Source: Actinomycetes bacterium
GTDB lineage: Bacteria; Actinomycetota; Acidimicrobiia; Acidimicrobiales; RAAP-2
Assembly (NCBI GenBank): GCA_021806045.1
Contig: JAJZDI010000019.1
Coordinates: forward strand, 5,262 to 64,777
DNA length: 59,516 nucleotides
Direction: 5' to 3'
Shown piece by piece: positions 1 to 59,516 of this stretch. The notes under the pieces were generated by a model. It saw nothing but the letters and a program-made list of their open reading frames with translations, was not told where the DNA came from and did not search any database. The translations under genes were made by a program, and so were the position numbers. Positions within the stretch are counted from its first letter, which is position 1. Each line of letters begins with the position of its first letter.

Positions 1-102
1 CATGAGGTGCTGGCCTCGGCGGAGATGGAGCCGGGCACCGACGACGGCGCGGCGGGGCCGGAAGGGGAGTCGCCGGGCGACGGGGGCGGCACCGGCGGGT
101 AG
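1..102 (+). CDS. C-terminal tail of an unidentified protein (5' truncated)
   Basis: Frame 1 is open from the window edge to a TAG stop, giving 33 residues that begin HEVLASAEMEPGTDD and end in a Gly/Asp/Glu-rich tail. Acidic, glycine-rich tails are common on proteins of this genome (compare trigger factor and S2 here). The gene would converge on the minus-strand propeller gene, with stops 25 bases apart. Too little remains to name a function, and a chance open frame cannot be excluded in DNA this GC-rich. Confidence 0.45.
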   Translation, partial: HEVLASAEMEPGTDDGAAGPEGESPGDGGGTGG

Positions 103-127
103 GCGATCCGGCGGGTGGGCGGTCCGG

Positions 128-2209
128 TCAGCCCGTCGTCGGGTGGGTCGGGGTGATGCCACCCGGCTGCAGGATGTCGAACCCGTCGGGCGTGTTCAGC
201 ATGCCGACCGCCGTCCCCGACGTTCCCGTGAGCCCGTACTGCCACACGATCTGGTTGGTGGCGGGGTCGATGACGACGATCCGGTCGTTGTGGTCGTCGT
301 TCGCCATGATGAGGCCGTTGGGCAGCCGCTCGGCCAGCGACGGCCGCTTCAGCATGCCGTCCCCCGAGGTCACGTCGTACTCCCACGAGATGGTGCCGGC
401 CCGGTTGAACTCGAGGATCCGGCCCTCGGCCGGCGGGTCGTAGTCGCACAGCAGGTAGAGGTCGGACCCGATCTGCTGGGGGTCGGACGGGTAGTTGACC
501 GACGGGAGCTGCACCGACCACACCACCTTGCCCGCCGGCGTGTACTCGTCGATGTACGAGCCGTTGATCTCGGAGACGAGGAGGTTGCCGTCGGCCAGTG
601 GGGTGTCGCCGTTCGGGTAGGCGAGCGACGTGCCGAGCACGTGGGCGTCGGTGCCGTTACCGATCTGCCCGGTCACCTGGCCGGACGGGGAGAGGAAGAG
701 GATCCGGTTGTTGGACGCGTCGGCCACGGTGATGGTGCCGTTCTTCAACAGGTAGGCGTCGTCCGGCTGGTCGAGGTAGCCGGGGGCCGCGCCGGCCACC
801 CCCGGGTGGCCGTACTGCCAGAGGATCTTCCCCGACGGGTAGCCGATCTCGACGATGGTGTTGTTGTTCTCCTGGTTGGAGATGATGCCGGTGCCGTGGT
901 GGATGAAGAAGGCGTCGTCGGGGAAGTAGAAGCCCCCCGGTGGCGGCGGCATGGTGGGTGAGGGGTACTGCCAGGTCAGGGTCCGGTCGGGCCCCATGGC
1001 GAGCAGGCGGTCGTTGCCGCGGTCGGCGATGAGGAGCGTGCCGGTGAAGGGCGCACCTGCGGACGCCGACCCGGCCGGCCCCCCGTAGGGGCTGACGCGG
1101 AGGGACAGCACGCTCTGGAGGGGTCCGGACGCCATGCCGGCCTGGTCGGGACCCGACTGGGCGGTCACCTCGCCGCCGACGATGTAGCCGATGGCGCCTG
1201 CGCCCGAGCCCACCGTCGCATAGCCGCCGAACGCCTCGGCCTGTGGGAGCAGCCCGGCGGCGAGCACGGCACCGGTGGTGGGCACGAAGGCGTCGATGGT
1301 CGTGAGCGTGTTCCCACCGGGCACCTGACCGCCGGCCACGTAGACGGCGCCGGCGATGGCGAAGGCGGCCCCCCCGTAGCTCGCTTGGGGAAGGTGGCCG
1401 ACGACGGTGGCACGGTGGGTGGCCGGGTCGACCCGCTGGATGTCATCCGTGGCCACCGTCCCCGACGCGGACGCCGTTTGGCCCCCGAAGAGGTAGAGGT
1501 CCCCCCCGAAGGCGGCCACGGCCGGGTAGCGGACGGGCACGGGCAGCGTGGCGACGGTGGTGAAGGCGGTGCCGTCGGTCGTGGCGAGGACCGTGGATTG
1601 CCACGTCGTCCCGTTGTAGCCGCCGACCAGGTAGGCGGTGGAGCCGATGGTGGCCGCGGCCAGGTCGGAGCGGGGCGCGGGCAGCAGGCCCCCGGCCTGG
1701 CCGGTCGCGCTCCCGGCCGGCGGGACCGAGGGGAGTGGGATCGACTGGACGGTGGCCGTCGTCGCCGGCGATCCGCCGCCGAAGACGAACGCCGTGGATC
1801 CGAGGACGGCGCCGGCGCCGTCGTGTACCGGGTCGGGCAGCGTCCCCGCCGCGCTGAGCGTCCCGTTCGACGTGTCGAGGGTGTACACGCCGTCGACCGA
1901 GCCGCCCGACGCGTCGAGCCCACCGAGAATGGCCAGGTTGGTCCCGTCGGCCACGACGGCCTCCCGGGAGATGGGTGCCCGCAGTTGCCATGGCTCGACA
2001 CCGGCCTCGATGGACGGGGGTGCGCTGGGCCTGCGGTGGAGCGCCGCCGTGCGGGCCGAGGAATTGGCCGTGCCGCTGCCCCCGTTGCACGATACGAAGA
2101 CCGCTCCGACCAGGACGACGATGGCCGCGCTTGCGAGGAAGGCTCGCCGGCGCCGCCTCCGGCGTTGTGAGCGAAGGACGCGGGCGTGTCGGAAGGGCTC
2201 CCCAGGCAC
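128..2209 (-). CDS. Exported two-propeller protein (kelch repeats followed by NHL/PQQ-like repeats)
   Basis: The 693-residue protein has an Arg-rich N-terminus (seven Arg) running into RRAFLASA and a hydrophobic stretch ending at Cys41. This resembles a Tat signal with a poor lipobox (FVSC), or a signal anchor. Residues about 70-375 carry kelch-type blades with GG pairs (YLVGGYNG, YLFGGQ, YVAGGQ). Residues about 385-685 carry NHL/PQQ-like blades (ADRGNDRLL, ADASNNRILF, ANDDHNDRIVVID). The result is probably two beta-propellers outside the membrane. The start is GTG. It lies 17 bases after the hydrolase gene on the same strand and is probably cotranscribed. No catalytic residues are evident; a binding or structural role is inferred. 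Confidence 0.85.
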   Translation of the reverse strand: MPGEPFRHARVLRSQRRRRRRRAFLASAAIVVLVGAVFVSCNGGSGTANSSARTAALHRRPSAPPSIEAGVEPWQLRAPISREAVVADGTNLAILGGLDASGGSVDGVYTLDTSNGTLSAAGTLPDPVHDGAGAVLGSTAFVFGGGSPATTATVQSIPLPSVPPAGSATGQAGGLLPAPRSDLAAATIGSTAYLVGGYNGTTWQSTVLATTDGTAFTTVATLPVPVRYPAVAAFGGDLYLFGGQTASASGTVATDDIQRVDPATHRATVVGHLPQASYGGAAFAIAGAVYVAGGQVPGGNTLTTIDAFVPTTGAVLAAGLLPQAEAFGGYATVGSGAGAIGYIVGGEVTAQSGPDQAGMASGPLQSVLSLRVSPYGGPAGSASAGAPFTGTLLIADRGNDRLLAMGPDRTLTWQYPSPTMPPPPGGFYFPDDAFFIHHGTGIISNQENNNTIVEIGYPSGKILWQYGHPGVAGAAPGYLDQPDDAYLLKNGTITVADASNNRILFLSPSGQVTGQIGNGTDAHVLGTSLAYPNGDTPLADGNLLVSEINGSYIDEYTPAGKVVWSVQLPSVNYPSDPQQIGSDLYLLCDYDPPAEGRILEFNRAGTISWEYDVTSGDGMLKRPSLAERLPNGLIMANDDHNDRIVVIDPATNQIVWQYGLTGTSGTAVGMLNTPDGFDILQPGGITPTHPTTG

Positions 2210-2226
2210 GGCCCCTGTCTAGTCGG

Positions 2227-3348
2227 CTACGTCGCCCGCCGGGGGGCACCCTCCGCCGCGTCGCCGGCGCCCGGTCCGACGCCCGGTCCGGTGCCCGGTC
2301 CGGTGCCGGCCAACCAGAATCGGGCGGGGTCAGGCCCGGTGCGCTCCACCCGCCCCTCGAGCTCGAGGTAGACGCAGTGGGCCATGGTCTCGCCGTTGGC
2401 CTGGCGCTGCATGAAGGGCTCGATCTCCTCCCACGGTCTCGACCAATTGAGCCCGACCGTGATCTCCCACGCGCTCGCACCGGGTCGGGAGGCGAGCACC
2501 GCCTCGATCTCGGACAGGCGCTCGTCGTGGTGGCGGACGATCTCCTCCACCCGGGCGGGGAGACCGGCGAAGCGGTACTCGTGGGCGGGCAGGACCTCGT
2601 CAGCCGGGAGGTCGCGGACCTTGCGGAGCGAGTCGAGGTAGTCGCCGAGCGGGTTCGGGAACTGCTGGGCGTGGACGGAGATGTTGGGTGTGATCCGGGG
2701 GAGGATGTGGTCGCCCGAGAGGAGGAGGCGCCGGTCGTCGCTGTAGAAGCAGACGTGCCCGGGCGAGTGCCCGGGTGTCCAGATGGTCCGGAGGTCCCAG
2801 CCCGGCAGTTCGATGCGGGAGCCGTCCTCGAATTGGACATCGGGCTCGGCCATGGTGACGAAGGACTTGACCACCATGGAGGCGAAGGCCAGGTCGGGGA
2901 GCTTGTCGGCGGGGACCCCCGATTCGCCCAGGAACGCCGTCATCTCCGCCAGGAGCTCGTCGGTGTCGCCGTAGCGGGGGCCGATCATCGCCGCGTCGGC
3001 GGGGTGCAGCCCGATCCACGCCCCCGAAGCCTCCCGCACCCGGCCGGCCAGGCCGTAGTGGTCCGGATGGATGTGGGTGACGAGGACGGCTCGCACGTCC
3101 GTGATGCTGCCCCCGGCCTGGGCCAGCCCGGCGGTGAGGGCACGCCATGCGTCGTCGGTGTTCCAGCCGGCGTCGACCAGTGCGATCCCGCCGCCGGCCA
3201 GCTCGAGGGCGTAGACGAGGACATAGCGGAGCGGGTTGTCGGGGATGGGCACCGGGATCGACCACAACCCGGGCCGGACCTCTTCGACCGGCGGCAGGAC
3301 GCGCCGTTCCCACGCATCCTTCTGGGCGGTCCCTGTCGTCTGGATCAT
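2227..3348 (-). CDS. Metallo-beta-lactamase-fold hydrolase
   Basis: A 373-residue MBL-fold enzyme with the zinc signature THIHPDHYG (HxHxDH). Further metal ligands are plausible in TPGHSPGHVC, LLSGDH and LPAHEY, in family order. It resembles the glyoxalase II-like/MBL hydrolases with a C-terminal helical region, so hydrolysis of a thioester, lactone or phosphodiester is possible; the substrate cannot be read. I prefer the ATG at 3348 because TACCGT lies seven bases upstream, as at other starts here. An ATG at 3384 would add 12 residues. It is the first gene of a probable two-gene unit with the propeller protein. Confidence 0.88.
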   Translation of the reverse strand: MIQTTGTAQKDAWERRVLPPVEEVRPGLWSIPVPIPDNPLRYVLVYALELAGGGIALVDAGWNTDDAWRALTAGLAQAGGSITDVRAVLVTHIHPDHYGLAGRVREASGAWIGLHPADAAMIGPRYGDTDELLAEMTAFLGESGVPADKLPDLAFASMVVKSFVTMAEPDVQFEDGSRIELPGWDLRTIWTPGHSPGHVCFYSDDRRLLLSGDHILPRITPNISVHAQQFPNPLGDYLDSLRKVRDLPADEVLPAHEYRFAGLPARVEEIVRHHDERLSEIEAVLASRPGASAWEITVGLNWSRPWEEIEPFMQRQANGETMAHCVYLELEGRVERTGPDPARFWLAGTGPGTGPGVGPGAGDAAEGAPRRAT

Positions 3349-3458
3349 CGCCTGCACGGTACACGGAGCCTCGTCGTGGGCCACATTGCCGACCGCTCAC
3401 CCCGCTTTCCACGTTGTGCGAACGGTGTGCAATCCGACCAGCCAACCTGCAAATTCTG

Positions 3459-3487
3459 TTGACCTGCTCCGCGCCGCTGCCTAGCAT
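3459..3487 (+). promoter_or_regulatory. Sigma70-type promoter of the PAS-GGDEF-EAL gene
   Basis: TTGACC (3459-3464) and TAGCAT (3482-3487) are separated by 17 bases. This is the best consensus-like promoter in the window. Transcription would start near 3494, leaving a leader of about 170 bases with an inverted repeat at 3547-3571. Confidence 0.6.
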
Positions 3488-3546
3488 TGCCGTTCATCAG
3501 GGGGGCAGTTCCCTCGAGACATTGCATTGGCGTCAACGTCAGCTGG

Positions 3547-3571
3547 TTCGGAACGGCTCAATGGTTCCGAA
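3547..3571. repeat. Inverted repeat in the leader of the GGDEF-EAL gene
   Basis: TTCGGAAC (3547-3554) is repeated as its perfect reverse complement GTTCCGAA (3564-3571) around a 9-base loop. It lies between the predicted promoter and the coding start, so it could be an operator or an RNA hairpin. I found no match to the c-di-GMP riboswitch motifs I know. Confidence 0.55.
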
Positions 3572-3666
3572 GGGGTTTGACACACACCGTAGTGATCTGG
3601 GATCGGTCCGGCGGGCAGCCGAAGTCCGTACCGGCCCGGAGAGAGCACGACAGGAGTGTCAGGTTG

Positions 3667-5487
3667 GTGGATCGGGTTGCAGCAGGCGATGGGGAGGGCG
3701 ACCGGGGCGACCCGGTCGTGCCGCTGTCATCCGCCCTCGGCAAGGTTCCGTCGGGCGCGCTCGAAGCTGAGCTCGACGCATGGCGCACCCGGTTCGCCCA
3801 GGTGGTCGGGGTCTGTCGCGATGCGTTCATCGAGATCGACAGCGACGCCCGGGTCACGGAGTGGAATCAGCGGGCCACCGACGTGCTGGGTTGGGAGCGC
3901 CACGAGGTCATCGGCCGGCTGGCGACCGAGACGTTCCTCCGGGAGGAGTACGTCCGCTCGACGTTCCACTCGGTCGGGCGCACCTACCGTGAGCTCCTGC
4001 ACCAGATGGGACGGGGCATCGACCTCCACGGCGGCCAGGAGGTGGAGCTGGTCCACAAGGACGGCCACATGGTGGTGGCCACCGGCTCGGTTTTCGTCAG
4101 CTCGTACGGCGATGACTTCCGGATCGGGGGCTTCGTCCACGATCTGACCGAGGAGAAGGCGGCCGAGGAGGCCCTGGCCCACGCGTACCTCCACGACTCG
4201 CTCACCGGTCTGCCCAACCGCTCGATGTTCAGCTACCGCCTGGCCTACGCGGTGGCCAAGGCCAGGGGCGTGCCCGACAGTGTGGCGGTGGTCCTCCTCG
4301 ACCTGGACCGGTTCAAGTCGATCAACGACTCCATGGGGCACGAGGTCGGCGACGGGATCCTGGTCACCGTGGCCGATCGCCTACGGGCATCCGATGGCGT
4401 GGCCGAGGTCATCGCCCGCTTCGGCGGCGACGAGTTCCTGGTCCTCTTCGAATGCGGTGAATCGAGCGCCGAGGAGGTCGCCGTTGCCTTCGCCGAGCGG
4501 GCGCTGCAGGCGCTGGCCGCGCCGTTCCCGGTGGAGCGGGGCGAGGTGTTCCTCACCGCGTCGGTGGGGATCGCCACCACGACCGAGTCGGTGAACGAGG
4601 CGACCACCCTGCTCTCCAATGCCGAAGCCGCCATGTACCAGGCCAAGCAGCGGGGCGGGTCGAGCGTCGAGGTCTTCGGCGAGGCGATGCGCATCGAGGT
4701 ACTCGATCGCATGACCACCGAGCACTCCCTGTACCGGGCGCTCGAGCGCAGCGAGCTGATGCTCTACTACCAGCCGGTGGTGGAGATCAACGGGAGCGGC
4801 GCCGTCGGTGTCGAGGCACTCATCCGGTGGCAGCACCCGGAGCAGGGCCTGGTCGCGCCATACCGCTTCATCCCCGTTGCAGAGGAGAGTGGCCTGATCA
4901 TCCCCATCGGCGCCTGGGTCCTCGAGGAGGCGTGCCATCAGCTGCGCGACTGGCAGCACGGCGGCCGGACGGGCCCGACGAGCTCGGTGGAGGTGAACCT
5001 GTCAGCGCGTCAGATCGACCACCCGGAGATCGTGGAGACGGTGGAGCGGATCCTTTCCACGACGGGGCTGCCGCCGGCGAACCTCACCCTCGAGATCACC
5101 GAGAGCGCCCTCATGCGCGACGCGGCGTCCGCGCTCGACGTCCTGCGGGCCCTGAAGGGCATCGGCGTCTCGCTCGCCATCGACGACTTCGGAACCGGCT
5201 ACTCCTCCCTCAGCTACCTCCAGCGCTTCCCGCTCGACGTGCTGAAGGTCGACAAGTCGTTCGTCGACGAGCTGGGCGTGAGCCCGGAGGGATCTGAGAT
5301 CGTCGCCGCCGTCATCAACCTGGCCCACGCGCTGGGCCTTCGGGTGGTGGCCGAAGGCGTGGAGACCGAGCAGCAGCTGGAGGTCCTCCAACAGCTCCAG
5401 TGCGATTTCGCCCAGGGGTACCTCTTCTCCCGTCCCGTCCCTGCGTCCGAGCTGGTCGGCGACCCCCGCTTCTCCATCGGCGCGTGA
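3667..5487 (+). CDS. PAS-GGDEF-EAL c-di-GMP signalling protein
   Basis: The start is set at GTG 3667, preceded by AGGAG at 3652-3656; TTG 3664 is an alternative. The longer open frame upstream lacks domain character. The protein has about 606 residues: a PAS domain (about 38-162), GGDEF (about 175-335) with an intact RFGGDEF, and EAL (about 345-600). The EAL part keeps EALIRW, VNLSARQ, EITES, DDFGTGYSS and AEGVET, so both cyclase and phosphodiesterase activity look possible. The RxxD autoinhibitory site is not at the canonical five-residue spacing before GGDEF. There are no membrane segments, so it is a cytoplasmic sensor. It has its own promoter and is divergent from the MBL hydrolase. Confidence 0.95.
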   Translation: MDRVAAGDGEGDRGDPVVPLSSALGKVPSGALEAELDAWRTRFAQVVGVCRDAFIEIDSDARVTEWNQRATDVLGWERHEVIGRLATETFLREEYVRSTFHSVGRTYRELLHQMGRGIDLHGGQEVELVHKDGHMVVATGSVFVSSYGDDFRIGGFVHDLTEEKAAEEALAHAYLHDSLTGLPNRSMFSYRLAYAVAKARGVPDSVAVVLLDLDRFKSINDSMGHEVGDGILVTVADRLRASDGVAEVIARFGGDEFLVLFECGESSAEEVAVAFAERALQALAAPFPVERGEVFLTASVGIATTTESVNEATTLLSNAEAAMYQAKQRGGSSVEVFGEAMRIEVLDRMTTEHSLYRALERSELMLYYQPVVEINGSGAVGVEALIRWQHPEQGLVAPYRFIPVAEESGLIIPIGAWVLEEACHQLRDWQHGGRTGPTSSVEVNLSARQIDHPEIVETVERILSTTGLPPANLTLEITESALMRDAASALDVLRALKGIGVSLAIDDFGTGYSSLSYLQRFPLDVLKVDKSFVDELGVSPEGSEIVAAVINLAHALGLRVVAEGVETEQQLEVLQQLQCDFAQGYLFSRPVPASELVGDPRFSIGA

Positions 5488-5489
5488 CC

Positions 5490-5509
5490 GGCCGCCTTCG
5501 GCGGTGGCC
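5490..5509. terminator. Hairpin between convergent genes
   Basis: CCGCC-TTC-GGCGG (5492-5504) follows the stop of the GGDEF-EAL gene. Flanking GGCC blocks can extend it, with a bulge. It lies between two convergent genes, so it may terminate in both directions. There is no T-tract. Confidence 0.4.
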
Positions 5510-5545
5510 CGCCCGCCCGGACCGGTGCCGTGACGGCCTGAGGGA

Positions 5546-6097
5546 TCAGTAGCGCTCGAGGCGGTCGACGAGGAGGGGAACCTGGACCACCGATCGGACG
5601 TCGGTGCGGCAGTGGCTGCACACGAGCGCGCCGGGCGCCACGGGGGCGCCGCACGACGGGCACTGCGACGCCCCGACAGTGGCACTCCCGTCGACCTGGA
5701 GGTCCCAGAACTCGCCGGTCATGCTCTCCGAGCCGTCGGCGCTCCTCGCCGCCACCACGACGTGGATCCGGATCCGGGGCTGGCCGTTGCGGACCGGGGC
5801 CCCGACCAGGTGGACGGTGGCCGATTCGGGCGTGGCGCCGCCCAGCGACCCGGCGAAGCGCTCGCACTGGGCCACCACCGGATCGGCGAAGGTGCCCCGG
5901 AGGAGGCCGGCGTCGCCCGAGGCGTCGGCCGCGAAGACGAGAGGGACGGCGCTTCCCACCATGGCGGCGACCGCATCCAGCGGGACGGCTGGCGTCACGC
6001 CGGCGGCCGCCGAGAACTCGGACGTGATCTCGTCCCACACATCAGGGTTGTCGACGGTGGTGGGCACGGGTGGGAGGGCGACCTGGGTGGAGGTCAT
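5546..6097 (-). CDS. Small protein with Tim44-like region and C-terminal zinc ribbon
   Basis: The 183-residue protein starts at ATG 6097, overlapping the stop of the SPFH gene by 4 bases (ATGA). Residues about 60-140 (FADPVVAQ, IRIHVVVAA, GEFWDLQVD) recall Tim44-like domains, which bind lipids or membranes; this is my pattern match only. Residues about 145-170 form a zinc ribbon, CPSC...CSHC. The upstream partner also ends in a zinc ribbon, so the two probably work together. Function is unknown; a role in membrane stress or membrane-associated assembly is an inference from the SPFH partner. Confidence 0.8.
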   Translation of the reverse strand: MTSTQVALPPVPTTVDNPDVWDEITSEFSAAAGVTPAVPLDAVAAMVGSAVPLVFAADASGDAGLLRGTFADPVVAQCERFAGSLGGATPESATVHLVGAPVRNGQPRIRIHVVVAARSADGSESMTGEFWDLQVDGSATVGASQCPSCGAPVAPGALVCSHCRTDVRSVVQVPLLVDRLERY

Positions 6098-7143
6098 GCG
6101 GGCCCCCCGGCAGCGCCGAGCGCTGCCCCGCAGTTCGGGCAGAAGTGCGCTCCGGGCTCGAGGGCGCTGCCGCACTGCGAGCAGAAGTGCGGTCCGGTGC
6201 CGGACACGGGCGCTGCCGCTGGCGAGGTGCCGGGCGCCGCGGGCATGGGGGGCGGCGGTGCCGTCTGGGTCGGCGCTGGTGCCGCCGGCGCGGCGGCTGG
6301 CACGCCCATCATCATCCCCGCGACGATGGCCGGCTGGCTGCCCACGTTGCCTTCGGCGACCCCTTGGGCGATCTCCAGCGTGGCCTGTGCCCGCACGCCG
6401 GCGTCGAAGGAGCCGGCCAACCCGGCGTACGCCCGTGAGGCGGCGAACTGCTTCAGCTGCTCGGCGTCGGCGTCGGGGACGTTCACGTTCAATTGGGCGA
6501 AGGACGAAAGGGCCAATCCGTAGGGGGCGAGGTGTCGGTTTGCCTCGACCGTGGCCGCGTCGGCTGTGGCTGCCTGCAGCTGGCCCATGGCGAGGACGCC
6601 GTGCTGGGCCACCAGATCGGGGAGCACCACCCGGATGGCCGCCAGGGTCTGGTCCCGAACCCACGTGGAGATGGTCCCGTCGAAGTCGACGGTACCGGAG
6701 GTGCCGGTGAGCCGGGAGAGCAGTGCGGTGGGATCGGTGACTTTGAACGCGAGGTCGCCGAAGACCCGCAGCGACACCACCAGGCCGGTCGGTCCGTCGG
6801 TGAGGTTGTCGATCGGACCTCCGAATTCCTGGTCGACGATGTCGCGCGTGGTCACGAAGTAGAGCTCGGCGTCGTAGTACGCGTCGGCTGTCAGCCGGTC
6901 GACGAGCCACCCCAGGGTCAGGGACGCCCCCTGGTCGAGCTGGTGGCGTCCGGGGCCGAGCACCCCGATGACCGAGCCGAGGTTGGTGAACACGGCCTGG
7001 AAGTCGAGGTCGATGTTGACCTCGGAGTGCTGGATGATCTGCTGGTCGGGCCACTTCCAGACCGTCCGCACCTTCTGGTCGTCCGGCATCTCGATGAAGA
7101 GGCGGGCCACCCCCTTGTCCTTGTGCCCTTCGAACAGCGGCAT
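6094..7143 (-). CDS. SPFH/stomatin-like protein with C-terminal zinc ribbons (COG4260-like)
   Basis: A 349-residue protein whose start (ATG 7143) has a strong AGGAGGGG upstream. Residues 1-270 resemble the SPFH-domain family that includes Bacillus YdjI, with WKWPDQQIIQHSEV near the start and a mixed alpha/beta core to ANRHLAPYGL. A Pro/Ala linker (about 275-310) follows, then a double zinc ribbon, CSQCG and CPNCG. Family members associate with membranes and phage-shock-type responses in Bacillus. It has no transmembrane segment of its own. It overlaps the next gene by 4 bases and follows a small coiled protein. Confidence 0.85.
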   Translation of the reverse strand: MPLFEGHKDKGVARLFIEMPDDQKVRTVWKWPDQQIIQHSEVNIDLDFQAVFTNLGSVIGVLGPGRHQLDQGASLTLGWLVDRLTADAYYDAELYFVTTRDIVDQEFGGPIDNLTDGPTGLVVSLRVFGDLAFKVTDPTALLSRLTGTSGTVDFDGTISTWVRDQTLAAIRVVLPDLVAQHGVLAMGQLQAATADAATVEANRHLAPYGLALSSFAQLNVNVPDADAEQLKQFAASRAYAGLAGSFDAGVRAQATLEIAQGVAEGNVGSQPAIVAGMMMGVPAAAPAAPAPTQTAPPPPMPAAPGTSPAAAPVSGTGPHFCSQCGSALEPGAHFCPNCGAALGAAGGPA

Positions 7144-7213
7144 GTCGCTCCCCTCCTGTGGTCTGGTGTTCCCCGTACCGTGCACCCGCTCCGGCGGCAC
7201 GTCGCCATGTCGG

Positions 7214-7705
7214 CTAGCTGCGGCCGCCCTCCACCAGGTGGCGGAGCGCGGCGATCGCCTCGCGTTCGGCCGAGTTCCGCCGGTCGATGGCGGCGACAAG
7301 CTCGCCGACCCACTCCGGCACGGACTGGTGCACGGTGGCCGTGCCCTGGCCCTCCGCCTTCCGGTCCACGCCGCACCGGAGGGACGTCCCCTCCCTCGCC
7401 ACCCAGTGGCGGCCGTCCCCGACGGTGACCACGATCCGCACGACGCGGTCGTTCTTGCGGTGCAATCGCTCGACGTAGGGGAGGTCGCCCACCAGGCCCC
7501 GGAGGCGCCCGTGGCGCTTCGTCACCTGGACCGGCAGCCCGGGCACGGCCTCCAGGCGCTCGGCCAGGGTGCGCAGCAACGGGTCGAGGTCGTCTGCCTC
7601 GATGCGGAGCATGGCGGCGCTCGTCTCGATGCCGGCTTCGATCCCGGTCCCGGGGCCGGTCTCGGGACCCCCGCTGCGAGATTCCCCGGCACCCCCCTCC
7701 ACCAT
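7214..7705 (-). CDS. Uncharacterised protein upstream of the SPFH gene
   Basis: A 163-residue protein I do not recognise. The N-terminal 30 residues are Gly/Ser/Glu-rich and look disordered. The rest alternates helix and strand (LRIEADDLDPLLRTLAERL, then VVRIVVTVGDG) and ends in a charged helix (RRNSAEREAIAALRHL). The start at ATG 7705 has GGAGG about seven bases away; ATG 7612 (MLRIEADD) is a shorter alternative. It sits 70 bases before the SPFH gene on the same strand and may belong to that operon. No signal peptide or membrane segment is visible. Confidence 0.7.
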   Translation of the reverse strand: MVEGGAGESRSGGPETGPGTGIEAGIETSAAMLRIEADDLDPLLRTLAERLEAVPGLPVQVTKRHGRLRGLVGDLPYVERLHRKNDRVVRIVVTVGDGRHWVAREGTSLRCGVDRKAEGQGTATVHQSVPEWVGELVAAIDRRNSAEREAIAALRHLVEGGRS

Positions 7706-7766
7706 CGCCCAGCCTCCGCGCTCCGGGGACCCCCGTGATCCTCGTGGCCGTCATGGTACATGGCGC

Positions 7767-7808
7767 CCACCGCTCCGACCGGTGCCGTCCACCGCTCCGA
7801 CCGGTGCC
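7767..7808. repeat. Two tandem 20-base repeats, each a potential hairpin
   Basis: A 20-base unit (CACCG-CTCCGAC-CGGTG with flanking C's) occurs at 7767-7786 and 7789-7808. The two copies are identical and two bases apart, and each can fold as a 5-bp stem with a 7-base loop. They lie 33-74 bases beyond the 3' end of the minus-strand tRNA-Pro, so they could end or process its transcript. There is no T-tract. Confidence 0.6.
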
Positions 7809-7840
7809 AACCCCGGACCGAGCCCGTCGGCGCTCGACGT

Positions 7841-7914
7841 CGGGGAGACCGGATTCGAACCGGCGACCTCCTGCTCCCAAAGCAGGCGCGCTAACCAAGC
7901 TGCGCCACTCCCCG
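7841..7914 (-). tRNA. tRNA-Pro (anticodon UGG)
   Basis: The 74-base minus-strand cloverleaf has acceptor CGGGGAG/CTCCCCG (7 bp), D-arm GCGC...GCGC, anticodon stem CCTGC/GCAGG around loop TTTGGGA (anticodon TGG), and T-arm GCCGG-TTCGAAT-CCGGT. CCA is not encoded. All standard stems pair. It lies between the minus-strand uncharacterised gene and the divergent Ppx/GppA gene. Confidence 0.96.
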
Positions 7915-7969
7915 TCTGGACCGGCCCGATGCTCGCCGCCGGCTGGGCCTACCGTATAGCGTTCCGCCG

Positions 7970-8935
7970 ATGCCGACCGTGCGAGTGGCCGTCTACGACC
8001 TCGGCAGCACATCGTTTCACCTGATGGTGGTGGATGCCGGGCGCGACGGCACGCTGGAGCCGGTGCTCCGTCGCAGGTCCTTCCTCCACCTCGGTGCGGA
8101 GGTGGCCCGCACCGGTTCGGTGGGGAGCGAACGCCTCGCCGCCGCCGTCCGCGCACTGCGGCGTCTCCATGCGGCGGCAGCCGCCGCCGGTCCCGACGTC
8201 ACCGTGGCGCTGGCCACCGCCGCCCTGCGCGACTCTGCGAACGGCAAGAGCGTGCTGCGCCGGTTCGAGGAGGTTCTCGAGGTGCCGATCCGGCTGCTCG
8301 ACGGGGGCGAGGAGGCACGCCTGTGCTTCGTCGGGCAGCGGGCGGGTGTGTGGACCGAACGCGGCCGGCCGGTGATCGGGCTGGACCTGGGGGGAGGGAG
8401 CCTCGAGGCCTGCGTGGGCGATGCGACCGAGATGCGTGCAGCGGTGAGCGTCCCCATCGGCACGGCCCGGATGGCGGAGGAGCTGGACCTGTCCGACCCG
8501 CCCACGCCCCGCCAGGTCCGCAAGCTCGCCCGCACGACCGCCTCCCGGCTGGGCCCGGTGCGTGCCCTGGTTGATGGCGAGCCCGAAGCCCGGCACCGGG
8601 CGCTGGCCAGCGGCGGGACCGTCCGGGCGCTGGCCCGGTTGGCCATGGGGCTGCACCGCCCGGCGCCGGCGGGTGGCGAGCTGCAGGTCAACCAGGTGGA
8701 GCTCCCCACGGGCCAGCTCCACCAGCTGACCGACCGCCTGGTGTCGCTGGACCTGGCTGGTCGGCTGGCACTGCCCGGGGTCCAACAGCGTCGAGCGGCC
8801 CTCCTGCCAGCGGGGGCGGTGATCCTGTCGGCGCTGGTCGACGAGCTCGGGCTCGAGCGCCTGGTGGTGAGCGACTGGGGGCTGCGCGAGGGGGCGGTCC
8901 TCGACGCGCTCAGGCCGGTGACGACGCGCGGTTGA
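7970..8935 (+). CDS. Ppx/GppA-family phosphatase
   Basis: A 321-residue protein of the actin-like ATPase superfamily. It has phosphate-1 YDLGSTSFHLMV at the N-terminus, the conserved GGEEARL (about residues 104-110), phosphate-2 GLDLGGGSLE (about 126-135) and ASGGTVRALARL (about 209). The family hydrolyses polyphosphate or pppGpp; which one this does cannot be read. It is about the length of the short actinobacterial Ppx forms and lacks the C-terminal HD-like domain of long GppA. TAGCGT lies seven bases before the ATG with no Shine-Dalgarno, suggesting a near-leaderless mRNA. It converges on the large GGDEF-EAL gene with 27 bases between. Confidence 0.92.
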   Translation: MPTVRVAVYDLGSTSFHLMVVDAGRDGTLEPVLRRRSFLHLGAEVARTGSVGSERLAAAVRALRRLHAAAAAAGPDVTVALATAALRDSANGKSVLRRFEEVLEVPIRLLDGGEEARLCFVGQRAGVWTERGRPVIGLDLGGGSLEACVGDATEMRAAVSVPIGTARMAEELDLSDPPTPRQVRKLARTTASRLGPVRALVDGEPEARHRALASGGTVRALARLAMGLHRPAPAGGELQVNQVELPTGQLHQLTDRLVSLDLAGRLALPGVQQRRAALLPAGAVILSALVDELGLERLVVSDWGLREGAVLDALRPVTTRG

Positions 8936-8962
8936 CGCCGGCTCGCATGTGTCCTCCGGGCG

Positions 8963-11900
8963 TCACGACGCCGTGCCGGAGGCGAGCCCGGGCATCTGCC
9001 CCCGCCCGCTCGCACGGTCGACCAGCATCCGCTCCACGTCGTTCGGCAGCAACGGGGGACTGAAGAAGAACCCCTGGGCGGTGGTGCAGCCCCGCTGGAG
9101 GAGGACGCGGCTCTGGTGGGACGTCTCCACGCCTTCGGCCATGCAGTCGAGGCCGAGCCGTTGGGCCATCGTCACGATGGCGGAGACAAGCCCGCTGCTC
9201 TCGCCCTCGGGCCCGAGGACCTGGACGAAGGACCGGTCGATCTTGAGGGTGCTGACAGGGAACGACCCGATCCGGTCGAGCGCCGACCGGCCGGCGCCGA
9301 AGTCGTCGATGGAGAAGCGCACGCCCAGGGAGCGCAGCCCCTCGACGTTGGCGCGGGCCATCCCGCTGGCGTCGAGCACGACCCGCTCGGTGATCTCGAG
9401 CTCGATGGTGGTCGGGTCGACACCGGTGTCGGCCAGCGTCTTCTGGACTGACTCGAGCAGCGAGGGATCGGCCAGGTCTCGCGACGCGACGTTGACCGAC
9501 AGGCGCAGCCGGGGCAGCCCGGCGGCCGCCCACCTGGCCAGCTGCTCGCAGCCCTGGCGCAGCACCCAGGCGTCGAGGGCCACGATCGCCTCGGAGCCTT
9601 CGACGGCGGGGATGAACGCCTCGGGCTCGAGGACGCCCTTGGTCGGGTGCCGCCACCTGACCAGTGCCTCGACCCCGACGACCTGGGTGGTCTGGAGGTC
9701 GATGTAGGGCTGGTAGAGGACGAAGAACTCTCCCTGGTCGAGCGCGCGGGGTATCTCCGTCTCGAGGTCGAGTGGGCCCGGACCGGGCGGCTCGGACTCG
9801 TCGAACAGCTGGAAGGTGTCCCGGCCCTTGCGCTTGGAGCGGTACATGGCCTCGTCGGCGCGGCTGAGGAGCTCGTCGAAGGTGTCGCCGTGGTCAGGGG
9901 TGAGGGCGATGCCGATGGAGGCAGACGCACGGACGTCGCGGTCGCCGATCTGGTACGGGGCGTGCAGCGCTTCGAGGGATCGGCGGGCCAGGTGCTCGAC
10001 GGCGTTGCGGTCGGTGAGCCCGGGCAGGAGCACGGCGAACTCGTCCCCGCCGAGGCGGGCGACCGTGTCCTGCCGGCGTACGGTGGCGCACAGTCGTTCA
10101 GCGACCTGGCGGATGAGCTCGTCCCCGGCGGCGTGGCCGTAGGTGTCGTTCACGTTCTTGAACCGGTCGAGGTCCACGAAGAACATGCATACCCCTTCGC
10201 CCACCCGGCGGGCCCGAACCAGCTCCTGGCTGACCCGGTCTTCGAGGAGGCGCCGGTTGGGGAGCCCGGTGAGGTCGTCGTGCCAGGCCATGTGGGAGAT
10301 CCGCTCCAGCAGCCTCGTGTTCTGGAAGGCGGTGACCGAGAGGTCGGCGATGCCTCCCAGTCGGGATCGCAGATCCTGGTCGGCGTTCTGGACGGCGCTG
10401 TGGGGGGCGCGGAAGTTGGCCGCCACCACACCGAGGAACTCGTCCCCGGCCATGAGCGGCGCGAGCAACGTCTTCGCCACGCCGGCCCGCTCGAGGAGCC
10501 CGATCACGATCGGGTCCGTGTCCGACGAGTCCAGCTCGAGGATGTCGTGCTGGCTGCGGATCTGGTCGAGGATCGGGGTGTCGGAGGGTCGCAGGGCGAT
10601 GCCGGGCCGCTCGGCCGGACCGTTCCACGAGGCGGGGAGGACCACGCCGGCGGTGCGGGCCCGCAGGACGAGCTCGGCGCGGTCGTCGTCCCACAACAGC
10701 ACGCTGGCATGGGAGCAGTCGAGGACTCGGGGGACGGCGTCGGCCAGGTTCTGCGCCACGTCGGCGGTGGTGGTGGCGCCCGAGAGCGCACGGGAGAAAT
10801 CGAGCAGGGCGCGCGCGGTGGCGTCGCTGCGCCGCGCCTCCTCGAGCGACGTCACGACATCGAGCGCGGTGGCCGCGTAGCCGGCGTAGAGACCGAGGAT
10901 GCGCCGCTCCGACTCGAAGAACTGCGACCCGGGCGGGTAGACGGCCGCCAGGCGCCCGTAGCGGCGCCGGGACGAGGCCACGTCAACGATCAGGCGGGAG
11001 CCTCCGGCGTCGTCGGGGTGCTCCCGCCACAGTTCGTTGGCCAGGGCCTGGGCCTCGGCCAGTTCGAAGCCGTGATGGTGGAGCTGGACGGGGGCGTCGG
11101 GAGCGGTACGCACGACGAGGAGGTGGCGGGGGGCGCTCACCGCGTGCGCGGCCCGGGTCGTGATCCGGTCGAGGAGGGTGGTGATGTCCTGGTCGGAGAG
11201 GAGCTCCGCTGCCGTCGAGAAGACGTCGTCGAGACGCTCGCCCATGTGGGCCAGCTGCGCTTTCAACTGGCCGATCCGGGTGCCGTCGTCGACGTCGAGC
11301 TCGGGTCGCATCTCGTCGACCCGGTCGTCGCTCCAGGCGGCCGTGTAGAGGCTGGTCCGCTCGTCGACGAACGATCGCCACTGGCGGGCCTCCCACGCCA
11401 CCGAGTACAGGCAGAACCGGCCCCCCCGGGCCTGGCACTCGGACTCGGTCACCAGCGCGGGCACCAGTCCGAAGAGCACGGGCACCTGGGACAGGACGCC
11501 GCGGGTGAAGTCGCACAGCTGCACGTGGCGGGTGAAACCGGGACGGGTGACCGCCCGGATCACCGCGTGCGCCTCCCCGACCTCGAGCGGTTCGGTGATC
11601 GAGACGGTGTTGAACTTGGCCATCGCCGCCGTCACGTTCTCGAGGAGGGCGGTGGGCGAGCCGAGGGCCCGCAACCGGTCGGCCACCCCCGAACCGTCCC
11701 GCTCCAGGAGCATCTCTTCGCCGATGTGGAGGCCGACGGCGTTGTCCCCGGCCACCAGGGTGGCCGCTCCGAAGAGGGAGACCGCCTCGTCGTGGGTGCT
11801 CCACCCGGTGACGTCCTGGAGCTCGTCGACCGAACGCCGCTCGCCGGCGAAGGCCAGCATCTGGCGCACCCCCTCGTCGCCCACCCGCCCGCGTACGTAG

Positions 11901-11983
11901 CGCACGAGCGCGGCGGTGACGGCGCCGGACACGTCCTGTCGGGTCGCGCCGGCCCGCTGCGATCTCGGGCTGCCGATCGTCAT
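8963..11983 (-). CDS. Multidomain GGDEF-EAL protein with GAF and V4R-like sensor regions
   Basis: The start is ATG 11983, preceded by GGGAGGTG; the frame is open further upstream without a good start. The protein has about 1006 residues. Residues 1-240 form a helical sensor region with ESECQARGGRFC near 180, reminiscent of V4R-type ligand domains (uncertain). Two GAF-like regions follow (about 255-375 and 385-540), then GGDEF near 644 (RLGGDEF) with an RRQD inhibitory site exactly five residues before it, and EAL from about 770 (EALVRW, VNVASRDL, IDDFGAG, AEGVET). The usual EITES is EITER. Both catalytic domains look intact. No membrane segments are seen. It is the second c-di-GMP enzyme within 8 kb. 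Confidence 0.93.
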   Translation of the reverse strand: MTIGSPRSQRAGATRQDVSGAVTAALVRYVRGRVGDEGVRQMLAFAGERRSVDELQDVTGWSTHDEAVSLFGAATLVAGDNAVGLHIGEEMLLERDGSGVADRLRALGSPTALLENVTAAMAKFNTVSITEPLEVGEAHAVIRAVTRPGFTRHVQLCDFTRGVLSQVPVLFGLVPALVTESECQARGGRFCLYSVAWEARQWRSFVDERTSLYTAAWSDDRVDEMRPELDVDDGTRIGQLKAQLAHMGERLDDVFSTAAELLSDQDITTLLDRITTRAAHAVSAPRHLLVVRTAPDAPVQLHHHGFELAEAQALANELWREHPDDAGGSRLIVDVASSRRRYGRLAAVYPPGSQFFESERRILGLYAGYAATALDVVTSLEEARRSDATARALLDFSRALSGATTTADVAQNLADAVPRVLDCSHASVLLWDDDRAELVLRARTAGVVLPASWNGPAERPGIALRPSDTPILDQIRSQHDILELDSSDTDPIVIGLLERAGVAKTLLAPLMAGDEFLGVVAANFRAPHSAVQNADQDLRSRLGGIADLSVTAFQNTRLLERISHMAWHDDLTGLPNRRLLEDRVSQELVRARRVGEGVCMFFVDLDRFKNVNDTYGHAAGDELIRQVAERLCATVRRQDTVARLGGDEFAVLLPGLTDRNAVEHLARRSLEALHAPYQIGDRDVRASASIGIALTPDHGDTFDELLSRADEAMYRSKRKGRDTFQLFDESEPPGPGPLDLETEIPRALDQGEFFVLYQPYIDLQTTQVVGVEALVRWRHPTKGVLEPEAFIPAVEGSEAIVALDAWVLRQGCEQLARWAAAGLPRLRLSVNVASRDLADPSLLESVQKTLADTGVDPTTIELEITERVVLDASGMARANVEGLRSLGVRFSIDDFGAGRSALDRIGSFPVSTLKIDRSFVQVLGPEGESSGLVSAIVTMAQRLGLDCMAEGVETSHQSRVLLQRGCTTAQGFFFSPPLLPNDVERMLVDRASGRGQMPGLASGTAS

Positions 11984-12177
11984 CGGGGGCGATTCACCTC
12001 CCTGGAACCGCCGGCGCGCGGGTACACAGTGGCCTCCGCCAGGCCGGTATGACGTTGCCCGACAGGCGGCCGACCATGGGCCAAGACGGCGCATCATGCG
12101 CCGGCCCGGGACGGCCTTCGTCGAACGATCCCACCAGAACTGCGAACGTGTTCCAACAGTACCAGCCCCGGCCTGCC

Positions 12178-12183
12178 TAGGCT
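12178..12183 (+). promoter_or_regulatory. -10 box of the glutathione peroxidase gene (leaderless)
   Basis: TAGGCT ends exactly six bases before the ATG at 12190, placing the transcription start at or next to the start codon. No Shine-Dalgarno sequence is present. Confidence 0.55.
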
Positions 12184-12189
12184 CGGTCC

Positions 12190-12678
12190 ATGACGATCTA
12201 CGAACACGCCATCGCCACCCTGGAGGGCACGCCCTCCTCGCTCGCCCCCTACCGGGGCCGTGCCCTGCTCCTCGTCAACGTCGCGTCCAAGTGTGGCCTC
12301 ACCCCCCAGTACGCCGGACTCGAGGAGCTGCAGCGCACCTACGGGGACCGCGGGCTGACCGTGATCGGGTTCCCGTGCAACCAGTTCGCCGGCCAGGAGC
12401 CGGGCAGCGCCGAGGAGATCGCCACCTTCTGCTCGACCACCTACGGCGTGAGCTTCCCCCTGTTCGAGAAGGTGGACGTGAACGGCGACGACCGCCACCC
12501 CATCTTCGCCGAGCTCACGTCGGTCGCCGATGCCGAGGGTGTCGCCGGCGACGTCCAGTGGAACTTCGAGAAGTTCCTGGTCGCTCCGGACGGAAGCGTC
12601 GCCGCCCGGTTCCGGCCGGCGGTCACCCCGGAGGACCCGGCGCTGGTTGCCGCCATCGAGGCCGTCCTTCCCGGCTGA
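12190..12678 (+). CDS. Glutathione peroxidase-family thiol peroxidase
   Basis: A 162-residue protein of the thioredoxin-fold glutathione peroxidase family. It contains NVASKCGLTPQY with the peroxidatic Cys35, then FPCNQFAGQEP and WNFEKFLV, which supply the Gln, Trp and Asn of the catalytic tetrad. It uses cysteine, not selenocysteine. Relatives of this type usually draw electrons from thioredoxin, and FPCNQF carries a second Cys that could resolve the sulfenate. It is cytoplasmic with no signal peptide and detoxifies H2O2 or organic hydroperoxides. It is monocistronic, with its own -10 box and a leaderless-type start. Confidence 0.95.
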   Translation: MTIYEHAIATLEGTPSSLAPYRGRALLLVNVASKCGLTPQYAGLEELQRTYGDRGLTVIGFPCNQFAGQEPGSAEEIATFCSTTYGVSFPLFEKVDVNGDDRHPIFAELTSVADAEGVAGDVQWNFEKFLVAPDGSVAARFRPAVTPEDPALVAAIEAVLPG

Positions 12679-12748
12679 GGGTTCCGTCGGAGCGGCCCGG
12701 CTCGCCCTCCGGGCCCGGCTCGAAGCCCGGGTCGACGCGAGCGGGCGG

Positions 12749-12754
12749 TAGACT
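12749..12754 (+). promoter_or_regulatory. -10 box of tig
   Basis: TAGACT ends ten bases before the trigger-factor ATG at 12765. An mRNA leader of about four bases is implied, with no room for a Shine-Dalgarno sequence. Confidence 0.4.
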
Positions 12755-12764
12755 TCATGCTCCT

Positions 12765-14165
12765 ATGCGAGCCACCGCCGCCCCCGAGGGGGACAACAGG
12801 GTCCGACTGTCCGTAGCGCTCGACGAGGCGGAGGTGGACGACGCGCTCGACGGCGTGGTCCGGCGCCTGGCCCGCCAGGTGCGGGTCCCCGGGTTCCGGC
12901 CCGGGAAGGTGCCACGCCGGGTGCTCGAGGCCCGGATGGGGGGTGCCGCCGCCCTGCGGGGGGAGGCCCTGCGTGACGCACTGCCGGACTTCTACGCCCG
13001 AGCCGTCGTCGACACCGAGATCGACCCCATCGCCGCTCCGTCGATCGACATCACCTCCGGCGACGAGGCGGGGCCGGTGACCTTTGACGCCGTGGTGGAG
13101 GTGCGGCCCACCGTCGCCATCCCCGGGTACGGCGGGCTCGTCGTCACCGTGCCCTCGCTCGACGTCCCCGACGACGAGGTCGCCGCCCAGATCGACAGGA
13201 TGCGAGCGACGACGGGCGAGCTGCGCGAGGTCGACCGGCCGGTGCAGGCGGACGACCGGGTCACGATCGACATCGTGGGCACGCGCCAGCCGGCGGACGG
13301 CGGCGGTGCCGCTCCTGGCGACGACGACCTCCGGGTGGACGACCTCGTCTACGAGGTGGGCTCCGGCACCGTGGTGCCCGAGCTCGACGACCACCTGGTC
13401 GGCACCCGTTCGGGCGACACGTTCACCTTCACCTCCGAGGTCGGCGCCCCGGCCACCGCCATCGAGTTCACCGTCACCGTGGGCCAGGTCCAGGAGCTCG
13501 TGCTCCCCGAGGCCGACGACGCCTGGGCGGCCGAGGCGTCCGAGTTCGCCACGATCGACGAGCTGGTCGCCGACGTGACGGACCGCATCCGCCGGATGCG
13601 GGTCCTCCAGGCGCGCCTCAGCCTGCGCGAGCGCTCCCTCGACGCCCTCGTCGCCCTGGTCGTCGACGAGGTTCCCGCCGTGCTGGTGGAGGACGAGCTC
13701 CGTGAGCGCCTCCACGAGCTCGGGCACCAGCTCGAGCGTCAGGGCATGGACGTCGCCGGGTTCCTGGCCGCCACCGGTCGTGACGAGGCGGCCTTCGTCG
13801 CCGAGCTGCGTGAGTCAGCCGAGCGCAACGTCAAGGCCGACCTGGCCCTGCGGGCCCTGGCCGACGCGGAGTCGATCGAGGTGACCGACGACGAGCTCGA
13901 CGAGGAGCTGGCGGCCACGGCCGAACGCCTGGGGATCCCGGCGGCCCAGGCGCGCGCCGAGCTCGAGCGGGCCGGACGGCTGGCGACGGTACGCTCGGAC
14001 CAGCGAAAGGCAAAGGCACTGCGCTGGCTCGAGGACAACGTGGACGTGGTCGACGACGAGGGCAACCCGGTGTCGCGGGACCTGCTCCGTGGCGAGAGCG
14101 GCGGGTCGGGCGGCGACGAGGGGCAGGGCGAGGGTGGTTCGGACGAGGAGGATGGAGGACGATGA
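12765..14165 (+). CDS. tig: Trigger factor, ribosome-associated chaperone
   Basis: A 466-residue trigger factor. The N-terminal ribosome-binding domain carries [11 protein letters not shown] (about residues 44-54), which docks on ribosomal protein L23. The PPIase-like middle domain begins near 160 ([12 protein letters not shown]). The helical C-terminal chaperone domain runs from about 250, and a Gly/Glu/Asp-rich tail ends the protein. The start is ATG 12765; a nearby upstream ATG is out of frame. The stop overlaps the clpP start by 4 bases, so folding and degradation functions are coupled, as in the tig-clp clusters of many bacteria. Confidence 0.96.
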
Positions 14166-14812
14166 CGACGCACGGGACGGGCACCCCAGGTGCCCAGGCC
14201 TACAGCGTGCCCTGGGTGGTCGAGTCGACGAGCCGGGGTGAGCGCAACTACGACCTCTATTCGCGCCTGCTGAAGGAGCGGATCATCTTCCTCGGCACGC
14301 CGATCAACGACGCGGTGGCCAACCTGGTCTGTGCCCAGCTGCTCTTCCTCGAGTCGGAGGAGGCGGACAAGGACATCCACCTCTACATCAACTCGCCGGG
14401 CGGGGACATCACCGCCCTGTTCGCCATCTACGACACCCTGAAGTACATCAAGCCCGACACGTCCACGTTCTGCTTCGGGCAGGCCGCCTCCGCCGCTGCC
14501 GTGCTCCTGGGCGCGGGCACCCGCGGCAAGCGGTTCGCCCTGCCCCACGCCCGCATCCTGCTCCACCAGCCCTTCGGCGGCGTCGAGGGCCAGGCGAGCG
14601 ACATCGAGCTCCAGGCGAAGGAGATCCTGCGGATGCGCGACCTCCTCAACACGATGCTGTCCAACGACACCGGCCAGCCGGTGGAGAAGGTGGCGAAGGA
14701 CACCGACCGCGACTTCATCATGTCGGCCGACGAGGCGGTGGCCTACGGTCTGATCGACGAGGTCCTCACCGCACGTGACGCGCTGGCCGTCGAGGCCGTC
14801 GGGGCGGCCTGA
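14162..14812 (+). CDS. clpP: ATP-dependent Clp protease proteolytic subunit
   Basis: A 216-residue serine peptidase subunit. The catalytic Ser is in GQAASAAAV (about residue 108), His in HARILLHQP (about 133) and Asp in [12 protein letters not shown] (about 182). It forms the barrel that ClpX feeds. The ATG overlaps the tig TGA by 4 bases. Actinobacteria usually carry two adjacent clpP genes, and here only one lies between tig and clpX. The [20 protein letters not shown] start and the [11 protein letters not shown] segment resemble ClpP2 more than ClpP1 in my judgement. Confidence 0.96.
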
Positions 14813-14970
14813 CCCATGACCGTCGTCCGATGGCGTGCCGGCCAACCGGTAGGGTTTGAGGGCCGGACCACACGCAGGCCGGTCGAGCTCGCTGCGACCT
14901 CGGGGAACGCCACCCCGGGGGACCTGCGGACCGACCGCTGGGCCATGGGCTGAGGAGCAAGGGGAGCGAC

Positions 14971-16251
14971 GTGGCGAAGTTCGGAGACGGGGGCGACCTG
15001 GTGAAGTGCAGCTTCTGCGGCAAGTCGCAGAAGCAGGTGAAGAAGCTCATCGCCGGTCCGGGTGTCTACATCTGTGACGAGTGCATCGAGCTCTGCAACG
15101 ACATCATCGCCGAGGAACTGGCCGACACGGCCGAGCTGAGCTTCGAGGAGCTGCCCAAGCCCAAGGAGATCTTCGAGTTCCTGAACGACTACGTCATCGG
15201 GCAGGAGTACGCCAAGAAGATCCTGTCGGTCGCCGTCTACAACCACTACAAGCGGGTCCAGGCCGGCGCCCAGGGCCACGACGGGGACGTCGAGCTGGCC
15301 AAGTCGAACATCCTGCTGCTCGGCCCGACGGGGTGCGGCAAGACCCTCCTGGCCCAGACCCTGGCCCGCATGCTGAACGTCCCCTTCGCCATCGCTGACG
15401 CGACGGCGCTCACCGAGGCCGGTTACGTGGGCGAGGACGTGGAGAACATCCTGCTCAAGCTGATCCAGGCGGCCGACTACGACGTGAAGCGGGCCGAGAC
15501 CGGCATCATCTACATCGACGAGATCGACAAGATCGCCCGCAAGTCGGAGAACCCGTCGATCACCCGTGACGTCTCCGGCGAGGGTGTCCAGCAGGCGCTG
15601 CTGAAGATCCTCGAGGGGACCACCGCCCTGGTGCCGCCCCAGGGCGGGCGGAAGCACCCCCACCAGGAATTCATCCAGATCGACACCACCAACATCCTCT
15701 TCATCTGCGGGGGCGCCTTCGCCGGTCTCGACAAGATCATCGAGAACCGGATCGGTCGCAAGGGCATCGGGTTCCGGGCGGACGTGCGCAAGAGCACCGA
15801 GCGCGACGACTCGGAGATCCTCCGGCACGTCCTCCCCGAGGACCTCATGAAGTTCGGTCTGATCCCCGAGTTCATCGGTCGCCTCCCGGTGGTGGGCGCC
15901 GTCTCCCACCTCTACAAGGAGGCGCTCATCCGCATCCTGGTGGAGCCGAAGAACGCCCTCACCCGGCAGTACAAGCGGGTGTTCGAACTGGACCACGTGG
16001 AACTGGAGCTGACCGACGACGCCCTCGAGGCGGTGGCCGAGCAGGCGCTGCTGCGGGGAACGGGCGCCCGCGGGCTGCGGGCCATCCTGGAGGAGGTCCT
16101 CCTCGAGGTGATGTACGACCTGCCGAGCCGGACCGACGTCTCGAAGTGCGTGGTCGACCGTGCCGTGGTCCTGGACAAGGTGCATCCCACCCTGGTGCCC
16201 CTCAACACGCCACCGGCCAAGTCGACGCGTACGCGCCGCGCCGCCTCGTAG
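14971..16251 (+). CDS. clpX: ATP-dependent Clp protease ATPase subunit ClpX
   Basis: A 426-residue AAA+ unfoldase with a GTG start preceded by AGGGGAG. The N-terminal C4 zinc domain has CSFC (about 11-14) and CDEC (about 33-36). Walker A is GPTGCGKT (about 118) and Walker B IIYIDEID. It keeps the pore motif GYVG, the RKH loop (GGRKHPH) and the ClpP-binding IGF within KGIGF. Length is typical. A 158-base gap separates it from clpP and contains TAGGGT at 14850, so clpX may have its own weak promoter. Confidence 0.97.
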
Positions 16252-16267
16252 CGTCTGGATCTCAAGC

Positions 16268-17659
16268 GTGCCGGAGAGCCGGGACACGCCCGGCACGGAC
16301 GGGTTCGACGACCTCGAGAGCGCACTCCGCTGGCTCGACGGTCACATCGACTTCGAGTCGATCACGCCTTCGCGCCGGTCGCTCCCCACCCTGGAGCGGA
16401 TGCGTGCCCTGATGGACCTGCTCGGCGAGCCGCAGGCGGCCGCGCCCGTCGTCCACGTGACGGGCACCAACGGCAAGGGGTCGACGGCGGCCATGATCAC
16501 GACGCTGCTGATGGCCCACGGGCTCACGGTGGGCACCTACGCCAGCCCCAACCTGGTGCGGGTCAACGAGCGCATCCAGCGCAACGGCGAGCCGATCGAC
16601 GACGAGGACCTGGTGGCCGTGCTGGCGTCGCTGGCCCGGATCGAACCGCTGCTGAACGAGCGCCCGACCCGGTTCGAGCTGCTCACGGCGGCCGCGTTCA
16701 CCTGGTTCGCCGACGAGGCGGTGGACGTCGCCGTGGTGGAGGTGGGCCTGGGCGGCAGGTGGGACTGCACCAACGTGGCCGACGGTGCGGTGGCCGTCGT
16801 CACCAACATCAGCTTCGACCACACCGAGATCCTGGGCCCCACGTTGGCCGACATCGCTGCGGACAAGGCGGGGATCTTCAAGCGGGGCTGCCGGGCCGTG
16901 GTGGGGGAGACGGATCCCGAGCTGGCCGACCAGCTGCGGCGGGCGGCGACGGGCGCCGGTGCGGCCGAGGTGTGGATGCGGGGCACCGCCTTCGGGTGCA
17001 CCGCCAACCTGCCCGCGGTCGGGGGGCGGGTGGTCGACGTCTTCACCCCGGCGGGGAACATCGACGGTGTGATGGTTCCCCTCCACGGGGCCCATCAGGG
17101 CGAGAACGCCGCCGTGGCCGTGGCGGCTGTGGAAGCGCTCCTTGGCGGTCCTCTCGATGCCGATGTGGTGGCCGAGGGACTGGGCGCGGTCAGCATCCCG
17201 GGTCGCCTTGAGGTGGTGGGTCGCCGCCCGCTTGTCGTCCTCGACGGAGCCCACAACGTCGCCGGGATGCGGGCACTGGCGCGGACGCTGGTCGAGGAGC
17301 TGGCCGTCCCCGGAGAGACGGTGGCGGTGGTGGGCATGCTCCGCGGGAGGGACCCGGTGGCCATGCTCGAGGAGCTCGTCACCGCCGGCGTCCGGTCGGT
17401 GATCGTGTGCGAGCCGGCGTCGCCCAGGGCGCTGCCGGCCGGCGTGGTCGCCGAGGCGGCCGCCGGGCTGGGCATGCGGGTCTCCGTCGTACCGGACGCG
17501 GCCGACGCGCTGGCCATGGCCGCCGCATCGGCGGGTGAGGACGACGCCGTCGTCGCGTGCGGCTCGCTCTACGTCGTGGGGAGCGTGCGTTCCAGGCTCG
17601 TCGACGATGTGCAGCCGCCCAGGGGCGACCTGGCCGGCGGTGCCGCGAGCATGCGCTAA
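16268..17659 (+). CDS. folC: Bifunctional folylpolyglutamate/dihydrofolate synthase
   Basis: A 463-residue Mur-ligase-family enzyme that adds glutamate to folates, and in bacteria often also makes dihydrofolate. It has the P-loop VTGTNGKGST (about residue 66), GLGGRWDCTN, the NISFDHTEILG segment, DKAGIFK, and LDGAHNVAG where DGAHN is usual. I take GTG 16268, 16 bases after clpX; no clear Shine-Dalgarno is visible. An ATG at 16160 would overlap clpX by 92 bases and is unlikely. The valS gene that often sits between clpX and folC in Actinobacteria is not here. Confidence 0.93.
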   Translation: MPESRDTPGTDGFDDLESALRWLDGHIDFESITPSRRSLPTLERMRALMDLLGEPQAAAPVVHVTGTNGKGSTAAMITTLLMAHGLTVGTYASPNLVRVNERIQRNGEPIDDEDLVAVLASLARIEPLLNERPTRFELLTAAAFTWFADEAVDVAVVEVGLGGRWDCTNVADGAVAVVTNISFDHTEILGPTLADIAADKAGIFKRGCRAVVGETDPELADQLRRAATGAGAAEVWMRGTAFGCTANLPAVGGRVVDVFTPAGNIDGVMVPLHGAHQGENAAVAVAAVEALLGGPLDADVVAEGLGAVSIPGRLEVVGRRPLVVLDGAHNVAGMRALARTLVEELAVPGETVAVVGMLRGRDPVAMLEELVTAGVRSVIVCEPASPRALPAGVVAEAAAGLGMRVSVVPDAADALAMAAASAGEDDAVVACGSLYVVGSVRSRLVDDVQPPRGDLAGGAASMR

Positions 17660-17671
17660 CCTGCCCGCCCC

Positions 17672-18082
17672 GTGGGACGCACACTGGTCATCTGCAAGCC
17701 CGATGCCGTCGAACGTGGGTTGGTCGGCGAGATCGTCGGCCGCCTCGAGCGCAAGGGGCTCCACCTGGTCGCCGCCGAACTACGGACGATCGCACCCGAG
17801 GTGGCCCAGCGCCACTACGCCGAGCACGACGGCAAGCCGTTCTTCGGCGAGCTGGTGGCGTTCATCACCCGCTCGCCGGCCATGGTGATGGTCGTCGAGG
17901 GGCCGGAGGACACCTTCAAGGTCGTGCGGACCCTGATGGGGGTCACCAACCCGGTCGAGGCCGCGCCGGGGACGATCCGTGGCGATCTCGCCCTCTCGAC
18001 GGGGGAGAACCTGGTCCACGGGTCGGACTCGCCGGAGTCGGCCGAGCGGGAGATCGCGCTGTTCTTCCCCGCTCTGGTCTGA
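17672..18082 (+). CDS. ndk: Nucleoside diphosphate kinase
   Basis: A 136-residue NDK that balances NTP and dNTP pools. Its landmarks are [18 protein letters not shown], an N-terminal ATP-site segment with Lys, and [16 protein letters not shown], which contains the phospho-accepting His near residue 116. The GTG start is 12 bases after folC. TAACCT, which includes the folC stop, ends nine bases before the GTG, so the gene may also have its own short-leader promoter. Confidence 0.97.
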
Positions 18083-18121
18083 CGCACGCGGTCCTGTCTG
18101 GTCTGGACCACGCCTGGTCTG
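18074..18121. repeat. Three CTGGTCTG direct repeats after ndk
   Basis: CTGGTCTG occurs at 18074-18081, 18098-18105 and 18114-18121, and a degenerate GGGTCTGG follows. The first copy spans the ndk stop. Spacing is irregular (24 then 16 bases). The stretch to mreB (264 bases) is otherwise noncoding, apart from the promoter at 18208-18236. Confidence 0.45.
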
Positions 18122-18207
18122 AACCGATCTGGCCGGGTCTGGGTCACAGGCCACCGGGATCCCTACGCCCGTAGATGGTTCGGAGCCCGGGCCGCGCCGG
18201 GGCCGCC

Positions 18208-18236
18208 TTGTGTCGAGACCGGGCGTCCCCTACCCT
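18208..18236 (+). promoter_or_regulatory. Predicted promoter of the mreBCD-mrdA operon
   Basis: TTGTGT (18208-18213) and TACCCT (18231-18236) are 17 bases apart. A start near 18243 would give a leader of about 104 bases before the mreB ATG. Confidence 0.5.
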
Positions 18237-18346
18237 TGTGTGAACGATGCTCCTGCCCCGATGCCCACAGGTCCTGACGACCGTGCCGCACGGAGCGCGG
18301 GTTCCCGCCCGATCCGACCGCTACCCGACGGAAGGGTGCCACGCTG

Positions 18347-19378
18347 ATGCCTGACAACCGCCTCTTCCTCCTAGGCCGCGACATGGCCGTCGACCTCGGA
18401 ACCGCCAACACCCTGGTCTACGTCCGGGGACGCGGCATCATCCTGAACGAGCCCTCGGTGGTCGCCGTCAACGTCAAGGACGGCCGGCCGCTCGCCGTCG
18501 GGGCCGAGGCCAAGCGCATGATCGGCCGGACGCCGAGCCACATCCAGGCCATCCGACCGCTGAAGGACGGCGTGATCGCCGACTTCGAGATCTGCGAGAA
18601 GATGCTCCGGTACTTCATCCACCGGGTGCACCAGCGCCGGTTCGCCAAGCCGCGGATGGTGATCTGCGTGCCGTCCGGCATCACCGGCGTGGAGCAGCGG
18701 GCGGTGATGGAGGCCGCCGAGTACGCGGGGGCCCGCAAGGCGTACATCATCGAGGAGCCGATGGCGGCCGCCATCGGAGCCGGCCTCCCGGTCCACGAGC
18801 CCACCGGCAACATGGTGGTCGACATCGGCGGCGGCACCACGGAGGTCGCCGTCATCTCCCTCGGCGGGATCGTGACCAGCCAGTCGATCCGCATCGGGGG
18901 TGACGAGCTGGACGAGGCCATCGTCTCGTTCGTGAAGAAGGAGTACAGCTTGGCCCTCGGCGAGCGGACGGCGGAGGAGATCAAGATCGCCCTCGGCTCG
19001 GCCTACGAGCTCGAGGAGGAGCTGCACGCTGAGATCCGCGGCCGCGACCTGGTCACCGGGCTCCCGAAGACCATCGTCATCTCCACCCAGGAGATCCGCA
19101 AGGCGATCGACGAGCCCGTGTCGGCCATCGTCGACGCCGTCAAGGTCACGCTCGACCGCACGCCGCCCGAGCTCGCCGCCGACATCATGGAGCAGGGGAT
19201 CGTGCTCACCGGCGGTGGCGCGCTCCTGCACGGGCTCGACAGCCGCCTCCAGGAGGAGACGGGGATGCCGATCGTCGTGGCGAGGGACCCGCTGAACTGT
19301 GTCGCCATCGGCAGCGGCCAGTGCCTGGAGGAGTTCGAGGCGCTGAAGCAGGTCCTCATCACGTCGTCGGCTCGCTGA
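18347..19378 (+). CDS. mreB: Rod shape-determining protein MreB
   Basis: A 343-residue bacterial actin that organises lateral wall synthesis at the inner membrane face. Phosphate-1 is [14 protein letters not shown], phosphate-2 [15 protein letters not shown] (about residue 160), and the adenosine motif is [15 protein letters not shown] (about 285-299). Length is normal. GGAAGGG lies upstream of ATG 18347. It heads the elongasome operon mreB-mreC-mreD-mrdA. Its presence implies rod-type lateral growth, unlike mycobacteria, which lack MreB. Confidence 0.97.
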
Positions 19379-19399
19379 CGCGCCGGCAGCGGACCGATC

Positions 19400-20236
19400 G
19401 TGGCTCGACCGCGTCGTTCCCGCCGCCCCCGGACCATTCTCCTCATCCTGGTCCTGGTGTCGGTCACCATCGTCACCCTCGATGCCCGGGGCAGCCTGCG
19501 GTCGGTGACGTCCGGTCTCCGCACGGTCGCCGCTGACTCCATGTCGCCCGTCCGCAGCCTGGTCAACGCGGTGACGAGGCCGGTGGGCAGCTTTCTCGCC
19601 GGGTCGGTCCACTACGGGGCGGTGAGCCAGCAGAACCAGAAGCTCCAGGCCGAGGTCGGTCGGCTCCGCCAGCAGGTCCTGCAGCAGAACGACGCCGAAC
19701 AGCGCCTGCGGCAGCTCACCGCGCTGGAGAACCTGCCTTTCGCCGGCAACCTCCAAGAGGTGGCGTGCCAGGTCATCGCCTACAACACGTCCGACTTCGC
19801 CGCCACCGTGACGATCGACAAGGGCCGGGCCGACGGGGTCACCATCGGCATGCCGGTAGTCGGTTCCGGGGGGCTGGTCGGCATGGTGGTGCTGGCCAGC
19901 CACCACACCGCCACCGTCCGCCTGGTCACCGACGGCCAGTCGGTCGTGGGCGCCGCCTACGGCACGGCCGGCACACCGGCCATCGTGGCCGGCCAGGGGT
20001 GGGGGAAGCCGCTGTCGGGCCAGCTCGTGCCGGCTGACACAAGGCTGCCGCGGGGCACCCTGTTCTCGACCAGCGGCCTCCAGGGCGCCGCCTTCCCGCC
20101 CGGCATACCGGTGGCCCGCGTGATCAGGGCATCGACGGGGACGGTCGCCTCCCAGGAGATCGTCACGTTGGCCCCGGTCGTCGACCTCGCCCACCTGCGC
20201 TATGTCGCCGTCCTCCTGTGGGGGCCGGCGTCGTGA
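19400..20236 (+). CDS. mreC: Rod shape-determining protein MreC
   Basis: A 278-residue bitopic protein with an Arg-rich cytoplasmic start and one membrane helix (about 11-27, TILLILVLVSVTIVTL). A coiled coil follows (about 75-110, QQNQKLQAEVGRLRQQ), then a periplasmic beta-rich MreC domain with GRADGVTIGMPVV and GGLVGMVV. It bridges MreB, MreD and PBP2. The GTG start is 21 bases after mreB. Length is typical. Confidence 0.94.
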   Translation: MARPRRSRRPRTILLILVLVSVTIVTLDARGSLRSVTSGLRTVAADSMSPVRSLVNAVTRPVGSFLAGSVHYGAVSQQNQKLQAEVGRLRQQVLQQNDAEQRLRQLTALENLPFAGNLQEVACQVIAYNTSDFAATVTIDKGRADGVTIGMPVVGSGGLVGMVVLASHHTATVRLVTDGQSVVGAAYGTAGTPAIVAGQGWGKPLSGQLVPADTRLPRGTLFSTSGLQGAAFPPGIPVARVIRASTGTVASQEIVTLAPVVDLAHLRYVAVLLWGPAS

Positions 20237-20282
20237 TCCCCGTGGCGGGCAGGCGCCGGCCCTCCACCGCAGGGAGACGCCG

Positions 20283-20813
20283 ATGAGGCGCCAGCTGGCG
20301 GTCCGGCTGTCGCTGGTGGTCGTCGCCTTCGTCGTCGTGCAGGAGACCCTCGTGCTCGAGGCACGCGTCGGTGGCGTCCACCCTGACGTGATCGTCCTGC
20401 TGCCCATCGCGGCAGCCATCGTCGGGGGTCCCGCTCGCGGCGCCATCGTCGGGTTCGTGGCCGGCCTGGTGGCGGACCTGTTCCTACCCACACCCTTCGG
20501 GCTCTCGGCGCTGGTCGGCTCGCTCGTCGGCTACGGGGTGGGGCTCGTGACGGCGGCCATGGACCGCACCGCATGGTGGCTGCCGCCGATGGCCGCTGTG
20601 GCCGGCAGCGTCGGTTACGAGCTCCTCTACGCCGGGCTCGGCGCTCTGCTGGGCCAGCCCCAGATGCTCCACGTGAACATCGTCGGCATCGTCGTGCTGG
20701 TGGCGTCGGTGAACGCGCTGGTGTCCGTCGTCGCCGTCCGGATGACGAACTGGGCGCTGCCTGCTGCGTCGACCGAGGGCATGCCCACCTCCGCGGGAGT
20801 GTCCCTGCGGTGA
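20283..20813 (+). CDS. mreD: Rod shape-determining protein MreD
   Basis: A 176-residue integral membrane protein, almost wholly hydrophobic, with about five helices (for example VRLSLVVVAFVVVQ, VIVLLPIAAAIVGG, GAIVGFVAGLVADLF). The motif GFVAGLVADLFLPTPFG is characteristic of the family. The start is ATG 20283 with GGGAGA upstream; an upstream in-frame ATG at 20202 would overlap mreC and adds an unconvincing polar stretch. It works with MreC in the elongasome. Confidence 0.9.
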   Translation: MRRQLAVRLSLVVVAFVVVQETLVLEARVGGVHPDVIVLLPIAAAIVGGPARGAIVGFVAGLVADLFLPTPFGLSALVGSLVGYGVGLVTAAMDRTAWWLPPMAAVAGSVGYELLYAGLGALLGQPQMLHVNIVGIVVLVASVNALVSVVAVRMTNWALPAASTEGMPTSAGVSLR

Positions 20814-20895
20814 CCGTGGCTCGTCGTCCCGACGATTCCGTACCGGGGAGGGGTCGCGCCCGCGCGGCCGCCCGCCCCTGCCAGGATGGCCTCCT

Positions 20896-23118
20896 GTGAG
20901 CAGATCGGCCAGACATCCCTTGGGTGGTCGCCGGCGCTACCTGCGCCCCGAACGGGACCGTGTCGCCCGCCGCAGGCCACCCCGCCAGCCGCGGCTGCGC
21001 CCGAAGCGCTTCTCGGTGAGCGCCGCCCTGGAGCCGCCGGACGCCTCGGCGTCGCGCCCCAACGTGCGTCTCCGGGTCACCGGGCTGGTGGTCGCCGGAC
21101 TGTTCATCCTCCTCGCCCTGCGGCTGTGGACGCTCCAGGTGGTCCAGGCCCCGGCGGCCGTCCAGGCGGTGGCGGCCAACCAGATCCGGGTGGTCCCCAT
21201 CAACCCCGTCCGGGGCCTCATCCTCGACCGTTCGGGATCGGCCCTGGTCAACAACGTCGTGACCGAGGAGATCACCCTGTCGCGGGTGGCCGCCGCCCAG
21301 CACCCGGCGGTGATCGGCAACCTGGCCGCGTTGACCGGCCAGACGACGGCCCAGATCAAGGCAGCGCTGAACGACCCCCAGTACAGCCCGTACAAGCCGG
21401 TGCCCGTACTGACCGACGCGCCCGTGGCCGACGTCGTGAAGGTCCGCGAGTACCCGCAGCTCTACCCGGGCGTGACCGCCGTGCAGGCGACCCAGCGGAA
21501 CTACCCCCAGTCGGAGCTGCCCGGGTTCCCCGGGGGCAACAGCGCCGGCTACCCGGCGTCCCAGGTGCTGGGCTACACCGGTGCCATCACCAGTTCGGAG
21601 CTGGCCGCCCTGAAGGGCAAGGGGTACCAGGCTGGCGACACCATCGGGAAGTCGGGGCTGGAGGCCCAGTACGAGCAGTACCTGCGGGGCGCCCCGGGTC
21701 AGAAGCAGCTCGAAGTGGACGCCACCGGCAACGTGGTGGGAACCCTCAAGACCATCCCGGCGCAGCCCGGCAACGACCTGGTGACCCACATCGACCTGGG
21801 CCTCCAGAAGGCGGTCGACCAGGCGCTGGCCCAGACCATCCTGAAGGACCGCAAGACGTTCGACCCCTTCTGCATCATCCCCGGCCACCCCAACGGGTGC
21901 TACCCGCCGGCGACGGCCGGGGCCGCCGTCGTCATGGACCCAAACACGGGGGCGGTCCTGGCCATGAGCTCGTGGCCCAGCTACAACCCGTCCATCTGGG
22001 TGGGGGGCATCTCGCAAGCCGCCTACAGCGGGCTCACCGCCTCGGGAGCCGAGAACAACTGGGCCATCCAGGGCCTCTACACACCCGGTTCGACGTTCAA
22101 GCTGGCGACGGCCACCGCCGCGCTGCAGTCGGGCCTCATCACGCCCTCCTACCTGTTCAACGACACGGGAACGTACACGGCGGCCAACTGCACCGGGCCG
22201 CATTGCACCCTCCACGACAACGTCGGCGACGGCTCGCCCGGCTGGATGACGGTCGTGCGGGCCATCACCATCTCCTCCGACGACTTCTTCTACCACCTGG
22301 GTGACCTGTTCTGGTCGAACCGGTCCACCTACGGCCTTTATCCCATCCAGACCATGGCCAACGCCTATGGCCTCGGGGTCAAGACGGGGATCGACCTCCC
22401 CGGCGAGAGCGTCGGCCGCATCGACTCGCTGGCGGTGCGCCAGACGCTGCACGCCGAGGCACCGGCGGCCTTCCCGTACGACACGTGGTACACGGGCGAC
22501 AACATGGAGCTGGCCTTCGGCCAGGGCGGGACGATCGTGACCCCGATCGAGATGGCAACCGCCTACGGCACCTTCGCCAACGGCGGCACCCGCTACGTCC
22601 CCCACATCGCGGCCGGCATCGTCTCGCCCACCGGGAAGGTCATCAAGACGATCGCTCCCCAGGTGGCCGGGCACGTGACGATCTCGCCCGCCAACTACCA
22701 GGCCATCCTCCAGGGCTTCGAGGGCGTCGTGGGCAACCCGCAGGGCACCGGCTACTACTCCTTCGGCGGTGCCGGCTTCCCCCTCTCGACCTTCCAGCTG
22801 GCCGGCAAGACGGGAACGTCCTCGACAAACGGCCAGGAGGCGACGTCGTGGTTCGTCGCCTTCGGCCCCCAGCCCCACCCCCAGTACGTGGTGGACTGCG
22901 TGATCGACCAGGGCGGTTACGGCGCATCGGCCGCCGCGCCGGTCGTCCGCCAGATCTACAACTACCTGCTCGCCCACCCCGTCGGGCCCCTCCAGCTGGC
23001 GGCGCCGACGCCGGCCCAGGCCACCGCACCGACGGCGGGAGGAGCATCGGGACCACCATCGACGGCGTCGACGACGCCATCGACGACGACGACCGCTGCG
23101 GGCCAGGGCCAGGGGTGA
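20896..23118 (+). CDS. mrdA: Penicillin-binding protein 2 (class B transpeptidase)
   Basis: A 740-residue peptidoglycan transpeptidase for elongation. The cytoplasmic N-terminus is about 70 residues and Arg/Pro-rich, followed by one membrane helix (about 70-90), the dimerisation domain with RGLILDRSG, and the transpeptidase domain. Catalytic motifs are STFK (Ser about 399), SSDD as the SxD variant normal for PBP2 (about 460) and KTGT (about 636). The Ala/Thr/Pro tail looks disordered. The start is GTG 20896. A rodA gene would be expected next but is absent. Confidence 0.95.
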   Translation: MSRSARHPLGGRRRYLRPERDRVARRRPPRQPRLRPKRFSVSAALEPPDASASRPNVRLRVTGLVVAGLFILLALRLWTLQVVQAPAAVQAVAANQIRVVPINPVRGLILDRSGSALVNNVVTEEITLSRVAAAQHPAVIGNLAALTGQTTAQIKAALNDPQYSPYKPVPVLTDAPVADVVKVREYPQLYPGVTAVQATQRNYPQSELPGFPGGNSAGYPASQVLGYTGAITSSELAALKGKGYQAGDTIGKSGLEAQYEQYLRGAPGQKQLEVDATGNVVGTLKTIPAQPGNDLVTHIDLGLQKAVDQALAQTILKDRKTFDPFCIIPGHPNGCYPPATAGAAVVMDPNTGAVLAMSSWPSYNPSIWVGGISQAAYSGLTASGAENNWAIQGLYTPGSTFKLATATAALQSGLITPSYLFNDTGTYTAANCTGPHCTLHDNVGDGSPGWMTVVRAITISSDDFFYHLGDLFWSNRSTYGLYPIQTMANAYGLGVKTGIDLPGESVGRIDSLAVRQTLHAEAPAAFPYDTWYTGDNMELAFGQGGTIVTPIEMATAYGTFANGGTRYVPHIAAGIVSPTGKVIKTIAPQVAGHVTISPANYQAILQGFEGVVGNPQGTGYYSFGGAGFPLSTFQLAGKTGTSSTNGQEATSWFVAFGPQPHPQYVVDCVIDQGGYGASAAAPVVRQIYNYLLAHPVGPLQLAAPTPAQATAPTAGGASGPPSTASTTPSTTTTAAGQGQG

Positions 23119-23174
23119 CGGGGGAGACCGGGCGCCCACCGGCCGGATGGAGACCCCCCGTGGTCCCGAACCCG

Positions 23175-23180
23175 TAGACT
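23175..23180 (+). promoter_or_regulatory. Possible -10 box before the radical SAM gene
   Basis: TAGACT ends ten bases before ATG 23191, the same arrangement as at tig. A GAGG within the spacer could be a weak ribosome site instead. Confidence 0.35.
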
Positions 23181-23190
23181 GAGGTCCCTG

Positions 23191-25209
23191 ATGGAGTCCC
23201 TCTGGCCGCGCATCGAGCCGCTGCTGGCCCGGGTCACCAAGCCTGCCAGGTACGTCGGTGGTGAGCTCGGTGCCCGGTGTCCCGACCACCACCCGGACCG
23301 GGTGGCGTGGCTGCTCGTGTACCCCGATACGTACGAGATCGGCCTGCCCAACCAGGGCCTGCAGATCCTCTACGAGATCCTGAACGAGCGACCCGACGCC
23401 TTCGCCGAGCGCTCCTATGCACCCTGGGTCGACATGGAGGCGGCCATGCGCCAGGCGGGGGTGCCCCTGTTCTCGCTCGAGAACTTCGCCCCGGCAGGCG
23501 AATTCGACGTCATGGCGTTCAACCTGTCCGCCGAGCTCGTCTACACGAACGTCCTGAACCTGATCGACCTGGCCGGGGTTCCCGTGCACGCGGCCGAACG
23601 GGCCGCCGACGACCCGTTGGTCGTGGTGGGGGGTCATGGCGCGTTCAACCCCGAGCCGCTGGCCGACGTCATCGACGCCGCCGTCCTGGGCGACGGCGAG
23701 GAGGTGGTCGGCGAGATCACGGAGACGGTTGCCGCCTGGCGGCGCGGCGAGGTGACCGTGCCTGGTGCCGACCCCCGTTCACGCGAGACCGTGCTCCGGG
23801 CGCTGGCCATGGTGCCCGGCGTCTACGTCCCCTGGTGCTACGAGGCCGAGTACGCGGCCGGTCCTCCGCTGCCCGGGGCCGGGGCCGGGGTGGCCCGGCT
23901 GGTGGGGACCCGCCCACGGTTCCCCGAGACGCCCGAGCGGGTGGAGAAGCGGACGATCGCCGACCTCGGCGCGTGGCCCTATCCGAAGGAGCAGCTCGTC
24001 CCCCTGATCGAGGTGGTCCATGATCGCCTCAACGTCGAGGTCTTCCGCGGCTGCACCCGCGGCTGCCGGTTCTGCCAGGCGGGCATGGTGACGAGGCCGG
24101 TCCGGGAGCGCCCGGCTGCCCAGGTCCGCACCATGGTGGCGGCCGGGTTGGCCCGCACCGGTTACGACGAGGTGGCGCTCACCTCGCTGTCGACGGCCGA
24201 CTACTCGGGGATCGAGGAGACCGTCACCGGTGTGATGGACGACCCGGCGTGCGGCCGGGTGTCGGTGAGCCTTCCCAGCCTGCGGGTTGACGCGTTCACC
24301 GTGGGGACGGCGGCACAGATCCAGCGAGCTCGGCGCACCGGGCTGACGTTCGCCCCGGAGGGCGGGACCTGGCGGATGCGCCAGGTGATCAACAAGCTGA
24401 TCACCGAGGCCGACCTGTACGCAGCGGTCGAGGCGGCCTTCTCCCAGGGGTGGCGGAAGGTCAAATTGTACTTCCTCACCGGGCTCCCGACCGAGACGGA
24501 CGAGGACACGCTGGGGATCGTCACCCTGGCGGCGAAGTGCGTGGAGATCGGGCGCCGGTACCACTCGGCGCCCACCGTGACGGCGTCGGTGGGTGGGTTC
24601 GTCCCCAAGCCCCACACCCCCTTCCAGTGGTTCGGCCAGAACACTGTGGAGGAGCTCACCCGCAAGGTCAACCTCCTGCGTGACGCGTCCCGCGGCATCC
24701 GGGGCCTCACCCTGCGCTGGCACGATCCCCGGGCCAGCGCGGCGGAGGGCCTCGTCTCCCGGGGGGACCGCCGGATCGGGGCGGTCATCGAGCGGGTCTG
24801 GCGGGCGGGCGGCACGTTCCAGGAATGGTCGGAATGCTTCGATCTCGATCGGTGGCTGGCCGCGCTGGAGGCCGAGGGCCTCTCGCTCGACGACACCGTC
24901 CACCGGCACCGCACGGAGGACGAAGCCCTGCCCTGGGACCACCTCTCCGCCGGGCTCCATCGGGACTTCCTCTACCAGGACTGGCGCGACGCCCTCGCCG
25001 AGGTGGGGCTGGAGGACTGCCGGTGGACCCCCTGCTACGACTGCGGCGCGTGCACCGGCTACGGGGTCGAGCATGTCGTCGCGTCGGCCGTCCCACCGGC
25101 CGGCGGCAGCCAGGGCACCGGCCAGGACCTGGCCTCGGGTGGTGCCGTGCCCGTGCGCTTCCTCGAGGTGCGGGGCGCTGCACCCGCCGGTGCAGGGACG
25201 GGACGCTGA
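23191..25209 (+). CDS. TIGR03960-type radical SAM protein
   Basis: A 672-residue protein of the radical SAM family that accompanies DUF2344 proteins next to rne/rng and rplU. The N-terminal half resembles a cobalamin-binding-like Rossmann domain (VYPDTYEIGLPNQGL; VVVGGHGAFNPEPLAD). The Fe-S motif CTRGCRFCQ (CxxxCxxC) is near residue 285. Extra cysteines, CYDCGAC, lie near 615. The substrate is unproven; the location suggests modification of tRNA or a ribosomal component. The Gly/Ala/Pro tail is poorly conserved in character. Its stop is one base from the DUF2344 start, so the two are coupled. Confidence 0.9.
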   Translation: MESLWPRIEPLLARVTKPARYVGGELGARCPDHHPDRVAWLLVYPDTYEIGLPNQGLQILYEILNERPDAFAERSYAPWVDMEAAMRQAGVPLFSLENFAPAGEFDVMAFNLSAELVYTNVLNLIDLAGVPVHAAERAADDPLVVVGGHGAFNPEPLADVIDAAVLGDGEEVVGEITETVAAWRRGEVTVPGADPRSRETVLRALAMVPGVYVPWCYEAEYAAGPPLPGAGAGVARLVGTRPRFPETPERVEKRTIADLGAWPYPKEQLVPLIEVVHDRLNVEVFRGCTRGCRFCQAGMVTRPVRERPAAQVRTMVAAGLARTGYDEVALTSLSTADYSGIEETVTGVMDDPACGRVSVSLPSLRVDAFTVGTAAQIQRARRTGLTFAPEGGTWRMRQVINKLITEADLYAAVEAAFSQGWRKVKLYFLTGLPTETDEDTLGIVTLAAKCVEIGRRYHSAPTVTASVGGFVPKPHTPFQWFGQNTVEELTRKVNLLRDASRGIRGLTLRWHDPRASAAEGLVSRGDRRIGAVIERVWRAGGTFQEWSECFDLDRWLAALEAEGLSLDDTVHRHRTEDEALPWDHLSAGLHRDFLYQDWRDALAEVGLEDCRWTPCYDCGACTGYGVEHVVASAVPPAGGSQGTGQDLASGGAVPVRFLEVRGAAPAGAGTGR

Positions 25210-25210
25210 C

Positions 25211-25987
25211 ATGCGGCTCCGCCTCCGTTACACGAAGCTCGGCCGGGTCCGCTTCATCGGCCAGCGGGACGTGGCCCGCGCCTGGGAGCGGGCGCTGCGA
25301 CGTGCCGGCGTCCCGGTGGCCTACAGCGAGGGGTTCTCGCCCCGCCCGCGGCTCGGGTTCGGCCTGGCCCTGCCCACCGGGGGCGAGTCCCTGTCCGAGT
25401 ACGTGGACGTCCACCTGGACCCGTCGTCGTCGTACCTGGCGGCCGGCGACGCCGCCCCGCTCGGCGCCCTGCTGGCGCCGTTCCTCCCCCAGGGGATCGA
25501 GGTGACGGCGGCAGTGGGCATCGAGGGGCCGGTGGGCTCGCTCCAGGAGGAGATCACCTCATGCTCGTGGCTCCTCTCGGTAGAGGGTCTGGACCCGAGT
25601 ACGCTGCAGGTGGCGGTGCATGAGGCCATGTCGGCGGCGGACCTCCCCGTCACTCGTGAGCGCAAGGGGCGCCTGCACGAGGACGACATCCGCCCGTCGA
25701 TCCGGTCGCTCTCGATGCTCCCAGGGCCGGCCGATGTGGCCGGGGGATCGTGGGGGGCGTCGGGGACCGTGGTGGCGGCGGACCTCGCCACCCGGCCGCG
25801 AGGTGTGCGGCCATCGGAGCTCGTCGCCGCGCTGGCCACGGTGGCCGGCGCCGACGGTGTGGGCCTGGCACGTGTCTGCCGGACCCGACAGTGGATCGAA
25901 GGAGACGGCGCCCGCCGTGAGCCTCTGGCCGAGCCAGGGCACCGGGACGGCGACGTCACCGAGCGCACGCTGGAGCGTGTGCCATGA
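25211..25987 (+). CDS. DUF2344/TIGR03936 protein, partner of the radical SAM protein
   Basis: A 258-residue protein beginning MRLRLRYTKLGRVRFIGQRD, the family hallmark, followed by YSEGFSPRPRLGFGLALPTG (about residues 36-55). In many bacteria this domain is fused to, or directly follows, the TIGR03960 radical SAM protein, which predicts a two-component enzyme. It has no signal peptide or membrane helix. It begins one base after the previous stop and is followed 21 bases later by the RNase E/G gene. The last 25 residues are charged and probably disordered. Confidence 0.88.
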   Translation: MRLRLRYTKLGRVRFIGQRDVARAWERALRRAGVPVAYSEGFSPRPRLGFGLALPTGGESLSEYVDVHLDPSSSYLAAGDAAPLGALLAPFLPQGIEVTAAVGIEGPVGSLQEEITSCSWLLSVEGLDPSTLQVAVHEAMSAADLPVTRERKGRLHEDDIRPSIRSLSMLPGPADVAGGSWGASGTVVAADLATRPRGVRPSELVAALATVAGADGVGLARVCRTRQWIEGDGARREPLAEPGHRDGDVTERTLERVP

Positions 25988-26008
25988 ACGCTAGGAGAGA
26001 TCGAGCCG

Positions 26009-27946
26009 ATGTCAGAGACCACCACCGGCCGGCCGGCCGGTCCAGCCGACGAGCGCCGGTCAGAGCAGGCGACCACGCCGAGCGGGCCTGGAGCTGAAGC
26101 GAACCCCACCGGTCCGCCGGCCGGTGACGCCGCCGGCGGCCGGACCGGCGCAGGCGACGGCGAGAAGGCGCCAGGTTCCCGTCGGCGGCGGGGGTCTCGG
26201 GGCGGCCGGGGGAGGTCGCGGGGAACCGGCCAGCCGACGGGAACCGACGGTCCGACGTCGGGGCCGGCCGGGCCCACCCCGGTGCCCGAGGTGGCGCCCG
26301 GCTCGACGGGCGGCGCGACAGCCGGTCCCGGCCCCGCAGGGCGCCCTTCCGGGGCGTCGGCGGGCGCACCGTCCCGCCCCCGCATCGGCGACTCCCGCCC
26401 CGCCCCGGCTGGTCCTCCGGCAGCCACCGGTCACGCGCCGTCGGCCGCACCGGCCGCACCGGCCAGGAGGGCGCGTTCCCATGGCGGCAGCGGCACCAGT
26501 GCGTCGAACGGCGTCGGCGCACGTGGTGAAGGGGGCGCCGGGCCGTCGGTAGCGGAGGCGCCTGCGGCACCGACCGCACCAGCCGGCTCCGCCACTCCGG
26601 ACGAGGCGCCTGCCCGCTCATCGAAGCGCTCCGGCCGCTCGGGCAGGAGCCGGGGACGCGAGCGCCGGGGCAAGGCCGTCGGCCGCTACACGATCTGCGT
26701 CCACGCCCGCCCGGAGATGACCCAGATCGCCCTGCTGGAGGGGCGCACACTGGTCGAGCACTACGTGTCGAAGGCGGCCGACGAGACCACGCAGATCGAC
26801 GGGAACATCTACCTGGGTCGGGTCCAGAACGTCCTGCCCGGCATGGAGGCGGCCTTCATCGACATCGGCACGCCGAAGAACGCCGTCCTCTACCGGGGCG
26901 ACGTCCGCTACGACGCCGACGACCTCGACGCCCCCGTCCAGGGCCAGCCCCGCATCGAAGAGGTGCTCCGGGCCGGCCAGATGATCCTCTGCCAGGTCAC
27001 GAAGAACCCCATCGGAGCGAAGGGCGCCCGCCTCACCCAGGAGGTCTCCCTCCCCGGTCGCTTCGTGGTCCTGGTTCCCGACAGCACCACGTACGGGATC
27101 TCCAAGCGCCTGGACGACGCCGAGCGCAAGCGCCTGCGCAAGATCGTGGACGCCGTCCGTCCGGCCAGTCACGGCATGATCGTCCGCACCGCGGCCGCCG
27201 GCGCCAGTGCGGACGAATTGCGCGACGACGTGACCCGCCTGGTGGAGCTGTGGGAGGGGATCGCGTCGGCCCGTGCGGCGGCGACGGGCCCCAGCCTCCT
27301 CTACCGGGAGCCGGCCGCCGCCCTCCGGGTGATCCGGGAGGAGCTCAACGCCGAGTACCGGTCGGTGATGATCGACGACGAGCAGCTCTTCCGGCAGGTG
27401 CGGGACTACGTGTCGGCGGTCAACCCCGAGCTCGCCGACCGTGTCGAGCACTACGACGCCGCCGCCGAGGGCCTGCCCATCTTCGAGCGCTTCCACGTCC
27501 ACGAGCAGCTCCACAAGGCGCTGGCGCGCAAGGTCTACCTCCCCTCGGGCGGCTCCCTGGTGATCGACCGCACCGAGGCCCTGACCGTGATCGACGTCAA
27601 CACGGGCAAGAACGTGGGCAAGACCAACCTGGAGGAGACCGTCTACCGCAACAACCTGGAGGCCGCCGAGGAGGTCGCCCGCCAGCTGCGGCTGCGCGAC
27701 ATCGGGGGCATCATCGTGATCGACTTCATCGATATGGAGATCCGGGAGAACCGGGACAAGGTTGGCAGTGCCCTGCGTGCCGCGCTGGCCCGGGACAAGA
27801 CCCGCACCCAGGTCTTCGACATCTCCGAGCTGGGCCTGGTCGAGATGACCCGGAAGCGGGTTTCGGAAGGCCTGATCGAGTCGCTGTCGACGACGTGCAC
27901 CGTCTGCGACGGGCGCGGAATCGTCATCGACGCGTCGGTGCTGTAA
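26009..27946 (+). CDS. rne: Ribonuclease E/G family endoribonuclease
   Basis: A 645-residue protein. Residues 1-225 are Gly/Pro/Ala/Arg-rich and presumably disordered. The catalytic core starts at GRYTICVHARP (about 226). It has an S1-like insertion (GNIYLGRVQNVLPGMEAAFIDIG), the Mg-binding aspartates in VIDVNTGKN (about 528) and IDFIDME (about 572), and a Zn-link CTVC (about 630). It cleaves single-stranded RNA in mRNA decay and rRNA processing. Unlike E. coli RNase E, the low-complexity arm is at the N-terminus and there is no C-terminal scaffold. The symbol rng is equally defensible. Confidence 0.92.
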   Translation: MSETTTGRPAGPADERRSEQATTPSGPGAEANPTGPPAGDAAGGRTGAGDGEKAPGSRRRRGSRGGRGRSRGTGQPTGTDGPTSGPAGPTPVPEVAPGSTGGATAGPGPAGRPSGASAGAPSRPRIGDSRPAPAGPPAATGHAPSAAPAAPARRARSHGGSGTSASNGVGARGEGGAGPSVAEAPAAPTAPAGSATPDEAPARSSKRSGRSGRSRGRERRGKAVGRYTICVHARPEMTQIALLEGRTLVEHYVSKAADETTQIDGNIYLGRVQNVLPGMEAAFIDIGTPKNAVLYRGDVRYDADDLDAPVQGQPRIEEVLRAGQMILCQVTKNPIGAKGARLTQEVSLPGRFVVLVPDSTTYGISKRLDDAERKRLRKIVDAVRPASHGMIVRTAAAGASADELRDDVTRLVELWEGIASARAAATGPSLLYREPAAALRVIREELNAEYRSVMIDDEQLFRQVRDYVSAVNPELADRVEHYDAAAEGLPIFERFHVHEQLHKALARKVYLPSGGSLVIDRTEALTVIDVNTGKNVGKTNLEETVYRNNLEAAEEVARQLRLRDIGGIIVIDFIDMEIRENRDKVGSALRAALARDKTRTQVFDISELGLVEMTRKRVSEGLIESLSTTCTVCDGRGIVIDASVL

Positions 27947-27958
27947 GCTCCCACGTCT

Positions 27959-28273
27959 ATGTTCGCCGTGATCCGCACCGGAGGGAAGCAGGAGCGCGTG
28001 GCCGAAGGCCAGCGGCTCCAGGTCGAATTGCTGGGTGAGGAGCCCGGCTCCCAGGTCTCGTTCGACCCCGTGCTGGTCGTGGACGGTGAGACGGTCCTGG
28101 CGACGCCTGCCGCGTTGGCCGGGGCCACGGTGACCGCCCAGGTGGTGGGCGAGGCCCAGGGCCCGAAGGTCCGGGGTTTCACCTACAAGTCGAAGGCGAA
28201 CGAGCGCCGCCGGTGGGGTCACCGCCAGCGGTACTCGATGATCGAGATCACCTCCATCACGACCGCCGGCTGA
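27959..28273 (+). CDS. rplU: 50S ribosomal protein bL21
   Basis: A 104-residue L21 beginning MFAVIRTGGKQERVAEGQ, with the conserved C-terminal FTYKSKANERRRWGHRQ for 23S rRNA contact. Length is normal. TAAGCT, containing the rne stop codon, ends nine bases before the ATG. With no Shine-Dalgarno in between, a short-leader promoter is likely in addition to read-through from rne. Confidence 0.97.
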   Translation: MFAVIRTGGKQERVAEGQRLQVELLGEEPGSQVSFDPVLVVDGETVLATPAALAGATVTAQVVGEAQGPKVRGFTYKSKANERRRWGHRQRYSMIEITSITTAG

Positions 28274-28300
28274 GCGGTCGGACCCGGCAAGGAGCACACG

Positions 28301-28552
28301 ATGTCCAAGACCAAGGGCGGCGGCTCGACCCGCAACGGCCGCGACTCCAACGCACAGCGGCTCGGCGTCAAGGCGTTCGGGGGGACCGATGTCCGGGCAG
28401 GCGCCATCCTGGTGCGCCAGCGCGGCACCAAGTTCCACCCCGGTGCCAACGTCGGCCGGGGCGGCGACGACACCCTCTTCGCCCTTCAGGACGGCACCGT
28501 CCGGTTCGCCGTCCGCAAGGGTCGCAAGCTGGTCGACATCGTCACGGACTGA
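28301..28552 (+). CDS. rpmA: 50S ribosomal protein bL27
   Basis: An 83-residue L27. It has [19 protein letters not shown] near the N-terminus, which reaches toward the peptidyl transferase centre, and QRGTKFHPG in the middle. AAGGAG lies upstream of ATG 28301. The N-terminus has no cleavable extension of the Firmicutes type. It is the last gene of the rplU-rpmA pair and is followed by a GC-rich hairpin. Confidence 0.97.
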
Positions 28553-28568
28553 CTCGTCACGGACTGAC

Positions 28569-28588
28569 CCCGCCGGCTGGCCGGCGGG
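28569..28588 (+). terminator. GC-rich hairpin ending rplU-rpmA
   Basis: CCCGCCGGC (28569-28577) is followed after TG by its exact complement GCCGGCGGG (28580-28588), 16 bases after the rpmA stop. There is no T-tract, as is common in GC-rich Actinobacteria. Confidence 0.6.
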
Positions 28589-28635
28589 TCGTACCGCCGG
28601 AGCATGGCGAACGACCCGTCACGGGGTGGCTTCAG

Positions 28636-28863
28636 ACCCTTGCATCGGACTGCCCGAGGGCGCACCATTGAATTGAGGGAAACCCGGAATCACCGGAGGA
28701 ACCTCGAGGGAGGTGAGTCCACCGGGCTGGTGATTGCAACGGAGGACAGCCAGACGGTCCCCACCGGGTCGCAGCTGTGAAGCTGCTTCGGTAGAGCCGG
28801 GTCGAGGACCGTCGAACCCAGCAGGACGAGCCCGGCGCCGTCGTTACCGATGAGGCGCCGGGC
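28636..28863 (+). ncRNA. Candidate structured noncoding RNA of unknown family
   Basis: This is the only gene-free stretch over 300 bases (28553-28931). Perfect helices are visible: TTGC 28640-28643 with 28736-28739; AATCACC 28688-28694 with 28729-28735; ACCTC 28701-28705 with 28710-28714; GACGGTCC 28753-28760 with 28806-28813; and GCAGCT 28771-28776 with 28781-28786 closing a GTGA loop. CCCGG at 28683-28687 could pair with CCGGG at 28722-28726, forming a pseudoknot. A 10-bp hairpin at 28830-28863 would end the transcript. The GNRA-type loop favours the plus strand. It does not match the RNase P, tmRNA, SRP, 6S, T-box, cobalamin or c-di-GMP motifs I know. It could be a leader of the phosphatase gene or an independent RNA. 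Confidence 0.5.
28830..28863 (+). terminator. Terminator-like hairpin at the 3' end of the candidate RNA
   Basis: GCCCGGCGCC (28830-28839) pairs perfectly with GGCGCCGGGC (28854-28863) around a 14-base loop, followed by GTTCTG. Ten consecutive GC pairs make a strong stop for a transcript coming from 28.63 kb, or an attenuator for the downstream phosphatase. Confidence 0.5.
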
Positions 28864-28931
28864 GTTCTGCCGTCAGGGGCCGATCGGCGCAGGCGTAGGC
28901 TGGCCGGTGTGCGCGACCCGGGGGAGGGGCG

Positions 28932-29738
28932 ATGCACCTCACCCCGGGAGGACCGATGGCCATCGACGATGCCGCCGCTGCACCGCTGCGTGCGGCGGTG
29001 CCCCGCCAGGTGACCCTGGAGGGCTGCGTCAACTTCCGGGAGGTCGCCGGCTACGAGGTGACGGGCGGGGGCCGGCTCCGGTCAGGGCGCCTCTTCCGGT
29101 CCGACGGCCTGGGGCGCTTGACGCCAGGCGACATGGGCGTGGTCCGGGCCCTGGGCCTGCGGACCGTGATCGACCTCCGGACCGAGGGCGAGGCCACCGA
29201 GGGCGGGACGTTCCCCGTGGCCGAGGTCCCGGTCGAGCTCCACTCGTTCCCGCTGATGGACGTGTTGCCGGCCGCAGACGAGCTGCCGTCGTGGGGGGAT
29301 CCCGGCTTCGTGGCCGGGCGCTACCTGGCCATGGTGGAGGCGGGCGGGGACATGCTGGGTGACGTGGTGCGGGTGCTGGCCGGGGAGGGAGCAACCCCGG
29401 CGGTCGTCCACTGCAGTGCGGGTAAGGACCGGACAGGTGTGGTCGTGGCCGTGGTCCTGGGGATGGTCGGGGTTCCCAGTGAGGTCATCGTCGCCGACTA
29501 CGCCCGCTCGGCCAGCGCCATGCCCTCGCTGCTGGAGCGGCTGATGGCCGATCACCCCGAGGCGTCCGGCGCCGTCGCCGCCTACGCCCCGGCCATCCTC
29601 CATGCCGAGCCGGACACCATGCGGACCTTCGTCACGCTGGTCGAGCGACGGTTCGGCGGATGGGCGGGCCTGACCCGGAAGCTCGGTGTCGACGATGCGG
29701 TGGACGCACTCAGCCAGGCGTTGGTGGACCGCGCCTGA
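28932..29738 (+). CDS. Tyrosine-phosphatase-like protein (MptpB/Y_phosphatase3 type)
   Basis: A 268-residue protein with the cysteine phosphatase P-loop HCSAGKDRTG (Cys about residue 161) and the N-terminal NFREVAGYEV and GRLFRSDGLGRL motifs shared by the MptpB-type tyrosine/lipid phosphatases. The DLRTEGEA segment supplies a conserved Asp-Leu-Arg. The substrate may be phosphotyrosine or a phosphoinositide. Both ATG 28932 and ATG 28956 have a G-rich ribosome site four bases upstream, so the first eight residues are uncertain. It lies directly after the candidate structured RNA and converges on the glycine-rich surface gene. Confidence 0.87.
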   Translation: MHLTPGGPMAIDDAAAAPLRAAVPRQVTLEGCVNFREVAGYEVTGGGRLRSGRLFRSDGLGRLTPGDMGVVRALGLRTVIDLRTEGEATEGGTFPVAEVPVELHSFPLMDVLPAADELPSWGDPGFVAGRYLAMVEAGGDMLGDVVRVLAGEGATPAVVHCSAGKDRTGVVVAVVLGMVGVPSEVIVADYARSASAMPSLLERLMADHPEASGAVAAYAPAILHAEPDTMRTFVTLVERRFGGWAGLTRKLGVDDAVDALSQALVDRA

Positions 29739-29753
29739 CCCGTTGGCCGGGCA

Positions 29754-29769
29754 GGGCCGGCACCGGCCC
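29754..29769. terminator. Bidirectional hairpin between convergent genes
   Basis: GGGCCGG (29754-29760), CA, then the perfect complement CCGGCCC (29763-29769). It lies in the 37-base gap between the phosphatase stop and the glycine-rich gene stop, so it can serve both transcripts. Confidence 0.55.
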
Positions 29770-29775
29770 GAAGCG

Positions 29776-30777
29776 TCAGTTCAGGCGCTGGAAGCGACGG
29801 CGGAACACGCTGACCCCGGCGAAGCCCACACCGGCCAGGACGGCGAGACCCAGGCCGCCCACGGCACCCGTGGGCAGGCTCACCGGCTGCACGGTGAAGA
29901 CGAGAGAGCTGGCCGAGCCGTCTCCCGGGTGCGACGACGAGGTCGCCACGCCGGTTGCGCCGGCGACGACCCACGTGGAGCCGCCACCGCCACCGCCACC
30001 GCCACCGCAGACGCCGGCATCGCCACCACCGGCGCCACCGGTGAACCCGCCGCCGCCGCCGCCGCTACCCGAGGCGAGGAAGTCCGACGCCCCGGCTCCG
30101 CCGTTGGCGGGAGCGCTGCTGCCGTTGACCCCGCCCGAGCCGCCGGACGCGCCCACCAGCCAGCCGGCGCCCTTGGATCCGTTCGATCCGCTTGGCCCGT
30201 TGCCCCCACCGGCCGACGCCGACGAGCCGGCACCCCCGGCGCCGCCGGAACCACCTGGCAGGAGCGGGCACGTCGACTCACCGCCGCCGCCACCACCGCC
30301 GGCCACGACCAGGATGTCCGAGGTCGGGGTGGCCGGCGTGCACGACGCCCCGGCGCACAGCGCGCTGGCTGCGCCGCCGCCACCGCCGCCGGAACCTCCG
30401 TTCCCGCCGGCAGCGAACCCGTGCCCGCCCGAGCCGCTACCGGTTCCGCTCCCGGCGCAGCCGATGACGAGCGTGAGGGGCTCGCCCGACGTCACCGGGA
30501 TGGTGGCGGTCACCGTGCCCCCCGTGCCCCCATCGCCCGGGGAGGCCGAGAGGAGGGTGCCGTGCCCGCTGGCGCCCGATCCGCCGGCGATCGTCAGGGT
30601 GACGGACGTGGCGTCAGGAGGAGCGGTGAGGGCGTGTGCCGTGCCACAACCGGTCGGTGCGGGCACCGTCACGTCCAGGGTGGCGGCGCCGGCAGGGGTC
30701 GCCGGCAGCACGACGACGGCCGCGCCGACGGCCAGCGCCAAGGCGGCGCCGGGCACCAACAGGTGGGACTTGCGCAT
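29776..30777 (-). CDS. Glycine-rich surface protein with signal peptide and C-terminal membrane anchor
   Basis: A 333-residue protein starting at ATG 30777, with GGGGAGAG upstream. Residues 1-32 are a signal peptide (KSHLLVPGAALALAVGAAVVV...AGAA). A short beta-like domain follows (TLDVTVPAPTGCGTA...VTLTIAGGSG), then about 200 residues with long Gly/Ser runs and scattered Cys. It ends in a hydrophobic helix (about 305-325) and FRRRFQRLN, a membrane anchor with positive stop-transfer. No LPXTG is seen. Similar glycine-rich proteins are thought to be surface or adhesive components; the function here is unknown. Confidence 0.8.
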   Translation of the reverse strand: MRKSHLLVPGAALALAVGAAVVVLPATPAGAATLDVTVPAPTGCGTAHALTAPPDATSVTLTIAGGSGASGHGTLLSASPGDGGTGGTVTATIPVTSGEPLTLVIGCAGSGTGSGSGGHGFAAGGNGGSGGGGGGAASALCAGASCTPATPTSDILVVAGGGGGGGESTCPLLPGGSGGAGGAGSSASAGGGNGPSGSNGSKGAGWLVGASGGSGGVNGSSAPANGGAGASDFLASGSGGGGGGFTGGAGGGDAGVCGGGGGGGGGSTWVVAGATGVATSSSHPGDGSASSLVFTVQPVSLPTGAVGGLGLAVLAGVGFAGVSVFRRRFQRLN

Positions 30778-30999
30778 CGAGACTCTCCCCGTGTGATCGG
30801 ACCGGCGCGGTCGCGCGCGCAGGTCACCGGGGTGTTGTACCACGGGTAGCCCCCGGTGGGAAGGCTTCGGCGCCGGATCTTGCCCCAGGTCAGACCGGAT
30901 GTCACGGGGCGTGTCGATGGGTGCGCGGCGAGTGGGTTTCTGGACCGTTCCGGGGTGCCGGACGAGGTGGGGACCGCCCGGCTGCGACCTGTCGATCGG

Positions 31000-31005
31000 T
31001 AGGAT
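31000..31005 (+). promoter_or_regulatory. -10 box of obgE (leaderless)
   Basis: TAGGAT ends exactly six bases before the ATG at 31012, with no Shine-Dalgarno in between. It would drive obgE and the coupled proB. Confidence 0.55.
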
Positions 31006-31011
31006 CGGGCG

Positions 31012-32310
31012 ATGTCCGCGTTCGTCGACGAGGCCCAACTCCATGCCAAGGCGGGTGACGGGGGCGCGGGCGCGGTGGCCTTCCGCCGTGAGGCCCACGT
31101 CGACCGGGGAGGGCCGGACGGCGGAGACGGGGGGCGGGGGGGCGACGTCTGGCTGGTGGCGTCGTCGAACGTGTCGTCCCTGCTCGGGTTCCGCGACCAT
31201 CCCCACCGCCGGGCCGGCAACGGCACCCACGGTGCCGGGAAGAAGCGGCACGGTGCGCGCGGCGCCGACCTCGACGTGCCTGTGCCCGTAGGCACCCGGG
31301 TGCGCGACGGGGCGGGGGCCATCGTGGCCGATCTGGCCTCGGCCGGAGACCGGTGGCTGGCGGCGGAGGGCGGCAGGGGTGGACGGGGTAACGCCCGCTT
31401 CCTTTCGAACCGCCGCCGGGCGCCGTCGTTCGCAGAGCAGGGCGAGCCCGGCGAGGAGCACTGGTACGACCTGGACCTGGCCCTGGTGGCCGATGTCGCC
31501 CTGGTCGGGTTCCCCAACGTGGGGAAGAGCACGCTCATTTCCCGGATCTCGGCGGCCCGGCCGAAGATCGCCGACTACCCCTTCACCACCCTCGAGCCCA
31601 ACCTGGGGGTGGTCCGTACCGGGGAGACGGACCTCGTGGTGGCCGATGTCCCCGGCCTGGTGGAGGGGGCAGCCGACGGTCGTGGCCTCGGGCACCGGTT
31701 CCTGCGCCATGTGACGCGGGCGCGGGTCCTGGTGGTCATGCTGGACCTGTCGCCCGCCGCCCCGGCGGACCCGGCCGACCAGGAGCGCGTCCTCCTCGAC
31801 GAGCTCGGCCGCTACGAGCCCGAGCTGCTCCGGCGCCCCCGGGTGATGGTGGGGTCCAAAGCCGATGTCGCCGACCCGGCGGATGGAGCGCGTCCGGCCT
31901 CGGTCGTGCTGGAGATCTCGTCGGTGACGGGCAGGGGGGTCGACCAGCTGGTCGGCATCCTGGCCGAGCGGGTCCAGACCGCCCGCCAGGCCGCCGCGTC
32001 CACCTCGGCCGGCACCGTCCTCCATCGTCCCGAAGCCTCCGGCTTCACGGTGGTTGCGGTCGGTCCCGGGCACTTCGAGGTCGAAGGGCGCTCTGCCCGC
32101 CGAGCCGTGGCCGTGAGTGATCTCACCTCGGACGAGGCGGCCTCGTTCGTCGCCGGCCGCCTGGCCCGGATGGGGGTCGACCGTGCCCTGGCGCGGGCCG
32201 GGGCCCGGGATGGCGACCTGGTCACCATCGGGGACCTGACCTTCACCTGGCACCGCGACCAGGCCGAGTACACAGGCGAGCCCCCCGCCCGCCGCCGGAG
32301 CCGGGCATGA
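31012..32310 (+). CDS. obgE: Obg-family GTPase
   Basis: A 432-residue Obg GTPase for 50S maturation and growth control. The glycine-rich Obg fold covers residues 1-158 (GDGGAGAVAFRREAH, GGRGGRGNARF). The G domain has G1 GFPNVGKST (about 164), G2 region YPFTT and G3 DVPGLVEGA. A C-terminal OCT domain starts near 345. The G4 motif reads GSKAD rather than NKxD, so guanine recognition uses Ser in place of Asn. The stop overlaps proB by 4 bases. The start is set by the -10 box at -12 to -7. Confidence 0.95.
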   Translation: MSAFVDEAQLHAKAGDGGAGAVAFRREAHVDRGGPDGGDGGRGGDVWLVASSNVSSLLGFRDHPHRRAGNGTHGAGKKRHGARGADLDVPVPVGTRVRDGAGAIVADLASAGDRWLAAEGGRGGRGNARFLSNRRRAPSFAEQGEPGEEHWYDLDLALVADVALVGFPNVGKSTLISRISAARPKIADYPFTTLEPNLGVVRTGETDLVVADVPGLVEGAADGRGLGHRFLRHVTRARVLVVMLDLSPAAPADPADQERVLLDELGRYEPELLRRPRVMVGSKADVADPADGARPASVVLEISSVTGRGVDQLVGILAERVQTARQAAASTSAGTVLHRPEASGFTVVAVGPGHFEVEGRSARRAVAVSDLTSDEAASFVAGRLARMGVDRALARAGARDGDLVTIGDLTFTWHRDQAEYTGEPPARRRSRA

Positions 32311-33449
32311 GTTCGGCGGGGGACGGGCGGGACGCGCCGGGCCGATCGGCGCGCCGGGTGGTGGTGAAGGTCGGCTCCTCGTCGGTCACCACGCCCGCCG
32401 GCGACGTCGACGTGGAGACCATCGGCCGCCTGGCGGCCGATGTGGCCGAGGTGGTGGCGGCGGGGAGCGTCGCCGTGGTGGTCAGCTCGGGCGCCATCGC
32501 CGCCGGCTGGTCCAGCCTCGCCCCCGGCGCACCCCGACCCGGGGACCCGGCCACCCTCCAGGCGGTGGCCGCCCTCGGTCAGCACCGGCTGATGACCGAG
32601 TGGCACGGCGCCTTCGCCGCCGCCGGCCTCCTGGCGGGCCAGGTGCTGCTGGCACCGCTGGACTTCGTCCACCGCAGCCAGTACGTGCACGCCCGGCGGG
32701 CCCTGGCCAAGCTGCTCGATCTGGGCGTGGTCCCGGTGGTGAACGAGAACGACGTGGTGGCCGACGAGGAGATCCGCTTCGGGGACAACGACCGGCTGGC
32801 CGCCCTGGTCGCCCACCTGATCGACGCCGACCTCCTCGTGCTCCTGACCGACACCGCCGGCCTGTTCACCGGCGATCCCAGGCGCACGGCGGGCGCCGCC
32901 CTGATCGAGGAGGTGGCCGAGATCGACCGGGAGCTCGAGCGGGTGGCCGGTGGCGCGGGGACCGACGTCGGCAGCGGCGGGATGGCGTCGAAGCTGGCGG
33001 CGGCCAAGATGGCCACCTGGTCGGGCGTGGAGACGGTGATCGCCGACGCGTCACGTCCTGGCGTGGTCGGCCAGGCGGTGGCCGGACGGGCGGGGATCGG
33101 CACCCGCTTCCGCCCCCGCCCCCGGCGGATGGCCGCCCGCAAGCTGTGGATCGCCTTCGCGGTGGGGTCGGCCGGGACCATCGAGGTCGACGAGGGCGCC
33201 CGGCGGGCACTGGTTGAGCGGGGGACCTCCCTGCTCGCCGCCGGGGTGGTGGGGGTGCGGGGCGAGTTCGGCCCCGACGATCCCGTCGACGTGGCCACGC
33301 CCGGAGGACCGGCCTTCGCCCGGGGGCTGGTCCGCTACGGTGCCGACCGCCTGGCCGGCGGCGGATGGCGGTCGAGGGGGGACGGGACGGGGGACGGGCC
33401 GTCGGTGGTCATCCACCGGGACGACCTCGTGATCCTGTCCGGGTTGTGA
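32307..33449 (+). CDS. proB: Glutamate 5-kinase
   Basis: A 380-residue enzyme for the first step of proline synthesis, phosphorylating glutamate. The amino-acid-kinase domain covers about 17-265: [29 protein letters not shown] and [12 protein letters not shown], with the substrate loop [15 protein letters not shown] near 223. A PUA domain follows from about 285. Feedback inhibition by proline is a family property. The ATG overlaps the obgE stop (ATGA). proA follows after 73 bases. Confidence 0.96.
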
Positions 33450-33510
33450 CGGCTTCGCCGCCGCGGGCGGCGGGCGGGCCCGCCGGGATCGGGTGCCAGG
33501 GGCCGGGCGG

Positions 33511-33516
33511 TACGCT
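33511..33516 (+). promoter_or_regulatory. -10 box of proA (leaderless)
   Basis: TACGCT ends exactly six bases before GTG 33523. It gives proA its own transcript within the proline cluster and supports the GTG start. Confidence 0.5.
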
Positions 33517-33522
33517 ACCGGC

Positions 33523-34812
33523 GTGACATCTCGAGCCCAACCGACCGCGCACGGTGGTGACGGCGACCACCAGCCCGATCTGGGGGCCCTCGGCGCTGCG
33601 GCGAAGGCCGCGTCCCGGGCCGTGGCCCGATCGTCGGCCGCGGCGCGGGACGAGGCGCTGCGGCTGGCCGCCGACCTGCTCGAGGAGGACACCGCCCTCG
33701 TTCTCGAGGCAAACCGCTCCGACGTGGAGCGGGCCCGGGCGGGCGGGATGGAAGCGACGGCCCTGGACCGTTTGACCCTGACCGAGGCGCGCATCGCGTC
33801 GATGGCCGGCGGGTTGCGCCAGGTGGCGGGGCTCGTCGACCCCGTCGGCCAGGTGGTGGGCGGCTGGATCCGGCCGAACGGGCTGCGCGTCCGCCGGGTC
33901 CGGGTGCCGCTGGGCGTGGTCGGGGTCATCTACGAGAACCGCCCCAACGTGACCAGTGACGCCGCCGGTCTGTGCCTGAAGGCGGGCAACGCCGTCCTCC
34001 TCCGGGGATCCTCCTCCGCGCTGGCCTCGAACATCGCCGTGGCCGACCGGTTGCGGGCGGCCCTGGCCAAGGCGGGCCTGCCCGCCGATGCGGTCGGGCT
34101 GGTGACCGACATCACCAGGGAGGCGGCGGTCGACTTCATGCGGATGCGGGGGGTGATCGACTGCCTGGTCCCCCGGGGCGGTCCCGATCTCATCGCCACG
34201 GTCCGGGAGCACGCCACCGTCCCCTACGTGGAGGACGGCGACGGGAACTGCCACGTCTACGTCGACCGGGCCGCCGACCTCGACATGGCCGAGCGCATCG
34301 TGGTGAACGCCAAGACGCAGCGGCCCGGGGTGTGCAACGCCGCCGAGACGCTCCTCGTCCACCGGGACGTCGCCGGTGAATTCCTCCCACGTGTGGCGGC
34401 CGCCCTCAGCGGCGTCGAGCTCGTGGGCGACGATCGGGCCCGGGCGCTGGTGCCGGCCATGGCGCCCGCCACCGAGGACGACTTCGCCACGGAGTTCCTC
34501 CGACTGCGCCTGGCCGTGGGCGTCGTCGACGACGTGGGTGCCGCCATCGACCACATCGCCCGCTTCGGCACCGGGCACTCGGAGGCCATCGTGACCATGG
34601 ACCTGCCCACCGCCACCCGGTTCACAACCGAGGTGGACGCAGCCGCCGTGCTCGTCAACGCGTCGACGCGCTTCATCGACGGGGAGGAGCTCGGCCTGGG
34701 GGCGGAGATCGGCATCTCCACCCAGAAGCTCCACGCCCGGGGCCCGATGGGCCTGGAGGCCCTCACCAGCGTCCGCTTCGTCGTGGAGGGCGACGGGCAG
34801 GTGCGGCAGTGA
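33523..34812 (+). CDS. proA: Gamma-glutamyl phosphate reductase
   Basis: A 429-residue NADPH-dependent reductase for the second step of proline synthesis. Motifs are [16 protein letters not shown] (about 129-144), [15 protein letters not shown] and the catalytic Cys in [13 protein letters not shown] (about residue 273). [20 protein letters not shown] is the family signature near the C-terminus. The start is GTG 33523 because of the -10 box; an upstream in-frame GTG at 33493 would add ten residues. The stop overlaps the following ATPase gene by 4 bases, coupling proline synthesis to an apparently unrelated chaperone-like module. Confidence 0.95.
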
Positions 34813-35726
34813 CCGGGCCGGGCTCCCTGCCCGTGACCGGCTTCCCCGAGCCGGGCCCACCCCGGTTCGAGTCGATCGCCGCCGTGCGGACCGGCCTGGC
34901 CGGCATCGACTACCTGGCCGACGAGGGGATCGCCGGTGTCGTCTACCTGGCCGACCGGTTGGCCAAGCCCGTCCTGGTGGAAGGACCCGCCGGCACGGGC
35001 AAGACCGAGCTGGCCAAGTCGGTGGCCCGGCTCACGGGCAGCCGGCTCATCCGCCTCCAGTGCTACGAGGGGCTGGACGAGTCGAAGGCCCTCTACGAGT
35101 GGAACTACAAGAAGCAGCTCCTGCGCATCCAGGCCGAGAGCGGCCGTGGGTGGGAGGAGCTGGAGGAGGACATCTTCTCCGAGGACTTCCTCCTGCCCCG
35201 GCCCCTCCTCGAGGCCATCCGGTCCCCCGAGCCGGTCGTGCTGCTGATCGACGAGGTGGACCGGGTGGAGCTGGAGACCGAGGCCCTCCTGCTGGAGGTG
35301 CTCTCCGAGTACCAGGTGTCCATCCCCGAGCTGGGGACGGTGCGGGCCACCGGGATCCCGCTCGTCTTCCTCACGTCGAACAACACCCGCGAGCTGTCCG
35401 AGGCGCTGAAGCGCCGCTGCCTCTACCTCCACTTGGACTACCCCGACGTCGAGCGCGAGCGGGCCATCGTCCTTGCCCGGGTGCCGGGCATCGGTGCCGA
35501 CCTGGCCGACCAGATCGCCCGGATCGTGCGCTCCATCCGCAGCCTGGAGCTGAAGAAGAGCCCCTCGGTCTCCGAGACGCTCGACTGGGCCCGGACCCTG
35601 GTCGTGCTGGGCGTCGAGTCGGTGGACGCGGACGTGGCCCGTGACACGCTGCACATCCTGTTGAAGTACCGGTCCGACATCGAACGCGCCGCCAAGGAGC
35701 TCGCCGGTGGTGCCGCCGGCACCTGA
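34809..35726 (+). CDS. MoxR-type AAA+ ATPase
   Basis: A 305-residue AAA+ protein with Walker [11 protein letters not shown] (about residue 60), Walker [11 protein letters not shown] (about 145) and sensor-1 [20 protein letters not shown]. MoxR ATPases team with VWA-domain proteins to insert metal cofactors or remodel enzymes, and the next gene is exactly such a VWA protein. The closest functional analogue by layout is CoxD-CoxE of CO dehydrogenase maturation, but no dehydrogenase genes are in the window. The GTG start overlaps proA (GTGA). Confidence 0.92.
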
Positions 35727-37299
35727 CGGGCCGGGTGCGGGCGGCCCGCCCGCCGGCCCGCCCGTCGGGACGGCCGGCGACGGGGGCGGGTCGGCCATGA
35801 TCGCCGTGCTCGGCCGCTTCGTCGGCGAGCTGCGGGCGGCCGGCATCCCGGTGTCGATGACCGAGCACCTCGACGCGGCCGAGGTCCTGCGCCACATCCC
35901 CCTGGAGGACCGGCCCGCACTGAAGTCGGCGCTCGGCGCCGCCCTGGTCAAGTCCTCGGCGCACTGGCGGGCCTACGAGACGGCGTTCGAGGTGTACTTC
36001 GCCCTGCGGGGCGACGGGTACGCCATCGAGGGCGAGGCGGACGGCGAGCCCGGTTCGGGCGAGGACGCCGAAGGGCGGGCCGCCGGAGCCGGTGACGGCG
36101 GCCGGATGGGGCGCGGCCGTGGCTCGGCCGGTGGTGGAGGCCAGGGGATGACCGCCGAGGAGCTGGCCGCCATGCTGATGAACGCCCTCACCAGCGGGGA
36201 CGAGGCCATGATGGCGGCGGTGGCCCGCCAGGCCGTCGCCCGCTACGCCGGCATGGAGCCGGGCCGGCCGGTGGGGGGCACCTACTACCTCTACCGGACC
36301 CTGCGGAACCTCGACCTCGACGCCGTGCTGGAGCAACTGGTCGACGGGCGCCGCTCCGGCGACCGGGGCGGGCAGGACGGGGCGGAGGGCGGCGGCGGCG
36401 ACACGCCGCAGGCCGCGCTCACCCCGCTGGAGGAGCGCCTGGCCCGCGACGAGTTCCGGGCCCGTATCGACCTGCTGCGGCGGCAGATCGAGGATGAGAT
36501 CCGACGGCGCCTGGTCGCCGACCGGGGCAGCGAGGCCCTGGCCAAGTCGGTGCGCAAGCCCCTGCCGGAGGACATCGACGTGATGCACGCCACACGCGAC
36601 GAGCTGGTGGCCCTCCGTCGCGCCCTCCAGCCGCTGTCACGCAAGCTGGCCGTCCGCCTGGCCCGCAAGCGGCGCCACGGTCGCCGGGGACCGCTCGACT
36701 TCCGGAGCACGGTGCGGCACTCCCTGTCGACGGGCGGCGTGCCCGTCGAGCCCCGGTTCCGCTACCCGAGGCCGGCCAAGCCCGAGATCGTGGTGATCGC
36801 CGACATCTCGGGATCGGTGGCCTCGTTCGCCCGCTTCACCCTCCACCTGGTCCACGCCATCAGCGCCCAGTTCTCCAAGGTGCGCAGCTTCGTGTTCATC
36901 GACGGCATCGACGAGGTCACACGCTTCTTCGAGCACGCCGAGGACCCGGCCGAGGCGGTGCACCGGATCAACACGGAGGCCGACGTGGTGTGGGTGGACG
37001 GCCACTCGGACTACGGCCACGCACTGACCGTGTTCCTGGAGCGGTGGGGCGACGAGCTGACGCCCCGCACCAGCGTGCTGCTGCTCGGCGACGCCCGGAA
37101 CAACTACCACGCCTCACAGGCCTGGGTGGTGGGCGAGCTCGCCCGGCGGTCGCGTCACGTCTACTGGCTGAACCCGGAGCCCCGTGCCTACTGGAACTCG
37201 GGGGACTCCATCGTCGGGGAGTACGGCGCCCACTGCGAGGACGTGGTCGAGTGCCGCACCCTGCGCCAGCTCGAGCGGTTCGTCGGCGAGCTGGCGTGA
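35707..37299 (+). CDS. CoxE-like VWA domain protein
   Basis: A 530-residue protein beginning at GTG 35707, chosen because AAGGAG lies seven bases before it inside the ATPase gene; ATG 35797 would drop a 30-residue Pro/Gly-rich start. Residues 30-110 are helical (MIAVLGRFVGELRAAGIPVS). A Gly-rich linker follows, then a charged helical region. The VWA-like domain starts near 355, with MIDAS DISGS in VVIADISGS and LLLGDARNNY further on. It matches the COG3552/CoxE type. It is the expected partner of the preceding MoxR ATPase, and its stop overlaps the histidine phosphatase gene by 4 bases. Confidence 0.9.
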   Translation: MVPPAPDGPGAGGPPAGPPVGTAGDGGGSAMIAVLGRFVGELRAAGIPVSMTEHLDAAEVLRHIPLEDRPALKSALGAALVKSSAHWRAYETAFEVYFALRGDGYAIEGEADGEPGSGEDAEGRAAGAGDGGRMGRGRGSAGGGGQGMTAEELAAMLMNALTSGDEAMMAAVARQAVARYAGMEPGRPVGGTYYLYRTLRNLDLDAVLEQLVDGRRSGDRGGQDGAEGGGGDTPQAALTPLEERLARDEFRARIDLLRRQIEDEIRRRLVADRGSEALAKSVRKPLPEDIDVMHATRDELVALRRALQPLSRKLAVRLARKRRHGRRGPLDFRSTVRHSLSTGGVPVEPRFRYPRPAKPEIVVIADISGSVASFARFTLHLVHAISAQFSKVRSFVFIDGIDEVTRFFEHAEDPAEAVHRINTEADVVWVDGHSDYGHALTVFLERWGDELTPRTSVLLLGDARNNYHASQAWVVGELARRSRHVYWLNPEPRAYWNSGDSIVGEYGAHCEDVVECRTLRQLERFVGELA

Positions 37300-38069
37300 C
37301 CGCCCCGGCCCCGAGCGGCACCGGCTTCGACGGCCTGACCGGGGCGCCACCGGCCGGGGTCCGGACCATCCCCCCCGAGTCCGGCTCCTCGGCCACCCGC
37401 CTGGTCCTCGTGCGCCACGGCGAGGCCGTCTGCAATACCACCGGGGTGTGCGGGGGGCCGCGGGGATGCAGCGGGCTCACCGAGATGGGGGCGGCGCAGG
37501 TGGCGCAGCTGCGGGACCGCCTGATGGCGACCGGTGAGCTGTCCGGTGCCGCCCTCTACGCCAGCGTGCTGCCGCGGGCGGTCGAGACGGCCAGCATCGT
37601 CGCCGGGGCGCTGGCCGCTCCGGGGGAAGGGGCGCCGGAGGTGCGTGCCGACTGTGGCCTGTGCGAGCTCCACCCGGGCGAGGCCGACGGCCTGACCTGG
37701 GGCGAGTACGCGGCCCGGTTCGATCCGCCCGACTGGGACGTCGACCCCGACACCCCGCTGGCGCCGGGGGCGGAGAGCTGGACGACGTTCGTCGCCCGGG
37801 CCTCAGGCGCCCTGGAGGACGTCGCCGCCCGCCACCCCGGTGGCCTGGTGGTGGTGGCCACCCACGCCGGGGTGATCGAGGCGTCGATGCTGGCGTTCCT
37901 GCCCATCGCCGGGGGGCGGGACGGTGCCCGCCTGGGGCTGCGCACACGCCACGCGTCGCTCACCACGTGGGAGGTGGACGGGGGGAGCTGGCGCCTCCTC
38001 GGCTACAACGACGGTGCCCACGGGCTGGTCGGGGCCGGTGCTCCCGGCCGCTCGCCTCAGCAGGCGTAG
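37296..38069 (+). CDS. Histidine phosphatase (phosphoglycerate mutase family)
   Basis: A 257-residue protein with the catalytic LVRHGEAVCN (His about residue 39) after a 35-residue Pro/Gly-rich start, and a second catalytic His in VVATHAGVIE (about 190). It belongs to the branch of small phosphatases rather than true dPGM glycolytic mutases, judging by the divergent GVCGGPRGCSG after RHG. The substrate is unknown. The GTG start overlaps the VWA gene (GTGA). Its last four codons overlap the 3' end of the convergent minus-strand gene by 13 bases. Confidence 0.9.
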   Translation: MTAPAPSGTGFDGLTGAPPAGVRTIPPESGSSATRLVLVRHGEAVCNTTGVCGGPRGCSGLTEMGAAQVAQLRDRLMATGELSGAALYASVLPRAVETASIVAGALAAPGEGAPEVRADCGLCELHPGEADGLTWGEYAARFDPPDWDVDPDTPLAPGAESWTTFVARASGALEDVAARHPGGLVVVATHAGVIEASMLAFLPIAGGRDGARLGLRTRHASLTTWEVDGGSWRLLGYNDGAHGLVGAGAPGRSPQQA

Positions 38070-39613
38070 TCGCCGTCGACGTTCTGGTTGGGGCCGGCGG
38101 CGTCCGTGTACTGCGTGAGCCAGATGCCGCCGCTGGGCAGGGAGACGCCGTGGGCCTGGGCGTAGCTGTAGGCGGTGGTGCAATTGGCGGTGGGATTGCC
38201 CGTGTACCACGCCAGCCACACCGGGAACGCCGGGTTGTAGGAGGAGCCTGCGATGGGCGTCCAGTTCAGCTCGGAGGCGTAGATGCCGACCGTGGTGACG
38301 CCCTCGTGGACCAGGGCGTCGTGGGCTCCCTGGATGGTGGCGTCGTTCAGCGCGGTCGAGGCCTGCCAGAACGTCCCGTACCCCTCGATGTCCAGCCACC
38401 AGCCGACCGAGGTGTTCACCCCCGCAGCCGCCGCCTTGGTGAACGCATCCACCGCCGCGCTGTAACCCCACTGGTAGCAGGCGCTGCTCGAGGTACACGA
38501 CGGCGTGCCCGACTGGATGTTGCCGAGGAAGATGTACAGGTTCAGCCCGCCCCCGGCCCAGGCCGCCTCGGTGGCCAGGCACGGGTTCTCGTAGAAGGGG
38601 GCGCCCGCAGCCTCGACGATGGCGATGGTGTGCGGGGGCGGTGGGAGGGACCCGGTACACCCCACCCCGAGCTGCCAGTTGGAGACGTCGTAGCCGTAGG
38701 TGCCGCTCTGGTAGGCCGGGTCGTGGCTGACCCCGGTCCCGGGGGCGGTGGCGATCGCCACAACCGGTCCGGGGGCGCCGTTCGGGTCGGACCCGAAGTA
38801 GCCGGCCCCGCCGAAGTTGAGGACGAGGCCGGCCGCGTCCACCATCCAGTAGCCGTTGCCGGCAGGGTCGGCGGCGATGCCGACGATGGGCTGGGGGGCC
38901 GGGTTGGCCGCACCGGATCCGTAGTAGTGGGCGTCGCCGAACGAGAAGACGCCGCCGTCCGAGGCCACCAGCCAGTAGCCGCCGCCGTCGGGGGTGGCGG
39001 CCATGCCCACCACCGGTTCGTTCAGGTGGTAGCCGCCGGTCGAACCGTGGAAGTGTGCGTCGCCGAACGAGAAGACGCCGCCGTCCGAGGCCACCAGCCA
39101 GTAGCCGCCGCCGTCGGGGGTGGCGGCCATGCCCACCACCGGCTCGTTCAGGTGGTACCCGCCCGTCGATCCGTGGAAGGGCGCGCCGAACGAGAAGACG
39201 CCGCCGTCCGAGGCCACCAGCCAGTAGCCGGTGGTGGCCGGGTCGGCGGCCATGCCCACCACCGGTTTGTTGAGGTGGAGCGCGCCGGTCGAGCCGTGGA
39301 AGACGGCGTCGCCGAACGAGAAGATGCCGCCATCGGCGGCGACCATCCAGAACCCACCGCCGTTGTGGGTCGTCGCCTCGCCCACCACGGGCTGGTTGAG
39401 GGGGGCCGTCACCTCGCCGTAGCCCCCGACGCCCCCGAAGCCCTGGACGATTCCCGCTGACGTCACCAGCCGGTAGGCGGGCACCGACGTCGTCGCCCCG
39501 GCGGCGGACGGCCGGATGACCACCGGGGCCAGCAGGAGGGCGAGGAGGGCGAGCGCGACGACAACCCGCGTGCGAGCCCCCGCCGCCAGACCACGTTGCG
39601 CCGACGCCCTCAT
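38057..39613 (-). CDS. Secreted repeat protein with C-terminal GH25/DUF1906-like domain
   Basis: The start is ATG 39613; upstream only a TTG is available in frame. The protein has 518 residues. A signal peptide covers about 1-40 (VVVALALLALLLAPVVI...AGA). Five to six repeats of about 42 residues follow (about 60-270), each with GYWLVASDGGVFSFGDA and LNEPVVGMAA. Residues about 305-518 begin YGYDVSNWQ and contain WWLDIEGYG and VGIYAS, a TIM-barrel pattern like GH25 or DUF1906 domains. The Asp and Glu in LDIEG are candidate catalytic residues. The repeats are typical surface modules in Acidimicrobiia-like genomes. Wall binding plus wall hydrolysis is the likely role. Confidence 0.85.
   Translation of the reverse strand: MRASAQRGLAAGARTRVVVALALLALLLAPVVIRPSAAGATTSVPAYRLVTSAGIVQGFGGVGGYGEVTAPLNQPVVGEATTHNGGGFWMVAADGGIFSFGDAVFHGSTGALHLNKPVVGMAADPATTGYWLVASDGGVFSFGAPFHGSTGGYHLNEPVVGMAATPDGGGYWLVASDGGVFSFGDAHFHGSTGGYHLNEPVVGMAATPDGGGYWLVASDGGVFSFGDAHYYGSGAANPAPQPIVGIAADPAGNGYWMVDAAGLVLNFGGAGYFGSDPNGAPGPVVAIATAPGTGVSHDPAYQSGTYGYDVSNWQLGVGCTGSLPPPPHTIAIVEAAGAPFYENPCLATEAAWAGGGLNLYIFLGNIQSGTPSCTSSSACYQWGYSAAVDAFTKAAAAGVNTSVGWWLDIEGYGTFWQASTALNDATIQGAHDALVHEGVTTVGIYASELNWTPIAGSSYNPAFPVWLAWYTGNPTANCTTAYSYAQAHGVSLPSGGIWLTQYTDAAGPNQNVDGDYAC
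38805..39430 (-). repeat. Tandem 126-base coding repeats
   Basis: CGCCGAACGAGAAGA-type units begin near 38935, 39061, 39184 and 39310, so periods are 126, 123 and 126 bases. Diverged copies lie on each side. The two middle units are nearly identical in DNA, including silent positions, which points to recent duplication or gene conversion. Confidence 0.85.
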
Positions 39614-39664
39614 GAGACGTTCAGTTTGGCCGACCGCGCCCCCGGAGCGCAATGACCCTGGGGT

Positions 39665-41047
39665 TCAGTTGCGCAGGAATTCAGCGACCCGGAAGGCCAG
39701 ATCGAGCGACTGGCGGGCGTTGAGGCGCGGATCGCAGGCCGTCGTGTACCGCTCCTCGAGCTGACCCTCGACGATGTCCTCCACGCCGCCCAGGCACTCG
39801 GTGACGTCGTCACCGGTCAGTTCGACGTGCACGCCGCCCGGCCACGTCCCCACCTCGCGATGGGCGGCGAAGAACCCCTTGATCTCCGTCAGGATGTCGT
39901 CGAAGCGCCGGGTCTTCCGCCCGCCTTCGGCGGTGAAGGTGTTCCCGTGCATCGGGTCGCAGGACCAGACGACCGGGTGCCCGGCGTCGCGGACGGCCTC
40001 GAGGAGGGGGGGCAGGGCCGACCCGACGGTCGACGCGCCGAAACGCGTGATCAGGGTCAGCCGGCCCGGGACGCGCTCGGGATCGAGCCGCTCGCACAGG
40101 GCGAGGACGTCGTCCGCCGTGGCCCCCGGCCCGATCTTCACACCGACCGGGTTGCGCACGCCCGAGAGGAACTCGCAGTGGGCCCCGTCGGGGTCCCTCG
40201 TCCGCTCGCCGATCCACAGCATGTGGGCCGAGCAGTCGTACCAGTCGCCGGTCAACGAGTCGCGCCGGACGAGCGGCTCCTCGTAGTCGAGCAGGAGGGC
40301 CTCGTGGCTCGTCCAGAAGTCGACCTCGTGGAGGGTGGCCTCGGCGGCCAGGTCGATGCCGCAGGCGGCCATGAAGTGTAGGGCCCGGTCGATCCCCTCG
40401 GCGATCCCCTCGAACTGGCGGCCCTCGGCCGACGTGGCCACGAACTCCTGGTTCCACGCGTGGACCTGGGACAGGTCGGCGAAACCGCCCTTGGTGAAGG
40501 CGCGCAACAGGTTGAGGGTGGCGACCGACTGGTGGTAGCCGGCGATGAGGCGGGCGGGATCGGGCACCCGGGCGGCGGCGGTGGGGAGGTCGTCGTTGAC
40601 CATGTGGCCACGGAACGACTCGATCTCGATGCCGCCCACCCACTCGGTCGGCGAGGAGCGGGGTTTGGCGAATTGACCGGCGATCCTCCCCAGCTTCACC
40701 ACCGGCACGCCGGCGCCGTAGGTCAGGACCACGGCCATCTGCAGGATGACCTTCAGCTTGTCCCGGATGGAGTCGGCGGTGAACTCGGCGAACGACTCGG
40801 CGCAGTCCCCCGCCTGGAGGACGAAGGCCCGACCCGCCGCCACCTCGCCCAGCGCCTCGGTGAGCCGCCGGGCCTCGCCGGCGAAGACGAGCGGGGGGAG
40901 GACGGCCAGCTGCGCCCTGGCGGCGTCGAGCGCCGCCCTGTCCGGCCAGACGGGCTGCTGACGCGCCTCGTGGGCCCGCCAGCTGGAGGGCGACCAGGTG
41001 GCACCGGGGGACTCCGGGCCGGCATCGGACGAGCGCTGGTCGAGCAC
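39665..41047 (-). CDS. aroG: 3-deoxy-7-phosphoheptulonate synthase, class II
   Basis: A 460-residue class II DAHP synthase that joins erythrose 4-phosphate and PEP at the entry of the shikimate pathway. Landmarks are LQAGDCAESF (metal-binding Cys about 82), RIAGQFAKPRSS, SHEALLLDYEEPL, GVRNPVGVKIGP, CDPMHGNT and ECLGG. The length is that of the mycobacterial and plant type. GTG 41047 is the start, with TACGCT exactly six bases upstream. It is divergent from the LLM gene across 37 bases. The gene is far from other aro genes in this window. Confidence 0.95.
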   Translation of the reverse strand: MLDQRSSDAGPESPGATWSPSSWRAHEARQQPVWPDRAALDAARAQLAVLPPLVFAGEARRLTEALGEVAAGRAFVLQAGDCAESFAEFTADSIRDKLKVILQMAVVLTYGAGVPVVKLGRIAGQFAKPRSSPTEWVGGIEIESFRGHMVNDDLPTAAARVPDPARLIAGYHQSVATLNLLRAFTKGGFADLSQVHAWNQEFVATSAEGRQFEGIAEGIDRALHFMAACGIDLAAEATLHEVDFWTSHEALLLDYEEPLVRRDSLTGDWYDCSAHMLWIGERTRDPDGAHCEFLSGVRNPVGVKIGPGATADDVLALCERLDPERVPGRLTLITRFGASTVGSALPPLLEAVRDAGHPVVWSCDPMHGNTFTAEGGRKTRRFDDILTEIKGFFAAHREVGTWPGGVHVELTGDDVTECLGGVEDIVEGQLEERYTTACDPRLNARQSLDLAFRVAEFLRN

Positions 41048-41053
41048 CTCACC

Positions 41054-41059
41054 AGCGTA
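41054..41059 (-). promoter_or_regulatory. -10 box of the DAHP synthase gene (leaderless)
   Basis: On the minus strand TACGCT is followed by six bases and the GTG at 41047. It faces away from the LLM -10 box, which begins only 13 bases further on. Confidence 0.55.
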
Positions 41060-41072
41060 GGGCGTGCCGACC

Positions 41073-41078
41073 TACACT
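41073..41078 (+). promoter_or_regulatory. -10 box of the LLM oxidoreductase gene (leaderless)
   Basis: TACACT ends six bases before ATG 41085. Its upstream region overlaps the aroG promoter and the first codons of aroG. Confidence 0.55.
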
Positions 41079-41084
41079 CCGGCC

Positions 41085-42014
41085 ATGCACCCCTTCCGGT
41101 TCGGCGTCCAGCTGTCCCATGCCCCCTCGCCCGCCGCGTGGCGTGCCACGGCCCGCAAGATCGAGGAGCTGGGCTATTCGACGCTCTTCGTCCCCGACCA
41201 CTTCGACGACCAGTTCGGCCCCATCGTCGCCCTGACCGTCGCCGCCGAGGCGACCACCACGCTGCGGGTCGGCTCCCTGGTCTTCGGCAACGACTACCGC
41301 CACCCCGTCGTGCTGGCCAAGGAGATCGCCACCCTCGACCTGCTCTCGGAGGGGCGGGTCGAGTTCGGCCTGGGAGCCGGATGGATGACCTCGGACTACG
41401 TCCAGGCAGGCCTCCCGCTCGACCCCCCGGTCACCCGGATCGACCGGATGGCCGAGAGCCTGGCCGTCATCCGGTCGCTCTGGGCCGGTGGCGTGACTGC
41501 CGCCGACGGCGACCACTACCAGGTCCACGGACTCGCGGGCACGCCGTCCCCGGCCAGAGCCGGAGGCCCGCCGGTGATCATCGGCGGCGGGGGCCGGCGC
41601 GTCCTCCGTCTGGCCGCCGTCCACGCCGACATCGTCGGCGTCAACCCGAACCTGGCCGCCGGGGCGATCGGCCCGGAGGTCATCGCGACGGCGGTGCCGG
41701 CCGCGTACGACGAACGCATCGCCTGGCTCCGCGACGCGGCCGGCGCCCGCTTCGACGAGCTCGAGCTCCAGTGCCTGACCTTCGCCGTCCAGGTCGTGCC
41801 GGACGGACCGGCCGTCCTCGAACGGCTGGCCGCCCTCTTCGGCATGTCGCTGGAGGACGTGGCCGGATCGCCGGTCGCCCTCATCGGATCGGTCGACGAG
41901 ATCGTGGCGACTCTCGAGGAGCGCCGGCGCCGCTTCGGGTTCTCGTATGTGGTGGTCCACGAGGCCGAGATCGACGACTTCGCGCCGGTGGTGGCCCGCC
42001 TGGCCGGTACGTGA
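41085..42014 (+). CDS. F420-dependent LLM-class oxidoreductase (TIGR03621-like)
   Basis: A 309-residue luciferase-like protein beginning MHPFRFGVQLS, with ARKIEELGYSTLFVPDHF, RVGSLVFGNDYRHPVVLAKEIATLDLLSEGR and FGLGAGWMTSDY. These are hallmarks of actinobacterial F420-dependent members, and the sequence fits the TIGR03621 group by eye. The substrate is unknown. The cofactor is inferred; FMN binding cannot be excluded. The start is ATG 41085, set by the -10 box; an upstream GTG at 41064 is less likely. The stop overlaps nadD by 4 bases (GTGA). Confidence 0.9.
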   Translation: MHPFRFGVQLSHAPSPAAWRATARKIEELGYSTLFVPDHFDDQFGPIVALTVAAEATTTLRVGSLVFGNDYRHPVVLAKEIATLDLLSEGRVEFGLGAGWMTSDYVQAGLPLDPPVTRIDRMAESLAVIRSLWAGGVTAADGDHYQVHGLAGTPSPARAGGPPVIIGGGGRRVLRLAAVHADIVGVNPNLAAGAIGPEVIATAVPAAYDERIAWLRDAAGARFDELELQCLTFAVQVVPDGPAVLERLAALFGMSLEDVAGSPVALIGSVDEIVATLEERRRRFGFSYVVVHEAEIDDFAPVVARLAGT

Positions 42015-42613
42015 CGGTCGCCGGGCCGCCCCGCATCGGGCTCCTCGGCGGCACCTTCGACCCCATCCACCGGGGCCACCTGGCGGCAGCGTGCGCGGTC
42101 CGTGACGCGCTGGCGCTGGACACGGTCCTGCTGGTGGTGGCGAACGAGCCCTGGCAGAAGGAGGGCACGAGACCGATCACCCCGGCAGCCGACCGCTTGG
42201 CCATGGTGGAGGTGGCGGCCGCCGACGTCAACCGGGTCGAGGCGTCGCGGATCGAGCTGGACCGGGGCGGGGTGACGTACACCATCGACACCGTCGAGCA
42301 GCTGCGTGCCGAGCGACCGGGGGCCACCTTCTACCTCGTGGTGGGCGAGGACGTCGCCGCCCAGTTGGGGACGTGGCACCGTGCCGACGAGCTGGCCCGC
42401 CTGGTGGAGCTGGTGGTCGTCACCCGACCGGGCGGGTCAGGGGCGCCGTCACCGGCCGGCTGGCGTTCCAGGGAGGTCCCGATGGTGCCCGTGCCCGAGT
42501 CGAGCACCGGCATCCGGGAGCGCATCGAGGCGGGCCTTCCCATCGGGGATGCGGTCCCGCCGCCGGTGGTGCGCTACATCGAGCAGCACGGTCTGTACGC
42601 TGGGAGCGGATGA
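42011..42613 (+). CDS. nadD: Nicotinate-nucleotide adenylyltransferase
   Basis: A 200-residue nucleotidyltransferase that makes deamido-NAD from NaMN and ATP. GLLGGTFDPIHRGHL near the N-terminus holds the (H/T)xGH motif, and VPESSTGIRERIEAG is the C-terminal ISSTxIR-type motif. Length is normal. The GTG start overlaps the LLM gene, and the stop overlaps the small membrane protein (ATGA). The nadD-rsfS neighbourhood is widespread in bacteria. Confidence 0.95.
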   Translation: MTVAGPPRIGLLGGTFDPIHRGHLAAACAVRDALALDTVLLVVANEPWQKEGTRPITPAADRLAMVEVAAADVNRVEASRIELDRGGVTYTIDTVEQLRAERPGATFYLVVGEDVAAQLGTWHRADELARLVELVVVTRPGGSGAPSPAGWRSREVPMVPVPESSTGIRERIEAGLPIGDAVPPPVVRYIEQHGLYAGSG

Positions 42614-42969
42614 ACGCAGAGGCCGGGTCCGCTGGGTGGGGTGCGGGGAGCCAGGTCGAGCACCGCCCCGGTCACGCAGGAGCTCGGGCAGGGAGCCCCA
42701 CCCCGAGCCCGGTCCCCGAGGCACCGCTGCGCAGCCGCAGGGAGATGCGAGCGGAGCGACGCCAGCGGCAGATCCTGCTGCTGTGGTGCGCGGTGGCGCT
42801 CGCTGCCGCCCTGGTGGTGGCGGTTGTGATCCTGGGCATTGCCCGTGACCGCACGCTTGTCCAGCACAACCCGGCCGCCCTGCCCGCCAGCCGGCCGGGG
42901 GTGTCGGGGCTCGTCGCCCCGGCACGCCCAATCGCCACCCGAGGAGCACCTGGAGGAGGAGCCCTGTGA
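42610..42969 (+). CDS. Small single-pass membrane protein between nadD and rsfS
   Basis: A 119-residue protein with a polar, Pro/Ser/Gly-rich N-terminus and a charged stretch SRREMRAERRQRQ. A membrane helix follows (about 56-77, LLLWCAVALAAALVVAVVILGIA), then a Pro/Ala-rich exterior of about 40 residues. The positive charges before the helix put the N-terminus inside. In many Actinobacteria a LytR-CpsA-Psr gene sits at this place; this short protein keeps no such domain. It overlaps both neighbours by 4 bases, so it is a real coding frame. Function is unknown. Confidence 0.8.
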   Translation: MNAEAGSAGWGAGSQVEHRPGHAGARAGSPTPSPVPEAPLRSRREMRAERRQRQILLLWCAVALAAALVVAVVILGIARDRTLVQHNPAALPASRPGVSGLVAPARPIATRGAPGGGAL

Positions 42970-43358
42970 CCACCACCACCACCACCGCTGACCCCCCGGA
43001 GGCGCCCACCGCCGCCGTGCCCCCCGACTGCCTGGTGGCAGCCCGGGCCGCCGACGCCAAATCGGGCGCCGACACGGTCGTGCTGGCGGTGGGGGAGCAG
43101 CTGGCGGTGACCGACGCCTTCGTGATCACCAGCGCCTCCAACGCCCGGCACGTGCGGACGTTGGCCGACGAGATCGAACGTGCGGTCAAGGTGGCCTCGG
43201 GGCGCGGCCCCAACCGTGTCGAGGGGCTCGACGACGCCCGGTGGGTCCTGCTCGACTACGGCGACTTCGTGGTCCACGTCTTCCTCGACGAGGCCCGCAC
43301 GTATTACGACCTGGAGCACCTGTGGGCCGGCGTTCCCCGGGTGCCCTGGACCGCCTGA
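42966..43358 (+). CDS. rsfS: Ribosomal silencing factor RsfS
   Basis: A 130-residue DUF143 protein that binds ribosomal protein L14 and blocks 30S-50S joining when nutrients are scarce. Landmarks are the AARAADAKSGADTVVLAVG region, VTDAFVITSASNARHVRTLADEIE and WVLLDYGDFVVHVFLDEARTYYDLEHLW. A 20-residue Thr/Pro/Ala-rich start precedes the domain. GTG 42966 has GGAGGAG upstream inside the membrane-protein gene, and the two overlap by 4 bases. It converges on the lipoprotein gene with 16 bases between. Confidence 0.95.
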   Translation: MTTTTTTADPPEAPTAAVPPDCLVAARAADAKSGADTVVLAVGEQLAVTDAFVITSASNARHVRTLADEIERAVKVASGRGPNRVEGLDDARWVLLDYGDFVVHVFLDEARTYYDLEHLWAGVPRVPWTA

Positions 43359-43374
43359 CCTCCCTCCGACAGAA

Positions 43375-44010
43375 TCATCCCCCGGTGGGCGCCTCCGGCC
43401 CGTAGTCGGCCCGGCCGACCGGGCCGTTTACCAGCCCGCCCAGGCCGTTCGGAACCTGGATCGGCGCTCCCCCGATCCGGAACACGACCCCCGTCACACC
43501 CGGCTGGGCCGTGGCCGTGAAGACGACCTGGGCAACGGCGAGGACCTGGTCGGGGCCGACCACCTGGACCGGGTTGGTGTCGAAGTTGACGGTGGCGACG
43601 CCGCCGGACAGCGTGGCCGAGACCCGGACGCCCTGGCCGGAGAGAAAGCTCTGGATCCCGCTGGCGGACTCCGCCGCCGTCGGGCCCTCGAGGAGGGCGT
43701 CGAGCACCTGGGTGAGGGTGGCCGGGACGGCCAGGTCGCGCCGGACGGGGGTCACGTGCTGGTCCGGCGCCACCAGGTAGACGGTCGTCGGCACCGACAC
43801 GGCGGGGACCGTCGTCGTCGTCGTGGGCGGCGGGGTCTTGAGGAGCCCGAAGGGGACCTGGTTGGAAGGGATCGGGTGCGGGGACGCGTCGGTGGGGATG
43901 CCGCACGCGGCGGTGAGCGCACCGACCGTCACCATGGCCACGGCAGCCGCCACGGCTCGGGACCATGCCGGCCGCCCGTCCCGGTGTCGACCCGGGTCGG
44001 ACCGCCTCAT
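43375..44010 (-). CDS. GerMN-domain lipoprotein, short LpqB-like partner of MtrAB
   Basis: A 211-residue lipoprotein with an N-terminal Arg-rich start, a hydrophobic segment and lipobox LTAAC (Cys about residue 36). A GerMN domain spans about 75-190 (TVYLVAPDQHVTPVRRDL, LDALLEGPT, SATLSGGVATVNF). It stands third after mtrA and mtrB, the position of LpqB in mycobacteria. LpqB there is much longer and carries a second, propeller-like domain, missing here. The ATG overlaps the kinase stop by 4 bases. A role as accessory regulator or sensor of the kinase is inferred. Confidence 0.88.
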   Translation of the reverse strand: MRRSDPGRHRDGRPAWSRAVAAAVAMVTVGALTAACGIPTDASPHPIPSNQVPFGLLKTPPPTTTTTVPAVSVPTTVYLVAPDQHVTPVRRDLAVPATLTQVLDALLEGPTAAESASGIQSFLSGQGVRVSATLSGGVATVNFDTNPVQVVGPDQVLAVAQVVFTATAQPGVTGVVFRIGGAPIQVPNGLGGLVNGPVGRADYGPEAPTGG

Positions 44011-45491
44011 CCGACGACCCTCGACGTGGTGCCCTCCGGCGGACCGTCCCCGCCGGCGGACCCCGCCACGGGCTCCACCGGCAGGTCGATGACGAAGCGG
44101 GCGCCGCCCCCGGGCGCGTCCTCGACGGCAACCGACCCCCCGTGGAGCCTGGCGTGCTCGGCGACGAGTGCCAGTCCGAGACCGGTTCCCTCGCCGGCGC
44201 CCCGGCGTCCGGCGTGATGGCCGCGGTAGAACCGCTCGAAGAGGTGATCGCGCTCGTCGGGGGCGATCCCCGGGCCGTCGTCTTCGACGGCGACGCGCAT
44301 GAACGCCCCCGGTCCGTGCGCGCCGGCCGGTGCGTCGACGACCACGCGCCGCACCCCGCCGCCGTATTGCCGGGCGTTGTCGACCAGGTTGGCGACGATG
44401 CGCTCGAAGCGTCTCTTGTCGATCCGGACCCGCATGTCCGTCGCAGCGGGCTCGATGACCACCGGAACGGCCGGTGCCCGGAACGGGTCCGAGCCGTGCG
44501 GGCGGGCCGCCGCCACCACGGCGTGGCGTACCAGCTCGCTGGCGTCGACGTCGTCGAGGGACAGCTCGGCCGATCCGGCGTCGAAGCGTGAGATCTCGAG
44601 CAGGTCGCTGACCATGCGGGTGAAGCGGGACAGGTCCGCCGAGAGGAGGTCGAGGGCACGGCGGCCGGCGGGGCGCAGCTGGTCCCGCTGGGTCTCGAGG
44701 ACCGACAGGGACGCTGAGAGGGTGGTGAGCGGGGAGCGGAGCTCGTGGCTGACGTCGGACGTGAACCGTGCCTCTCGCTCGATCCGCTCCTGGAGGTGGT
44801 CGGCCATCCGGTTGAAGGACGATGCCAGGCGGGAGAGGTCGGCGTCGTCGCCAGCGTCGACGCGCGTGCCCAGATCGCCCTCGGCGATGGCGGCGGCCGC
44901 GTCCGACACGCCGCGCAGGGGTCGCAGTGCCCGGCCGGCCGCCCACTGGCCCACTGCTGCGCCGGCCAGCGTCGTGACCCCCGCGGCGATGGCCAGGGTG
45001 AGGGCGAGCGTCTGCAGCGTGCGCTCGATCTCCTCGAGGGAGAAGACCTCGAAGTAGGCGGCGTGGACGCCCGGCAGCGGGACGCCGACGACGACTTCGG
45101 GAGTGCCGGCGATGGTGAACGTCTGCGACGCGGCGGTGCCGGAGAGCACGAGCTCCCGCTCGGCGGCCGGGATCTGGCTCCGGCCGACCGAGATCGAGGT
45201 GGCGAACCACTGGCCGTTCGTGTTCAGCACCGACCGGGAGCCCGGAAGGGTGTCGACCGACTCGAGCAGCTGGTTCACCTCGGTGCCCGGGACCCGCAGG
45301 GCGTTCTGGACGAGGCTGGCGTTCACGTACGCCTGGCGGCGGAACTCCGCCTGGCGCTCGCTCAGGAAGCCGGCCCGGGCGGTGAGGTAGGTGATGCCGG
45401 CCATCACCCCCGAGAGGGCCAGTGCGCCGACGGCGAACGTCACGGTGACCCTCGCCCGCAGGCCGGGACGGGTCCGGCGCTCCCGGTTCAC
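44007..45491 (-). CDS. mtrB: Sensor histidine kinase, MtrB type
   Basis: A 494-residue membrane kinase. TM1 is at about 15-38, an extracytoplasmic sensor region at about 40-155, and TM2 at about 157-180. A HAMP domain follows (about 182-235, GRALRPLRGVSDAAAAIAEGD), then HisKA with SHELRSPL (His about 247) and HATPase with NLVDNARQYGGG, DDGPGI and GTGLGLA. Gene order mtrA-mtrB-lipoprotein matches the actinobacterial MtrAB-LpqB system, which controls wall and division genes. It starts four bases after the regulator gene. The symbol rests mainly on synteny. Confidence 0.88.
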   Translation of the reverse strand: MNRERRTRPGLRARVTVTFAVGALALSGVMAGITYLTARAGFLSERQAEFRRQAYVNASLVQNALRVPGTEVNQLLESVDTLPGSRSVLNTNGQWFATSISVGRSQIPAAERELVLSGTAASQTFTIAGTPEVVVGVPLPGVHAAYFEVFSLEEIERTLQTLALTLAIAAGVTTLAGAAVGQWAAGRALRPLRGVSDAAAAIAEGDLGTRVDAGDDADLSRLASSFNRMADHLQERIEREARFTSDVSHELRSPLTTLSASLSVLETQRDQLRPAGRRALDLLSADLSRFTRMVSDLLEISRFDAGSAELSLDDVDASELVRHAVVAAARPHGSDPFRAPAVPVVIEPAATDMRVRIDKRRFERIVANLVDNARQYGGGVRRVVVDAPAGAHGPGAFMRVAVEDDGPGIAPDERDHLFERFYRGHHAGRRGAGEGTGLGLALVAEHARLHGGSVAVEDAPGGGARFVIDLPVEPVAGSAGGDGPPEGTTSRVVG

Positions 45492-45495
45492 CTCC

Positions 45496-46173
45496 TCATA
45501 CCGCCAGCTTGTACCCCATGCCCCGGACCGTGATGATGAACCGGGGATTGGCGGGGTCGGCCTCGACCTTGGTCCGGAGCCGGCGCACGTGCACGTCGAC
45601 CAGGCGACCGTCGCCGAAGTAGTCGTACCCCCAGACCTGCTCGAGCAGGTGCTCGCGGCTCAGGACCTTGCCCGGGTTGCGGGCCAGTTCGGTGAGGAGC
45701 CGGAACTCGGTGCGTGTGCAGTGGACCTCGTCGCCGCCGCGGCGCACCACGCCGGCGTCGGGAACGATCTCCACGTCGCCGAAGGAGAGGACGTCGGCGT
45801 CGCCGTCGGCCCGCCGGGTCCGCCGGAGCAGGGCCCGGATGCGGGCGCCCAGCTCCTTCGCGACGAACGGCTTGGTCACGTAGTCGTCAGCGCCGGCCTC
45901 GAGGCCGGCCACGACGTCGTGGGTGTCCGAGCGGGCGGTGACCATGATGACGGGGACGGTGCTGGTCCGCCTGATGGCCCGGCAGGTGTCGAACCCGTCG
46001 ATCCCCGGCAGCATGAGGTCGAGGAGGACGACGTCCGCCGGCCGCTGCGAGAACGCTTCGATGGCGTCCTCCCCGCTGGCCACGTCGACGACGTCGTGCC
46101 CCTCGTCCTCGAGGGCGAGGCGCATCGACGACCTGATGCGTTCGTCGTCCTCGACTACCAGGATGGTGCTCAC
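45496..46173 (-). CDS. mtrA: Response regulator, MtrA type (OmpR/PhoB family)
   Basis: A 225-residue regulator. The receiver domain has VVEDDERIR, the phospho-acceptor Asp in VVLLDLMLPGIDG (about residue 51), TARSD and TKPF. The winged-helix domain (about 130-225) includes LTRTEF-like CTRTEFRLL and VDVHVRRLRTKVEADP. I use GTG 46173, with GAGGCGAGG upstream, so that the protein begins STILVVEDDE; an upstream extension is not domain-like. It is probably first in the mtrA-mtrB-lipoprotein operon. Confidence 0.92.
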   Translation of the reverse strand: MSTILVVEDDERIRSSMRLALEDEGHDVVDVASGEDAIEAFSQRPADVVLLDLMLPGIDGFDTCRAIRRTSTVPVIMVTARSDTHDVVAGLEAGADDYVTKPFVAKELGARIRALLRRTRRADGDADVLSFGDVEIVPDAGVVRRGGDEVHCTRTEFRLLTELARNPGKVLSREHLLEQVWGYDYFGDGRLVDVHVRRLRTKVEADPANPRFIITVRGMGYKLAV

Positions 46174-46276
46174 GCCTCGCCTCTGATCGGACGCTCCGAC
46201 CGGCGGCCCGGTCCGGATGGTGGCTCCCAGTGTGGCAGGCCGGGCCGTCGCTGCCGGCACGAGGCGGCGCCGGCTG

Positions 46277-47941
46277 TCACTCCAGCCAGATCTGGGTGGG
46301 CCAGACGGTGCCGGAGATCATCCCGAAGGCGGGTGTGCCGGCCGGGGTCGTCGGGTTGTTGAAGTTCTGGACCTTCGGCTGGGCGCCGATCGCCCAGACG
46401 GTGCGGGCCGTCCACAGGTAGGGGATGTCCTTGCCCATGAGGCTCCCGACCTCCTGGTAGGCGGCGGCGGCGGAGGCGGGGTCCGTCGCCCGGCGCCCCT
46501 TCTGGAGCGCTGCCTCCATGGCCGGATCGGTGTTGCGGGCCATGTTGATGGAGAACACCGGATTGATCTGCGTCGGGCTCCAGAAGATGTAGTTCAGGTC
46601 GGGATTGACGGCCGAGAACTGCCGCCAGACCTGGGCTTGGAACCCGCCGGTCAGCGCGGTGTTGATCAGCTGGGCCTGCTGGATGGGGTTCAGTTGGACG
46701 TCGATCCCCACCGTCTTGAACTGGCTCTGGAGGAACTGGGCGATCTGGGTGGTCGACGGGTCGGGGACGTGGTTGAGGGTGAAGGACACCGGGTGACCAA
46801 CCTCGGCGAGGAGGGACCGTGCCCGGGCCGGGTCATAGGTCGGGTAGCCGGTGGACCCGTAGTACGGGGTCCCGGGCACGAAGGGACCGTTCGACGTCGG
46901 GACCAGCCCCTTCCCGATGACCTTGACGTACTCGGCGGAGCTCACGGCGGCCGCTGCCGCCTGGCGTACCCGGATGTCGTCGAATGGTGGCTTCGAGAGG
47001 TTGAGGAGAACGCAGGCCATGTCCGGCTCACCCACGATGTTCTTCGAGTCGTCGACGTAGCCGTAGGAGGCCAGGGCCTGCAACTGGCCTGTGACCGACG
47101 GCGTCGACGTGTGCATGATGTCGATCACCCCGGTCTGGAGGGACTGGAAGATCTGCTGGCTGTCGGTGATGGGCCGATACTCGATGGTATCGAGGTAGGG
47201 GAGGCCCGGGCGCCAATAGTGGGGGTTGCGGGTGGCGGTGAAGTGGTCGTTCTGCACCCACTCGGAGAAGACGAACGGCCCCGTGCCCACCGGGTGGGTG
47301 GTGCCGTTGGGGTTGGCGAGCATCGAGGGGGCCACCGGGTAGGCGATCTGTCCCCCGATTCCGCCACACAGGTAGTAGTCGAAGGGCACCCACGGCGTGT
47401 GCATGGTGACGGTGACCGACAGCGGCCCCGTGGCCGCCACCGAAGCGATGTTGGTGAGCGCCGGCCCGGTGAGGAGCGCCTTCTGCTGCGCCTTGAAATT
47501 GGTGACGAGGGCGGCGGCGTCGAACGGCGTCCCGTCGTGGAACACGACGTTGGGGCGGAGGGTGATCGTCCACACGGTGCCGTCGCCGTTCCGGGTGATC
47601 GACTCGGCCAGGTAGGGCTGGACCGACCCGTCGGCGCCGACGATGGCCAGCGGGTCGAAGACGGTGCGTGCGTAGAGGACGCCGGTGGCGTCAAAGGTGG
47701 CGGTCGTGGGGTTGAAGCCCTTCTCCTCGGCTTCGACCCCGAAGACGAGCTTTCCGCCCCGCTTGGGGGTGGCGCTCGTCACCCCGTTCGGATGGGTGCC
47801 CTGGTGACCCGATCCTGACCCCGAGCCCGAGCCCGAGCCGCATGCGGCCAGGATCCCTCCCGATCCGCCGATGGCGGCGATGCCTGCGGTCGTTGCCGCC
47901 CCCCTGGCCAGGAACGTACGGCGGTCGATCCGATCGGACAT
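46277..47941 (-). CDS. Tat-exported lipoprotein, family 5 extracellular solute-binding protein
   Basis: A 554-residue ABC-transporter binding protein. The N-terminus has a twin-arginine motif, DRRTFLARGA, and a lipobox ILAAC (Cys about 34), followed by a Gly/Ser linker and the SBP_bac_5 fold (RNGDGTVWTITLRPNVVFHDGTPFDA; WRPGLPYLDTIEYRPI). The family binds oligopeptides, nickel or similar ligands. There are no permease or ATPase genes nearby, so it is an orphan in this window. ATG 47941 follows GGAGGGG. It is divergent from xerC across 231 bases with no other gene. Confidence 0.93.
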   Translation of the reverse strand: MSDRIDRRTFLARGAATTAGIAAIGGSGGILAACGSGSGSGSGSGHQGTHPNGVTSATPKRGGKLVFGVEAEEKGFNPTTATFDATGVLYARTVFDPLAIVGADGSVQPYLAESITRNGDGTVWTITLRPNVVFHDGTPFDAAALVTNFKAQQKALLTGPALTNIASVAATGPLSVTVTMHTPWVPFDYYLCGGIGGQIAYPVAPSMLANPNGTTHPVGTGPFVFSEWVQNDHFTATRNPHYWRPGLPYLDTIEYRPITDSQQIFQSLQTGVIDIMHTSTPSVTGQLQALASYGYVDDSKNIVGEPDMACVLLNLSKPPFDDIRVRQAAAAAVSSAEYVKVIGKGLVPTSNGPFVPGTPYYGSTGYPTYDPARARSLLAEVGHPVSFTLNHVPDPSTTQIAQFLQSQFKTVGIDVQLNPIQQAQLINTALTGGFQAQVWRQFSAVNPDLNYIFWSPTQINPVFSINMARNTDPAMEAALQKGRRATDPASAAAAYQEVGSLMGKDIPYLWTARTVWAIGAQPKVQNFNNPTTPAGTPAFGMISGTVWPTQIWLE

Positions 47942-48160
47942 GGTCCCCTCCGGTGGTGTCGTGCGGCCGAAGGGCCGCCCACAGTGGTCTCGTCACCGGC
48001 GGCACGCTGCCGGCGATCGGGACGACCACAGGGTCCGGTCCCCCCCAGCACCCGGCGCTCGGCCACGATCCCGGGAGGTTACCCGGACGCTGTCCCCGGC
48101 GCAGGACATCCGGCCGGGGACCGGGGACCGGGCGTCCCCAGGTGGCGCCGAATTGGGGCA

Positions 48161-48166
48161 TAGCAT
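48161..48166 (+). promoter_or_regulatory. -10 box of xerC (leaderless)
   Basis: TAGCAT ends exactly six bases before GTG 48173. The remainder of the 231-base gap to the divergent solute-binding gene shows no clear feature to me. Confidence 0.5.
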
Positions 48167-48172
48167 CGGGCC

Positions 48173-49054
48173 GTGTCGTGGGAGCTCGAGGCTTTCGGAC
48201 GTTCGCTCGGCGACCGGGCCGCCTCGACCAGACGCGCCTACCTGGCCGATGTCGCCGCCTTCGCCGAGTGGGCGGCCCGGGCGCAGGCGACCGGACCGGA
48301 GGACGTCGACAGGCTGAGTCTCCGCAGGTACCTGGCGTACCTCGGAACACGCCGGTACGCACGGGCGACGGTGGCCCGCAAGGCGGCCGCGCTCCGAGCG
48401 TACTTCGCCTGGTGCCGGCGCCGCGGCCTGGTCGTCACCGATCCTGTTGCGGCGCTGTCGGCTCCCGCCCCGGCATCCCGGCTCCCGCGGGTGCTGAACT
48501 CCGACGAGGTCGCCGCCCTCCTCGACGGCGACCGTGCCGCTGCGACCGAGGCGCCGCGCCCGGTGCGGCTGCGGGACGACGCCGTCCTCGAGGTCCTCTA
48601 CGGCGCCGGCGTGCGGGTTGCCGAGCTGAGCGGCCTCGACGTAGCCGACGTCGACCTGGGGCGCCGGACGCTCCGGGTGGTGGGGAAGGGGGACAAGGAG
48701 CGAGTGGTCCTGGTCCATGCCCGGGCGGTCCAGGCCCTCCGGGCCTGGTTGCGCGACGGCCGGCCGGCCATGGCGGCCACGGGGGAGGCGGGGGAGGCGC
48801 TGTTCGTGAACGCCCGTGGCAGGCGGCTCGGCGTGCGGGACGTCCGGCGCATCGTCGACCGTCGTTCCCCGGTTCCGCTCCACCCCCACGCACTGCGCCA
48901 CACCTTCGCCACGCACCTCCTCGACGGTGGTGCCGACCTGCGGGTGGTCCAGGAACTCCTGGGTCACGCCAGTCTGACGACCACACAGGTCTACACTCAT
49001 GTCAGCAAGGAGCGATTGCTCTCCGTGTATGGGGGAACCCATCCACGGGCCTGA
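48173..49054 (+). CDS. xerC: Tyrosine recombinase XerC-like
   Basis: A 293-residue site-specific recombinase for chromosome dimer resolution. A SAM-like N-terminal domain (about 1-90) precedes the catalytic domain, which has Arg in YGAGVRVAELSGL (about 147), Lys in GKGDKER (about 172), HALRHTFATHLL (His/Arg about 240), LGHASL (about 263) and the nucleophile Tyr in TTTQVYTHV (about 273). All six catalytic positions are present. No transposon or integron is nearby, and the chromosomal context next to the sigma and rpsB genes supports a housekeeping role. The sigma gene start overlaps its 3' end. Confidence 0.93.
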   Translation: MSWELEAFGRSLGDRAASTRRAYLADVAAFAEWAARAQATGPEDVDRLSLRRYLAYLGTRRYARATVARKAAALRAYFAWCRRRGLVVTDPVAALSAPAPASRLPRVLNSDEVAALLDGDRAAATEAPRPVRLRDDAVLEVLYGAGVRVAELSGLDVADVDLGRRTLRVVGKGDKERVVLVHARAVQALRAWLRDGRPAMAATGEAGEALFVNARGRRLGVRDVRRIVDRRSPVPLHPHALRHTFATHLLDGGADLRVVQELLGHASLTTTQVYTHVSKERLLSVYGGTHPRA

Positions 49055-49934
49055 GGGAGACGTTGCCACGCGAGTCGAGATCGCTGGACAGGACACGGCC
49101 GACCCGATCGAGCACGGGGTCGCGCGCCTGTGGGCCGAGTACAAGCGGACGGGGGAGCGCCACCTCCGGGACCAGCTGATCGTCCACTACGCCCCGGTGG
49201 TGAAGTACGTGGCCGGACGGGTGTCCGTCGGCCTTCCCCGCCACGTCGACGAGTCCGACCTGGCGAGCTACGGGGTGATCGGGCTGATCGACGCCATCGA
49301 GCGCTTCGACCCGGTCCGGAACGTGAAGTTCGAGACCTACGCCATCCCCCGGATCAAAGGGGCGATCATCGACGAGCTCCGCTCGATTGACTGGGTGCCG
49401 CGATCGGTGCGCTCCAAGGCCCGTGCCGTCGAGCAGTCCTTCTGCAAACTGGAGGCGACCCTGCATCGGACCCCCACCGACGACGAGGTCGCGGCCGACC
49501 TGGGCATGACCAAGCGCGAGTTCCAGGCCGTCCTGCGCAAGATCTCCTTCGTCGGCGTGGTCGCGCTCGATGAGGTGTTCCACGGCGGGGACCGGTCGGA
49601 GCGGTCGACCCTGGGCGACACCCTGGCCGACTCGTCGGCCGGGCCGGTGGCCACCTTCGAGGTCAAGGAGATGAAGGAGTCGCTGATCCGGGCGGTCAAC
49701 CAGATGGGGGAGCGGGAGCGGACCGTCCTCTCCCTCTACTACTACGAGGGGTTGACGCTGGCCGAGATCGGCGAGGTCCTCGGAGTCACCGAGAGCCGGG
49801 TGTGCCAGATCCACACCAAGGCCGTGCTCCAGCTCCGGGCGAAGCTGGCCGACGGAACCGAGGTCGCCCGGCGGACCCCGGCCCGTTCCGGTCGAGGCCG
49901 TGCGGCGGCCGGTGTCGACCGGGCCGCCGGCTGA
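49029..49934 (+). CDS. whiG: FliA/WhiG-family sigma factor
   Basis: A sigma-28-type factor of about 301 residues. Region 2 has VVKYVAGRVSVGLPRHVDESDLASYGVIGLIDAIERFD and FETYAIPRIKGAIIDELR. Region 3 follows (RTPTDDEVAADLGM), and region 4 has LTLAEIGEVLGVTESRVCQIHTKAV. The WhiG name rests on the location upstream of rpsB-tsf, as in Streptomyces; no flagellar genes are in the window. ATG 49029 lies inside the end of xerC (26-base overlap) without a good ribosome site; ATG 48999 is an alternative. Confidence 0.92.
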   Translation: MGEPIHGPEGDVATRVEIAGQDTADPIEHGVARLWAEYKRTGERHLRDQLIVHYAPVVKYVAGRVSVGLPRHVDESDLASYGVIGLIDAIERFDPVRNVKFETYAIPRIKGAIIDELRSIDWVPRSVRSKARAVEQSFCKLEATLHRTPTDDEVAADLGMTKREFQAVLRKISFVGVVALDEVFHGGDRSERSTLGDTLADSSAGPVATFEVKEMKESLIRAVNQMGERERTVLSLYYYEGLTLAEIGEVLGVTESRVCQIHTKAVLQLRAKLADGTEVARRTPARSGRGRAAAGVDRAAG

Positions 49935-49974
49935 ACCCCGGTCTGCCGGCTGATCCCCGGGCGCCCGCCTCCGG

Positions 49975-50004
49975 TTGGAGGACCCGTCGCAGACCAACTA
50001 CCAT
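49975..50004 (+). promoter_or_regulatory. Predicted promoter and leader of the rpsB operon
   Basis: TTGGAG (49975-49980) and TACCAT (49999-50004) are 18 bases apart. Transcription near 50011 would give a leader of about 118 bases, in which CCCCG-TTCT-CGGGG (50075-50088) can form a hairpin. GAAGGGA lies eight bases before ATG 50129. S2 autoregulation of its own leader is known in other bacteria. Confidence 0.45.
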
Positions 50005-50128
50005 CGTGGTGCCCTGCCGACCGGCACGGGCGACGCACTGCATCCGACCAGAAACCTGACCGCGCCCACGGTCGCCCCGTTCTCGGGGTGCTGCGGTCCA
50101 GGTCGACAACCGTGAAGGGAGCATGTCC

Positions 50129-51067
50129 ATGGCCGTCGTGACGATGAAGGAACTCCTGACCGCAGGGGTGCACTTCGGGCACCAGACCAGGCGGTGGAAC
50201 CCGAAGATGCGCCGCTTCATCCTCGGTGAGCGCAACGGGATCTACCTGATCGACCTCCGCCAGACGATGGAGGGCATCGAAGGTGCCTATACCTACACCC
50301 GCGATCTGGTCGCCGGCGGGGGGACGATCCTCTTCGTCGGCACGAAGAAGCAGACCCAGGACCCCATCTCCGCGTATGCCGAGGCGTGCGGCATGCCGTA
50401 CGTGAACGAGCGGTGGTTGGGCGGGATGCTCACCAACTTCCAGACCGTCTCTGCCCGGGTCAAGCGGATGCAGGAGTTCGAGTCGATGGAGCGCGCCGGC
50501 GACTTCGCAGCCATGCCGAAGAAGGAGGCGCTCCGCCACACCCGTGAGCTGGAGAAGCTCCGCCGCAACCTGGGCGGGATCCGGAACCTGGACAAGCTGC
50601 CCGACGCCATTTTCGTCATCGACACGAAGAAGGAGCACATCGCCGTCACCGAGGCGAAGAAGCTCGGCCTCCCGGTGGTCGCCGTGGTCGACACCAACTG
50701 CGACCCCGACGTGATCGACTACGTGATCCCGGGCAACGACGACGCCATCCGCTCCGGAACCCTGCTGTGCCGGGTCATCGCCGACGCCGTCACCGAGGGT
50801 CGCTTCATCGCCCAGCAGCGGCCCAAGGTCGCCGCTCAGGCTGCCGAGGTCCCCACTCCGGCTCCTGCTGCTGCCGCCGAGGCCCCTGCTCCGCCTCCTG
50901 CCGCTGCCGCCGAGGCCCCCGCTCCGCCTCCTGCCGCTGCCGCCGAGGCCCCCGCAGCCGAAGCTCCTGCCGCCGAGGCCCCCGCAGCCGAAGCTCCTGC
51001 CGCCGAGGCGGAGGCCCCCACAGCTGCCGCCGAGGCCCCTGACACCACGACCACCGAGGAGGCCTGA
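50129..51067 (+). CDS. rpsB: 30S ribosomal protein uS2 with Ala/Pro/Glu-rich tail
   Basis: A 312-residue S2. The core is typical: [22 protein letters not shown] at the start, [15 protein letters not shown], and [19 protein letters not shown] near 190-210. Residues about 238-312 are a low-complexity tail built from [11 protein letters not shown] and APAAE units with repetitive DNA. ATG 50129 is preferred over ATG 50123 because of the GAAGGGA spacing and the usual MAVVTM start. It leads the rpsB-tsf-pyrH-frr block, with tsf two bases on. Confidence 0.96.
50854..51058 (+). repeat. Repetitive DNA encoding the S2 tail
   Basis: Units of about 30-50 bases of the GCTGCCGCCGAGGCCCC type recur in frame, coding for Ala/Pro/Glu repeats. 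Variation in copy number by slippage is plausible. The frame stays open to the stop. Confidence 0.7.
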
Positions 51068-51069
51068 CC

Positions 51070-51864
51070 ATGCCCGCCTTCACCGCCAAGGACGTCCAGC
51101 AGCTCCGGCAGTCCACCGGCGTCGGCATGCTCGACGCCAAGCGCGCCCTCGAGGAGACGGACGGCGACTTCGATCGGGCGGTCACCTGGCTGCGCGAGCA
51201 GGGCCTCGCCGGAGCGGCCAAGCGGGCCGACCGCGAGGCCAGCGAGGGTGCGGTGGCCATCGGCCGTTCCGGCGACGTGGTTGCCATCGTCCAACTCCGC
51301 TGCGAGACCGACTTCGTGGCCAAATCGGACGACTTCGTCAACCTGGTCGGCGAGCTCGCCGATCTGGTCGCCTCGAAGGGGGCGGCGGCGGTCGACGAGC
51401 GTGCCGCCGACGTCGACCGACTGAAGACCACTCTCAAGGAGAACATCTCGGTCGGCAAGGTGGTCCGGATCGAGGGCGGGGGGCCGGTGGTGGTCGACAG
51501 CTACCTCCATGTCCAGGCCGGCCGGGGCGTGAACGCCGTCGCCGTGGCCCTGCGGGGGGGAACGCCCCAGCTGGCCCATGACGTGGCCGCCCATATCGCG
51601 TTCGCCCGACCGTCATACGTGCGGAGGGAGGACGTGCCGGAAGCGGAGGTCGCCGCCGAGCGCGAGACGGTCGAGAAGATCGCCCGCAACGAAGGCAAGC
51701 CCGAAGCCGCCCTGGCCAAGATCGTCGAGGGCCGACTGGCCGGGTGGTTCAAGGAGCGGGTGCTCCTCGACCAGCCCTACGTGCGCGACGAGAAGAAGAC
51801 GATCGCCGCGTACCTCGGTGACGCCGAGGTCGTCGAGTTCGCCCAGGTCGTCGTCGGCGACTGA
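51070..51864 (+). CDS. tsf: Elongation factor Ts
   Basis: A 264-residue guanine-nucleotide exchange factor for EF-Tu. The UBA-like N-terminus is LRQSTGVGMLDAKRALEETDGD. The exchange core includes VQLRCETDFVAKSDDF, whose TDF motif contacts EF-Tu, and DVAAHIAFARPSYV. Length matches the short actinobacterial form with the C-terminal module reduced. It starts two bases after rpsB, so the two are cotranscribed. Confidence 0.97.
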   Translation: MPAFTAKDVQQLRQSTGVGMLDAKRALEETDGDFDRAVTWLREQGLAGAAKRADREASEGAVAIGRSGDVVAIVQLRCETDFVAKSDDFVNLVGELADLVASKGAAAVDERAADVDRLKTTLKENISVGKVVRIEGGGPVVVDSYLHVQAGRGVNAVAVALRGGTPQLAHDVAAHIAFARPSYVRREDVPEAEVAAERETVEKIARNEGKPEAALAKIVEGRLAGWFKERVLLDQPYVRDEKKTIAAYLGDAEVVEFAQVVVGD

Positions 51865-51874
51865 GGACACGCCG

Positions 51875-52594
51875 ATGGGCCACCGGCGACGCATCGTCCT
51901 GAAGATGTCGGGGGAGGCCCTGGCCTCGTCCGCGTCCGACGAGACGGTGGACGCCACCGTGGTGGAGCGGATCGCCGCCGAGATCGCACGGGCCCGTTCC
52001 GAGCTGGACCTCGAGCTGGCCGTGATGGTCGGCGGCGGCAACATCTGGCGCGGCGAGACGGGGGCCGGGGCCGGCATGGACCGGGCGACGTCCGACACCA
52101 TGGGCATGCTGGGGACGGTGATCAACGCGCTCGCCCTCCAGGACGCCCTGGAGCACCATGGCCAGCCCACGCGGGTCCTCACCGCCATCCACATGGCCGA
52201 GGTGGCCGAGCCCTACATCCGCCGGCGTGCCATCCGGCACCTGGACAAGGGTCGGGTCGTCGTCTTCGCCGCCGGCATGGGGAACCCCTACTTCACGACC
52301 GACACGTCCGCCGCCCTTCGTGCCGCGGAGATCGAGGCGCAGCTCCTGTGCAAGGGGACGCACGGGGGTGTGGACGGTGTCTACAGCGCCGATCCGCGCC
52401 TCGACCCGACGGCGACCAGGTACGACGAGATCTCGTTCATGGACGTGGTGGCGAAGGACCTCCGGGTGATGGACCTGACGGCGATCACGTTCTGCAAGGA
52501 CAACGCCCTCCCCATCCTCGTCTTCGACCTCATGGGCCCGGACAACATCGTCCGGGCCCTCGGGGGCGAGCCCATCGGGACCCTGATCCGGTGA
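51875..52594 (+). CDS. pyrH: Uridylate kinase
   Basis: A 239-residue amino-acid-kinase-fold UMP kinase. It has RIVLKMSGEALA at the start, VMVGGGNIWRG, DTMGMLGTVINALALQDALE and AGMGNPYFTTDTSAALRA. It converts UMP to UDP; bacterial enzymes are GTP-activated and UTP-inhibited. ATG 51875 lies ten bases after tsf, with GAGGA overlapping the tsf stop. Confidence 0.97.
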   Translation: MGHRRRIVLKMSGEALASSASDETVDATVVERIAAEIARARSELDLELAVMVGGGNIWRGETGAGAGMDRATSDTMGMLGTVINALALQDALEHHGQPTRVLTAIHMAEVAEPYIRRRAIRHLDKGRVVVFAAGMGNPYFTTDTSAALRAAEIEAQLLCKGTHGGVDGVYSADPRLDPTATRYDEISFMDVVAKDLRVMDLTAITFCKDNALPILVFDLMGPDNIVRALGGEPIGTLIR

Positions 52595-52658
52595 TCGGGA
52601 CCCCCGGGACCGTCCGTCACCTGACCGGACGCGCCCTGATCGCTACGCTGGAGGCCCG

Positions 52659-53228
52659 ATGGACGACGAGCTGACCGCCGTTGTGGTGGACGACACCCGG
52701 GACCGGATGACGAAGGCGGTGGAGCACACGCAGGCCGAGTTCGGGTCCGTGCGGACGGGCCGGGCCACCCCGGCGCTGGTGGAGCACCTCAAGATCGACT
52801 ACTACGGCGCCGAGACCGAGCTGCGGCAGCTCGCCGGGTTCAGCGTTCCCGAGGCGCGCCTGCTGGTCATCTCCCCCTACGACAAGGGGGCGATCGCCAG
52901 CATCGAAAAGGCCCTGCAGGGCTCCGATCTGGGGATCCAGCCGTCGAACGACGGTACGGTGATCCGCCTGACGTTCCCCGTGCCGACGGAGGAGCGCCGC
53001 AAGGAGCTGGTCAAGGTGGTCCGCCAGAAGGCGGAGGACGGGAAGGTCGCCGTGCGCAACCTGCGCCGGTCGGCCCGCCACGAGCTCGAGGCACTGCAGA
53101 AGGACGGGGAACTGTCGGGGGACGCGCTCGAACGCGTGGAGAAGGAGCTGGACCGTCTCACCCAGGAGCAGGTGGCGGCGATCGACCGCCTGCTGGCACA
53201 CAAGGAGCAGGAGCTCCTCGAGATCTGA
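52659..53228 (+). CDS. frr: Ribosome recycling factor
   Basis: A 189-residue RRF that separates the post-termination ribosome together with EF-G. It has SVRTGRATPALVEHLKIDYYG, PLTEERRKEL-type PVPTEERRKELVKVVRQKAED and the VAVRNLRRSARHEL hinge helix. Length is normal. TACGCT ends nine bases before the ATG with GGAGG between, so either a local promoter or an ordinary ribosome site could act. Confidence 0.97.
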   Translation: MDDELTAVVVDDTRDRMTKAVEHTQAEFGSVRTGRATPALVEHLKIDYYGAETELRQLAGFSVPEARLLVISPYDKGAIASIEKALQGSDLGIQPSNDGTVIRLTFPVPTEERRKELVKVVRQKAEDGKVAVRNLRRSARHELEALQKDGELSGDALERVEKELDRLTQEQVAAIDRLLAHKEQELLEI

Positions 53229-53276
53229 GCCCGGGCCCCGCGCTGCGGGATCCGGCAACGAGGGAAGCGAAGCGAC

Positions 53277-55136
53277 GTGGACGTGGACGACCGGGACGAC
53301 CGGCAACAGGTTGAGCGAACCGGGGGCGCTGCCGGGGGCCACGGCGGCCCTGGCATCCAGGGCGGCTCGCGCCGGGTGCGGATCCTGGGGGCCGAGGTGG
53401 CTGGCGAGGCGACCGCGGTGGTACCCGCCGTCCGCCGTGACGACGAGACCGGACTTCCCCGCTCGGTCGTGCCCGTTGACACGGATGAACCGGACGTCGC
53501 CGTGCTGCCCCCCGCGGGGACGGCGGCCGGCCGGGACGTGGAGGAGCCGATCCACCCCGGGGAGACGGCCCTGCCGCACTGGACGGAGCCGCCCACGGGC
53601 ACCGTGCCCGCCGTGCTGGCCAGGGATGACCGTGAGGGGCCTGAGGTCGTGGCTCCCACCTGGCGTGAGGAACGCTCCGACTGGCGAGCGCACGACGAGG
53701 AGTTCGACGCCGCGCTCTTCAGCGACGAGTCTGCTCCGGTCGGATCGCTCGACGAGACCGAGGCCCCGGACCTCGAACGGCGCCCCTGGGAGTTCGAGCT
53801 GGACGAGCCGGCCCTCGGCGCTGACGGCGCCGAGTTCGACGTCACCGGGGACGTGCCCGTGGTGCCGTCGCTGCCCGAGCGGCCCACCGGGGAGGGGAGC
53901 CTTCCCGACGGGATGCCGGCGTCCGACGAGCCTGCCGGACGCCACGAACTGGCGGACGGCCCGCTCGACGGGGGCGAGGACGGTACCGGCCAGCCCGTGC
54001 CCGAGGCCCCCGTGACCGTCCGGCGAGGCTCGGGTCGGCGGGTCCGGGCCCGGCGACCGGAGGGTGCGGTCCGACCAGGCGCCCCGCCGCTCGCCGCCAC
54101 GCCGCCGGGTGCGGCGGTGACCGAGGTGCCCGGTGTCGGCGTGGGCCGTGGCGGCGTGGCCGATCTGGCGACGGCCGACGCCCGACCGTCGCGTGGCGGG
54201 CGGGGCCGGCGGGGGCCGGGTCGGGGAACTCGGACCGGGGGGCAGAGCGATGGGCCCGCGACCGGTGGTCCCCCGGCAGGGACCGCGTCCCGGCCCACTG
54301 AACGCAAGGCGGCCGGCACCGATGCGGGCATCGGCCTGCGGATCGCCACCGGCGTGGGAGTGGCCGTGGTGGCACTCGTGCTGTTCGGTCTGGGCCCGGT
54401 CGCCTCGCTGCTACTCGTCCTCGTCGTCGTGACCTTCGCCGCCGGCGAGGTCTTCGGCGCCCTCCGCCGGGCCGGGTACCACCCGGCGACACTGCTCGGC
54501 CTGGTCGGGACCATCTCGCTCATCGTGGCCGGGTACGCCCGCGGCGTCGGGGCGTTGCCCCTGGTGATGGTGCTCATCTCCATGTTCTCGATGCTCTGGT
54601 ACCTGTTCGGTATCGAGCGCGGCCGTCCGGTGGCGGGCGTGGCGGCCACCCTGCTGGCCACCGGCTGGGTCGGGCTGCTCGGGTCGTTCGCCGGCGTGCT
54701 CCTTTCGCCGTCGACCTTCCCGGACCGTCACGGGATCGCCTTCCTGCTCGGCGCCATCGTGGCCACCGTGGGCAACGACGTTGGTGGCCTGGTGGGCGGC
54801 GGGTTCTTCGGCCGCCATCCGCTGGCGCCGTCGATCAGCCCCAACAAGACCTGGGAGGGACTGGTGGGGGGCGTCGTGCTCTCCGTCGTCCTGTCGGCGG
54901 TCATCACGGGCAGCATCCACCCGTGGACGCCGTCCAAGGCGGCCCTCCTCGGCGTGGTGGTGGCGGTGGTCGCCCCCATCGGCGATCTGTGCGAGTCGCT
55001 CCTCAAACGCGACCTGGGGCTGAAGGACATGGGCACCCTCCTTCCCGGCCACGGCGGCGTGCTCGACCGGATCGATGCCATGCTGTTCGTGCTCCCCGCC
55101 ACCTATTACGTGGTCCGCGCCCTGAATCTCGGGTGA
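53277..55136 (+). CDS. cdsA: Phosphatidate cytidylyltransferase with long disordered N-terminal extension
   Basis: A 619-residue protein. Residues 1-345 have no recognisable fold: acidic and Pro-rich to about 240 (EEFDAALFSDE, LERRPWEFELDE), then basic and Gly/Arg-rich. Residues about 350-619 are the usual CdsA membrane domain with about seven helices and the signature SLLKRDLGLKDMGTLLPGHGG (about 575-595), including the catalytic Lys-Asp and His. It makes CDP-diacylglycerol from phosphatidate and CTP. The GTG start has GAGGGA upstream. Standard CdsA is about 270-300 residues, so the extension is an add-on. Confidence 0.93.
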   Translation: MDVDDRDDRQQVERTGGAAGGHGGPGIQGGSRRVRILGAEVAGEATAVVPAVRRDDETGLPRSVVPVDTDEPDVAVLPPAGTAAGRDVEEPIHPGETALPHWTEPPTGTVPAVLARDDREGPEVVAPTWREERSDWRAHDEEFDAALFSDESAPVGSLDETEAPDLERRPWEFELDEPALGADGAEFDVTGDVPVVPSLPERPTGEGSLPDGMPASDEPAGRHELADGPLDGGEDGTGQPVPEAPVTVRRGSGRRVRARRPEGAVRPGAPPLAATPPGAAVTEVPGVGVGRGGVADLATADARPSRGGRGRRGPGRGTRTGGQSDGPATGGPPAGTASRPTERKAAGTDAGIGLRIATGVGVAVVALVLFGLGPVASLLLVLVVVTFAAGEVFGALRRAGYHPATLLGLVGTISLIVAGYARGVGALPLVMVLISMFSMLWYLFGIERGRPVAGVAATLLATGWVGLLGSFAGVLLSPSTFPDRHGIAFLLGAIVATVGNDVGGLVGGGFFGRHPLAPSISPNKTWEGLVGGVVLSVVLSAVITGSIHPWTPSKAALLGVVVAVVAPIGDLCESLLKRDLGLKDMGTLLPGHGGVLDRIDAMLFVLPATYYVVRALNLG

Positions 55137-55156
55137 GGATCGGGCAGGCTGGGGGG

Positions 55157-56332
55157 ATGGCATCCCTGACCAGCGTCGGCATCCTGGGCTCGACCGGGTC
55201 GATCGGCACCCAGGCCCTCGACGTCGTCGCCTCGTGCCCCGACCGGTTCTCGGTGGTGGCCCTGGGTGCCCACCGATCGGTGGAGCTGCTCGTCGACCAG
55301 GCCCGCCGCTTCCGCCCCGCGGTGGTCGCCGTCGGAGACGCCACCGTCGCCCGCGAGGTGGCCTCGCTCCTGCCGGCCGGGACCGAATTGCTGGTGGGGG
55401 ACGAGGGGATGGCCGTCGCTGCCGGCATGGCCGAGGTGTGCGTGAACGGCGTCGTCGGCTTCGCCGGGCTGGCGGTGACGGTGGCGGCGCTGTCCGCCGG
55501 GCGGCGCCTGGCGCTGGCCAACAAGGAGTCGATCATCGCCGGTGCCCCGGTGGTGGCTGAGGCGAGGGCAACCCCGGGCGCGGAGATCGTCCCCGTCGAC
55601 TCGGAACACGGTGCCGTCCATCAGTGCCTGCGGGCCGGGGAGCGGAACGAGGTGGCCCGGCTCCTACTCACCGCGTCCGGCGGGCCGTTCCGGGGGCGCA
55701 GCGCGCCGGAGCTGGCGGCGGTGCGGGTCGACGAGGCCCTGGCCCATCCGACCTGGTCGATGGGTCCCAAGATCACGGTGGACTCGTCGACGCTCATGAA
55801 CAAGGGTCTCGAGGTGATCGAGGCCCATGAGCTCTTCGGCATCCCCTACGACCGCATCGACGTCGTCGTCCACCCCCAGTCGATCGTCCACTCGATGGTG
55901 GAGTTCACCGACGGTTCCACCGTGGCGCAGCTGTCCCGCCCGGACATGCGCCTGCCCATCGGCTACGCGCTCGGCTACCCGGCCCGCCTCCCGGTTCCCT
56001 ACGGGACCCTCGACTGGGCCACCGTGCCCCACCTCGACTTCGAGCCTCCCGACCGGACCACGTTCCGCTGCCTGGACCTGGCCTATGCGGCCGGGCGTGC
56101 GGGCGACCTGGCGCCGGCATGGCTGAACGCGGCCAACGAGGTGGCCGTGGCCGCGTTCCTCGACAAGCGTCTGAACTGGGGATCGATCGCCGAGGTGGTC
56201 GAAGGCACGATGGAGCGCTATCCGGCAGGAGCGGCCGGCACCCGGCGGACCATGGCCGACGTGCTCGACGCCGACGCCCGGGCGCGGGCAGCGGCCTCGG
56301 CGTTGGTGGCGGCCCGGGAGGGCGGCGGGTGA
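55157..56332 (+). CDS. dxr: 1-deoxy-D-xylulose 5-phosphate reductoisomerase
   Basis: A 391-residue MEP-pathway enzyme converting DXP to MEP with NADPH. It has the nucleotide motif GILGSTGSIGTQ, LANKESIIAG, the metal ligands in PVDSEHGAVHQC, WSMGPKITVDSSTLMNKGLE and LNAANEVAVAAFL. ATG 55157 follows AGGCTGGGGGG. The stop overlaps rseP by 4 bases. With ispG two genes on, this cluster supplies isoprenoid precursors. Dxr is the fosmidomycin target. Confidence 0.97.
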   Translation: MASLTSVGILGSTGSIGTQALDVVASCPDRFSVVALGAHRSVELLVDQARRFRPAVVAVGDATVAREVASLLPAGTELLVGDEGMAVAAGMAEVCVNGVVGFAGLAVTVAALSAGRRLALANKESIIAGAPVVAEARATPGAEIVPVDSEHGAVHQCLRAGERNEVARLLLTASGGPFRGRSAPELAAVRVDEALAHPTWSMGPKITVDSSTLMNKGLEVIEAHELFGIPYDRIDVVVHPQSIVHSMVEFTDGSTVAQLSRPDMRLPIGYALGYPARLPVPYGTLDWATVPHLDFEPPDRTTFRCLDLAYAAGRAGDLAPAWLNAANEVAVAAFLDKRLNWGSIAEVVEGTMERYPAGAAGTRRTMADVLDADARARAAASALVAAREGGG

Positions 56333-57636
56333 GCGAGAGCGCCGAGTACGACCTGACTGGACCGGGGGAGCGTCCCGATCCCGACCACCGTTCGCCGGCA
56401 CGGGCGCTCGCCCAGCTCGTGGCGGTGGTGGTGGCCGCGTCGGCCGTGCTCGTCCTTCTCGGAGCGGGGGACGTGCTCGTCTTCGCCGCCTTCGTGGTGG
56501 CGATGGTGATGCTCCACGAGCTGGGCCACCTGCTGGCGGCCAAGCGGGGGGGCATGAAGGTGACCGAGTACTTCCTCGGGTTCGGGCCCCGGCTGTGGTC
56601 GGTCCGGCGGGGCGAGACCGAGTACGGGGTAAAGGCGTTCCCCCTGGGGGGCTACGTGAAGATCCCGGGCATGACCATGCTGGAGGAGGTCGACCCGGCC
56701 GACGAGCCCCGCAGCTACCGCAGCCGGCCCTTCGGCTCCCGCCTGCTGGTGGCGGTGGCCGGGTCGGCGGTGCACATGATCATCGCCTTCGTCCTGCTGG
56801 TGGTGGTGTTCGTCGCCATCGGCACACCGAGGACCGACCAGCTGGAGGTGCAGGGCTACGTGTCCGCCCCCGGTGTCACGAACCCGGCCCGAGCGGCCGG
56901 CCTGCAGCCCGGGGACGTGATCGTCTCGATCGACGGCCGAGCCGTCCACGGCGACATCGCGGCGCTCTCGTCGATCATCCACGCCCATGTGGGCACGCCC
57001 GTGGTCATGGTGGTGGACCGGGGAGGGCGGCGCTTGACGGTCGACGCCACGCCCGTCCCCGCCCGCACCTTGGGTGAGCAGGTGACCGGAGCAGGCGCCA
57101 ACCAGAACGACGGCGCCATCGGCGTGCTGCTCGGGTCCCCGCTTGCCACCACGGGACCGCTCACCGCCTTCGGGCACGCGGCCACCGAGCTCGGATCGGT
57201 CACCGCGGCGTCGGTGGCCGGAGTGGGCCACCTGTTCTCGCCCTCGGCCATGGTCTCCCGGTTCGACCAGGTGGTCTCGGCCAAGGCGGCGAACACGGCC
57301 GCCGCGAACGGGACGAGGGTGCAGTCGATCGTGGGCGTGGTCCAGACGGGAGGCCAGGCCGTCCACGCCGGCATCTACCCGGTCCTCGCCATCCTGATCA
57401 CCATCAATGTCTTCTTCGCCGTCTTCAACATGCTCCCGCTGCTCCCGTTCGACGGCGGGCACGTGGCCATCGCCGTCTACGAGCGGATCCGCTCCCGTCG
57501 GGGCCGGCCCGCGTACCACGCCGACGTCGGGAAGATGGTGCCCTTCACCGTGGCCGTGATCGGGTTCGTGGCCGTCCTCTTCGTGACGTCGCTCGCCGTC
57601 GACCTCGCCCACCCGCTTCCCAACCCGTTCGGATGA
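56329..57636 (+). CDS. rseP: RseP-type site-2 intramembrane zinc metalloprotease
   Basis: A 435-residue membrane protease. TM1 is at about 24-60 and holds the zinc motif HELGH (about 64-68). A periplasmic PDZ domain follows (about 175-250, NPARAAGLQPGDVIVSIDGRAV), with further helices and the second active-site motif in NMLPLLPFDGGH (about 365-376). It cleaves membrane-spanning anti-sigma factors or signal peptides. GTG 56329 overlaps the dxr stop (GTGA). The dxr-rseP-ispG order is common in Actinobacteria, where the family member is also called Rip1. Confidence 0.94.
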   Translation: MSESAEYDLTGPGERPDPDHRSPARALAQLVAVVVAASAVLVLLGAGDVLVFAAFVVAMVMLHELGHLLAAKRGGMKVTEYFLGFGPRLWSVRRGETEYGVKAFPLGGYVKIPGMTMLEEVDPADEPRSYRSRPFGSRLLVAVAGSAVHMIIAFVLLVVVFVAIGTPRTDQLEVQGYVSAPGVTNPARAAGLQPGDVIVSIDGRAVHGDIAALSSIIHAHVGTPVVMVVDRGGRRLTVDATPVPARTLGEQVTGAGANQNDGAIGVLLGSPLATTGPLTAFGHAATELGSVTAASVAGVGHLFSPSAMVSRFDQVVSAKAANTAAANGTRVQSIVGVVQTGGQAVHAGIYPVLAILITINVFFAVFNMLPLLPFDGGHVAIAVYERIRSRRGRPAYHADVGKMVPFTVAVIGFVAVLFVTSLAVDLAHPLPNPFG

Positions 57637-57733
57637 CGTCACCGCCGGCGGTCCTACCGAGGCGGCCGACGGCCCTGGTGCCGGTCCCGGTCCGGGGGTC
57701 GGGAACCGAGGCCGGGGCGGAGGTGACGGCGCC

Positions 57734-57739
57734 TACGAT
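57734..57739 (+). promoter_or_regulatory. -10 box of ispG (leaderless)
   Basis: TACGAT ends exactly six bases before ATG 57746, in the 109-base gap after rseP. Confidence 0.55.
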
Positions 57740-57745
57740 GGAGCC

Positions 57746-59008
57746 ATGGCCCGAGCCCACGAACTGACCGCGGCGCGCCGGCCGACCCGCCAGATCCGGG
57801 TGGGCTCGGTCCCGATCGGCGGCGGCGCACCGGTGTCCGTCCAGTCCATGACCACCACGAAGACGGCGGACGTCGACGCAACGCTGGCGCAGATCTACGC
57901 GCTCGCTGCCGCCGGCGCCGACATCGTGCGGTGCACGTGCAACGAGGAGGCGGCGGCCGAAGGACTGGCCCGCATCATCCCCCGCTCGCCGGTGCCAATC
58001 GTGGCCGACGTGCACTTCCACCACGAGATGGCCCTGGCCGCCCTCGACGCCGGGGTGCACGGGCTGCGCCTCAATCCCGGCAACCTGCGCAAGCCGGAGG
58101 AGATCAAGCAGGTGGCGGCCGAGGCGAAGGACCGCGGCGTCCCCATCCGGATCGGGGTCAACGCCGGTTCGCTCCACCCGGACCTCTACAAGCGGTTCGG
58201 TGGCGCCACCCCCGAGGCCCTGGTGGAGTCGGCGCGCATGGAGCTCGCCTACTTCGCCGAGGTGGGCTTCAATGACGTGAAGATCTCGGTCAAGGCGTCG
58301 TCCGTTCCGCTCATGATCGCCGCCTACCGCCTGGCCTCCGAGACCTTCGACCACCCGCTCCACCTGGGGGTCACCGAGGCGGGCCCGCCCCCCGCCGGGC
58401 TCATCAAGGGAACGGCGGGCATCGCCACCCTCCTGGCCGAGGGCATCGGCGACACCATCCGGTACTCGCTCACCGCCGATCCGGTGGAGGAGGCCCGGGC
58501 CGGTCGCCAGCTCCTCGAGGCCCTCGGGCTGCGCGAGCGCAAGGGGCTCGACCTGATCGCCTGCCCCAGCTGCGGGCGGGCCGAGATCGACGTCATCGAC
58601 GTCGCCGCCCGTGCCCAGGCGGCCCTGGAGGAGCGCAACCTCCCCATCCAGGTGGCGGTGATGGGCTGCGTCGTGAACGGTCCGGGCGAGGCCCGCGAGG
58701 CCGACCTCGGGATCGCGGCCGGCCGCCACCGCGGCCACCTGTTCATCCGGGGCAAGATCGTCCGGGTCGTGCCCGAGGCCGACATGGTCGACGAGCTGGT
58801 GGCCGAAGCCGAGCGGCTGGTGGCCGAAGGCGTCGAGGCCCGCCTGGCCGCGGCCGACGCCGACGCGGAGGCCGAGGCGGCGGCCGACCGGGCCGACCTC
58901 CTCCAGGCCAAGGGGACGGACGCCAACGCGTCCGAGGTCACTGTGGCCCGCATCCGTCGGAAGTTCGGTGAAGGCCTGGGCGGGGCGGGGGAGGGCGACG
59001 GCCACTGA
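57746..59008 (+). CDS. ispG: 4-hydroxy-3-methylbut-2-enyl diphosphate synthase
   Basis: A 420-residue iron-sulfur enzyme of the MEP pathway that makes HMBPP from MEcPP. The TIM-barrel part starts RQIRVGSVPIGGGAPVSVQSMTT and has DIVRCTCNEE and VADVHFHHEMA. The 4Fe-4S ligands are Cys in IACPSCGR (about 272 and 275) and MGCVVNGPGEA (about 307). An Ala/Glu-rich tail of about 50 residues ends the protein. It has its own leaderless-type promoter. Confidence 0.97.
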   Translation: MARAHELTAARRPTRQIRVGSVPIGGGAPVSVQSMTTTKTADVDATLAQIYALAAAGADIVRCTCNEEAAAEGLARIIPRSPVPIVADVHFHHEMALAALDAGVHGLRLNPGNLRKPEEIKQVAAEAKDRGVPIRIGVNAGSLHPDLYKRFGGATPEALVESARMELAYFAEVGFNDVKISVKASSVPLMIAAYRLASETFDHPLHLGVTEAGPPPAGLIKGTAGIATLLAEGIGDTIRYSLTADPVEEARAGRQLLEALGLRERKGLDLIACPSCGRAEIDVIDVAARAQAALEERNLPIQVAVMGCVVNGPGEAREADLGIAAGRHRGHLFIRGKIVRVVPEADMVDELVAEAERLVAEGVEARLAAADADAEAEAAADRADLLQAKGTDANASEVTVARIRRKFGEGLGGAGEGDGH

Positions 59009-59037
59009 GGGCGGTCCTCCGGCCGGACGGCGCTGGG

Positions 59038-59043
59038 TAGGAT
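59038..59043 (+). promoter_or_regulatory. -10 box of proS (leaderless)
   Basis: TAGGAT ends exactly six bases before ATG 59050. This is identical in sequence and spacing to the obgE element. Confidence 0.55.
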
Positions 59044-59049
59044 CCAGCG

Positions 59050-59516
59050 ATGCGCATGTCCCGGTTGCTGCTCCGTACCCTCCGCGAGGCGCCCGCGGAC
59101 GCCGAGGTGGCCAGTCACCGGCTCCTGGTCCGGGCCGGGTACATCCGGCGCCTGGCCTCGGGCGTGTACACGTTCCTCCCCCTCGGCCTGCGGGTCCTCC
59201 ACCGGATCGAGGCGATCATCCGGGAGGAGCTCGACTCGGCCGGCTGCCAGGAGGTGCTCCTCCCCGCCCTCCACCCCCTCGAACTGTGGGAGGAGAGCGG
59301 GCGCGCCGCCCTGTTCGGGAGCGACGCCCTGCCCGCTCTCATGGTGGACGGGCGTGGCGGCCGGTTCGTGCTGGGCCCGACCCACGAGGAGGTGGTGACG
59401 GCGACGGTGGCGGCCGAGGTGGACTCCTACCGGCAGCTGCCCCAGACCGTGTACCAGATCCAGGTGAAGTTCCGCGACGAGGCCCGGCCGAGGTTCGGGC
59501 TGCTCCGGACCCGGGA
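59050..59516 (+). CDS. proS: Prolyl-tRNA synthetase (3' truncated by the window)
   Basis: The first 155 residues are visible. They begin [20 protein letters not shown], with [24 protein letters not shown] (class II motif 1 region), [21 protein letters not shown] and [14 protein letters not shown] (motif 2), all typical of the bacterial ProS that carries an editing domain later in the chain. The frame is open to the window edge. The start is ATG 59050, fixed by the -10 box; ATG 59056 is possible. The gene order ispG-proS is common. Confidence 0.95.

Follow-up and report, generated by a model that had tools for sequence, protein, structure and literature searches.

Comparison with a sister genome argues that the interval between rpmA and a downstream Y_phosphatase3 gene holds a real structured RNA, apparently new and narrowly distributed. 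Positions given here refer to the window, the whole 59,516-nucleotide stretch of DNA that was analysed, which comes from a 3.1 Mb assembly that is 97% complete. The initial annotation had proposed a structured RNA of no recognised family at this site, made either as a separate transcript or as a regulatory leader. The first proposal is borne out by base pairs kept through compensatory changes and by the lack of a fitting Rfam match at E ≤ 10 in either genome; the second is supported as an interpretation, with both of its alternatives still standing. Our own preference, held tentatively, is for a separate non-coding RNA some 195 nt long, with a promoter of its own and so far seen in one genus, which most likely acts in free form as a small RNA; we infer its promoter, transcript ends, free action and partner.

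The upstream neighbour is rpmA (ribosomal protein L27; 28301–28552, plus strand; PF01016, E = 4.6e-35), behind which stands a hairpin at 28569–28577/28580–28588. The downstream neighbour, also on the plus strand, is the Y_phosphatase3 gene (PF13350, E = 1.5e-50), which occupies 28932–29738 or begins at 28956 after the sequence GGGAGGA, so that the gap between the two genes is 379 or 403 bases depending on the phosphatase start codon. The order rpmA, RNA, phosphatase gene is found in the source genome and in G001, the one further member of the genus that was compared, and the element is thus present at the same site in two of two genus genomes. Across the whole window, ARAGORN and Rfam at gathering score returned tRNA-Pro (7840–7914) as their sole match.

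The core aligns between the source genome and G001 without a gap, and 125 of its 157 columns are identical. The fourfold-degenerate sites of the neighbouring genes are identical at 36 of 59 positions for rplU, 24 of 51 for rpmA and 59 of 130 for the phosphatase gene. In the flanks, agreement is 31 of 80 alignment columns between the rpmA stop and 28621, and 45 of 91 between 28881 and the start of the phosphatase gene. The low identity of the flanks therefore delimits a kept block running from about 28622–28640 to about 28880, bounded approximately by the candidate −35 box and by the last bases of the 3′ hairpin. Conservation above both the fourfold sites and the flanks shows, as judged from this pair of genomes, that the core sequence is under selection.

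That a coding frame might explain this conservation had been foreseen, and it is not supported by the codon phases, a six-frame test or Pfam. The 32 differences in the core are distributed 15/10/7 over the codon phases. We consider a conserved small protein on the minus strand, in place of an RNA, to be a very improbable reading of the locus. Its frame is open across the core in both genomes and shows fewer amino-acid changes than expected (minus frame 1, 14 in 52 codons versus 19.2; P = 0.02, uncorrected for six frames), but this significance is lost after correction for six frames. Plus frame 1, which has the same codon phase as minus frame 1, gives an uncorrected P of 0.03 and contains two stops in both genomes. 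Furthermore, the stop of the minus-strand frame in the source genome (28632–28634) is not shared, an indel after 28842 disrupts the frame upstream, the frame has no Pfam match, and the structure test described below is stronger for the plus strand than for the minus strand.

The minimum free energy (MFE) fold of the source core has 47 base pairs, of which 46 are kept in G001, four of them by double changes, and one is broken. When the same substitutions were placed at random (n = 5000), a mean of 7.4 pairs were broken, none of the 5000 controls had one or fewer broken pairs, and 0.6% reached four double changes. The double changes are at 28755/28811, 28773/28784, 28774/28783 and 28776/28781, and RNAalifold likewise reports four. 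The absence of covariation in a homologous region, which was to count against the element, was thus not what the relative gave. A weaker result comes from the reverse test, in which 8 of the 52 pairs of the fold derived from G001 are broken in the source genome (P = 0.045; for double changes, P = 0.012). On the minus strand the corresponding tests find 7 of 48 pairs broken (P = 0.20) and 6 of 50 (P = 0.04). A whole-transcript fold of 69 pairs has six broken in G001, five of these in the 3′ hairpin. This comparison comprises two sequences and offers little covariation to build on; within those bounds it shows pairing conserved on the plus strand between the two genomes, and the segment 28673–28870 of that strand looks like a real structured RNA. 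The arms P1 and P2 and the GGG/CCC closure described below hardly vary, and these parts are therefore supported by energy and conservation and not by covariation.

Folding energies were compared with those of dinucleotide-preserving shuffles. The z scores are −4.32 for 28590–28880 and −3.93 for 28669–28868, with none of 200 shuffles as good in either case, and about −5.4 for 28673–28872 (100 shuffles), whereas 194 stretches of 200 nt sampled from both strands of the window, with 40 shuffles each, go no lower than −3.67. G001 reaches −5.03 over 200 nt, and its core −3.75. The 3′ hairpin accounts for much of this signal: the core without it (28673–28819) has z scores of −2.74 on the plus strand and −2.62 on the minus strand, and 28601–28800 gives −1.72 and −1.90, respectively. 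Energy alone therefore lends the core weak support. The case for a structured RNA rests on the comparative test and is not altered by the modest z score of the core (−2.7). It is very improbable, in our view, that the element is a functionless chance structure in GC-rich DNA which happens to be alike in two close relatives. The small number of genomes and the moderate fold of the core without its 3′ hairpin would fit such a reading, but the conservation exceeds that of fourfold sites and flanks, and no control among the 5000 keeps the pairs equally well.

In the predicted fold, all on the plus strand, the 5′ arm P1 (28673–28707) pairs 28673–28678 with 28702–28707 and, beyond an internal loop, carries an inner hairpin at 28683–28687/28693–28698. 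A single U-G to C-G change at 28674/28706 distinguishes P1 in G001, the remaining pairs being unaltered. A junction (28708–28819) follows, closed by GGG/CCC at 28708–28710/28817–28819; this closure is found in the full-transcript MFE folds of both genomes and its letters are invariant. The first arm of the junction, P2 (28712–28751), is placed by conservation and MFE and consists of 28712–28714/28749–28751, 28717–28720/28744–28747 and 28722–28724/28740–28742. In G001 it shows a U-G to U-A change at 28714/28749 and the loss of one apical pair at 28726/28737; between 28702 and 28727 the two genomes do not differ at all. The second arm, P3 (28753–28813), has 8 bp at 28753–28760/28806–28813, including the double change at 28755/28811, and an inner CCGG/CCGG helix at 28764–28767/28797–28800. 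Inside it lies the 6 bp hairpin P4 (28771–28776/28781–28786) with the other three double changes. The unpaired TTCGGTA between P4 and the inner part of P3 (28787–28793) is invariant in both genomes. The 3′ hairpin (28821–28870) is composed of 28821–28827/28864–28870 and a 10-bp stem at 28830–28839/28854–28863; in G001 the 10-bp stem is identical and five other pairs are lost.

Several of these features had been anticipated from the source letters. The 8-bp, 6-bp and 10-bp helices and the hairpin next to rpmA were all found in the places where they had been named. The 8-bp helix with its 6-bp hairpin stands, but the GNRA-type loop of the latter is not conserved, being GUGA here and GUAG in G001, and is not supported as a feature. 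Similarly, the stem of the proposed terminator-like hairpin is present, but it lacks a U-run, and a consensus scan finds no terminator under the intrinsic criterion of a GC hairpin with a U-run. The suggested CCCGG/CCGGG pseudoknot finds no support, as its letters are invariant and compete with the hairpin at 28683–28698. Nor is a likeness to the P element of group I introns supported: the segment in question, ATTGAGGG, reads ATCGAGGG in G001 and forms part of helix P1, and no group I covariance-model match is listed at E up to 10.

The comparison with known families used the 4227 families of Rfam 15, with the gathering score of each family as the criterion, and the element of both genomes was also searched at E up to 10. 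As the initial annotation had advised, all models were run, and in both genomes the only matches lie far below gathering score; no family fits the 161-nt core of either the source genome or G001 at E up to 10. The gntR-DTE RNA (RF02989) is the one family with a weak match at the equivalent place in both genomes. This match differs in being on the minus strand and in scoring 15.2 and 15.8 bits against a gathering score of 63.6 bits (E = 1.1 and 0.81), and was read as chance. Neither the bacterial RNase P RNA (RF00010) nor the ydaO c-di-AMP riboswitch model is listed on the element at E up to 10, in the latter case for either genome; the one RNase P match of the genome is on another contig and scores 220.6 bits, above the cutoff.

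We think it improbable that the element is a known class diverged too far for Rfam, whether a ydaO-like aptamer, 6S RNA, a shrunken RNase P or a remnant of group I. By eye, GGAGGAACC...GGTGAGTCC...CGAACCC resembles the ydaO motif, GGAGGAACC/GGUGARUCC/CGAACCC. Local similarity to an approximate ydaO aptamer sequence is near chance (P = 0.10 for the source genome and 0.04 for G001), and the two alignments land on different parts of the two elements, which counts against this reading. On paper the role of 6S RNA is unfilled, as RF00013 matched none of five family genomes (G000, G001, G003, G012 and G016) at E ≤ 1, the control matching in 6 of 14 known genomes. The fold of 6S RNA is a rod, however, and the arms of the element form no such rod. 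At E ≤ 10 the 161-nt core matches none of these classes, be it from the source genome or from G001, and an ordinary RNase P RNA is present elsewhere in the genome. The element bears a closer likeness to the orphan structured RNAs of comparative genomics: one survey describes 104 structured RNA motifs, several of them confined to one lineage, that likewise have a conserved fold with compensatory changes (PMC2864571). Compared with the motifs as presented there, the element has no fitting Rfam 15 model, two members and scant covariation. No published description of it was found among the titles and abstract openings listed in the literature searches.

Across all of the searches made there is no convincing third copy. 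A DNA search of 61 relatives gave matches at E ≤ 1 in 60, the best beyond G000 and G001 reaching 2.5e-4 over about 32 bases; such short matches were discarded as brief pieces. Among 397 genomes of the order, five matched at E ≤ 0.001, and the four besides G000 (L039–L042) were set aside, being alike over 30–42 bases only. A covariance model, R1, was built from the two sequences, and on it the true copies score 183–192 bits. Of 150 family genomes, 19 match R1 at E ≤ 1. The weak matches among them (best E = 7e-6, 37 bits versus 183–192) align poorly and were rejected after some of them had been inspected: L075–L079 and L081 were read with their flanks, alongside both true copies, and the eight top-ranked matches were read as alignments. 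Since such poorly aligned matches reach E values of 7e-6, the E values of the two-sequence model are evidently too optimistic in GC-rich DNA. We note that L075, L076 and L077, from genus g10 of the same family, have a common stretch that matches R1 at 26–37 bits with poor pairing; it is taken to be no homologue. Of 27 weak matches that were examined, most sit in long open frames, the exceptions being L089 (none) and L086 (84 codons), but the true copy in G001 also lies in an open frame, of 589 codons, and open frames therefore do not discriminate. With a laxer filter, 39 relatives yielded L104 (26.1 bits, overlapping a YggT-like frame), L078 (23.7 bits) and L105 (22.2 bits), which were rejected as weak.

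More distantly, R1 found G000 alone at E ≤ 0.0005 or 0.001 in evenly drawn, overlapping samples of the order (397 genomes), the class (395) and the phylum (396), searched with strict filters under which a homologue of low similarity could be missed. An exact pattern taken from the P2 arm occurs in eight stretches among 84,980 genomes; L101, which is G001, has the element and the other seven are without it. Viral contigs gave 0, 0 and 1 stretch with the pattern, the single one without a model match. At E up to 10, short pieces were matched in 19 phage records, none spanning 80% of the query, and in 50 plasmid records, with none at 80% query coverage among the matches listed.

The rpmA locus was read for 30 of 57 matches, two from the element's own genus and 28 from other genera. 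Following rpmA in the latter are the phosphatase gene (nine loci), obg close by (four) or further off (two), or neither within the locus (13). In the nine rpmA–phosphatase loci at most 157 bases separate the two alignments, which is too short for the element, and the best R1 score over the 28 loci is 13.7 bits. The adjoining of the two genes without room between them means that these genera carry the phosphatase gene without the element. The element looks like a gain at the rpmA–phosphatase site in one genus, going by these loci, although it may instead have been lost elsewhere or have diverged past recognition. A complex structured RNA of very narrow known range occupies a site that is empty in several related genera.

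The free small RNA that we tentatively favour would be transcribed from a weak σ70-type promoter just upstream. The candidate −35 box, TTGCAT (28640–28645; TTGCAC in G001), and −10 box, CACCAT (28663–28668; CACACT in G001), each match three of six consensus letters; they are aligned in both genomes with a 17-nt spacer, and the promoter scan reports neither, both being weak with respect to the consensus. The RNA would start at about 28673–28676, at the foot of P1. It would fold into P1 followed by the junction of two arms, P2 and P3 with P4, closed by GGG/CCC; the stable hairpin at 28821–28870 would end it and set or protect its 3′ end, and the invariant letters of P2 and the junction may bind a protein or another RNA. 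We favour this reading because the kept block ends at the hairpin, because TAGGCT (28896–28901; TAGGAT in G001), a possible −10 box of a separate phosphatase promoter aligned in both genomes, lies after it, and because the phosphatase gene occurs elsewhere without the element. If it is correct, the genus would have a regulator of its own, in a lineage whose five tested genomes gave no RF00013-type 6S RNA. Counted against it are the leader-like position of the element, upstream of the phosphatase gene and in the matching direction in both genomes; the weak promoter boxes, the hairpin without a U-run and the availability of two sequences only; and the moderate fold of the core (z = −2.74), with its complement nearly equal (−2.62) and 8 of 52 pairs of the G001 fold broken.

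The main rival reading, a serious one though less probable in our view, is that the element serves the phosphatase gene as a 5′ leader of the attenuator or riboswitch type, in which the core would sense, the 3′ hairpin would terminate and CCGGGCY/RGCCCGG would antiterminate. In the alternative helix, CCGGGCT at 28722–28728 would pair with its complement AGCCCGG at 28829–28835 (CCGGGCY and RGCCCGG over the two genomes) and free the polymerase into the gene. The order of boxes, core, hairpin and phosphatase gene, identical in both genomes, is consistent with this, as is the presence in both of the 7-bp candidate helix, in which one double change turns U-A into C-G. Of 1000 column shuffles, 1.1% yield a helix of at least 7 bp with a double change, a figure to be read with the candidate having been picked post hoc. 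Its pairs have a probability of at least 0.97 in the source RNA cut at 28835–28845, but at most 0.01 in G001. Long invariant junction letters are typical of aptamers, which also counts for a leader. On the other hand, the 3′ hairpin has no U-run, the 61 or 85 nt between it and the gene are poorly conserved and include the possible separate −10 box, and the phosphatase gene is present without the element in other genera. Predicted Rho-independent terminators are reported to be scarce in Actinobacteria (PMC2965389), which argues against a leader as well.

It is unlikely, on a model extended from the leader, that the core represents a new riboswitch class of one uncultured actinobacterial genus, in which P2 and the junction would sense a metabolite and the antiterminator would switch the Y_phosphatase3 gene. 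The sensor would then have arisen or been acquired where several related genera have a plain rpmA–phosphatase junction. In that case the known riboswitches would gain a rare class, and PF13350 phosphatases a signal that controls one of them.

Two observations concern the DNA beyond the phosphatase gene. Between this gene and obg lies a gene on the minus strand (29776–30777) for a glycine-rich protein without a Pfam match, which has a signal-peptide-like start and, near its end, a hydrophobic stretch and RRR. In seven of the nine rpmA–phosphatase loci from other genera, obg starts about 50–130 bases from the phosphatase alignment.
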